Shown in pieces: positions 1 to 39,566 of a stretch of 39,566 nt of DNA. Origin of the DNA: Singulisphaera sp. (GTDB lineage: Bacteria; Planctomycetota; Planctomycetia; Isosphaerales; Isosphaeraceae); the NCBI GenBank assembly GCA_027451445.1, contig DAIDJG010000360.1:1-39566 (forward strand), given 5' to 3'. The notes below the pieces were generated by a model. That model was not told the origin of the DNA. It was given only the letters and a program-made list of their open reading frames with translations, and did not search any database. Numbering within the stretch: position 1 is the stretch's first letter; each line of letters opens with the position of its first letter. Made by a program: the position numbers and the translations under genes.

Positions 1-606
1 GCTCCTGAAAGGACTCCTTCCGATTGAACGACCGACAGAGCGCACCAAAAAACCGCGATTGTGCAAAGCCCAAAAACGTAAAAAAACACGGTCGTTTCAC
101 CATCCCACCCCAGCCCTCCCCCACGATGGGGGGAGGGAGGATGCTTTCCCCACGCCCGTAACGTTAACGCGCATTCCGAAGTTTTTGGGTGATGCAGAGC
201 GAAAACCGTCGGTGGCTGATCGTGTGCAACCCAACCGTTAAGCGCACTAGGACGTCCACCCGGCGGGCAGGGACGCGAGTACGCAACAGATCAAGCTGTG
301 CCCTTCCGAGCCTGGCCCGCTTGATCGGCTTCGGCCGGTTCACGTGCCCCTCGTCCGAGACGTTCCTCCCATCCAACCCCATCCCTGACGCCACGGCTGC
401 CTCGTCTTGGTATGAGCGTTGGGAGAACGACTCGGTGCCGATACCAAAGACGCTCTCGTCCCGTCCCAACGTCCGGCGCCGGTTGAGCTGTCCCTGGCTT
501 CGACGCTCGTGCAAACGGATTCTTGCCTTCGTGACTCACCGGGAGTAACCTCACGCTCTCCCATGATGGTTCCTCATCCGAACGATTGGCCCAGGGGTCT
601 GCCTTG
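1..606. other. Leading region without a supported gene
   Basis: No reading frame here belongs to a family I recognise. Two overlapping open frames (189-548 plus, 164-514 minus) both have fairly GC-rich third positions, so base composition cannot separate coding from shadow. Around 114-137 a C-rich arm and a G-rich arm form a hairpin, followed at about 158-171 by a stretch containing GTTAACGCG. This resembles the repeat family at 25.4-26 kb. The rest shows no clear promoter or RNA. Confidence 0.4.
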
Positions 607-1776
607 ATGCTCTCCCGAACCAAGAGCGCCTCTTACATCCTAGCGCTGATCGGCGGTCTCGCGGCCCTCGACCTGCACGCCCAGGCGCCAACCAGGTCCC
701 AATGGGCGTTCTCGGCCGAGCAGCTCCGGCCTTTCTGGTTGGGCGAGGTTATGGAGGGCGAGTCCGTCCTGTTCATCAAGGACGAGAAGACCGGCGAATC
801 TCGCGCGTCGGTGCTGTTCCCGATCCAGAAGCTCCTCTCCGTCCGTAGCGCGACGGGCGAGGTCCAGTACGAGGAGGGCCGCGACTACGTTTGGAAGGCA
901 GGGTCGCGCGAGATCGCGATCCCGCCGGGATCACGGATCACCACGTCAACGCCTGATTCGCTCCGCAGGCCTGCGAAGAGCCAGCGGTACCGGCTCACTC
1001 GTCGGGACGGGAACGGTGAGATCTATTTCGGCGGGAAGCTCGAGTACCACGAACTCCAAACGATCGTCAGTTACGCGCACGAGCCTGTTCTCTGGAAAAC
1101 GCCGGTGCCGAAGTTCGATCCCAGCGCCCTCCCGCACACGCTCGACAAGCTTCGCAGCCGCATACCCCTGAAGGTCGTCGTACTGGGCGATAGCATCTCC
1201 ACGGGGTGCAACGCCTCGGGATGGGCGGACGGCAAGCCGTTCCAGCCGGCCTATCCAGAACTCGTGAAACGATTGCTTCATGAGAAGTACAAAGGACAGG
1301 TCGAGGTCGCCAACCTGTCGGTCGGCGGGAAGGATTCAGCGTGGGCGCTGACCATGGTCGACAAGGTGGTGGAGGCCAAGCCAGACCTCGTCCTCCTGGC
1401 CTTCGGCATGAACGATTCCAGCGGCAGACCCGCCAGGGACTTCCGGGATAAGATCGCCGCGACCATGAAGGGCATCCGGGAGAAACGCACCGAGGTCGAA
1501 TTCATCCTTGTTGCCACGATGGTCGGTAACCCGGACTGGGTCGCGCTCAAGCAGGAACTCTTCCCGCAGTACCGCGACGCCCTCGCGGAGCTGTGCGGGC
1601 CGGGGGTGGCACTCGCGGATGTCACTTCAATCTGGACCGAGTTCCTGAGGCTCAAGAAGGACTGGGATCAGACCGGGAACGGCGTGAACCACCCCAACGA
1701 CTTCGGCCACCGCGTGTACGCGCAGGTCATCTCCTCGCTCCTGATCCCGAGCGGCGAGCCCGTTGGCGTGAAGTAG
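607..1776 (+). CDS. Secreted SGNH/GDSL-family hydrolase
   Basis: This is probably an exported esterase or lipase-like enzyme that removes acyl or acetyl groups from carbohydrates or lipids; the substrate is unknown. The ATG at 607 gives a 389-residue protein with a signal peptide (hydrophobic to about residue 24, then HAQA), so it is preferred over the in-frame TTG at 586. Residues 30-185 form an N-terminal domain I do not recognise. The SGNH fold follows: GDS at 194-196 with nucleophile Ser196, the block II glycine in SVGGKD, block III GMND at 267-270, and block V with Asp365 and His368 in NHPNDFGH. All four catalytic blocks are intact, so it should be active. It stands alone, 66 nt before the next gene. 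Confidence 0.85.
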   Translation: MLSRTKSASYILALIGGLAALDLHAQAPTRSQWAFSAEQLRPFWLGEVMEGESVLFIKDEKTGESRASVLFPIQKLLSVRSATGEVQYEEGRDYVWKAGSREIAIPPGSRITTSTPDSLRRPAKSQRYRLTRRDGNGEIYFGGKLEYHELQTIVSYAHEPVLWKTPVPKFDPSALPHTLDKLRSRIPLKVVVLGDSISTGCNASGWADGKPFQPAYPELVKRLLHEKYKGQVEVANLSVGGKDSAWALTMVDKVVEAKPDLVLLAFGMNDSSGRPARDFRDKIAATMKGIREKRTEVEFILVATMVGNPDWVALKQELFPQYRDALAELCGPGVALADVTSIWTEFLRLKKDWDQTGNGVNHPNDFGHRVYAQVISSLLIPSGEPVGVK

Positions 1777-1842
1777 GCTTGGGTAGGTAAGGAACGCCGC
1801 TCGAGGTAAGCGTGTTGGGATTATCTGGAGTCAATCGCCGTC

Positions 1843-2508
1843 ATGGCTGTCAACGAGATCCTCGCACAGCTCGAGTCACTCGGCGACGACGCCCGGCGTG
1901 CCTACAACACGAAGGCCGGCGCGCCCGAGAACCAGTTCGGCGTGAAGCTTGGCGACATCCGCACGATCGCCAAGGAGATCAAGACCGACCACCAATTGGC
2001 TCTCGATCTCTGGGACACCGGCAACGTCGAGGCGCAACTCCTCGCCACGCTCATCATGAAGCCCAAGCTGCTCTCAGCCCAGGAACTCGACAGGCTGACT
2101 CGCTCCGTCACCTGCGCGCAGGTGGCTGATTGGCTGAACTCCAATGTCGTCGCAGAACACCCTGAAAAGGAATCGTTGCGTGAGAAGTGGATGAAGGCGA
2201 AAGACCGCTGGGCCGCGCGTGCAGGTTGGAACTTTACCGCCAGCCGATTGAACAAGGGGGGCGATGGTCTCGACCTGCCTGCGCTGCTGGATCGCATCGA
2301 GAAGGAGATGCCGAAGGCGTTGCCGGAGGTGCAGTGGACGATGAACAACACGCTCGCCGCGATCGGCATCCATCACCCCGAGCATCGCGATCGCGCGATC
2401 GCCATCGGCGCGAAGATCGGCCTCTACCGCGACTGGCCAGTGTCAAAAGGTTGCACGCCGCCGTATGTACCGGTGTGGGTGGAAGCCATGGTGAAGCGAC
2501 AGGGCTGA
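1843..2508 (+). CDS. DNA alkylation repair protein, AlkD/HEAT-like
   Basis: This is a 221-residue, all-helical protein of the AlkD-like DNA alkylation repair family (COG4912 type). Such enzymes are HEAT-repeat glycosylases that remove bulky or positively charged N-alkyl purines without flipping the base. Support comes from the length, the helical repeat pattern through residues 1-190, and the C-terminal motif KGCTPPYVPVWVEAM, which is typical of the family. I cannot assign the catalytic Trp/Asp/Arg residues with certainty from one sequence. The ATG at 1843 is preceded by GGAG about 12 nt upstream. It does not appear to share an operon with its neighbours. Confidence 0.85.
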   Translation: MAVNEILAQLESLGDDARRAYNTKAGAPENQFGVKLGDIRTIAKEIKTDHQLALDLWDTGNVEAQLLATLIMKPKLLSAQELDRLTRSVTCAQVADWLNSNVVAEHPEKESLREKWMKAKDRWAARAGWNFTASRLNKGGDGLDLPALLDRIEKEMPKALPEVQWTMNNTLAAIGIHHPEHRDRAIAIGAKIGLYRDWPVSKGCTPPYVPVWVEAMVKRQG

Positions 2509-2894
2509 GCAGAGCGGCGCGACAACTCGTGTGCACCAGAACTATCTGCTCGACCTGCTCAGCGCACGTCTGTCGAAGCTTGACGACGGCGTCATGGAGT
2601 TCACCAGGCCCGACGCCGCAACCCTCCCTGCAATGTCGCCGCAGCCAGCGCGTAGTCAATAACGGCACCGACGGCGGGGTTCTGGCCTTCGAAGCGGCGG
2701 TTGGTGCGGCCGTGACTCGGCGCGTTCCGCCCGCGCACGGCCGACCTCGGCCGTGATCCCGATCCCAATGGATCGGTCGGTTCCGGCGTGGATGCCATCG
2801 GCACAAGACGTTACGATCGTCGGTAAGTTGGGGTATAAGCCGTCCCGGGCCCCGAAGCGGTCTTTTTACGAACTGGTCCCCTGGAGGTCTCGCC
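2509..2894. other. Intergenic, possible gene remnant
   Basis: The 386 nt between the repair gene and the binding-protein gene hold no recognised gene. A GTG-started frame at 2531-2662 (43 codons) begins with a protein-like, GC-rich third-position stretch (HQNYLLDLLSARLSKLDDG) that decays after about 30 codons, so it could be the start of a degraded gene. The last 60 nt should carry the promoter and the strong CTGGAGG ribosome site of the next gene. Confidence 0.3.
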
Positions 2895-3854
2895 ATGCGG
2901 AAGCATCACCTCGCGCTACTGTTCCTTACCACCGTGCTAGGGCTTCTCGCCACGTCGCAGATCGCCAACGCTGAGGAACGACGCGGCGACAGCAAATCGA
3001 GTGCGGAACGGCCGCGGGTCGTGCGCATCGGAGCCGTCGCCTATGCGCCGTCGGCCGTGACGATCTTCGAGGACATTCGACGGTATTTCGATCGCCGGGG
3101 GATGCCCGTCGACTATGTTCTCTACTCACATTACGGCGCGTTGGTGGAGGCGCTTCGGAAGCGCGACGTGGACATTGCCTGGAACACTCCGCTGGCACAC
3201 GCCGAGTACCACCGCAAAGCCGGCAACGCCAGCCAGACCCTGGTGATGCGCGACGTGGATTGCAACGTTCGCTCGGTGCTCGTCGCACGTACCGACGCTC
3301 CCATTCGCACGCCCGATGACCTGGCCGGGAAGACGCTCGTCCTCGGCAGCCGCCAGGCCGCCGAGGCGACCGTGCTGCCGATCCACTTTCTCAGGCACCA
3401 GGGCGTGAACTTCGACCGTCTCGAGATTCATAGCCTCGACGGCAAAGCCGACCTTCGGGGCAACCCATGCTCCAGCGAAGTCCACGTACTCGCAGCGCTC
3501 CAGGAAGGGAAAGGTCAGGCGGGCATCCTCGGCGAGCGGTACTGGAAGCAACTCTCCGAGCACGAGCCCGAGCGGGTCAAGGGCCTGAGGGTCGTGTGGA
3601 CCTCTCCGCCGTTCAGCCATTGTGTCTTCACCGCGAGCAAGGACTTCGACAAGGAGCTTGCAGCCCAGTTCACCCGGCTGATGCTGGCGATGGATCCGAG
3701 CGATCCCCTGGCCAGCGAGGTCATGAGGCTGGAAGGGACCCGGAAATGGGTCGCCGGCAGCGAGGAGGGATTCCGGGAACTGCTGAAGGCCCTCGATGAG
3801 TCACCTGCGTGCTGCACGTCGGACTGTGAATGCTGCGACGTCGAGCGGAAATGA
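2895..3854 (+). CDS. PhnD-like periplasmic oxyanion-binding protein with Cys-rich tail
   Basis: This 319-residue protein resembles the solute-binding component of phosphate/phosphonate ABC importers (PhnD family). It has a signal peptide (MRKHHLALLFLTTVLGLLA, ending near ANA-EE), then the two-lobe binding fold from residue 42: VVRIGAVAYAPSA, a DVDIAWNTPLAHAEY loop at 91-106, and the DDLAGKTLVLGSRQAAEATVLP segment at 141-162 typical of the family. No permease or ATPase gene lies nearby, so it is an orphan receptor. The tail after residue 303 carries five cysteines (306, 307, 311, 313, 314), a possible thiol metal site, with further Cys at 123, 192 and 243. Related orphan proteins such as AioX sense arsenite, so a sensor role is possible but unproven. 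CTGGAGG lies 8 nt before the ATG. Confidence 0.8.
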   Translation: MRKHHLALLFLTTVLGLLATSQIANAEERRGDSKSSAERPRVVRIGAVAYAPSAVTIFEDIRRYFDRRGMPVDYVLYSHYGALVEALRKRDVDIAWNTPLAHAEYHRKAGNASQTLVMRDVDCNVRSVLVARTDAPIRTPDDLAGKTLVLGSRQAAEATVLPIHFLRHQGVNFDRLEIHSLDGKADLRGNPCSSEVHVLAALQEGKGQAGILGERYWKQLSEHEPERVKGLRVVWTSPPFSHCVFTASKDFDKELAAQFTRLMLAMDPSDPLASEVMRLEGTRKWVAGSEEGFRELLKALDESPACCTSDCECCDVERK

Positions 3855-3925
3855 ACGCCCGCTCTGGTTGAGAGGAATGGTCAATACTGGTCACGCACCA
3901 AATATGAGGTGATTGGAAGGGTGAG

Positions 3926-3969
3926 GCAAACCTGTTTGCGTTGACGCACCGTATCAGGGCATCGGCCCT
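3926..3969 (+). terminator. Two small hairpins downstream of the binding-protein gene
   Basis: GCAAAC/GTTTGC (3926-3931 and 3934-3939, 2-nt loop) and AGGGC/GCCCT (3956-3960 and 3965-3969, 4-nt loop) lie 70-115 nt after the stop codon. Neither is followed by a T-run, so an intrinsic terminator is only a suggestion. Confidence 0.25.
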
Positions 3970-4118
3970 TCTGGTTCAGTGCATTAACACAAATGAGTTG
4001 GCCTGATCTCTTCAAACGGCCTACGTTTCGTGCGTGGCCAGCCCCCCTGGCCCAGGCAAGCCGTCCCCGTAGCCACCAAACTTCCGGCCTGGCCAAGATC
4101 GTGCGTTCGCCTTTTTTG

Positions 4119-4149
4119 TTGACTTATGAGACTAGTGTCTCTGGAATAA
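4119..4149 (+). promoter_or_regulatory. Possible promoter of the kinase-FGE gene
   Basis: TTGACT at 4119-4124 lies in a locally AT-rich stretch, followed after 18-20 nt by a weak -10-like GGAATA/AATAAA near 4143-4150. It lies inside the longest open frame but just before the GTG at 4191, which favours the downstream start. Confidence 0.3.
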
Positions 4150-4190
4150 ACCTTCAACGATCCGACGGCGGAGACAGAGAGAGCTCAAAC

Positions 4191-6668
4191 GTGTCTTCCT
4201 CCGCAGAGCCAGCGCCCGATTTCCCTGATGACCCATCACAGGTCGAGGCGACGAGCGCCGCGAACCCTGCGGAGGTTCCGACGACCGTCGAATCGACCGT
4301 GTCCTCCCGCGCGGAATCGACGCCAATTTCCCCGGAGCAGCCCTCGCCCGTTGAAGGACCAAGCAAAGCATCCCTCGAGCAAGCACCCATTTGCGATGAC
4401 TCGACGGAGGCGAACTTCGAGGCCACGACGCGGGATTTTCATGACGACCCAGGGACCGTAGCGGCGCAGCCGCGGAGACTCGGCGGCCCCCTGGCGGAAA
4501 CGGTCGATTCCGATGATCGGGAAACAAGGCTTTCGCGCGACGGTGTATCGCACAGTGGGCGGTCCGTCCCGTTAGTGCACGTGCCTGGCTTTCAGGTTCT
4601 GGGAGTGATCGGCCGGGGGGGGATGGGTGTTGTCTACAAGGCGAGACAATTGAGCGTAGACCGCCTGGTCGCGCTCAAGGTCTTGCCCCCGACATTCGCG
4701 GCGGACCCTTTGCGAGTGCAGCGGTTCCGCAACGAAGCGACCGTTGCGGCCCGGCTCACGCACTCGCGCATCTTGCCGCTGTTCGATGTGATCGAGTCCG
4801 ACGGCGCACCGGTCCTGGTGATGCAGTACGTGGACGGTTGCGACCTGGAGCGCATTCTGGCCGACCGCCGAAATGTGCTGAACGGAAAGAGCGCCGAGGG
4901 CCGACACCCGAGCAGTACGCTGACAACTCGGGGCTTTCTCGACCACGTTTTGCCGCTCCTTGACCAGGCTGTCGAAGCGGTGGCGGTGTTGCACGAGGCC
5001 GGTGTGATTCACCGCGACATCAAACCTTCGAACTTGCTGGTCGACCACCGGGGGCAGGTGTTCCTGAGCGACTTCGGTCTCTCCAGGCTGAACGAAGGGT
5101 CGGGCCTGACGTTGCCGAATCAGGGTATGGGGACGCCGGGCTACATGGCCCCCGAGCAGTGGGACGGTGCGCGCGACGTCGACGAGCGGGCCGACGTCTT
5201 CGGACTGGGAGCGACCCTGTACACGGCACTGACACTCGCAGCGCCGTATGGCACAACCCGGGTCGGTTTGGACGCGCCGCCGCCGGAGCGGCCTAGTGCG
5301 CGTGTGCCCGGCCTGTCTGTCGACTTCGACGCCGTGATCCTCAAGGCCCTCGAGCCCCACGGCGACTTGCGCTACAGGTCGGCCGTTGCACTCCGGGATG
5401 ACTGGCGACGCGTGCGGGCCGGAGAGGAGCCCCTGGCTCGCCCCCTGAGCCGAGTCGGCCGTCTCGTCCGGCGCGCCAGCCGGCATCCCACAGCGACCGC
5501 GGCTCTCGTGATGATCCTGTTACTCACGGGACTCCTGGGCTGGTTCCAGTGGCGGTTGGGCATCGCCCAGCAGAGCAACCCCTCGTACCCGCGCTCCGTG
5601 CGCGTGCGGACGATGCCGCCCGGCGCACGGGTCGCCGTCGCACCGCTGGATCCGTTGACAGGCGACCCGCAGCTCGACCGGCCGATCTTTCCGGCTTTGG
5701 GACAGCATACACCGGTCGAGTTGAGTCTGAGTCCGGGTGATTATTTCATTGAAGTGGCGTGGGATAACGACCACTTTGAGCAGGTCTTCCGGCACGTACC
5801 ACCGCGCAGCGAGAGGATCCCAATCGCCTACCGCCACCTCTTCTGGAAGGACGTCGCCGGCGTGATCGAATTCGCGGAGATCAAAGACCGTGAGTTGACC
5901 GGCGACGCGTGCCGCCATGACATGACCCGTTTCGAGGGCTCGCCTGCGTTTGCTGTCCCGCCCGACCCAGTGACGGGAGCAACCTTCGCGCCGCGCCAGG
6001 TCCCCGCGTTTTACCTGGACAACACCGAAGTGACGTTGGGAGAGTACCTCAAGCCGGGCCGTACCTTCAAATCCCCAGCGGTACGAGTTCCTCCGCAGAT
6101 GAAGAAACCCGGCCTCGATCCACGCGAAGCGGTTCGCTTCATCGACTTCGACTGCGCGCTCAGCTATGCCGAGCTCAGGGGGAAGCGCCTGCCCACCGAA
6201 GCGGAGTATCGCTTCGCCTTCACCAACGGCGGCCAGACGACGTATCCCAACGGCAACCACCGATCGGCCGACAGCCAGACATGGCGGGTAGGCCCGGTCG
6301 GCCTGGACCGTGCGGACCGATTGCTGAGCCACTCGGATGTGCTCGGACTCGACTCAAACGTTGCCGAGTGGACCACGTCGCGCAGGACATCCTGGATACC
6401 CTCTGCCCTGGTTGGGCTGGGCAGGTCGCGGACTCTGAACCCGCCCGCCGCCCCAGTCGACGTGGTGCGAATGCGCACTTACCTGGCCGTCGGAGCACCC
6501 CCTGCCGTCGTTCTCGGGAAGTCCGGTACGAACGAGCCTGAATCTCGTCCGTACCCGGTTTATCTGCTCAATTCCGCGACCACCAGCGAGGGAATCGGCT
6601 TCCGCTGCGTCCGCAGCGCGGAGCCCTATTTTCTCAAATCGGCAACCCCGTCCGCACCGGCCCCCTGA
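4191..6668 (+). CDS. Membrane Ser/Thr protein kinase fused to a formylglycine-generating-enzyme-like domain
   Basis: This is a Hanks-type kinase with a transmembrane anchor and an extracytoplasmic SUMF1/FGE-like domain, an architecture common in planctomycetes. From GTG 4191 (825 aa): a Ser/Pro/Glu-rich linker to about 125; the kinase with glycine loop GRGGMG at 141-146, Lys163, HRDIKPSN with Asp276, Asp294 of DFG and the APEQW segment; a membrane helix at about 434-454; a PEGA-like beta domain; and an FGE-like domain at about 607-812 (FYLDNTEVTLGEY, LRGKRLPTEAEYRFA, NVAEW, GFRCVRS). All kinase catalytic residues are present. The frame is open back to ATG 3993, but codons 3993-4190 have mixed third positions and contain a promoter-like element, so the GTG is preferred. 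Target and signal are unknown. Confidence 0.88.
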   Translation: MSSSAEPAPDFPDDPSQVEATSAANPAEVPTTVESTVSSRAESTPISPEQPSPVEGPSKASLEQAPICDDSTEANFEATTRDFHDDPGTVAAQPRRLGGPLAETVDSDDRETRLSRDGVSHSGRSVPLVHVPGFQVLGVIGRGGMGVVYKARQLSVDRLVALKVLPPTFAADPLRVQRFRNEATVAARLTHSRILPLFDVIESDGAPVLVMQYVDGCDLERILADRRNVLNGKSAEGRHPSSTLTTRGFLDHVLPLLDQAVEAVAVLHEAGVIHRDIKPSNLLVDHRGQVFLSDFGLSRLNEGSGLTLPNQGMGTPGYMAPEQWDGARDVDERADVFGLGATLYTALTLAAPYGTTRVGLDAPPPERPSARVPGLSVDFDAVILKALEPHGDLRYRSAVALRDDWRRVRAGEEPLARPLSRVGRLVRRASRHPTATAALVMILLLTGLLGWFQWRLGIAQQSNPSYPRSVRVRTMPPGARVAVAPLDPLTGDPQLDRPIFPALGQHTPVELSLSPGDYFIEVAWDNDHFEQVFRHVPPRSERIPIAYRHLFWKDVAGVIEFAEIKDRELTGDACRHDMTRFEGSPAFAVPPDPVTGATFAPRQVPAFYLDNTEVTLGEYLKPGRTFKSPAVRVPPQMKKPGLDPREAVRFIDFDCALSYAELRGKRLPTEAEYRFAFTNGGQTTYPNGNHRSADSQTWRVGPVGLDRADRLLSHSDVLGLDSNVAEWTTSRRTSWIPSALVGLGRSRTLNPPAAPVDVVRMRTYLAVGAPPAVVLGKSGTNEPESRPYPVYLLNSATTSEGIGFRCVRSAEPYFLKSATPSAPAP

Positions 6669-6703
6669 TTTGAGCGCCGTGCGTACCTGGCCCGCCCGCT
6701 GCC

Positions 6704-7465
6704 TCAGACGCCAGGATCGTTCAAGAACAGGGTATGGAAACCATAGCTGCCGTTGCCGTTGCCAAAGGCCGAGTCGTTGACCGCATGGCGGAACACTCGG
6801 TATTTGTTTTTCCCACCGGCATCGGGTGCCAAATCCTCTTTCGTCAAGACGCCCGTGGGCGGGTTGTTCGGATCCACCTCGCGTCCGAACGCGAACAAGG
6901 CGGGAGATTGCGCTTTTCCGCCCAGCATGAACGTGAATTTGGCGGCCGTGAGTCTCACGAGAACAGGGTTCTGCGTTCCCTTGACCTTGTGCAAGTAATC
7001 GTAGGTGATGTCCACGAACGGGTACGCCCATGTCTTCGCATAGGCCTTGAGTCCGTTCATCGCCAGAGTCGGGGGATTGAAGGTACACGGAATGTCGACG
7101 TTCGAATGGGTGTCGTCCGGCGTACTCTTCCGAGGCGCGGCGATTGCCTTTTGTGAGCAACTGCCGCCGTCACACCCCACGAAAAGCGGAGTCGACGAAA
7201 CGATCATCGCTCCCGTGGTCAAATCGGGCATACCGCAGCCGTCAGGAAATTGGTAAGAATAATAATCATACAACGTATTGCCCATGCTATCCTGGCTGTA
7301 TCCCATGAACCAGCAAGGACAGGTTTGTTCCCCACTTGAGAGGAAGTTGGCTTCCGCAGACCGGCTGACGGCTTCGACGAGCCCCAGGCCTGCCGCGCCG
7401 ATGACGCCGGCACGCAGCAAGGCACGGCGGCTGGGATCGGAGCGTTCAGATTGGGATTGCGGCAT
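6704..7465 (-). CDS. Tat-exported protein of unknown function
   Basis: This 253-residue protein is convergent with the kinase gene (35 nt apart). It opens with a twin-arginine signal (SRRALLRAG, then a hydrophobic run to about residue 35), so it is probably exported folded. The mature part has several cysteines (CPC, CGMPD, CDGGSC, PC) and many aromatic residues. I do not recognise a family. ATG 7465 is chosen because a GGAG sits 9 nt upstream; in-frame ATG 7471 and TTG 7480 are possible but badly spaced. Tat export with cysteine clusters would fit a cofactor- or metal-binding secreted protein, which is an inference only. Confidence 0.7.
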   Translation of the reverse strand: MPQSQSERSDPSRRALLRAGVIGAAGLGLVEAVSRSAEANFLSSGEQTCPCWFMGYSQDSMGNTLYDYYSYQFPDGCGMPDLTTGAMIVSSTPLFVGCDGGSCSQKAIAAPRKSTPDDTHSNVDIPCTFNPPTLAMNGLKAYAKTWAYPFVDITYDYLHKVKGTQNPVLVRLTAAKFTFMLGGKAQSPALFAFGREVDPNNPPTGVLTKEDLAPDAGGKNKYRVFRHAVNDSAFGNGNGSYGFHTLFLNDPGV

Positions 7466-7500
7466 GATCATAGTCTCCAAATGTTGGTCCTATGTATTCA

Positions 7501-7560
7501 TGTCAAACCAGTCCGAGGACAGATGACCGCGAGGCTAGAATGTCAACCTACGACTGTCAA
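7501..7560 (-). promoter_or_regulatory. Three TTGACA boxes upstream of the Tat protein gene
   Basis: On the minus strand TTGACA occurs three times, at 7560-7555, 7546-7541 and 7506-7501. The first two sit in a repeated GTTGACA context 14 nt apart. The best -10 partner (TAGCCT at 7537-7532, 17-nt spacer from the first box) is weak, so the boxes could be promoter elements or activator sites. Confidence 0.35.
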
Positions 7561-7861
7561 CATAATTCCTAAGGACTCTTAAGTTTGGCGTAAATCTACC
7601 GATTAATAGCTTTTAGACGTAACCGAAACAAAGACTCTGACGCAATCGCCAACGATGTTCGTTGTTGGGCAGGGGAAGGCCGTCATGGAGGCTCACGCGT
7701 GAAACCGAGAGGCCGGCAGTGCAACCCTGACGTCGGCTCCACTAAAACAATTGGCGACCTTTAATTAATATCAACTTATTATTAAAAAGTTTGTAAACCG
7801 TTCCGTAGCGATTGTGCCACAACGAGCCGGATACCTTAAATAGCTGACAGCCCCACGTTTT
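7561..7861. other. AT-rich intergenic region
   Basis: About 300 nt, clearly poorer in GC than the surroundings (worst at 7741-7800, with runs such as TTAATTAATATC), and without a recognisable gene. It ends where glycosyltransferase similarity starts abruptly near 7862, so it may contain the breakpoint that removed the start of that gene. Confidence 0.4.
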
Positions 7862-8441
7862 CTTGGTGCCCACGCCGACGACGGCACGGTGGCTGTCGGC
7901 CAGGTCGCGCGTGCCTTTGCCGCCGATGTGATTCATGGACATCTTCTCGACGCCGAGGAGACTGCCCTCATCGCGGCCCAGGGCGTGCCGCTCGTGCTCA
8001 CCGTCCACAATCAGCGGCCCGGTTGGCCGCCGGGACTCGCCCGACTCCAAGCGGGCGATGCGGCGGTGCTGGTCGCGTGTGCCCGCGCCGTGGAGGCCGA
8101 GTTGATCGAGGACGGGTTGCCGATCCACGTCCGCACCGCCTGGAATGGGATCGACCCGGAGGCGTATGCCGCGAGCCCGGAACGGAGCGCGGCGGGACGT
8201 GAGGTCCGTAGACGACTTGGGCTCGAGCCGGACGATTTTGTGCTCGTCGCGCTGGCCAACCCGAGGCCCCAGAAGCGGCTGGAGCGTCTGCCTGCGGTGC
8301 TCGCGGCGGTACGAGGGGAACTTGCGCGTCGCGGTACGAGCCAAAAGGCTCGGCTCGTGATCGCTGGGGAAGCGGCGCCGGGGAGCCCGTCGGCGCTCGA
8401 GGCTGTTGAAGCCGTCAACGCGGAGGTCTCCCGGCATGGGA
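7862..8441 (+). pseudogene. Remnant of a family 4-like glycosyltransferase, N- and C-terminally truncated
   Basis: The translated frame reads like the middle of a GT-B glycosyltransferase: AADVIHGHLLDAEE, a VPLVLTVHNQ strand, the acceptor/donor linker AWNGIDPEAY, and the start of the donor domain (NPRPQKRLERLPAV, ARLVIAGEAAPGS). The N-terminal segment with the usual glycine-rich loop is missing; an in-frame TAG lies at 7841. The frame stops resembling the family after VSRHG near 8438, where similarity jumps to another frame. The donor-site EX7E region is absent, so no active enzyme can be made. A GTG at 7889 opens the frame, but translation of a useful product is unlikely. Confidence 0.7.
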
Positions 8442-9470
8442 CTCTCGGAGCGCGGTGTTCGCTGCCGTGCGGTGGTTCTCCAGGAGGAGCCGGCCCACGC
8501 CACTCCCGGGCGTGTGGCACTCACGGCGGTGGGGATTCCCGTAATGCCGCTTCCGCCAGCCGGTTCGATTGATCCAGCGCATGCCGTCGCGCGCCTCTTG
8601 GGACTGGTCGACGACGACCCACCCGCGGTGATCCTTCTGTGGAACGTGATCCCCGAATACCGTGTGCTCATCGGCGATGGGTTGCTCGATGTCCCGCTCT
8701 TTGACGTGAGCCCAGGCGCGCTGTCGTTCGATGCGCTGGACCGCTACTTCGCGCGGCCCCGTCCCGGTCTGCCGTACCGATCCGGTGTTGAGTACGGCGC
8801 TCGACTGCGCGGAGCGATCGTCAAGTACAGCGGTGAAGCCGAGCGCGCGCGATCGACGCTCGGCACGGCGGTTCACGTCATCCCCAACGGCGTCCCGATC
8901 GACCCGCTGCCTCGTCGTTCTTCGGGGCCCCGGCTCGTCATCGGCACGGCGGCACGCATCAATCCTCAAAAGCGATTGGATCTCCTGCTGGAGGCGTTCC
9001 GTCGTGTTCATGAGTCGCTTCCGCCTTACGTTCTGCGGATCGCGGGCGGAATCGAGCGGGGGTGCGATGAACACGCGGCGCTGTTACGTCAGCAAGCTGG
9101 GGGCTTGCCTGTGGAGTGGCTTGGGGGTCTGGACGACACGGCAGAATTCCTGCGCGATCTCGACGTGTTCGCTCTCGTCGCCGAGCCGGCGGGGTGCCCG
9201 AATGCTTCGCTCGAAGCCATGGCCGCGGGTCTGCCGGTCGTTGCCACCGACGTGGGCGGGATGGCCGAGCAGGTCGAGGACGGTGTGACCGGTTGTCTGG
9301 TGGGGCGTGAGGATGTTGATGGTCTGGCGCGGGCCACCCTACACCTGGCCCGCGACCCCAAACGCCGGGCCGCTCTGGGCGAGGCCGGCAAGGAGCGAGC
9401 TGCTCGGGAGTTCAGCATGGAACGCATGATCGAAAGGTACCACCGTGTGTGCCTGCAACCCTTTGAGTAA
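8436..9470 (+). CDS. Glycosyltransferase family 4-like protein, lacking its N-terminal segment
   Basis: This 344-residue frame from ATG 8436 is nearly a complete GT-B glycosyltransferase: acceptor domain from LSERGVRCRAVVLQEEP, then YSGEAERARSTLG, VIPNGVPID, the donor domain GTAARINPQKRLDLLLEAF, VEWLGGLDD, and the EX7E-type site EPAGCPNASLEAMAAGLPVVATDVGG. The first 25-40 residues normally holding the GGAE-type loop are missing and replaced by the tail of the preceding glycosyltransferase in another frame. It may be the second half of a former double-glycosyltransferase gene that suffered an internal deletion. It could still be translated, but activity is doubtful. The acceptor is unknown; polysaccharide or glycolipid synthesis would be usual. 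Confidence 0.65.
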   Translation: MGLSERGVRCRAVVLQEEPAHATPGRVALTAVGIPVMPLPPAGSIDPAHAVARLLGLVDDDPPAVILLWNVIPEYRVLIGDGLLDVPLFDVSPGALSFDALDRYFARPRPGLPYRSGVEYGARLRGAIVKYSGEAERARSTLGTAVHVIPNGVPIDPLPRRSSGPRLVIGTAARINPQKRLDLLLEAFRRVHESLPPYVLRIAGGIERGCDEHAALLRQQAGGLPVEWLGGLDDTAEFLRDLDVFALVAEPAGCPNASLEAMAAGLPVVATDVGGMAEQVEDGVTGCLVGREDVDGLARATLHLARDPKRRAALGEAGKERAAREFSMERMIERYHRVCLQPFE

Positions 9471-9670
9471 GGCGTCAGTGAACGGGAGTGTGAGGCGGAC
9501 GTGACCGTTTCAAGGCTGAGTTGGGATGAGGGTGATGTGGTCTTCAACGTTCCCGAAGCCGGCTCCGTACGTTAAGATCGGGACGAACAGGATGTCCGAA
9601 AAGGCACGTCCGATCATTGCAGGGTGGGCATTGCCCAGCCGATTTTCCAGGGAACGACAGAGATTATTTC

Positions 9671-10591
9671 ATGGCGGTGCGCCGTCAGACGCAGTCGTAT
9701 CTTCAAGGTCTGTTCGCCCAGCGGGGGATTGCGCCTCGTCGGCAGTTCGGGCAGAACTTCTTGATCGACCTGAATATCCACGACCTGATCATGAAGTCGG
9801 CGGAATTGACGCCGGACGATGTCGTGCTCGAGGTCGGGCCGGGGGCCGGTGCGCTGACGGCGCTGATGGCGACGCAAGCGGCAGCGGTCGTGGCGGTGGA
9901 CATCGACCCGGCGATGGTCGGGCTGGCGCGCGAGGCGACGGCGGGGATGCGGAACGTGCGTGTCCTCCAGGCCGATGCGCTGTCGGGGAAGCACACGCTC
10001 AATCCCGAGGTGCTTGACAACGTGCGCTCCGGACTGGCCGTCGCGCCTTCGCGGCGGTTCAAGCTCGTGGCGAACCTGCCGTACAACGTGGCCACGCCGA
10101 TCATCATCAACTTGCTGGTACATCCCGAGCTTTGTCCCGCGTTGCTCGTGGTGACCATCCAGGCGGAGCTGGCCGAGCGGCTACGGGCCGACCCGGGAAC
10201 GGAGGCGTACGGGGCGCTCTCGGTGCTGGCTCAGGCGCTTACCGATGTGTCGCTGGTGCGAATGTTGCCGCCAACGGTCTTCTGGCCGAGGCCACAGGTC
10301 GATTCGGCGGTCGTCCGGCTCTGTCCGAACCCGTCAAAACGCGCGGCGATTGGTAATCTGCCGTGGTTTCATGCAGTGGTACGACAGGTTTTTCTCCATC
10401 GTCGCAAGAACCTGAGACACGCCGTCCATTCCCTGGCGCGCGAGCGCTGGACGAAGCCGGAGGCCGACGCGCTGCTGGAGGATCTGGGGATCCCGGGCAA
10501 CGTCCGCGCTGAGGCGCTGAACGTGGAGGAGTTCCTGGCGCTGGCGCAGAGCGTCGGCGAGCGGTTTCAGTACGATTTGAAGTTCGCATAG
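9671..10591 (+). CDS. rsmA: 16S rRNA dimethyladenosine transferase RsmA/KsgA
   Basis: This enzyme dimethylates two adjacent adenines in helix 45 at the 3' end of 16S rRNA, using S-adenosylmethionine, during small-subunit maturation. The 306-residue protein carries the family signature in order: GQNFL near residue 31, the SAM loop EVGPGAGALT, the acidic VDIDPAM, LQADAL, and the catalytic NLPYNVATP. The C-terminal helical domain is intact. ATG 9671 is chosen over an upstream in-frame start at 9617 because the family begins just before the RRQFGQNFL segment. The phosphatase gene follows after 12 nt, so the two are probably co-transcribed, though a shared function is not obvious. Confidence 0.95.
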   Translation: MAVRRQTQSYLQGLFAQRGIAPRRQFGQNFLIDLNIHDLIMKSAELTPDDVVLEVGPGAGALTALMATQAAAVVAVDIDPAMVGLAREATAGMRNVRVLQADALSGKHTLNPEVLDNVRSGLAVAPSRRFKLVANLPYNVATPIIINLLVHPELCPALLVVTIQAELAERLRADPGTEAYGALSVLAQALTDVSLVRMLPPTVFWPRPQVDSAVVRLCPNPSKRAAIGNLPWFHAVVRQVFLHRRKNLRHAVHSLARERWTKPEADALLEDLGIPGNVRAEALNVEEFLALAQSVGERFQYDLKFA

Positions 10592-10603
10592 AAGGGACGC
10601 TGA

Positions 10604-12052
10604 ATGAGAGTGCGATTCCGCCGACGGGTGCTGGCGGTTCTGGTCGTCGTGGTGCTGGCGAGTTTAGGCATGGCGGCCGCCGGGCGGTTGCTGGGCTGGG
10701 GCGGGTCCAGGCGCCTCGTGGACGCGACGTTCGTCGTCAAACCCTACCTCCAACTGGGGAACGCCGGGCCTTCGACGCTCGAGCTGCTCTGGCAGGGGCA
10801 CGATCGCGAGGAGTCCTGGACGGTTGAGGTGCAGGGCACGCCGACTGGCGAGTGGGCGAAGACGGATGAAGTTCAAAGCCGGCGTGTCGCGCTGGAGGGC
10901 TCGCTGCCGAGGCGGTTTTACCGAGCGACGCTGAGTAAGCTGGAACCGGGATCCGACTGCGCGTACCGGGTTCGGCTTGGCGAGCGGGTTGTGTTCGAAG
11001 CCCGAGCGCGGGCGCCTCGGCCATCGGGCGCGTCACACCGGTTCGTTGCCTTCGGCGACGGAGGGGCCGGGACGGCGGAGCAGCGGGCGGTGGCCTACCA
11101 AATCGGTCGCGAGCAGCCCGACCTTGTGGTGATCACAGGGGATATCGCTTATATGAATGGGCGGCTCGACAACTACGATGAGCAATTCTTCCCGGTCTAC
11201 AACAGCGACGAAAATGCGCCGGGGATGGGTGCGCCGCTGATGCGCTCCGTTCCCTTCTTCGCGGCGGTCGGCAACCACGACATGGTCTACAACAACCTCG
11301 ACAAAATGCCGGACGGGTTGGCGTATTTCCTCGTGTGGTTCCAGCCGTTGAATGGTCCGGCGCTCGATCCCAATTCACCACGAGGGCCGACGCTGACCGG
11401 GTCCGAGTCGCACGTGCGGGCGTTTCGAGAGGCCGCCGGGCCAGCCTATCCGCGCATGGCCAACTTCTCGTTCGACTACGGAGATGTGCACTGGATTGTT
11501 CTCGACGCGAACACGTATGCCGACTTCAATGCCCCGGTATTACGAGAATGGCTGGCCCGCGACCTTGCCGCCGCACAAGGCGCAGCCTGGCGGTTTGTTG
11601 CGTTTCATCACCCGCCGTTCAGCTCCTCGAAGGCCCACGAAGACGATCAGCGCACGAGGCTACTGTCCCCACTGTTCGAGCAAGGGGGCGTGAACATCGT
11701 CTTCACGGGTCACGTCCATAACTATCAGCGCACGTACCCCCTGCGCTTCATCGCCGACAAGGATCCGGAACGGGGGACGGCCGTTGTTGGCCGCTGGGAG
11801 CTCGACCGAGTTTACGATGGTATCAGTCATACGCGGCCCAACGGGGTGATCTATGTCGTTACGGGCGCTGGGGGCGCGAAACTATACGACACGCACCTGA
11901 ACGACGAAGTCAGACCGCGGATCGACTTCACGGCCCGGTTCATTTCCAACGTGCATTCGCTGACGGTAGTGGATGTCGAGCCCAGTCGTGTGACGGTGCG
12001 ACAGGTTTCGGACAAGGGGAAGGCACTGGATCGGTTCGTTTTGACGAAATGA
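10604..12052 (+). CDS. Purple-acid-phosphatase-like metallophosphoesterase, membrane anchored or exported
   Basis: This 482-residue protein starts with a basic N-terminus and one hydrophobic segment (about 9-27), then a fibronectin-III-like domain (about 43-145) as in purple acid phosphatases, then the calcineurin-like fold. Metal-binding motifs are present in order: GDGG with Asp152, GDIAY with Asp180 and Tyr183, GNHD (223-226), HH at 335-336, and GHVH (369-372) followed by NYQR. The tyrosine after GDIA is the ligand that gives purple acid phosphatases their colour. It likely cleaves phosphomonoesters outside the cytoplasm. The start is supported by an AAGGGA ribosome site. Confidence 0.88.
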   Translation: MRVRFRRRVLAVLVVVVLASLGMAAAGRLLGWGGSRRLVDATFVVKPYLQLGNAGPSTLELLWQGHDREESWTVEVQGTPTGEWAKTDEVQSRRVALEGSLPRRFYRATLSKLEPGSDCAYRVRLGERVVFEARARAPRPSGASHRFVAFGDGGAGTAEQRAVAYQIGREQPDLVVITGDIAYMNGRLDNYDEQFFPVYNSDENAPGMGAPLMRSVPFFAAVGNHDMVYNNLDKMPDGLAYFLVWFQPLNGPALDPNSPRGPTLTGSESHVRAFREAAGPAYPRMANFSFDYGDVHWIVLDANTYADFNAPVLREWLARDLAAAQGAAWRFVAFHHPPFSSSKAHEDDQRTRLLSPLFEQGGVNIVFTGHVHNYQRTYPLRFIADKDPERGTAVVGRWELDRVYDGISHTRPNGVIYVVTGAGGAKLYDTHLNDEVRPRIDFTARFISNVHSLTVVDVEPSRVTVRQVSDKGKALDRFVLTK

Positions 12053-12108
12053 TGCTACAATAGCGGCGCGCATCCAGAGGAGATGAAAACGCGGAGGGGA
12101 CGATTCTC

Positions 12109-12657
12109 ATGGCGGCTGTGACTCCAGCGTCGAACACTATTGCGGACGACGTCCTCTACGAGGTAGTCGACGGGCAGATCGTGGAGAAACCGCCGATGGG
12201 TGCGTTTAACACGTGGCTCGCTGCCCTCTTGCAGAACGCGATGGGGCCGTTCGCGTCCGAGAATCAGCTCGGCTGCGTGGTGTCGGAAATGCTTTTCGTG
12301 CTTGGCGGAGCGCGCAAACTGAAGCGCCGGCCGGACGTCGCATTCGTCTCTAGCGCGCGTTGGCCGATTGAACAACCGATCCCCGACGATGAAGCGTGGG
12401 ACGTCGTTCCCGATCTCGCGGTCGAGATTATCAGTCGCTCCAACAGCGCGATCGATGTGAACGTCAAGATCCATGAGTACTTTCGGGCCGGAGTTCAGGG
12501 AGTGTGGGTCATCTATCCCAAAACGCAAGAAGTTTACGTCTACACGTCAGTGGACTCGATCAAGGTTCTGTCCCGCGAGGCTGAACTGGTCGGAGAGCCA
12601 CTCCTTCCCGGTTTTCGTCTCCCGCTCAAAAGCCTGTTTCGGACCAAAGCCGATTGA
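12109..12657 (+). CDS. Uma2-family (DUF820) restriction-endonuclease-fold protein
   Basis: This 182-residue protein has the Uma2 pattern: YEVVDGQIVEKPPMG near the start, a PDVAFVS strand (the acidic residue of the PD-(D/E)XK core), VPDLAVEIISRSN with the second acidic residue, then KIHEYFRAGVQGVWVIYPKTQEVYVY. Members are abundant in cyanobacteria and planctomycetes, often in many copies; their biological role is uncertain, although the fold is that of metal-dependent nucleases. GGAGGGG lies 8 nt before the ATG. It lies between unrelated genes. Confidence 0.9.
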   Translation: MAAVTPASNTIADDVLYEVVDGQIVEKPPMGAFNTWLAALLQNAMGPFASENQLGCVVSEMLFVLGGARKLKRRPDVAFVSSARWPIEQPIPDDEAWDVVPDLAVEIISRSNSAIDVNVKIHEYFRAGVQGVWVIYPKTQEVYVYTSVDSIKVLSREAELVGEPLLPGFRLPLKSLFRTKAD

Positions 12658-12747
12658 CCCGTTCCCGCCCCTTGACATCCCCCCATCGGCCCTGCCACGC
12701 TGGCTGATCGGCCGATTCCCACCGAAGGCGACGATAGGACTTCCCGC

Positions 12748-13803
<1,056 letters not shown>

Positions 13804-13850
13804 CCTACCGCCCTGATCCTCCTGCCCAGCACTCTCTGAGACCGCCCCGC

Positions 13851-14762
13851 ATGCCGACGCACCCCACGCCCGCCGAGAGCCCGCTTGACCCCACAGCCCT
13901 TGCCCGCTTCGGCCGGCTCGAGTTGATTGCCCGCCTCGTGGTCGAAGGGGTCATGTCTGGCCTGCACAGGAGCCCGTTCAAGGGATTCTCGGTCGAGTTC
14001 GCCGAGCACCGGCAGTACGGACCGGGCGACGAGATCCGGCATATCGACTGGCGGGCGTTTGGTAAAACCGACCGCTACTTCGTGAAGGAGTACGAAGAGG
14101 AGACCAACCTCAAGGCATATCTCGTCGTCGATTCGTCGGGGAGTATGGGGTACGCTGGCCGGACGCATTCGAAGTTCGAGCACGCACGCCGGCTGGCGGC
14201 GTCGCTCGCTTACTTGATGATCAGCCAGCGCGATGCCGTCGGGCTGATCACGTTTGACGACGACGTGCGTGCGATGATCCCTCCGCGCACCGCCGCAGGG
14301 CACTTCTCGGTCCTCTGCAAGGCGCTCGAAGACACCAAGACCGGCGGTGAGACGCCCCTGTCAAAGATCCTGCACGCACTCGCGGAACGGATTCGACGGC
14401 GAGGGCTCGTGGTGATCCTGTCCGACGGGTTCGACCAGGTGGACGCCCTGACCGCATCACTGCGGCATTTGCGACACCGCCGGCACGAGGTCCTGTTCCT
14501 GCACACGATTGCCCCCGAGGAGGAAGAGTTCCCATTCCGCCGCGCTGCACGGTTTCGCAACCTCGAGCGGCTCGATCACCAGCTCCGCATCGATCCCCTG
14601 GCCCTCCGCGCCGCGTACCTGGAGCGGTTCGAGACCTTTTGCCGGACCGTAAAGGAGCAGGTGCAAGCGATGGGGGCCGACTACCATCGTGCCTCGACGG
14701 CCGAGCCGATTGAGACGACGCTGCTCAATTATTTGTCGACACGTGCCGGGCGAGGAGGCTGA
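13851..14762 (+). CDS. DUF58 domain protein
   Basis: This 303-residue protein carries the DUF58 signature YGPGDEIRHIDWRAFGKTDRYFVKEYEEET at about residues 54-83, followed by a VWA-like domain with an MIDAS-type DSSGSMGY motif near residue 96-103 and LVVILSDGF. Such proteins are partners of MoxR ATPases and usually sit between MoxR and the membrane VWA proteins, as here. The gap to moxR is 47 nt and to the next gene 2 nt, so the three genes form an operon. Its biochemical role is unknown; assembly or surveillance of envelope complexes is a common proposal. Confidence 0.9.
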   Translation: MPTHPTPAESPLDPTALARFGRLELIARLVVEGVMSGLHRSPFKGFSVEFAEHRQYGPGDEIRHIDWRAFGKTDRYFVKEYEEETNLKAYLVVDSSGSMGYAGRTHSKFEHARRLAASLAYLMISQRDAVGLITFDDDVRAMIPPRTAAGHFSVLCKALEDTKTGGETPLSKILHALAERIRRRGLVVILSDGFDQVDALTASLRHLRHRRHEVLFLHTIAPEEEEFPFRRAARFRNLERLDHQLRIDPLALRAAYLERFETFCRTVKEQVQAMGADYHRASTAEPIETTLLNYLSTRAGRGG

Positions 14763-14764
14763 CG

Positions 14765-16996
14765 TTGCACTGGGGCGTGCTCAACACTGCGATGCTTGCC
14801 GGACTGCTCACCGCGGCCGTGCCAATCATCATCCACTTCCTGAACCGGCGGCGCGATCAGGTGGTGGATTGGGGGGCGATGCAGTTTCTCGAGCTCGGTC
14901 GGCGCTCTCGGCAGAAGATCCGGCTGACCGAGCTACTCTTGATGCTCGCGCGCATGGCGGTGCTCGCGGTCGTCGCGCTGGCCCTGGCGCGACCCTTCTG
15001 GACTCGAGCCGCCGCGGGCAAGACGAGTGGTGGTCCGAGCGCCGAATCGCCGGTCGCCGGTGGAGGGTGGGGAAACAATGCCCCACCGAAAGACGTTGTG
15101 CTTATCATCGACGGATCGGCAAGTATGGACCGCAAGCTCGGCGGGACGACCCCGCGAGCCCTTGCGTTACGGTGGGCCCGTCGGTTATTGGCGGGCCTGC
15201 GACCGGGCGATTCGATGGCCATCCTGGTCGCGGGCGACAGCGTCCGGGGAGTCGTCGAACCGCCGAGCTTCGACAAAAAGCGGCTCGATGCCGCACTCGC
15301 CGGGTTGGCCGGACAGAGGGGGCGAGGGTCGAGCGACCTGCCGACCGCATTGTCCGAGGCGTTTCGGATCCTCGAACGCACCCAGAACCCCGGGCGCGAC
15401 GTGATCGTGCTCAGTGACGGTCAGCGCAATGCCTGGCGACCCGGCGAGACGGGGCGCTGGGGGCTCTTGCGCGACCTCAGGCGACGATTGCCCGTACCGC
15501 CCAGGCTGTGGGCCATCGCGTTTGGGAGCGGGCTGGCCCCCGATGCACCCAATGGCTCGGTAGGTCCGCTGACCGTCTCGCGTGCTCTGGTCACGCCAGG
15601 CTTGCCACTGACGGTTTCGGCGACCCTCACAAATGCCGGGCCGGGAACCCTGTCGAGGACGGCTGAATTACTCGTTGACGACCAGCCCGTCCCTGGCACG
15701 GCCCAGGTTGTTGGGCCGGTTCCCGAAGGGGGACACGCTCCGCTCGTCTTCCGCACGGCCTTGCCGAGTCCAGGCGCCCATCTGGTGGCGATCAAGCTCG
15801 TCGGCGGTGACGACGCGCTGCCCGCCGATGACGAGTCGGCCGTGCCTGTCGCCGTTGCCGACGCTTTGCCGGTCCTTTTGGTCGATGGCGAGCCGGGCCT
15901 GGAGCCTCTCTCGAGCGAGACGGACTTCCTCCGCGCGGCCCTCGCGCCAACGGGCGACGACACCCCGCAGGCGAAGACGACGACCGTTAGCCTCGAGCAG
16001 TTCACGGCCGATTCGCTCAAGGATGAAAAAGTACTCGTCCTGGCGAACGTCGAGAAACTGGATGCCGAACGAGTCGCGGCGGTCGGCCGGTTCCTGGACG
16101 CGGGAGGTGGCCTCCTGGTCGCGCCTGGGGACCGTGTGAATGCCGATCTGTTCAATAACCTGGGCATATTGCCCGCACGGCTCGGCGAGTGGAGGGGGGA
16201 CTTCGCCGCCCGACAGGCGGTGGCGCATCCAGCTCCCCGATCCTTCGTCGGCTCGTTGATGACCCCGTTTGGCGAAGGCGAAGCCCCTCCTTTGGGCGAG
16301 GCTGATATCTTCGCCTACCGGCTGCTAGCCCCTGGACCGGACACCGCGGTGCTGGCACGGTTCGACACCGGCGACCCCTGGCTGGTCGAAGGGACGCGGG
16401 GGCGCGGCCGCGTCCTCCTTCTGTCCGCTCCGGTTGATGCTGAAGGAGGGACGCTGCCGGTCAATCCTGACTTCGTCCCCTTGGTGCACGAGTGGGTCTT
16501 CCATCTCGCTTCAGGAGCGGCGGCACCCCGCTCCGCCAGGGCTGGTGAGCCGCTCGTGCTCGACCTGCCGGTGACAGTCCCCGAGACGGTGAAGGACATG
16601 CCGGCTACCCGTCCCGATGGGGCGTCGGTGCGTGCGGTGGTTGTCCACGAGTCGGGAGTCGTTCGTGCCCGGATTGATGACACGAGCGAGTCCGGCATCT
16701 ACCGCCTCGCGCTTCCTGATCCACCGGGCGGATTTGTCTACGGCCTGGTCGAAAGCGACGGCCGCGAGTCAGACCCCTCGGCGCTCGAAACGGCCGAGAC
16801 CGCCAAGCTCGCCGAAGGATGGCCCTTCGTCTTCGAGACCGACCCGGACCGGCTCTCGTCACGCCTCGCCCAGAACGAGCGCGGAGGCCGGCATGAGGTC
16901 TGGCGCTTTCTGATCCTCGCCGCGCTCGTTGGTCTTTGCACGGAGATCTGGCTGACCCGGAGGCTCGTCCGCGGACAGGGGCTCGCCGGAGCTTGA
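14765..16996 (+). CDS. BatA-like membrane protein with von Willebrand A domain
   Basis: This 743-residue protein has a BatA N-terminal region with a helix at about 8-25 followed by HFLNRRR and a second membrane helix at about 58-80. A VWA domain follows, with the MIDAS motif DGSASMD starting at Asp116. The middle contains beta-rich and glutamine-amidotransferase-like segments (residues 370-560), and a last membrane helix lies at about 715-735. It should be displayed at the membrane and act with the DUF58 and MoxR proteins. The start is a TTG at 14765, 2 nt after the DUF58 stop, which implies translational coupling. The gene ends 3 nt before the convergent Rpn gene, leaving no room for a separate terminator. 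Confidence 0.9.
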   Translation: MHWGVLNTAMLAGLLTAAVPIIIHFLNRRRDQVVDWGAMQFLELGRRSRQKIRLTELLLMLARMAVLAVVALALARPFWTRAAAGKTSGGPSAESPVAGGGWGNNAPPKDVVLIIDGSASMDRKLGGTTPRALALRWARRLLAGLRPGDSMAILVAGDSVRGVVEPPSFDKKRLDAALAGLAGQRGRGSSDLPTALSEAFRILERTQNPGRDVIVLSDGQRNAWRPGETGRWGLLRDLRRRLPVPPRLWAIAFGSGLAPDAPNGSVGPLTVSRALVTPGLPLTVSATLTNAGPGTLSRTAELLVDDQPVPGTAQVVGPVPEGGHAPLVFRTALPSPGAHLVAIKLVGGDDALPADDESAVPVAVADALPVLLVDGEPGLEPLSSETDFLRAALAPTGDDTPQAKTTTVSLEQFTADSLKDEKVLVLANVEKLDAERVAAVGRFLDAGGGLLVAPGDRVNADLFNNLGILPARLGEWRGDFAARQAVAHPAPRSFVGSLMTPFGEGEAPPLGEADIFAYRLLAPGPDTAVLARFDTGDPWLVEGTRGRGRVLLLSAPVDAEGGTLPVNPDFVPLVHEWVFHLASGAAAPRSARAGEPLVLDLPVTVPETVKDMPATRPDGASVRAVVVHESGVVRARIDDTSESGIYRLALPDPPGGFVYGLVESDGRESDPSALETAETAKLAEGWPFVFETDPDRLSSRLAQNERGGRHEVWRFLILAALVGLCTEIWLTRRLVRGQGLAGA

Positions 16997-16999
16997 GCG

Positions 17000-17893
17000 T
17001 TAGGACTCGGCGAGAAAGTCGTCCCAGCCTCGAAGGCTCAAATCCAGCGATCGATCGATGATCGCATGTAACCGATCGATGTCCTGAATCGCCTCCACGG
17101 CGTCCACTGTGGCTGCATTGGGTTCACCAAAGCGCTTGGTCCCTAGCCGAAGCACCGATTGCCGTGCGTCGAGAATTCGACCCTGTTCTCGGCCCTCCTG
17201 CCGGCCCTCCTGCCGGCCCTCTCTGAGGATTTTCTGGTATGTCACTGATTCCTGCATGTTGTGAACTCCTCCCAGCAGTTGGTCCACCAACTCCTCAGTA
17301 TAACACAGGCCCATCAGCAAATACGTCGCCGTCCAGAGCTTCGCAGCTTGAAATGAAGGCTCCCGGTTGATCCGCTCGGCCATCCTGCGGACAACATAGA
17401 GCAGATCCTCTTCGGTCACATCCTTCAAGGGTGCGAGCGGAACGAGGCCAATCCCGCCGGTTAGGTAGGGTTCAACGTCCTCGCGCCAGAGGCGCACGAC
17501 GCGATAATTATAGAGATTTGTGAGCCGTCCATCTGGTAGCAGACGCTCGTAGGCACCGGTAAACGCCGGCGAGTTGGCTGCCTTACGCAGGAGCACGAGC
17601 ACCGTAAGCACCGGTTTCCCATGGCGGTAGTCGAGCGCGGTCTGCCGAAACCAGAGCGATCGGATCAAGTCGGACTCATGGCCAGACTGGAACTCAATGT
17701 GGACCAGAAACGGCTCGTCACCACCAATACTCAGCACCTTATCAGCGGCGGTCGTGAGCGTCGTGATGTCGGAGTCGATGACCTCCACCGCCCCATGAGG
17801 CTCGATCCCCAGCCGCTCGAGCCAGCCGATGGGGTCATCCCACACCAGCTCCTTCGTCGAGACGTCGAACCGGTTGAACTCCATGGGACGCAC
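17000..17893 (-). CDS. Rpn/YhgA-like PD-(D/E)XK nuclease family protein
   Basis: This 297-residue protein resembles the Rpn family of recombination-promoting nucleases/putative transposases. The nuclease core includes Asp51 (ADKVL) and an E-x-Q motif at Glu67-Gln69 in LVHIEFQSGHE. The first half matches the family; the C-terminal half contains the repeat GRQEGRQEGREQGR, a charged and probably helical linker that is common in these proteins. It is 3 nt downstream of the alpha/beta hydrolase gene. An alternative start is Met at 17884. Members are often multicopy and may promote recombination or act in phage-related processes, but this protein's substrate is unknown. Confidence 0.82.
   Translation of the reverse strand: MRPMEFNRFDVSTKELVWDDPIGWLERLGIEPHGAVEVIDSDITTLTTAADKVLSIGGDEPFLVHIEFQSGHESDLIRSLWFRQTALDYRHGKPVLTVLVLLRKAANSPAFTGAYERLLPDGRLTNLYNYRVVRLWREDVEPYLTGGIGLVPLAPLKDVTEEDLLYVVRRMAERINREPSFQAAKLWTATYLLMGLCYTEELVDQLLGGVHNMQESVTYQKILREGRQEGRQEGREQGRILDARQSVLRLGTKRFGEPNAATVDAVEAIQDIDRLHAIIDRSLDLSLRGWDDFLAES
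17191..17219 (-). repeat. 12-nt in-frame tandem repeat in the Rpn gene
   Basis: GGCCCTCCTGCC occurs at 17191-17202 and 17203-17214, with a partial third unit. It encodes repeated Gly-Arg-Gln-Glu. Because the unit is a multiple of three, slippage would change linker length without breaking the frame. Confidence 0.8.
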
Positions 17894-17896
17894 CTT

Positions 17897-19009
17897 CTAC
17901 CGTCGAGCCGGTTCCAGCGGGGCGTTCGCGATACGCCCGGGCCAGCGGATGAGCTTGAGGCCGTTGGTGGGATAGACGCGGGGGATGGTGGCGAGGTCGT
18001 CGCCGACGATGGGAGGCATCACGTCCCGGCCGTCGGCCCAGTAGCCGATATGGCGAAACAACTCGCCATTTCCCGTGGCGTAGTCGAGCGTCATGCCACG
18101 GAACGAGGCTTCGAGTGTGATGTCGGCCATCCGCCAGAAACCAAAGCGATCGAGCGCGTTGATCTCCGCCTGGCCCGTCTGGAAACCTCGGAACACGCCA
18201 TCGCCCGAGTCAAAGGCCTGCTCGTAACCGGTGGGGGCCAGGTGGTCGGCCAGCAGGCGAGGCGAGCCGTGCAGGTCGGATCGATACAATATGAACTTCT
18301 TACGCGATGGGGGAATCGTACTTGCATCGATGAACATCTGCCGCGCACGCAGGTCGCCCACCACGATGTCGTCACCCGCGACCGCGACAACCAGCAAGGT
18401 GTCTGATGGAATGCGTGCCAGGTTCGGCTCCGCGAGCGGGGTCACCTCGCCCGGCATGAGCGCAATGACGGCCCGGGGGTGTGGCAGGCCGTGCTCTTCG
18501 GAAATCGCCGCGAGCTGCGCCGACAGGGTGCCGCCATACGAGTGCCCGATCAGCGCAAACCGATTCCGATCCGGCCGCACGTGTTTCGGCGACGTTTCGA
18601 GCACGACGAACGCATCGCGCACCGCGGCCAGGGTGTTGGCGAGGAACTGGATCGGCTTGGTCGTCACGTCGTTTTGATAACGTGGAAAAATGACGATCCG
18701 TCCGCTCCGTACGAGGTGCTCGATCCACGCGCCGTAGATGCCGGGATTGACGGCGAACCAACCGTGATGAAACACCACCACCGCGGCCCGGTCCGGCTTG
18801 GGATCAGCGGGCTCAAAGAGCCAGTACGATTGCTCACCTGAGCCAAACTCGGCGCGCTGCACCGTCCGATGGGGATAGATGTAATCGCTCGCCGGCTTGC
18901 TCGCGGGCGCAGGTGGGTCTGCGGCGTGCGCAGGCACATCAGCAAGCGCAGCAATTAAGAAAATGCCCAGCCCAATGGGGCTAATGCCGATCCTTGGCAA
19001 GCGTGACAT
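17897..19009 (-). CDS. Secreted alpha/beta hydrolase
   Basis: This 370-residue protein begins at ATG 19009 with a signal peptide (hydrophobic to about residue 29, VPAHAA) and then shows an alpha/beta-hydrolase fold. It has AAVVVFHHGWF at 75-85 as the oxyanion-hole loop, and GHSYGG with nucleophile Ser157. The Asp and His of the triad lie in the C-terminal half but cannot be picked with certainty. Dienelactone-hydrolase- or lipase-like activity on a secreted substrate is likely. The frame is open 104 codons further upstream, but that part has no signal sequence and overlaps the promoter region. The Rpn gene follows after 3 nt on the same strand. Confidence 0.82.
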   Translation of the reverse strand: MSRLPRIGISPIGLGIFLIAALADVPAHAADPPAPASKPASDYIYPHRTVQRAEFGSGEQSYWLFEPADPKPDRAAVVVFHHGWFAVNPGIYGAWIEHLVRSGRIVIFPRYQNDVTTKPIQFLANTLAAVRDAFVVLETSPKHVRPDRNRFALIGHSYGGTLSAQLAAISEEHGLPHPRAVIALMPGEVTPLAEPNLARIPSDTLLVVAVAGDDIVVGDLRARQMFIDASTIPPSRKKFILYRSDLHGSPRLLADHLAPTGYEQAFDSGDGVFRGFQTGQAEINALDRFGFWRMADITLEASFRGMTLDYATGNGELFRHIGYWADGRDVMPPIVGDDLATIPRVYPTNGLKLIRWPGRIANAPLEPARR

Positions 19010-19082
19010 GGTAGGCGGGACTCTCAGATGAGACCAAAGAGCGATCTCTCCCCGCGCTTCCTTGTTGGTGGGAAGAGGGTCA

Positions 19083-19111
19083 CAGTCTGACCAAGTCACG
19101 CAAATTGTCAA
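19083..19111 (-). promoter_or_regulatory. Possible promoter of the hydrolase gene
   Basis: A perfect TTGACA lies at 19111-19106 on the minus strand, about 97 nt before the ATG at 19009. The best -10 candidates at 16-18 nt spacing (CAGACT, AGACTG) match the consensus poorly, so only the -35 element is convincing. Confidence 0.35.
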
Positions 19112-19179
19112 GGGCAGGACCGCCGGGGGCGGGTGCGTTTTTGATGCTACCAGCCCGAATCGGTTCCTACCAGCGCCGT

Positions 19180-20049
19180 TCAAGAAGGCCGATTCTCGCG
19201 CCGGACCGCGGTTTTCTGACCGGTGGAGGCTGAACCCGCACTGTCCGACCCCGCCCGCGGCTTGCTCCGAGCCACGGGTGCCGGCGGGGCCGAAAGATAC
19301 ACCGTTTGCAACTGCGGACACGACCAGATCCCGTGCCGCTCATTCCCAGGGAAATACACCTGCTGGTCGAGCGTCAGATCGGACAGTTGCATGAACACAA
19401 AGACACATACCGGAAACTCTGCCACCCGCTCCATGTCGCCCAGCCGGATCGGGTCGGAAAGCTTCAGACCTGCCGATCGATAGGCCTTTTCGGTCATCTC
19501 GACGCAGTACAGCGAGCGGTCGTCGAGCCCGAGCTCGTAATCGAATGGAACCTGCTTTTGATACACATCCCGGCAGAACTGCACGGCCTTCGTGGCATAT
19601 TCCTGATAGTCGCGGCGGACTCGCTTCACTCCGAACGCCCCCACATTGTCGAGCATCCACACCGCGAACGGCTGCCTGCGCACGCCCGCCTTGGTCGTGT
19701 CGTAGACGACCGGCTCCCCCTTCTCGATCGCGACAATCCCCGTGTGTGAAAACAGGCTGTTGCTCGCGTTGGCGACGAACCGGCTAAATGGAAACCGCCC
19801 GAAAAGCACCTTCGCATCGGCGCGGCGGAACACGATGTCGCCGTCGCGCAACGCGGCCTTGCCCCAGGTCGTCCACTGCTTCATGCTGGGGGTGAAGGGG
19901 ATCTGCGGCAATTGCCCATTCTCCCGAGCCTGGGTGGCTTGCGGTCCCCAGGGGTTCCCTTGCCAGCCGGGCGGGACCAGCCGATCGGTCGGCTCCTTGC
20001 CATCGTGCTTGGCGAAGAGCACCGTCGTGAGCCAAACCAAAGTCCACAT
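19180..20049 (-). CDS. YiiX/YebB-like permuted papain-fold cysteine peptidase or amidase
   Basis: This 289-residue protein belongs to the YiiX/YebB-like branch of the NlpC/P60 fold, enzymes that hydrolyse peptide or lipid amide bonds through a Cys-His pair. It has the usual order of that permuted fold: GDIVFR at 70-75, SHTGIV with His102, then YCVEM with Cys182 and Glu184. The N-terminus is a short hydrophobic stretch (2-12), giving a possible but weak export signal. The ATG at 20049 is preceded by AAGGG. The same frame runs open to 23613, but that extension is only the antisense shadow of the large glycosidase gene. It is probably not co-transcribed with the hydrolase (170-nt gap). Confidence 0.82.
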   Translation of the reverse strand: MWTLVWLTTVLFAKHDGKEPTDRLVPPGWQGNPWGPQATQARENGQLPQIPFTPSMKQWTTWGKAALRDGDIVFRRADAKVLFGRFPFSRFVANASNSLFSHTGIVAIEKGEPVVYDTTKAGVRRQPFAVWMLDNVGAFGVKRVRRDYQEYATKAVQFCRDVYQKQVPFDYELGLDDRSLYCVEMTEKAYRSAGLKLSDPIRLGDMERVAEFPVCVFVFMQLSDLTLDQQVYFPGNERHGIWSCPQLQTVYLSAPPAPVARSKPRAGSDSAGSASTGQKTAVRRENRPS

Positions 20050-20628
20050 TTTGGATACCCTTATGGCGAAGTCGGAAACTGTCGGGTGAGACGCAGCCAG
20101 GACGAAGACAGCGCGTTCATCGCAGGCGCGTCGCTGATGTGTCGGCTCGGGGGGAATCAACCCGTCCCGCAAGCCAGCGTGCGATCGAATCAGCGCACGC
20201 CCCAGCTTGCCGTGTTGGGGTCGAATGAGGCTTGTCAGGATGCATTGACTGTAAGAGACAAGAGGTTGACTACCCGCATGCCGTCCCTGGCGTTCCCACG
20301 GCGCGCGGGAATTCGTGGTTGGAAGGATCGCTATCGGTAACTTTCCCGAGTCGTGTAATGGGCACGCACCCTGTTTCGGTCCTGAGACGGCCCTACCAAG
20401 CTTATCGGCAACTTCGGAGCCTTTCACCCCCACCTTGTTCGCTTCGCCGTGCGATTTAACGATCGAGAGGACCGCACTGAATCGGGAGATTTTAACCAAT
20501 CTGACGAATCGAAGGGAATTCCTTTTAGAAATCCCACCGGACGCGCCGATATTCCTCCAGAGAACCACTTCTGTCTCCATTTCCACAGGACTTCGTCGAC
20601 CGCGCAGGCAAGGAAGCCAACGCGGTTC
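20050..20628. other. Divergent intergenic region
   Basis: About 580 nt between the minus-strand peptidase and the plus-strand glycosidase, where promoters for both must lie. No gene family is recognisable. TTGACT occurs twice, at 20245-20250 and 20266-20271, 21 nt apart, a spacing of two helical turns that could suit regulator sites. No convincing -10 box follows either. Confidence 0.4.
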
Positions 20629-23600
20629 ATGAACAAGCCGGCAAGGGGCGTGATTCGAGGCATGCGCAAAGGACAGCGCAAGCTCTTGGTGTTTTTGGGG
20701 TTGTCCCTCCTTGGGACGCTCGCGCTCGCCGCGCCCCCCGAGGGGCCCGCTCCCCTCGGTGAAACGCCTGTCCACATGACAGTCGAGATTACCTGGAGCT
20801 TCGCTGGCGAACCCGTTTCGTCGGCCGATGCGCTCGCGGTCGAGCTTGGGATGTCTGAAGGGAAAGTCGCCGAGGCCGTCGCCTGGCCGCCAGCTCAGCG
20901 CAGCCGGGGTGCCTGGGAGCCCTCGCGAAAGGCGGACGGGCTGTGGCGGCTCGGCAGCGATTCGGTGGGTCGCGTTCGGGCACGCATCGAAGCTCCGTTG
21001 GGGGCCGTGTTTCTGTTCCGTGCCGGAGGCCAGGAACTGCGGTTCCCCTTGACCGCCGTGCTGGAAGGCCGGCAGCACACACCGCCGCAAACCCCTGTCG
21101 AAATCGCCATCGAACGTGTGCCCTGGGATTCGCTCACGCTCCAGACCACCCCCACGCCGGGCGAGGAGCTGATCGACGGCACCTGCGCTCCGGGGGCTCG
21201 ACTCAACGTGGCGACCGGCGTCAACGTGCTGACCCCCGAACCCTCGGAGATGAACGTCCACTGCACGGCCGACCTGCGTCCCTTGCGCGGCGGCGACACT
21301 GTCTGGCACAGCGACCGCTCGGAGATCGTTCCGACCAATCGCCTGGAGATCCCCGCCCGCGCCTGGAACCTGAACATGCCGCGCACCGAGGGGACGTACG
21401 TCCTCGAGGTCCGGGCCACCTGGGAGCCTGTGATCCCGTCGCGCGAAGGGACCGTGTTCAGCCGCGTCTTCCGCAGGCGGCGAAGCAGCCCCGCAGCGGG
21501 CGGCTCGGCGACCCGGCGGATGACCCTGGTGGTCCTGAAGCCCGAAGCCAAGCGCGAACATGCCACCGACCGTCCCAAAGCTGGACAAGAGGTCGACACG
21601 ATCGACCTCACCCGCCCCGGCGCTCGACGGCTCGTCGCCTCCGGTCGCGCTCCCTTGGCCGCGCAGGGGCGGAGTGGCTGGGACGTCCCCGACGCCGCCC
21701 TCGTCGAGCCGAACCGAGGCCCGCTGAACACCACGCGCAGCGTCGTCCGAGGTCTGATCGCCGGCTCCCCCACGGAAATCGCAAACCTTGGCGCCCCCGA
21801 CAATTCCGGCCTCGCGTGGACCGCACTCGGTCTCAAGGTTCCCCGCCCAGGACGCCCCCACCGGCTCACCGTGAAGGTCACCGCCGGACACCCCGAAGCG
21901 CTCGGCGTCGCCCTCCTCGAGCCGAACGGACCCGGCAAGCCCGCCCGCGTCGCGCTCGACGTCTGTGCCTCCGGTCTGCCGATCCTCCCCGACGGGAAAC
22001 CCGAAACCTTCTCCTGGCTGGTCTGGCCCGACGTCTCCGAACCGGTGGTTGTCCTGGTGAACCGATGCGCGAACGCCTCCGTTCAGCTCGGCAGCGTTAC
22101 CCTCACGGAACTCGGCGAGACGCTCCCCGCCGCCGCGGTCAGCGAACCCGAGGCTCGCCCCCGTTCGCTCGGCCTGTTCCTCCCCGGCCCCAGCGCCCTC
22201 GAACGCTTCGGCCCCCTCGGCGATGAGACGACGCCAGGCGACCCGCTGGGAATGGCCCAGCACCTCGCATCGTACCTGACCTATTGCGGTGCCTCGTCCG
22301 TTGTCGTCCCCGAGGAGCTCTCCGACCGCCCTCAGCGCCAGGGGCTGCACGGTCAGGCCGCGGAGGATGCCCTCGGCCCCGACCGCCTCGACCTGCTGCT
22401 CCGCCTTCTCGGCCGCCTGAACGTGAATGCCTGGCTGGAGTTGAGCCTCAACGGCCCCCTGCCCGGCTTGCCCAATCCCGGCTCCGCCGAAGCCCTCAAC
22501 CGCGGGCTCGTCCGGATCGATGGCCGAGGGCAAGCCGATGGCACCGACTACCACCTGCTCCACCCCGACGTCCGCGAGGCTGTGAAGCAACGGGTGGTCG
22601 ACGTGCTCAAGCCCCGCCGCGGCCAGAAGAACATCAGCGGCGCCCTGATCCGCCTCGGCCCCGGCTCGACGCTCCTGGGCAACCCCGGCACCGGACTCGA
22701 TGACTCGACCTACGAGCGCTTCGTCCGTGAGATGTTCGACGCAATGACCGCCCGAACCGCCCCCGGGCTGAACGACCAGGACCCCAACCGCTTCGCCCAG
22801 CGCGCCTCGTTCGTGATGGCCTCGGCGCGGATGCCCTGGATGTCTTGGCGGGCCCGAGGGGTCGCTGCCCTTTACAACGAGCTGGCCGAAGCCGTCCGCG
22901 ACGTGTCGCCCTCCCTGTCGCTGGCCGTCGCGACCCCCGGCCTCGACCATGGCCCCGCCGGCGATGAAGCCCGGCGCGTCGACCTGGCCGGCCTCGCGCC
23001 GAGCGAAGCCTGGCGTGCCGTCGGGCTCGACCTCGACGCCTGGTCCACCGGTACCAACGCCCCGCTCGTCCTCCGCGGCCTGACCCTCTCGGCCGACGAC
23101 CTTTCGCACGACCTGGCCACCAGCCCCGAGCTCGATGCCAAGGTCGCCTCTCGTTCGGACCGCGGCCTCTTCCTCGCCCTCGCCGACGACGAAGCCGACC
23201 CTCGCGCCGCCAACGACCGGCCGGCCGCCAGTCCCCGCCTGCTGGCCTCGCCGCTCTCCGACGGGCAGGTGGGAACCGAACCCCTGGGCCACGCCCTGTC
23301 CGCCCTCGACGCCCGCTGCGTGTTCCTCTCTCTGGCTGCCGTCGCCGGCCGCGAGGAGCCCCTGCGCCGGTTCGCCGAGGTCTTCCGCGCCCTGCCCGCC
23401 GCCCCGCCCGGCACACCGTTGTCCGACCGCCACTCGTCGGGCGTCGCTGTCCGCTCCACCCGAGCCGGCCAGAGCACGTACCTCGCACTCTCCAATGACA
23501 CCCCCTACCCCATCCTGCTCGAAACCGTCTTGACCGGCAACGGCTCCGCCCCCGTCGACGACCTGGGGCGGAACCTCCGCCTGACCCCCAAAACCGAGCG

Positions 23601-24483
23601 CGGGGAGAGCCACGTCGTACTGGAGATGCCCCCCTTCGGCGTCGCCGCGATCCGGATCGGAGCGACTGAAGTGCGCGTCACCAATATCGCCTCATACCCC
23701 TCCGAGGTCGTCAAGGCCAGCATGCTCGCTCAATACAATGTCCTCTCCAACCTGCTGAACCGTCTGAATGAATCCTCCGAAGGTACCGCCGGCCCCACCA
23801 ACTCCGGCTTCGAGCCGGGCGGCGGGAACGCCCGCGTCGTCCCCTCGAGCCTGAAGTCCGCCCCGATCACGCCGGTCGGCTGGCAGCTCGCGGAAGCGAT
23901 GGGAATGCCCGGCGCCAACGCGATCGAGATCGACCCCAGCCAGGTCCACTCCGGCCAGGGGAGCCTTCGGTTCACCGCCACCGTCCCCCCCGCGTCGGTC
24001 GTGAGCGAGCCCTTCGCACCCCGCGCCCAGTCGAGCCTGACCGTCACCGCTTGGTTCCGCTCGAACCAGCCCGACGCCAAGCTGCGGCTCTGGATCGAAG
24101 GAGAAGCGGCAGGCCAGCCCTTCGTGAGGCGCTCCGACCTCACACTCCAGCCCGAATGGCGGGCGCAGGCTGTGCGGGCATCGAACCTCCCCGCCGGGGG
24201 CCTCGACACCCTGCGCTTGCGGTTCGAGACGCTGGTCGCCGGCCAGCTCTGGATCGACGAGCTGAGCGTCACGGGCGAATCCCTCTCCGACGCGGAGCGT
24301 CAAAACGCCCGGCGTGCCCTGCTGGCCGCGATGGTCGCCCACCGTGAAAACCGCTACGGCGACTTCGCCCGGCTGGCGAGCTCCCACTGGGCGAAGCGTC
24401 CGGCCCTGCTCTGGGGCGACCCCGCCGCCCTGGCCCGATCGGGCGGGCCGACTGCCCTACCCAGCGATCGCCGCCTGCGGTAA
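20629..24483 (+). CDS. Large secreted GHL10-like glycosidase with C-terminal carbohydrate-binding-like domain
   Basis: From ATG 20629 this is about 1,284 residues; ATG 20662 gives the same signal peptide (MRKGQRKLLVFLGLSLLGTLALA). The central part, roughly residues 520-940, looks like a family-10-type glycosylhydrolase TIM barrel: MAQHLASYLTYCGASSVVVPEE, LNVNAWLELSLNGPLPG, HLLHPDVREAVKQRVVDVL, ISGALIRLGPGS. The stretch after about 1080 is a jelly-roll, carbohydrate-binding-like domain (NAIEIDPSQVHSGQGSLRFT, WIDELSVTGE), preceded by a Gly-rich linker NSGFEPGGGN. The N-terminal 500 residues contain beta-rich domains I do not recognise. It should be exported and act on an extracellular polysaccharide that cannot be named. 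The codons are very C-rich, so the antisense strand is open too. Confidence 0.75.
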   Translation: MNKPARGVIRGMRKGQRKLLVFLGLSLLGTLALAAPPEGPAPLGETPVHMTVEITWSFAGEPVSSADALAVELGMSEGKVAEAVAWPPAQRSRGAWEPSRKADGLWRLGSDSVGRVRARIEAPLGAVFLFRAGGQELRFPLTAVLEGRQHTPPQTPVEIAIERVPWDSLTLQTTPTPGEELIDGTCAPGARLNVATGVNVLTPEPSEMNVHCTADLRPLRGGDTVWHSDRSEIVPTNRLEIPARAWNLNMPRTEGTYVLEVRATWEPVIPSREGTVFSRVFRRRRSSPAAGGSATRRMTLVVLKPEAKREHATDRPKAGQEVDTIDLTRPGARRLVASGRAPLAAQGRSGWDVPDAALVEPNRGPLNTTRSVVRGLIAGSPTEIANLGAPDNSGLAWTALGLKVPRPGRPHRLTVKVTAGHPEALGVALLEPNGPGKPARVALDVCASGLPILPDGKPETFSWLVWPDVSEPVVVLVNRCANASVQLGSVTLTELGETLPAAAVSEPEARPRSLGLFLPGPSALERFGPLGDETTPGDPLGMAQHLASYLTYCGASSVVVPEELSDRPQRQGLHGQAAEDALGPDRLDLLLRLLGRLNVNAWLELSLNGPLPGLPNPGSAEALNRGLVRIDGRGQADGTDYHLLHPDVREAVKQRVVDVLKPRRGQKNISGALIRLGPGSTLLGNPGTGLDDSTYERFVREMFDAMTARTAPGLNDQDPNRFAQRASFVMASARMPWMSWRARGVAALYNELAEAVRDVSPSLSLAVATPGLDHGPAGDEARRVDLAGLAPSEAWRAVGLDLDAWSTGTNAPLVLRGLTLSADDLSHDLATSPELDAKVASRSDRGLFLALADDEADPRAANDRPAASPRLLASPLSDGQVGTEPLGHALSALDARCVFLSLAAVAGREEPLRRFAEVFRALPAAPPGTPLSDRHSSGVAVRSTRAGQSTYLALSNDTPYPILLETVLTGNGSAPVDDLGRNLRLTPKTERGESHVVLEMPPFGVAAIRIGATEVRVTNIASYPSEVVKASMLAQYNVLSNLLNRLNESSEGTAGPTNSGFEPGGGNARVVPSSLKSAPITPVGWQLAEAMGMPGANAIEIDPSQVHSGQGSLRFTATVPPASVVSEPFAPRAQSSLTVTAWFRSNQPDAKLRLWIEGEAAGQPFVRRSDLTLQPEWRAQAVRASNLPAGGLDTLRLRFETLVAGQLWIDELSVTGESLSDAERQNARRALLAAMVAHRENRYGDFARLASSHWAKRPALLWGDPAALARSGGPTALPSDRRLR

Positions 24484-24625
24484 GATCTGCTCCCAGGGCT
24501 CGCGCCGCGTTGCGCTGAGACCCCGAACCAAAGGATGTTGCCACGTTCCGCCAGGGGCGCGACTGTTGAGACCCCGGGCCGGTCGGTCGCAGGGATGCCC
24601 CCCAGGGAGGGTAGAGGAGGGGTTG

Positions 24626-25396
24626 GTGTTCGTCGCCTGCAATACGTTTTGCTTCGTGCGCGAGCCGTTTGAGGCTGCGCTCCGCCACATTGCCGAGCTG
24701 GAATTCGACAAGATCGAGCTGGCGCTTTTCGAAGGGTCGTCGCACCTTACGCCCTCCGAAGCGGCCGAGAATCCCGATCTCGCCGTGCAAAAACTGCGCA
24801 ACGGTCCGAGCCTGACCCCGACCTCCCTCGGTCTGGACTTCGGCGACCTCGACCTGACGACCCCCCTCGGCCGCAAGCGGTTCGACACGATGTGCCGGCT
24901 GGCCAAGCTGATGATGGTCGCCGTGCTGACGATCCCCGCCGCCCCGCTCGGCAGCTCGTTCGACGACGAGGTCAAGCGCCTCTCCGGCCTGGCCAGCTTC
25001 GCAATGCGTGAAGGCTTGGTTTTGACCGTCAGCACCCACGCCCAGGCCTTGACCGCCGACCCCGCCGCCGCCGTCGCCCTCTGCCAGGCCGTCCCCGGCC
25101 TGGGCCTGACGCTCGACCCCAGCCACTACATCCAGGGGCCGAACAAAGGTGCCGACTACGACGACGTCTTCCCCTACGTCCAGAACATCCACCTCCGCGA
25201 CACCGGCAAAGGCCCCGGCGAGTTTCAGGTCCGCGTCGGCCAGGGTGAAATCGAGTACGGCCGCATCATCAACCTCCTCGAACGCAACGGCTACGACCGC
25301 GCCCTGACCATCTCCATCCTCGACCTCCCCGAGAACACCTTTGAGGTCGAAGTCGAGGTGCGGAAACTGAAGCTGCTGCTCGAAAGCCTGATCTAA
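24626..25396 (+). CDS. Sugar phosphate isomerase/epimerase-like TIM barrel
   Basis: This 256-residue protein resembles the xylose-isomerase-like TIM barrel superfamily (sugar phosphate isomerases, hydroxypyruvate isomerase, IolE-like). Supporting segments are ACNTFCFVREPFEAALRHIAEL at the start, FDKIELALFEG, GLTLDPSHYIQG with the metal-ligand Asp/His pair, NIHLRDT with His and Asp, and GEIEYGRIINLLERNGYD at the end. GTG 24626 is preceded by AGGAGG 5 nt upstream, a better start than the in-frame starts further back inside the glycosidase gene. It follows the glycosidase by 142 nt, so the two could share carbohydrate metabolism. The exact substrate is not predictable. Confidence 0.85.
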   Translation: MFVACNTFCFVREPFEAALRHIAELEFDKIELALFEGSSHLTPSEAAENPDLAVQKLRNGPSLTPTSLGLDFGDLDLTTPLGRKRFDTMCRLAKLMMVAVLTIPAAPLGSSFDDEVKRLSGLASFAMREGLVLTVSTHAQALTADPAAAVALCQAVPGLGLTLDPSHYIQGPNKGADYDDVFPYVQNIHLRDTGKGPGEFQVRVGQGEIEYGRIINLLERNGYDRALTISILDLPENTFEVEVEVRKLKLLLESLI

Positions 25397-25470
25397 GCCG
25401 CTTCGCGAACGCGCTGCACAGGCCGGACACCCGATCTCCGCCCCAGCCGCCCAAACTGGGGAAATCATAA

Positions 25471-25959
25471 CTCCCCCCCTTGGGAAGGGGGGGCTTACGC
25501 GTTAACTTAACGCTATGGCCACCCCCGTCGCAACGGCGAATCATATAACTCCCCCCCTTGGGAAGGGGGGGTAGGGGGGGGGTGGGTAGTGGCCTTCGCT
25601 CTCGGTTCTTCGCTTCGTCATCGCAAGCGGATCATTTGTTCGGAAATGGCGTAGCTCTATGCGTACGCTCGAATTGAGGATGATGAACGTTTCCGTCATG
25701 ATGTCTGTCTGCCGCGACGTTTCGCCGTAAAGTGTGGCTTCGTCTTTACCGGTTGTAGGAGGGTGCCTGGAGCGGAACGGGGCGCCGGTGGCGGAGGCCA
25801 ACCCCGCTCCCCGTGGGCATTAACCGCATGCGGTTCGTGGCGGAGTTGCACTCGTCGGACGGCCACTGCCCACCCCCCCTACCCCCCCTTCCCAAGGGGG
25901 GGAGTTAATATGTTCGCGTCTCGGAAGAGATTGACCATAGCGTTAAGTTAACGCGTAAG
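25471..25959. repeat. Nested inverted-repeat element, MITE-like
   Basis: A perfect 25-nt inverted repeat lies at 25494-25518 and 25935-25959 (arms contain GTTAACTTAACGC). Inside it is a longer imperfect pair at about 25544-25594 and 25861-25912, made of a C-rich/G-rich hairpin with CCTTGGGAAGG at its tip. A third copy of the hairpin, in direct orientation with the second, precedes the left arm at 25471-25493. The 266 nt between the inner arms hold no recognised gene. The structure looks like a non-autonomous palindromic element or several copies nested in each other. Confidence 0.75.
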
Positions 25960-26908
25960 GGGTTGGGGTGGGGAAGAAGCCCGCCGATTAGGCAGTGTTC
26001 CCGCCGCACAGCCACCAAGCCATACATCCTTCCGAGATCCAAGTTCCCCCACCACCGCTCGGAACCGGGTCCCGGAAATGCATAACCCCTTTGTCCGCAA
26101 CACCCTTCCCATTTCTGACTGATTCGACCGTGTGCGACTCTCGTCCCTCGCCGTCGCCCACCCGAGCACCACTCGCCCCCCCCACGGCAACCATTCGGGG
26201 TCGGGATTGGTCGCACATAGCTCCGTCCCTTTTTCCGAATAAGCCCCACTCGGAATACGAAACCCTTTGGTAGCGAGGGGCTCCGAGTAGCCGAATAAAC
26301 CCGCTCGCACACCAATCCCCATTTCCCACCTTCCACCTCAGGGCGAGAACGTCCGGAGGCGGGAATACACCTCGGATGATGTGACGGCGAGCCTTCGCAG
26401 CCGAAGGCCCACGCCCCGACCGTTCTCTGAGCGCATTCCGGCCAGCTCGGCCGACGTCCGAACCCATGAGAGCCGCTCCCCCCACGCGCGCTGCTGACCC
26501 GCTTAACGCCCCAATCCACCCCACTCGTTGGGAAAATCTACCCGGTATGTTTGTAGCCTTGTAATTCGTCATGGGCGGCGGGCGCACCCCTCCGGGCCGG
26601 CGGAATTGATCTTCTGTTCAGTACAGAACCGTCCATTTTCCCGGAAGGCAAGCCCCTTTTTCTCATTCTTTTTGACGGTCGTGCCGATTCTAGGGAGAAG
26701 GCTGACGATGTCGCAGCCGATGGGGAGTCGAGCCGCCGTTTCCCAGGTCAAAACGCGTGGCCTGCCTGACTGTGAATGACGTCTGCGCACGAGATTCGGC
26801 CTGCTCAAATATTCCGTTTCCTGACTGCTGTGAGCCGACCACGGATGGCCGGATTCATATCGCTTCGCGCCCGGCCTGAGGGTGCTTTCTCCAAGGATGG
26901 AGAGACCG
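25960..26908. other. Non-coding region with low coding signal
   Basis: About 950 nt without a convincing gene. The open frames here have mixed third positions and no family resemblance. Two diverged copies of CCGAATAAnCCCnCTCG occur near 26235 and 26292, and TTCCGA/TCGGAA at the first of them can form a small stem. A CTTAACGC-containing stretch near 26500 recalls the repeats at 25.5-26.0 kb. The last 60 nt should hold the promoter of the GT87 gene. Confidence 0.4.
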
Positions 26909-28357
26909 ATGTCAACTTGCCGTAACCTTCCCGGTTCGACCGGGTCGCCCGACCCGACGAGGACGGCGGGAATCGGGGCGTGGATTCGCAGCCACCCATA
27001 CACCGTCGCCTTCCTGCTATTCGCTGTGATCATGTTCTGGCGCGTGAAACGGCCGCCGCTCACGGAGTTCGAGTGGGTCTTTGTTAACTCCGCCCGGAAT
27101 CTCGTCGAGGGGCGCGGGCTCTACCTGCTCAAGGTCCCGCCCTTCCGCGCGTACACCTACCCGCCGTGGATGGCCGTGATGGCCCTCCCGTTCGCATACA
27201 TCCCGCGCGCATCGGAGAGAGTTGTATGGTTCCTCATCCAGATCGCGTGCCTGACCGTGCTTTGGCGCGGGTCGTGGCGGCTGTCGGGAGGCGGAGCGCT
27301 CGAGGGACGGGGCGTCCGCGTTCCGCGGAGCGAACACCTGATCGCTTGCCTGGGTCTCGCCTGCGCGTTGCACTACGTCGAGAGTGACCTTCGTCAGCCG
27401 CAAACTGATCTAGTCATCGCCGCGCTCCTGACGGGCGGTTGTCTCGCCTTGTCCCGGTCGAGGACGCTGGTGGGCGCGATCCTGTTCGGACTGGCAGCCG
27501 CGATGAAATGCACTCCGCTGCTGTTCGCCCCGTACCTGGCGTTGCGAGGGCACTGGCGCGCCGCCGTTCTGGTCGTGGCCGTCGCGGTGGGCATGAACCT
27601 CGTGCCGGACCTGGTTCATCCCCCCGCTGAGGGAGGTTCGTGGCTCATCGCTTGGATCCACCAGTTCCTCCAACCCATGGCACAGCCGGGCTATCTGCCG
27701 GGCCGCTGGTACTCCCGGATCCTCGACAACCAATCCATCGCCGGTGCCTTCACGCGCTGGGCGTCCACGCGCCTGGCCTGGCAAAACGGGGAAATCGTCG
27801 CCGTAAACCGATCTTCTACACCCGACGCACATCTGCTACGGATCATGACCTACTCTTGCGAGCTAACCCTCCTGGCGCTGGCAGCGTACACGATGCGCCG
27901 ACGTTGGCGCGCGGCCCCGTCCAACGCGAACGTGTCGCGTGCGCCTGAGGACATGGCGGCGGAGTGGGGCGCCGTGATGGCGCTGATGCTCTTGTTGTCG
28001 CCGATGACGAGCCGGACGCACTTCGTCGTCCTCCTTCTGCCCGCGCTCTGCGTGGCGCGGCGGGCGTTCGAGCACGGCGATCGCGTCGCAAGATGGCTGA
28101 TCTACCTAACGCTCGCCACGGCCGTGCTCGAACCGCCCGTCTGGGGCCACACGTCCGTCCACATCGCCATGTGGTGCGGCCTGTCGAGTTGGGGTACCGC
28201 CTTCCTGCTCGCCGGCTGTCTCTGGATTCTTTGGAACCGCTCACCCGTCGCGGACGGCGCGCAGCGCAGCGTCGCGGGGTGGTTGCAGGCTCCGCACATC
28301 CTTCAACGCCGTACCCAAGCGGCCAAAGCTCATCGCGAAACGAGCCGCGAGCCATAA
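26909..28357 (+). CDS. Polytopic membrane glycosyltransferase, GT87/DUF2029-like
   Basis: This 482-residue protein has about 10 predicted membrane helices and looks like family 87, whose members transfer mannose or other sugars from polyprenyl-phosphate donors outside the membrane. Support: the early periplasmic loop EFEWVFVNSARNLVEGRGLYLL followed by YTYPPWMAVM (the usual D/E and Y-PP features after the first helix), the AAMKCTPLLFAPYLALRGHW segment, and SPMTSRTHFVVLLLP in the C-terminal half. Starts at 26882, 26897 and 26909 are possible; 26909 has GGAGAG 5 nt upstream. It is followed after 111 nt by an unrelated transposase. Confidence 0.78.
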   Translation: MSTCRNLPGSTGSPDPTRTAGIGAWIRSHPYTVAFLLFAVIMFWRVKRPPLTEFEWVFVNSARNLVEGRGLYLLKVPPFRAYTYPPWMAVMALPFAYIPRASERVVWFLIQIACLTVLWRGSWRLSGGGALEGRGVRVPRSEHLIACLGLACALHYVESDLRQPQTDLVIAALLTGGCLALSRSRTLVGAILFGLAAAMKCTPLLFAPYLALRGHWRAAVLVVAVAVGMNLVPDLVHPPAEGGSWLIAWIHQFLQPMAQPGYLPGRWYSRILDNQSIAGAFTRWASTRLAWQNGEIVAVNRSSTPDAHLLRIMTYSCELTLLALAAYTMRRRWRAAPSNANVSRAPEDMAAEWGAVMALMLLLSPMTSRTHFVVLLLPALCVARRAFEHGDRVARWLIYLTLATAVLEPPVWGHTSVHIAMWCGLSSWGTAFLLAGCLWILWNRSPVADGAQRSVAGWLQAPHILQRRTQAAKAHRETSREP

Positions 28358-28468
28358 TCCGTGGGGTGCGACGGCACCGTCCAGCGCGGTCTACGATCGC
28401 GTTGCGGGGCAAAAAGGGGACGGGCGGGATTATTGACAGACCGCTGAGACGCGGGTTACGCTCCACCC

Positions 28469-29125
28469 ATGCCACGCACAGCACGCGCCGCCGTAGGCGG
28501 CATGATTTACCACGTTCTGAACCGCGGGAACCGACAGTCGGAGGTCTTCCACAAGCCGGACGACTACCTCGCTTTTGTCGACGCGATGGCCCAGGCGTGC
28601 GAGCGGTTACCACTCGATATCTTCGGCTACTGCCTGATGCCCGACCACTTCCACCTGGTCATTCGACCCGTGGAGGACGGCGACCTCGGGCACTGGATGC
28701 GCCGGGTGCTCACAATGCACGCCCAGCGCTATCACCGGGTCTACGAGACTTCGGGGCACGTATGGCAGGGACGCTACAAGGCCTTTCCGGTCCAGGACGG
28801 CGCCCACGTTACGACGATACTGCGCTACGTCGAGCGCAACCCCGTGCGCGCCAAGCTTGTGAAAAGCCCCGAGCGCTGGAAGTGGTCCAGCCTGCCCGGT
28901 TGGCTTGCGCGCGACCCTCTGCTCTGGAGGGGTACCCCTTCGCCCCGCGGTCGGAGCTGGTTGAAGCGCGTCAACACGGCGCTCTCGGCGGACGATCTCC
29001 AGCGCGTGCGCATTTCTGTCGCACGCGAACGGCCATTCGGCGACCCCGACTGGACGCTTCAGACAGCTCAGGAACTGGGGCTCGAGTGGACCCTGCGGAA
29101 CCGAGGGCGACCCAGGAAGGAGTGA
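28469..29125 (+). CDS. IS200/RAYT-like HUH transposase (REP-associated)
   Basis: This 218-residue protein matches the Y1/REP-associated tyrosine transposase family: MIYHVLNRGNRQSEVF at the start, the HUH motif PDHFHLV (His60, His62), then GHVWQGRYKAFPVQ and RYVERNPVRA. Such enzymes nick and join single-stranded DNA at REP-like hairpins and are usually single-copy domesticated transposases. At the position where E. coli RAYT has its nucleophilic Tyr, my alignment places a His (TMHAQRYH), with a Tyr four residues later. The leader contains the G-rich stretch AAAAGGGGACGGGCGGG at 28409-28425, probably part of its own end. A REP-like palindrome follows 0.8 kb downstream. Confidence 0.88.
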   Translation: MPRTARAAVGGMIYHVLNRGNRQSEVFHKPDDYLAFVDAMAQACERLPLDIFGYCLMPDHFHLVIRPVEDGDLGHWMRRVLTMHAQRYHRVYETSGHVWQGRYKAFPVQDGAHVTTILRYVERNPVRAKLVKSPERWKWSSLPGWLARDPLLWRGTPSPRGRSWLKRVNTALSADDLQRVRISVARERPFGDPDWTLQTAQELGLEWTLRNRGRPRKE

Positions 29126-29936
29126 ATGGGTTTCCCGTGGATCAAATTGGCCGCACACCGTCGCCAATTACCCACCTGAAATCCGGGAGTCGTGGCTGTC
29201 CGGCATACCGCGGTACGTCATGAATCTTCATCACGACTGCCCCGCATCCGAGAGAACCGAAAACGCCGCGAAGTGCATTGTTTAGCCGATCTCGCAAGCG
29301 ATTACTGTCCTTGATTCGCCCCCGCGATCATGCTTTGATCGGCGGTCAAAAAGTGCCAAAAACGCTCCCGTATTTACATTAAATCCATTATATGCTTCCC
29401 CAAGCACGGGGAAGTGGCCTATTTGGTCATTGCAAAACAGCATGGTGTAACTCTTAATTTAACGCAAAGGCTTCGCCAGAGAACCATCGCCGTGTCCTAA
29501 CTCCTTGTGTTGCTTGACGCATCGAGTCGCCGCACCAGTTCCCCCGTTTGGAATCGCAACCCATTGCCCGCCTGGGGCACCGAAGCGTCGAATACCACAC
29601 TGAGCCGGCGCGCGCTTGTTCCAGTTCGTCGACAGTGGCGATGCCGTAGGTGCGCGGAGAACTTCGCGGGTTAAGAATGGATTGACAGTCTTCAGAATCC
29701 GGACGATGGCACTCCCGAGCGCGGTGAACGTTCGGGATCCACGATGCCGAAAGGGATGAGGGACGAAGAGAACTCTCGCCCGGGCAGAGAGGGACATGGG
29801 GGTTTGAGCGTGGAATGAGAGATGGGTCGCGGTGGCGCCAGTCGTCATCCCTCATCCCTTTCGAGTGGTCACCACGGTCGCTATTGGCTTTCTCCTGGCC
29901 GAAACGTCCGCATTTGCGCGGTCCTCCCCGGCAAGG
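29126..29936. other. Intergenic region with hairpins and a possible gene remnant
   Basis: No intact gene is visible. CTTCCCC/GGGGAAG forms a 7-bp stem with a 6-nt loop at 29395-29414 in an AT-rich stretch. A perfect 15-nt inverted repeat (arm GAAAGGGATGAGGGA) sits at 29749-29763 and 29848-29862. At its right end, a GTG-started frame from 29832 reads like a signal peptide (VVTTVAIGFLLAETSAFA) but runs straight into the palindrome at 29937, so it may be the front of a secreted protein gene cut off by mobile DNA. Confidence 0.4.
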
Positions 29937-29992
29937 GGGTCAGACTTAATTGTTCGTTTTCCAGGCGTGCCTGGAAAACGAACAATTAAGTC
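29937..29992. repeat. REP-like palindrome, split by the IS110 element
   Basis: The left arm at 29937-29966 starts GGGTCAGACTTAATTG and is followed by a 2-nt loop. The right arm at 29969-29992 is its perfect complement for 24 nt, ending CAATTAAGTC. The remaining 6 nt of the right arm (TGACCC) are found at 31814-31819, after the IS. Removing the IS therefore rebuilds a perfect inverted repeat with 30-nt arms. This is the probable insertion target. Confidence 0.8.
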
Positions 29993-30280
29993 CTCTATGA
30001 GTCGCCGGGTCAAGCCCCGTGAACGCGATTTCTTGGCTCTCTCTTTCTACTCCTTCCTCGGCGCAGACGCCGATCGTTTCGAGGAAATCCTGGGCTTACC
30101 GCCTCACCACCCGGGGAACCGGTGCGCCCGGGATCTCACTCTTTTCACATAAAATATTATCAATATTGTTCATCGATAAGGCCATCGGCTCGAAGCCTTT
30201 TCCTCCTGCGACCCATCGACAACTGTACTTCGTTCACCTCCCTCTCTCGTACAGCACACTCTCAAGCGACAAAGGCTGGC

Positions 30281-30552
30281 GGCTTCACGATCAGTCCGGC
30301 CCTTCGGGCCGGCACCGTCTTCTATCCGTGTTGATCACATCTAAGGATCAATCACCAGTTACTCATACGTCTCCCGACGCCTCGAAGCCAGAACTGGGGG
30401 AGCAAACCCATCTGACCCACGGTTCCCTTGCGGGAAACCCGACTAATTTCTCGGCCGCCCCCTCCAGCCCTGTCTGCTTGTGATCGCTTCCCGAGAGCCC
30501 AAGACCTCTTTCTTGTCCCGCCCCTTTCAAGGGGCTACGGTGACTGCCGAAC
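30281..30552 (-). ncRNA. Predicted bridge RNA/seekRNA of the IS110 element
   Basis: Shown on the plus strand, TCTGACCC at 30411-30418 equals the right half of the target (core TC plus TGACCC at 31812-31819). It is followed after 2 nt by a hairpin (GGTTCCC at 30421-30427, loop TTGC, GGGAAACC at 30432-30439, one bulged A), then by GACTAATT at 30441-30448, close to the reverse complement of the left target half (GACTTAATT). Another stable hairpin (CCGGCCC/GGGCCGG, centred near 30302) is followed by TCTTCTAT at 30318-30325, a 7/8 match to the left end of the IS (TCCTCTAT at 29991-29998). The RNA ends are unknown and I did not fold it by computer. Confidence 0.4.
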
Positions 30553-31725
30553 TCACGACACTTTCTTCACAGGCACGTCCTCCTCCGCAGCTCTCACCTC
30601 CGCACCCGCAGGCACCACGCCGGTCTCCAGGTACTTCCAAAGCGCCACCAACAGCTTTCGCGCCACCGCCACGATCCCCGATTTCCGCAATCGACTGTTT
30701 CCCTGGCCAAACCGCTCGCGGAACCAGCCGCTCAACTCGCTCTCCGGCTGGTACCGCAGCCAGAGCCAGGCCAGCTCGATCATCATCCACCGCACACGCC
30801 GATTCCCCGCCTTGCTGATCCCCTGCTCGCGACGGCTCTCCCCGCTGTCATACGGTGAAGGTGTCAGCCCCGCCAAGCTGGCCAGCTCGCGCCGGTTCTT
30901 GATCTGCCGCCAACCGAAGAACTCGCGCACCAACAGCCACGCCGTGTTGGGGCCGATCCCCCGCAGTCGCAACAATTGGCGTACCTGTTCCATCTGGGGA
31001 TCATTCGGGTCGCCGATGTGCTTCTTCCGCTCCAACTCCAACGCGCCGATCTGACGCGCGACCAGTTGCCTCCGCTCGAACTCCCGCGTCAGTCTCTGTC
31101 GCAGTCCAGACGGTACCTCCGAGCCGTCCCACTGGCGAAGTTGCTCGAGTTGCTCGGCGAAGCCAGAGTTGATCGTCACCATCAGGCCCAGCCCGGCCAA
31201 CAGTCCCTTGATCCGATTGTCGTGCCCAGTCCGCTCCCCTTTCAGACGGATCAAATCGCGGTGGAGTTGCCGCCGGTCCTCGTCAGCCACCGTGGGAATG
31301 CGGACCACCGCCCACACGTGCTCTTCGCCCTGGTGCGAGCGGATGAGCATCGAGACCAGCTTGGTCGCGTCCAGCCGGTCGGATTTGGCGCGACGCTTGC
31401 GGCGATTGACTTCGATCGATGCCGAGTCGACGACTCGGTTATCGATCCCCTCATGGATCAGAAAGCGATGGAGCCAGAAGCCGTCCCGGCCGGCCTCGTA
31501 GCAGGAGATCACCTTGGCGTCCGGCGGCAGGCCGAACCGCTCCTTGGCCTTCTTGATCTCAAGGAGGAGTTCGACGTAGTTACCGGCGGCCAGCGAGCGG
31601 AGCCGGGGTTTTTGGGCGGCTCCTGTGGTGAAGGCCAGCTTCCAGGAGTTCCGGCCCAGCTCCAAGGCCAGGTAGAGTACCAGTCTGGTCGCTGTGGTAG
31701 AATGGTCGTCGTGAGTCGCTGACAT
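30553..31725 (-). CDS. IS110-family transposase
   Basis: This 390-residue recombinase has the RuvC-like DEDD domain in its first half: an acidic residue in LYLALELGRNSWKLAF (here Glu rather than the usual Asp), Glu in CYEAGRDGFWLHR, and the two Asp of AKSDRLDATKL. The C-terminal Transposase_20 domain follows, with LRGIGPNTAWLLVREFFGW, LASLAGLTPSPYDSGES and the serine in GISKAGNRRVR. The frame is intact. Elements of this family insert by RNA-guided recognition of donor and target DNA. The start codon and ribosome site lie in a hairpin in the leader (31711-31787), which should restrict translation from read-through transcripts. Confidence 0.92.
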   Translation of the reverse strand: MSATHDDHSTTATRLVLYLALELGRNSWKLAFTTGAAQKPRLRSLAAGNYVELLLEIKKAKERFGLPPDAKVISCYEAGRDGFWLHRFLIHEGIDNRVVDSASIEVNRRKRRAKSDRLDATKLVSMLIRSHQGEEHVWAVVRIPTVADEDRRQLHRDLIRLKGERTGHDNRIKGLLAGLGLMVTINSGFAEQLEQLRQWDGSEVPSGLRQRLTREFERRQLVARQIGALELERKKHIGDPNDPQMEQVRQLLRLRGIGPNTAWLLVREFFGWRQIKNRRELASLAGLTPSPYDSGESRREQGISKAGNRRVRWMMIELAWLWLRYQPESELSGWFRERFGQGNSRLRKSGIVAVARKLLVALWKYLETGVVPAGAEVRAAEEDVPVKKVS

Positions 31726-31787
31726 GGGAATGTCCCTCCAAAAGGGATGCTGATAGCCACATATTCAGCTTACCTTCAGCGACTCAC
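31711..31787 (-). promoter_or_regulatory. Leader hairpin hiding the transposase start
   Basis: TCAGCGACTCAC occurs at 31776-31787 and its perfect complement at 31711-31722, which is exactly codons 2-5 of the transposase. Between them, TCCCT/AGGGA (31733-31737 and 31743-31747) forms an inner stem that holds the GGAGGG ribosome site. The folded RNA would occlude both ribosome site and start codon. Confidence 0.7.
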
Positions 31788-31828
31788 TCTCTGCCATCCT
31801 CCTACATGGTATCTGACCCTGGCGTCCC

Positions 31829-32137
31829 ATGAGCCCCGACGGTCGCTTGCTCGTCACTGGTGGCGCTGACCGTCAGGTGGTGCTGCGTGACGCAGCGACG
31901 CTCGAAAAGCTGCTGAGTTTTCCCTTGTGGACCGGGAACCTGAGGAGCTTGGCATTCGACTTTACCGCCCGCCGTCTGGCGATCGTGGGCACCGGTTGCG
32001 ACGTCGAGCTGTGGGATCTCGCCGCCTTGAACGAGGGTCTGACGCCTCTGGGTCTCGCATGGGACCGGCCCGCGGGGGTTTCAGCCCCTGTGAACGAGCC
32101 GATCGCTCCCGGTGTCCCAATTATCCGTCGGCCATGA
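31829..32137 (+). pseudogene. C-terminal remnant of a WD40-repeat protein
   Basis: The 102 codons read as the last one and a half WD40 blades plus tail: SPDGRLLVTGGADRQVVLRDAATLEKL, then LRSLAFDFTARRLAIVGTG, VELWDLAALNEGLTPLGLAWDRP. The end resembles planctomycete WD40 proteins, often kinase fusions, that close with a leucine-rich helix and a short Pro tail. Everything before SPDG is missing; similarity begins 10 nt after the IS/palindrome junction, so the gene was cut when the mobile DNA arrived or before. The ATG at 31829 is probably an internal Met of the old gene. Confidence 0.75.
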
Positions 32138-32153
32138 TTCAAGACAAATTTGA

Positions 32154-33029
32154 TCACTTGTGCACGCTAAGATCTGCTGGCTCAAATATATGTTCGATAA
32201 TATGTCCATGCTCCGATACCGATGGATCCCAGTCAGGAATCGGCAAGAGATTGCCGCCGCCGAGGGCTTGATAGGCGTTCACGACGGCAGACAGTTGCTG
32301 CCTCTTGATCTCGATCAAGTCCCTTCACGCATCAAAGAGGTCGCGCTGGGCGAAGAGCACATCGATGTATTCGGCCTGGGCATTGAGAAAGAGCCTCGTG
32401 GCGTTGTCGACGGACGCCTCGAGCGATTTCACTTGCTGTTTCTTGATCTCGATGCTCGTGCGGTAATTCTCCACCATGGACACGCGGTTGACGACCTCGG
32501 TGAAGGCGTTGATGACGGTGCGCTGGTAGTGATAGAGGGCCTGCAATTGTGCGGCGTTCGCCGACATGTAGTCGGCTTTGATTGCTTTGAAGTCGATGAG
32601 TGGCCCGACGGCGCCGGCAGCGATATTGGCAATCAGCGCCTCGGGAGTCAGGAGCAGATAGTTTGGGTTGAAGGCCGAGAAACCGACGCCGCCGTTGATG
32701 ACCACCGCAGGATAAAAGCGGGCCCGGGCGACCTTGATGTCGAGGCCGGCAGCCCCCACGTTGCGCTCAGCCTCGCGGATATCAGGGCGGTACCGAAGGA
32801 GCTGCGAGGGCACGCCAACGCTCAGCGCATGCAGGTTGAACTCGATGAAATCCGGCGAGATGCGCGCGACGGGCTGCGGGAAACGACCAACGAGGTAATT
32901 GATTCGGTTCTCGACCTGGATCATGTCCTGGCGAACGATCAGTTTTCCGGCCTGGTTCTTGCGGACCAGCTCCACCCCGCGCTCGTGCTCCGTGGGCACG
33001 ACTCGGCCGGACCGAATCCCTCTATCCAT
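32154..33029 (-). pseudogene. TolC/NodT-type outer-membrane efflux protein, truncated and with an in-frame stop
   Basis: The frame reads as the second half of a NodT-like outer-membrane channel of RND efflux systems: VENRINYLVGRFPQPVAR, VPSQLLRYRPDIREAERNVGAAGLDIKVARARFYP, GPLIDFKAIKADYMSANAAQLQALYHYQRTVINAFTEVVNRV, YIDVLFAQRDLFDA. A TGA at 32327-32325 ends it, yet the same frame continues with RDLIEIKRQQLSAVVNAYQALGGGNLLPIPDWDP to a stop at 32156-32154. That continuation is the normal family end, so the TGA is an internal nonsense mutation, plausibly CGA to TGA. About 200 N-terminal residues, including the signal peptide, are missing. The gene is tail-to-tail with the WD40 remnant, 16 nt apart. 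Confidence 0.85.
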
Positions 33030-33390
33030 CGCTTGGCGCGATAGAATAGGATGGCCGGTAAGGTTTTCGGGACAGAGGCGTTGCTAACGTGCGGGCTGAT
33101 CCCGGTATTCTGTTGGTCTTTGGTCGACTCGCTTGCGTGAGTCTCATGCATGGCCACCCCCCCCTAACGCGGCGCAAAGCCGCATCCTCCCGGTTAGGCC
33201 TTTGACGAACGAAGCGATTGCTCGCCGGGCGCAACGACCAACACGTTGCCGTGGGAAACACCCGACCAAGCAGAAGCCGAAAGCGGCCAGCGGTCATGCA
33301 TCGGAGAGCACGAGAGTCCGCTCTCTCTCTCTTCATGCGAGCCTCTTCGTTCGCGGCCTCAAGGTCGGCGTCTGAGGGGAGTCAGCGAGC
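33030..33390. other. Intergenic region between the efflux remnant and the regulator
   Basis: No gene is recognisable. CCTAAC/GTTAGG at 33163-33168 and 33193-33198 surround an inner GCGGC/GCCGC stem. The whole is about 36 nt and forms a compact hairpin. The rest has weak coding signal on either strand. Confidence 0.4.
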
Positions 33391-33437
33391 TTGGTAGACA
33401 GAATGCTTGTCGTATATTTCTTATCGCGAATTTCGCG
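33391..33437 (+). promoter_or_regulatory. Promoter and possible operator of the winged-helix gene
   Basis: TTGGTA at 33391-33396 and TATATT at 33413-33418 are 16 nt apart and match a housekeeping promoter reasonably well. CGCGAA-T-TTCGCG, a 6-bp palindrome with a 1-nt centre at about 33425-33437, lies just after the -10, where a repressor would block initiation. Autoregulation by the downstream protein is a reasonable guess. Confidence 0.5.
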
Positions 33438-33449
33438 TAGGGTCGAGTC

Positions 33450-33887
33450 ATGGATTTGAAAGCGTCAGACAGTGGTCGCCCGGGCTGGACATTCCTCAGC
33501 AATCACGGAAATGTCTTGTTGGCCATTGCGCGCAACCCTGACTCGACGCTGCGCGAGGTCGCTACACGGGTTGGGATCACCGAGCGCGCGGTCCAGCGCA
33601 TTGTCGCAGACCTCGAGGCCGGGGACTATCTGGAACGCGTCCGCACCGGCCGGCGAAATCGTTATAAAATCCATCACGAGTTGCCGATGCGGCATCCTCT
33701 GGCCGCACACCGAGATATCGGATCGTTGATCGATTTGGTGACCGGTCCCCGCGCCCGCAACGGCGACCCGGCTACCCTCGCGGCCATCGCTACCGCGCCA
33801 ACGGAGCACTCGAGTTCCCTCCCGGCTGAACCCGGCCAGCCGTCTCATGATCCAAATTTGGAGACGGGATTACACGACAAATCCTGA
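33450..33887 (+). CDS. Winged-helix transcriptional regulator, MarR/ArsR-like
   Basis: This 145-residue protein has a DNA-binding winged helix in its first 80 residues: NHGNVLLAIARNPDSTLREVATRVGITERAVQRIVADLEAGDYLERVRTGRRNRYKI, where TLREVATRVGITERAVQRIVADL is the helix-turn-helix and RTGRRNRYKI the wing. After that comes HPLAAHRDIGSLIDLV and an unstructured tail rich in Pro, Ser and Ala. No effector domain is visible, so it may sense nothing itself or use the tail. Its palindrome-bearing promoter is close (33391-33437). Neighbouring genes are broken, so the regulated target is unknown. Confidence 0.8.
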   Translation: MDLKASDSGRPGWTFLSNHGNVLLAIARNPDSTLREVATRVGITERAVQRIVADLEAGDYLERVRTGRRNRYKIHHELPMRHPLAAHRDIGSLIDLVTGPRARNGDPATLAAIATAPTEHSSSLPAEPGQPSHDPNLETGLHDKS

Positions 33888-34045
33888 AGCAAGCGTTCCG
33901 AAGGAATACCTCGAACACATCGCGTTTGGGTTTTTGTACACGAGGCGGTTCCACGCGCTGCACTCGGGTCAAGATTCGAGGGCGTGAAACCCGAGGTCCC
34001 CGGAAGCGGGGAGAGGCTACGATCTTCAGGCAGGAAGTAGCGAAT

Positions 34046-34254
34046 GAGGTATCGGCCAGTTGCTTCCGTGCCTCGTCGAGGCACTTCTGGCGGATCTGGG
34101 CCTCGCCCATTTCGCTGCGCCGCGTGATGATCAGGACGGACGGGTTGGCTTCGGACTGGTAGGTCCACACCGCCATACCGGCCCCGTTCGTGAGGCGGAC
34201 ATTGCCGAGCCCATGGTTTCCATGATTCGTGAGCGACATCGAGCCGTAGAGCAT
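34046..34254 (-). pseudogene. Possible gene fragment of unknown family
   Basis: Minus-strand codons from ATG 34254 to about 34050 have almost only G or C in third position and read MSLTNHGNHGLGNVRLTNG then MAVWTYQSEANPSVLIITRR then MGEAQIRQKCLDEARKQLAD. After that, third positions become random and the frame runs into the antisense of the regulator gene. This profile suggests a real but truncated coding stretch, about 68 codons long. I do not recognise the family. There is no ribosome site before the ATG. Confidence 0.4.
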
Positions 34255-34340
34255 GGAAAGGAGATCCGATCTCGCTTCACGCGGTGGCCACTGCGATACT
34301 TGATGCGATGGTTTTTCGCGCACGAATTCCGGAGAGTACG

Positions 34341-35552
34341 ATGCGCAGGCCAAAGCAACCCGCGTCGATCGGCCTACTCGGCGGCTTCCTCGTCCTGGCG
34401 ACGCTGGCGGGCGCCGCATGGGCCGGCGTCACGGCGTGCCGGTGGGGCCTCGCCTACCGCTGGCCGGCGGTGCCGTGCGAAATCGTCGCCAGCGGACTTC
34501 GGGCCGGCGGCGAGCGGCACCCGTACGCGTTCGACGTATCTTACCGCTATGCCTGGCGGGGCCAGGAGTTCACCGGGACGACCTACAGCGAGGAATACCG
34601 TGGTTCGACGGACGTCGCCGAGGCCGAGCGTCTGGCGCGGTCGTTCCCGGAGGGGTCGCGCCGGCTGTGCTACGTCAATCCGGCCGATCCGGCCACGGCG
34701 GTCCTGAAGCACGACAATCCGCTCGTTCCGGCAATTCTGACCGTCGCGCTGCTGTGCTGTGCAGTGGGTCTTGTCGGCGTCTTTTTGCGCCGTTCGAATG
34801 GCTTCCTGTTGGGCGGTCCCTTCCTGATCTTCGTCGGGCTCGCCGGCCACCTCATGTTCTTCACCATGCCGCTCTGGAATGGCCTGCGATCGCTCCGCTG
34901 GCCGGCGGTCCCATGTATCATCGAGGATGGAAATGTACGCTCGGCGCGGAATAGCGGCATTATTTCGTTTAACGTGTACTGGCCCGATATCGTGTACCGA
35001 TACCAGGTCGGCGATCGGACGTACCGAGCCAACACCAACAACGCCTCGTTCGTGGGCTCGCCCTGGTACTACGGTGCGCGACGGGTCGTCCGCGAGCACC
35101 CGCCGTTGCGATCGGCGACGTGCTACGTCAACCCGGCCAACCCCTCCGAGGCAGTCCTCGTGCGCGGGGCGAGCGAAACCCAGTGGTACGGGCTCTGGCC
35201 GCTCTTCATGGCCGCGCTCGGCCTCGACACGGTCGTCAGGTCGCTCATAGGCCGCGGACTGCCGCGCGTCGGCTCGCCTCGCGCCTGGGGAACGGCGGCC
35301 GTCTGGGCCGGCGGGGGCTTCGCCTTCACCATCCTCCTGACAACGGCCGGCGACCTCTACAGCGATGCGCACGCGGGCGTCGCGGAATGGCCGGAATTCG
35401 TCGCCACGGGCGTCGCCGGCCTACTGGCGTTCGGGCTTGTCCCGTGCTGCGTGGCGACGCTGCTACCGCGGAAGGCAACGGACGCCAGCGCTCATGCGAT
35501 CAAACGGGGGCAATGCCGGCCGAAGGTCTGGGACCGTGAGATTGACGGGTGA
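34341..35552 (+). CDS. Membrane protein with two DUF3592 domains
   Basis: This 403-residue protein has six likely membrane helices and two tandem copies of a DUF3592-type extracytoplasmic domain, at about residues 36-118 and 178-263. Each copy follows the same script: RWPAVPC(E/I)I near the start, V-YRYxxxGxxYxxxT in the middle, and CYVNPAxPxxAVL at the end. The internal repeat points to an ancient duplication within the gene. GGAGAG precedes ATG 34341 by 5 nt, whereas the longer frame from 34284 has no ribosome site. The function of DUF3592 proteins is unknown; they are common in bacterial envelopes. Confidence 0.82.
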   Translation: MRRPKQPASIGLLGGFLVLATLAGAAWAGVTACRWGLAYRWPAVPCEIVASGLRAGGERHPYAFDVSYRYAWRGQEFTGTTYSEEYRGSTDVAEAERLARSFPEGSRRLCYVNPADPATAVLKHDNPLVPAILTVALLCCAVGLVGVFLRRSNGFLLGGPFLIFVGLAGHLMFFTMPLWNGLRSLRWPAVPCIIEDGNVRSARNSGIISFNVYWPDIVYRYQVGDRTYRANTNNASFVGSPWYYGARRVVREHPPLRSATCYVNPANPSEAVLVRGASETQWYGLWPLFMAALGLDTVVRSLIGRGLPRVGSPRAWGTAAVWAGGGFAFTILLTTAGDLYSDAHAGVAEWPEFVATGVAGLLAFGLVPCCVATLLPRKATDASAHAIKRGQCRPKVWDREIDG

Positions 35553-35762
35553 CAGGACCAGACGACAGGCAATAACGCCGTTCGCGGAGCCGAAATCGGG
35601 AGCAATTCCGCCCTTGATCTGCCACGAGAGCGTGTCCAGGAGAGGAAGCGGTGGCAGGGCCGCGGCCACGCGAGATCGAGCGATCGAGGCAGCGAAGGCC
35701 GCTCACGCAAGACCGCTTATTCGACGTCCCTCACCACCCCGAACATTCACGCACGCATCCTA

Positions 35763-35791
35763 TTGCCGGCCACCCTCGACCGGTGTATCCT
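35763..35791 (+). promoter_or_regulatory. Likely promoter of the TPR/HEAT protein gene
   Basis: TTGCCG at 35763-35768 and TATCCT at 35786-35791 are separated by exactly 17 nt, each matching 4 of 6 consensus positions. This would start transcription near 35798, about 77 nt before the ATG. The rest of the 322-nt gap 35553-35874 shows nothing else. Confidence 0.4.
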
Positions 35792-35874
35792 GCTCGAAAG
35801 ACCATCATCTGTCAGATCGGCCAACTCTGTTCCAGTCGCTTCCGTGCCCCCTCCGGGCGAGAGGAGAGCGTCTC

Positions 35875-36312
35875 ATGTGGACCGCCGTGTTGCTGGGTCT
35901 CGGTCTGGTCTCCGCGGAACCCCCAGGTGCGAAACCGCCCGAGCCAAAGCCTGCGCCCGCCTCCAAGCTCAGCCCGGACGAGGCGCTCGCCCGGTACAAC
36001 GAGAAGAGACCCCAGACGGCCAACACCCCCGCGGCGCAGTGGAAGCTGGCGGAATGGTGCGAGCAGAACGGGCTTCGGGCCGAGGCGATTGCCCACTACT
36101 CCGTCGTGGTCGAGCTCGACCCGAACCGGACGGCGGCCTGGCGCAAGCTCGGGTACAAAAAGGTTCAGGGGCGCTGGATGAACGACGCCCAGATCGCCGA
36201 AGAAACGGAGCAGGCCAAGGCCAATAAGGAATGGAGCCTCCGGCTCAAGAAGATCCACAAGGATATCCACCGCGGCCCGAAGGAAGATGGACGAGGCCCG
36301 AATCGAGGCTGA
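35875..36312 (+). CDS. N-terminal part of a TPR/HEAT-type secreted protein (before the frameshift)
   Basis: Starting at ATG 35875 (GAGGAG ribosome site), this part has a short signal-like N-terminus (MWTAVLLGLGLVSA), a Pro/Lys linker, and a tetratricopeptide unit: AAQWKLAEWCEQNGLRAEAIAHYSVVVELDPNRTAAWRKLGY. It ends with KKIHKDIHRGPKE and then leaves the expected frame, reaching TGA at 36310-36312. The natural continuation (DEARIEAEAISNPRAVQAIYSEFG) is in the next frame, entered between about 36278 and 36290. The 145-residue product is therefore incomplete. Confidence 0.7.
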   Translation: MWTAVLLGLGLVSAEPPGAKPPEPKPAPASKLSPDEALARYNEKRPQTANTPAAQWKLAEWCEQNGLRAEAIAHYSVVVELDPNRTAAWRKLGYKKVQGRWMNDAQIAEETEQAKANKEWSLRLKKIHKDIHRGPKEDGRGPNRG

Positions 36313-37150
36313 GGCGATCAGCAACCCTCGCGCCGTCCAGGCCATCTACAGTGAGTTCGGCGTACGAAGTCCCAAGGACCAGGTCATCGCCATCCAGCTC
36401 CTGGGCCAGATCGATACGCCCCTCTCCTCCAAGGTCCTCGCGCTCATGGCCGTCTACGGCAAGACCCCCGACGTCCGCCGACGCGCCACGGAGACCCTTC
36501 GCCGACGCGACGCCGACGACTACCTCCCGGTTCTCGTCGCGCTCCTTCAGGACCCCTTGAAATATGAGGTCCGGCCGGTTGGCGGACCCGGCTCGCCGGG
36601 GGTGCTGTTCATCGAAGGCGAACGGGCCAATGTCCGGCGCGTCTATGCACCACCCGTCCCCTCGGTGAGCTTCCGGCCTGGCGACATCATCGGATACGAC
36701 GCCAGCGGCATGCCGACGCTGATCCGTCCGCTGGGCGAGGTTTCGTCGGCGATGACCGGCATCACCCACCTGGGAAAGAGCGGCACACTCTACACGTTCA
36801 CGGACGTCTCAGCGACCGCAAGCGTTTCGTTGCGCGACATCGCGATCGAAGCCCAGCGCAGCGCGATCGCGGCGCAGCAGCAACTCGCTGCCGATGTCCG
36901 GGCCATCGAGGCGGAGAACAACGCAAAGACCACGTTCAATAACCTCGTGCTCACCGTCGCGCGTGACGCGTCGGGTCAGGATCTGGGCAACGAACCGAAG
37001 GATTGGCGCAAGGTTCTCGAAAAAGCCGGGCGCTATCCCAAGAAGCCCGAGGTGAAGCCGACCGTCGATCTACTCATCGCGATGGCCTATCAGCCCGTGC
37101 TGGGCGAGCTGACCTTCACAAGGTCGCAGCACACGTCCAAGGACCCGTGA
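36287..37150 (+). CDS. C-terminal part of the same protein (after the frameshift), HEAT-like
   Basis: From ATG 36287 the frame gives 287 residues: RAVQAIYSEFGVRSPKDQVIAIQLLGQIDTPLSSKVLALMAVYGKTPDVRRRATETLRRRD (a HEAT-like pair), then a VRPVGGPGSPGVLFIEGERANVRR beta segment and a long C-terminal region with a coiled-coil-like RSAIAAQQQLAADVRAIEAENNA. It overlaps the end of the first part by 26 nt. Translation could restart at ATG 36287 (the overlap allows coupling), or the two parts may be one gene broken by a single-base insertion or two-base deletion. I do not recognise the combined family's function. Confidence 0.7.
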   Translation: MDEARIEAEAISNPRAVQAIYSEFGVRSPKDQVIAIQLLGQIDTPLSSKVLALMAVYGKTPDVRRRATETLRRRDADDYLPVLVALLQDPLKYEVRPVGGPGSPGVLFIEGERANVRRVYAPPVPSVSFRPGDIIGYDASGMPTLIRPLGEVSSAMTGITHLGKSGTLYTFTDVSATASVSLRDIAIEAQRSAIAAQQQLAADVRAIEAENNAKTTFNNLVLTVARDASGQDLGNEPKDWRKVLEKAGRYPKKPEVKPTVDLLIAMAYQPVLGELTFTRSQHTSKDP

Positions 37151-37508
37151 CCCGAGAACAATTGACTTCCGGTCCGGAAGTCCCGCCCCCTCGATTGCCG
37201 CGAAACGGCCGAGGACTCCGCAAGGTCGCGAACCCCGAGTTGCCGAGGAGCCCGCGGGCTCGGCGATTGGGTTTTGGAACGCCTGTTCTCGCATCTGTGA
37301 TTTGGTGTGGCGCGTTCCGTTTGCACGGACGCTTAATTTACCACATGCGGTTATCCTATCTATTTTAAAGACGTGATTTCGCGGAGCAAAAGGCGACTAT
37401 CGATCCCGTGTTCCGTCAATCGGACGGTACGTGCGCCACGCGCAACGCCAGGCCAGAGCCAGGAAACGGATGCCGTTCAGGCGTGTTTGTCGGGAGCGCC
37501 ATCCGTCA
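37151..37508. other. Intergenic region with a strong hairpin
   Basis: GACTTCCGG and its complement CCGGAAGTC lie at 37164-37172 and 37174-37182 around a single T, 14 nt after the preceding stop codon. It could be a transcript end or protein site; no T-run follows. The rest of the region is partly AT-rich (37330-37370) and has no gene. Confidence 0.45.
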
Positions 37509-38081
37509 TCACTGGTTCAAATAATCTTCGGGCCTTCGCCCCACGTCGTCCTTGAGGGTGGGATCGGCGCCGTGCTTTTCGAGCAGCGCGACGAGGGGAG
37601 CGCCGACCTCATTGTAGTCTTCCTCGGACATCGTGATGCCTCGATACACGGCGTGGAGGCTCGTGCCCTGGTACTTCTCGCGCGCATTGGGATCGGCGCC
37701 GTGCTGGAGCAGCAACTCAACCGCTTCGAACGCAAGGCACTCGGCGGCATGGATCAACGGAGTGGTGCCCAAGTTGTCGCGGCTCTCGACGGATAACCCG
37801 CAAGCGAGGAGCAATTTGAGCGCCTCCACATTTCCGGTGTCGATGGCAAGGTGCAGTGCCGTGTCGCCCTGTGTGGTCGAGGCGTCGGCACGCGCGCCGG
37901 CCTCGAGGAGATACCGCCACACCTCGTCGTGGCCTTCGCCGAGCGCGAGCAGAAAGGGTGTGTAGCCGTCGTTGTGTGACGCGGCGTTAATGTCGGCGCC
38001 CTGTTCGAGCAACGCGCGAACCTTCTTGAGATCGCCCTCTTGCGCGGCATCACGTAATTGCCGGTTGATGTTGGGGGGCAT
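37509..38081 (-). CDS. Ankyrin-repeat protein
   Basis: This 190-residue protein, from ATG 38081, consists of ankyrin units: RQLRDAAQEGDLKKVRALLEQGADINA, YTPFLLALGEGHDEVWRYLLEAGARADA, DTALHLAIDTGNVEALKLLLACGLSVE, TPLIHAAECLAFEAVELLLQHGADPNA, followed by TSLHAVYRG, then VALLEKHGADPTLKD. Ankyrin domains bind partner proteins. No signal peptide is visible, so it should act in the cytoplasm. The frame extends 100 codons upstream, but that part does not look like the family. It lies 74 nt downstream of the unknown gene on the same strand, so the two may be an operon. Confidence 0.88.
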   Translation of the reverse strand: MPPNINRQLRDAAQEGDLKKVRALLEQGADINAASHNDGYTPFLLALGEGHDEVWRYLLEAGARADASTTQGDTALHLAIDTGNVEALKLLLACGLSVESRDNLGTTPLIHAAECLAFEAVELLLQHGADPNAREKYQGTSLHAVYRGITMSEEDYNEVGAPLVALLEKHGADPTLKDDVGRRPEDYLNQ

Positions 38082-38155
38082 GGGTTCATCGTCTCCCTGG
38101 GTCAGGGATCCGCGTTCTGTTCTGGCTCCGAATTGGCGCGCGTTGCAGCCTCCGG

Positions 38156-38839
38156 TCAGGTGTCGTTCTCGACGAACATCCCAGCGTTCCGTTGCTTCAC
38201 ACCTTCGATGCAATGCGTGTAATCCGCAAGCAGTTCGTGCAGTTCGGCGCATTCGATCGACTCGCAGGACTGCACGAGCGTGGCCAGCTCGTGGGAGAGC
38301 GTATTCACCTGCTCCGGACTGTGAATGCTGTAGTCTGACGCCTGCCGCCGGGTGTAACGGTAGGGACGCCGACCGAACCACCAGAATTCGTTGCCGTTGT
38401 GCTCAGCATTCGGCAGCAATCGGTAATAGGCCCCCTTGCCACGTTTCATCCGCTCCAGGTCTAATGCCATCCGCCCGGCGAGCACCGACGCAATATCGAA
38501 CGAACAGCATTCGTAAAACGGGCGCCAGGCCGGGGTGACCGAGATCCCGAGCGGCTCGAATGCCTCGTCGAAGAACAGGCCCATGAGCAATCGGTTCCGC
38601 AATTTGACGTCGGCCTTCGGCTGACCTGCAAACCACTCGGGCTGCAGAAACAGGTCGCGGATTGTTGTGGTCAGCTCCTCGTGTTCGGTCGGCAGCGTGG
38701 TCGGGAGATCGAGTCGCTCACGAGTTCCTGGGTCCGCCAGCACCCCGGCGAGCGAGGCGGGACGCTCGCTCTGCGGATTCGACGTCAGGTCGGTAAACGC
38801 CTCCCAGCAGAAGGAATAGATTCGATGTCCTGCCGCCAT
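38156..38839 (-). CDS. Protein of unknown function
   Basis: This 227-residue protein, from ATG 38839 (MAAGHRIYSF), is not one I recognise. It has no signal peptide or membrane helix. Visible features are an acidic N-terminal half with TEHEELTTTIRDLFLQPEWFAG, a cluster of aromatics in the middle (FYECCSFD), a KGAYYRLLPNAEHNGNEFWWFGRRPYRYTRR motif, and helical repeats at the C-terminal end (VNTLSHELATLVQSCESIECAELHELLAD). Together with the downstream ankyrin gene it could form a small protein-interaction pair. The gene is coding by its GC-rich third positions. An upstream start at 38944 is possible. Confidence 0.65.
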   Translation of the reverse strand: MAAGHRIYSFCWEAFTDLTSNPQSERPASLAGVLADPGTRERLDLPTTLPTEHEELTTTIRDLFLQPEWFAGQPKADVKLRNRLLMGLFFDEAFEPLGISVTPAWRPFYECCSFDIASVLAGRMALDLERMKRGKGAYYRLLPNAEHNGNEFWWFGRRPYRYTRRQASDYSIHSPEQVNTLSHELATLVQSCESIECAELHELLADYTHCIEGVKQRNAGMFVENDT

Positions 38840-39153
38840 GATGCGTTCTCGCTTGCTTTGGACGGGTTTGGGCGTCAGTGAGGTGACGCCTCCATCTTCA
38901 GGGACGCCGGAGGGTAACGCAAGGATTCGATTCCATCCGCGCACGGCCGTTTCCTTCTTGGACTCTCAGCGTTGGCGGCGTCCGCAGGGTTTGGAGTGCA
39001 GCGGAAGGCCGCCATACTCCAAGGAGCCCGATCGGTAATGCGACCCGTCATCGATCGCCGGCCGCTCTGGTTGCTATCCACCTCCTAATCCTTTAGAGTT
39101 GAAAACCGCGTCTTCGATCCAGGCGTTCTGCCCATTCCTTTGGGAGCGATTCC
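38840..39153. other. Divergent intergenic region
   Basis: About 314 nt between the minus-strand unknown gene and the second MoxR gene; promoters for both must be here. No clear -35/-10 pair, repeat or RNA is visible. A short AT-rich stretch lies near 39087-39106. Confidence 0.4.
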
Positions 39154-39566
39154 ATGCCGCAATCGGTAGACTCACCGCCGCAAGAGCGACTGAGCGAGGA
39201 TGATGTTCAGGCGATCGACCGCTTGCGGGAGGTCTACGCGCGGCTGCGCAAGGAGTTGGGGCGGGTGATCGTCGGGCAGCACGACGTGGTCGAACGGATG
39301 TCGATCTGCCTGTTTGCTCGGGGGCATGCGCTCTTGATGGGCGTGCCGGGGCTCGCGAAGACGCTCATGGTCAGCAAGCTCGCGGAGACGATGTCGCTGA
39401 AGTTCAGCCGCATTCAGTTCACGCCCGACCTGATGCCGATGGACATCACCGGCACCGACATTCTCCAGGATGGCATGAACGGCCGGCGTGAGTTTCAGTT
39501 CGTGCACGGGCCGGTGTTTGCCAACATCGTGCTCGCCGACGAGATCAACCGTGCCCCACCGAAGAC
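39154..39566 (+). CDS. Second MoxR-family AAA+ ATPase, cut by the window end
   Basis: The first 137 codons are seen. Walker A (GVPGLAKT), the MoxR segment [16 protein letters not shown] and Walker B ([12 protein letters not shown]) closely match the gene at 12748, with a different N-terminal extension ([38 protein letters not shown]). GGGAG precedes ATG 39154 by 8 nt. It is probably the first gene of another MoxR operon, but what follows is outside the window. Confidence 0.92.

Follow-up and report, generated by a model that had tools for sequence, protein, structure and literature searches.

Insertion of IS110-family elements into REP palindromes is already known (PMC1525189; IS110 REP targets in PMC11208160; ISPa11 in PMC11187229), and ISPpu9, ISPa11 and ISRm22 are described examples (PMC1525189, PMC8450116). 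IS621 carries, upstream of its transposase gene (tnp), a bridge RNA with two loops that hold paired target and donor guides and address a CT core (PMC11208160, PMC11208158). In the IS1111 group (ISEc11, ISPa11 and ISKpn4), PMC11187229 places the seekRNA downstream of tnp, with the top-strand guide 5′ of the bottom-strand guide (see also PMC11208160). It further gives this group transposases of 330–350 aa and subterminal inverted repeats of 11–13 bp (set in from the ends by 7 and 3 bp), names REP sequences as the target of ISPa11, and describes a promoter at the circle junction for both groups. An IS110 group with a downstream NCR, lying outside the IS1111 protein clade, is shown in the same source (green in Fig. 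1b).

The window, a stretch of 39,566 nucleotides from Singulisphaera sp., carries on its minus strand an IS110-family element whose features are collected in Table 1. As in the IS1111 group, its RNA lies downstream of tnp and the top-strand guide precedes the bottom-strand guide; a circle-junction promoter is predicted here, and REP sequences are the target, as with ISPa11. However, the transposase of 390 aa exceeds the length given for that group and grouped apart from IS5075 and similar elements, the tree splitting it from IS5075, IS5708, ISShdy1 and ISPsy16 with a support of 100/100 on long branches and with few references. The subterminal repeats described for IS1111 are also missing here: no LE/RE inverted repeat of at least 12 bp was found at the termini, where CCATG/CTATG was noticed by inspection only. 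Subterminal repeats were longer in some relatives (e.g. L038). Since the protein length, the small, long-branched tree and the missing long subterminal repeats disagree with IS1111, the element was filed as an IS110-family bridge-RNA element and not as IS1111. It may belong to the IS110-type group with a downstream NCR described in PMC11187229, which likewise lies outside the IS1111 protein clade. With IS621, it shares the two-loop RNA, the paired target and donor guides, the CT core and the closest recombinase structure; its RNA, unlike that of IS621, lies downstream of tnp; viewed in IS orientation, the guides come in the opposite order and the core is AG. When the opposite strand is read, the guide order and the CT core are the same as in IS621. 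Insertion into a REP palindrome is shared with ISPpu9, ISPa11 and ISRm22, which differ in living in other bacteria and in having another palindrome sequence and other guides.

Table 1. Coordinates of the element, its RNA and its target in the window (IS, insertion sequence orientation of the element; LE and RE, left and right end)
Feature	Position	Strand	Details or basis
IS110-family element, 1819 bp without core dinucleotides	29994..31812	-	junction patterns in homologous copies
Element left end (LE)	31812
Element right end (RE)	29994
Core dinucleotide, LE junction	31813..31814	.	CT on +, AG in IS orientation
Core at RE junction	29992..29993	.	CC here on plus strand; CT in copy L002
Transposase/bridge recombinase, 390 aa, frame intact	30553..31725	-	PF02371, NF033542, AlphaFold model
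3′ non-coding end, 560 nt downstream of tnp			contains the RNA
Bridge RNA/seekRNA segment, covariance model R1	30313..30468	-	82.6 bits, E 7.7e-18
Outer stem of target loop, 5′ arm	30453..30460	-	pairs with 30401-30408; two-sided changes at 5/8 pairs
5′ target guide, RNA GAAATTAGT	30442..30450	-	pairs with IS-orientation top strand right of insertion
Inner hairpin of target loop	30421..30440	-	arms 30435-30440 and 30421-30426; two-sided changes at 5/6 pairs
3′ target guide, RNA GGGTCAGA	30411..30418	-	pairs with bottom strand left of insertion
Outer stem of target loop, 3′ arm	30401..30408	-	pairs with 30453-30460
Donor loop	30319-30363	-	3′ of target loop
5′ donor guide, RNA AGTAA	30359..30363	-	complements LE ATAC; 3/4 in window element
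3′ donor guide, RNA GGATAGAAG	30319..30327	-	nearly identical to RE CATAGA[AG]G
-35-like TTGACC in RE	30008..30013	-	promoter-like with LE TACCAT (31806-31811), 17-bp spacer, circle junction
REP-like palindrome, 24-bp arms, left part of split target	29943..29992	.	inverted repeat; intact copies elsewhere
Right part of split target TCTGACCC	31812..31819	+	direct repeat of 30411-30418; 31812 last IS base, 31813-31814 core, 31815-31819 flank
RAYT-like gene (REP-associated tyrosine transposase)	28469..29125	+	PF01797; NF047646 77.7 bits, cut-off 80

The ends of the element were placed as in Table 1 because comparison of the four copies of a same-family relative with ca. 60% identity (G040), whose flanks differ, fixes the junctions. 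The junctions AG/ATAC[CT]ATG and CATAGA[AG]G/ (slash, element boundary) were common to homologous copies with differing flanks, and L002, the four G040 copies and L022 had the two-base core AG (IS orientation) at each junction. L002 is a full second copy in the same genome (contig C162), whose transposase is 96% identical to that of the window; it has the same guides and occupies another REP-like site. The genome also holds a truncated third copy (L003, contig C74). No relative was found in the phage records searched. Within G040, the otherwise near-identical copies L015, L018 and L021 differed after the tnp stop in how many GGGCGA hexanucleotide units stand before the RNA. In L022, L036, L041 and L016, the stretch from the RNA to the right end contained long near-perfect hairpins, possibly terminators or secondary insertions; other relatives were without them. 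In W05 (NZ_CP049319.1, 659080–663692), three tandem copies of a related IS (L051–L053) were spaced by 1738 bp, as if one IS had inserted beside the end of another.

The transposase matched the C-terminal domain PF02371 (E 3e-19) and scored 183 bits with NF033542, 'IS110 family RNA-guided transposase' (cut-off 140). Its sequence match to IS621 and ISCro4 spanned the C-terminal part including the SG motif, whose serine is Ser294, with GLTPSPYDSG aligned to the SG region of IS621. The bridge-RNA complexes of these two elements were also the best structural matches of the AlphaFold model (mean pLDDT 79.9; Z 20.1, 288–300 residues aligned; Foldseek E about 3e-11), model residues 15–376 matching IS621 with 300 residues aligned at 5.0 Å (Z 20.1). 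An N-terminal RuvC-like fold was present in the model, and residues 15–141 also matched RuvC resolvases. In the sequence alignment of the DEDD set, the second E and the D..D pair were conserved, and the first position was occupied by Glu (ALELG, residue 22, 31660–31662). Within x-E-L-[GSA], a Glu where DEDD transposases have their first catalytic Asp was seen in nearly all aligned relatives (alignment A2), L073 having Asp. At the start of the gene, a perfect 12-bp inverted repeat (31711–31722 / 31776–31787) pairs the left end with the transposase start (ATG TCAGCGACTCAC), and L022 shows a pairing that resembles it. Such a repeat over the start codon could mask it in the mRNA, as the 5′ leader structure of ISPpu9 is reported to do.

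When the flanks of the window element were joined, they formed the palindrome GGGGTCAGACTTAATTGTTCG...CGAACAATTAAGTCTGACCC, and intact copies of the GGGGTCAGACTTAATT...AATTAAGTCTGACCCC palindrome were present in several other contigs of the genome. The left flank was GGGTCAG at all three insertions in this genome (window, L002 and L003). Besides the RAYT-like gene in the window, the genome contained seven more matches to it, one of which (C28, L077) came immediately after a REP motif. The palindrome into which the element inserted is thus REP-like, of the type associated with RAYT genes, and lies near the RAYT-like gene of the window. Further REP-like palindromes with the variant arms GGGTCAGCCCGGATT, GGGTCAGAGCTAATT and ATCAGACCGAGATCTTCG were seen at G000:C100:24186–24247, C249:4421–4481 and L002 1480–1520. 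At G000:C249:4978–4992 (L075 1979–1993), GGGTCAGACTAATT matches both guides of the window exactly, unlike the two occupied full-length sites. An empty site was sought in the same-genus genome G009, where RAYT-like stretches only were found and not the locus.

The initial annotation had singled out two segments downstream of the transposase gene, TCTGACCC at 30411–30418 and GACTAATT at 30441–30448, as opposite-strand guides in the target loop of a bridge RNA/seekRNA. Both were present there, in the non-coding stretch 3′ of an intact gene; the former equals the flank at 31812–31819 including the CT core, and the latter is an imperfect match (6/8) to the other target half. The chance expectation of 0.02 attached to the 8-nt match is correct for a single fixed 8-mer, but this one was picked after the fact. 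On the RNA strand, which is the minus strand, the 3′ guide of the window matched the left flank at 8/8 positions, core included, and the 5′ guide ACTAATTT matched ACTTAATT at 6/8 positions ungapped, or with one base skipped. The 5′ guide of L002 matched at 5/8 positions.

Relatives were gathered from whole genomes, genome contigs and plasmids, and the ends and RNA of each were read. Several Mesorhizobium, Sphingobium and Roseomonas relatives (43–46% identity), whose ends were unrecognised by the junction pattern, were left out of the guide tests, as was the G009 RNA match L090, which comes from a truncated copy whose right end is damaged. For the 5′ guide, taken as the ten bases that precede the inner hairpin, the reverse complement was set against the eight bases adjoining the element on its right; the 3′ guide was compared with the left flank, omitting the conserved AGA. 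The guide registers were picked by inspecting the tested sequences, and the permutation control used identical registers. In 18 distinct elements, the 5′ guide matched its own right flank at a mean of 6.78/8 positions, as against 2.38/8 when guides and flanks were mispaired. The total of 122 was reached by none of 200,000 permutations (highest 85), the elements being treated as independent. The 3′ guide agreed with the left flank of 11 elements at 39/55 positions (five positions each; 20.5 expected); 0/50,000 permutations were as good with windows of 4 to 6 nt, and p was 2e-5 at 7 nt. In the G040 relative, for instance, the RNA has GGGTTAGA and GGTTAG stands at 4/4 left flanks. Misfits were confined to single sides: the right flanks of L015 (1/8) and L019 (4/8), whose left flanks fit; L016, whose transposase has two stops and whose guides fit on the left only; and the right flank of L050, one of several identical W05 copies. 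The same guides at unrelated targets were seen on these few single sides only, and both guides were found to change with the insertion site in homologous elements; the comparison bears out the initial reading of two opposite-strand guides around a hairpin.

The fold of the RNA was examined with an alignment of 20 RNAs (A1). In the target loop, RNAalifold recovered an outer stem and an inner hairpin, and in the donor loop a further stem; the inner hairpin separates the two target guides, and the outer stem encloses both. The hairpin with one bulged base that had been drawn between TCTGACCC and GACTAATT was confirmed. At the paired positions, 90.2% of the cells were paired, compared with 75.0% for shuffled alignments and 35–51% for slid structures, and two-sided changes occurred at 13/20 pairs (shuffled 8.6). 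The two-sided cells amounted to 62, compared with 19.2 in shuffles, and 0/500 shuffles were as high; these counts treat related elements as independent, and the shuffle and slide controls keep the relatedness. Folded as a single sequence, the RNA was not exceptionally stable against shuffles (z -1.26), so only covariation was taken as evidence of the fold, which is conserved with compensatory changes. The covariance model R1 found the segment in Table 1 as its sole match in the window, whose sequence was in the training set, and also detected the downstream RNAs of the untrained relatives L047, L074, L035 and L065. A search of Rfam returned nothing at gathering scores, with one meaningless microRNA match below the threshold.

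The interval first annotated (30281–30552) also contains a donor loop, which the initial annotation did not include. The 5′ donor guide mirrors the first four LE bases, of which the family has six tetramers: ATAC, ATGC, AAAC, AGCC, ATCC and ATAA correspond to GTAT/GTAA, GCAT, GTTT, GGCT, GGAT and TTAT in the RNA, respectively. Agreement was seen at 65/68 positions, compared with 48.5 by permutation (0/200,000 as high; elements treated as independent). The 3′ donor guide was GATAGAAG or GAGAGAAG in 20/20 RNAs, close to the right end CATAGAAG, and the RE was invariant. Since the donor segments mirror the element ends, both halves of a bridge RNA are present, besides the target loop alone. In addition, TTGAC stood 16–19 nt before the RE end in 14/17 elements.

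The anatomy of the element, the covariation of the two target guides and of one donor guide with the DNA, the conserved fold and the protein fold were all observed here, and we consider it very probable, close to certain, that a bridge RNA (seekRNA) is encoded here and acts with the adjacent IS110-family recombinase. Transcription, RNA binding, excision and catalysis would then proceed as described below. Excision would join RE and LE, creating a promoter from TTGAC of RE and TACCAT, or a similar sequence in other elements, of LE. This circle-junction promoter would drive both tnp and the RNA, read-through of the transposase gene yielding the two-loop RNA. The first loop would pair with both target strands, the 5′ guide right of the core and the 3′ guide left of it, and the second loop would pair likewise with the joined element ends. 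The recombinase would then swap strands at the 2-bp core and insert the element, as IS621 does (PMC11208158). Points that speak against this reading are the incomplete fit of the 5′ guide (6/8 here, 5/8 in L002), the RE core of CC instead of CT, the donor guide that fits at 3/4, the ill-fitting right flanks of L015, L019, L016 and one W05 copy, and the unremarkable stability of the single RNA sequence.

A refinement of this reading, which is rather unlikely for all that it deserves weight, is that the bridge RNA is genuine and that the copy in the window has decayed, or is aimed at another REP variant, and is immobile. The 5′ guide that fits at 6/8, the CC core at the right end and the site elsewhere that matches the guides exactly speak for it; however, the transposase frame is intact, and L002, 96% identical and with the same guides, sits in another REP-like site. 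It is very improbable that the RNA chiefly regulates the transposase, as an antisense or 3′-derived small RNA of the sort reported for ISPpu9, an IS110 element that targets REPs, with the target matches being secondary. The overlap of the 12-bp inverted repeat with the transposase start codon favours such a role, but the covariation is with the flanking DNA and the IS ends and not with the tnp mRNA, and a regulator has no need to track the insertion site, although both roles can coexist. That the transposase itself recognises the REP hairpin or sequence, the RNA matches being chance or captured relics of REP DNA, fits the palindromic target and the abundance of REP motifs in the genome, but is almost certainly wrong. 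It was rejected since, in relatives inserted at unrelated sites, the guides match those sites and occupy the same two positions of the conserved fold, and chance or relic matches are contradicted by the permutation test.

The bridge RNA found here belongs to a kind of system that is already known; what is new is a well-supported member in which both loops are naturally re-coded. It also shows that comparison alone can confirm a guide that was spotted on inspection of the raw sequence. Tentatively, and with somewhat less than even confidence, we suggest that the element represents a little-described cross-phylum clade, in which the first catalytic Asp is replaced by Glu, an IS1111-type RNA is combined with a non-IS1111 protein, and the donor and target loops have been re-coded by evolution. 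The hosts of the clade are Planctomycetota, Chloroflexota and Deltaproteobacteria, groups in which such systems are undescribed in the experimental literature cited here. For programmable DNA insertion, RNA-guided recombinases are candidate tools, and the clade supplies ca. 20 elements that evolution has re-aimed, with a 5′ guide that is long (it extends ca. 8 nt past the core) and with donor ends that have likewise been re-coded naturally.
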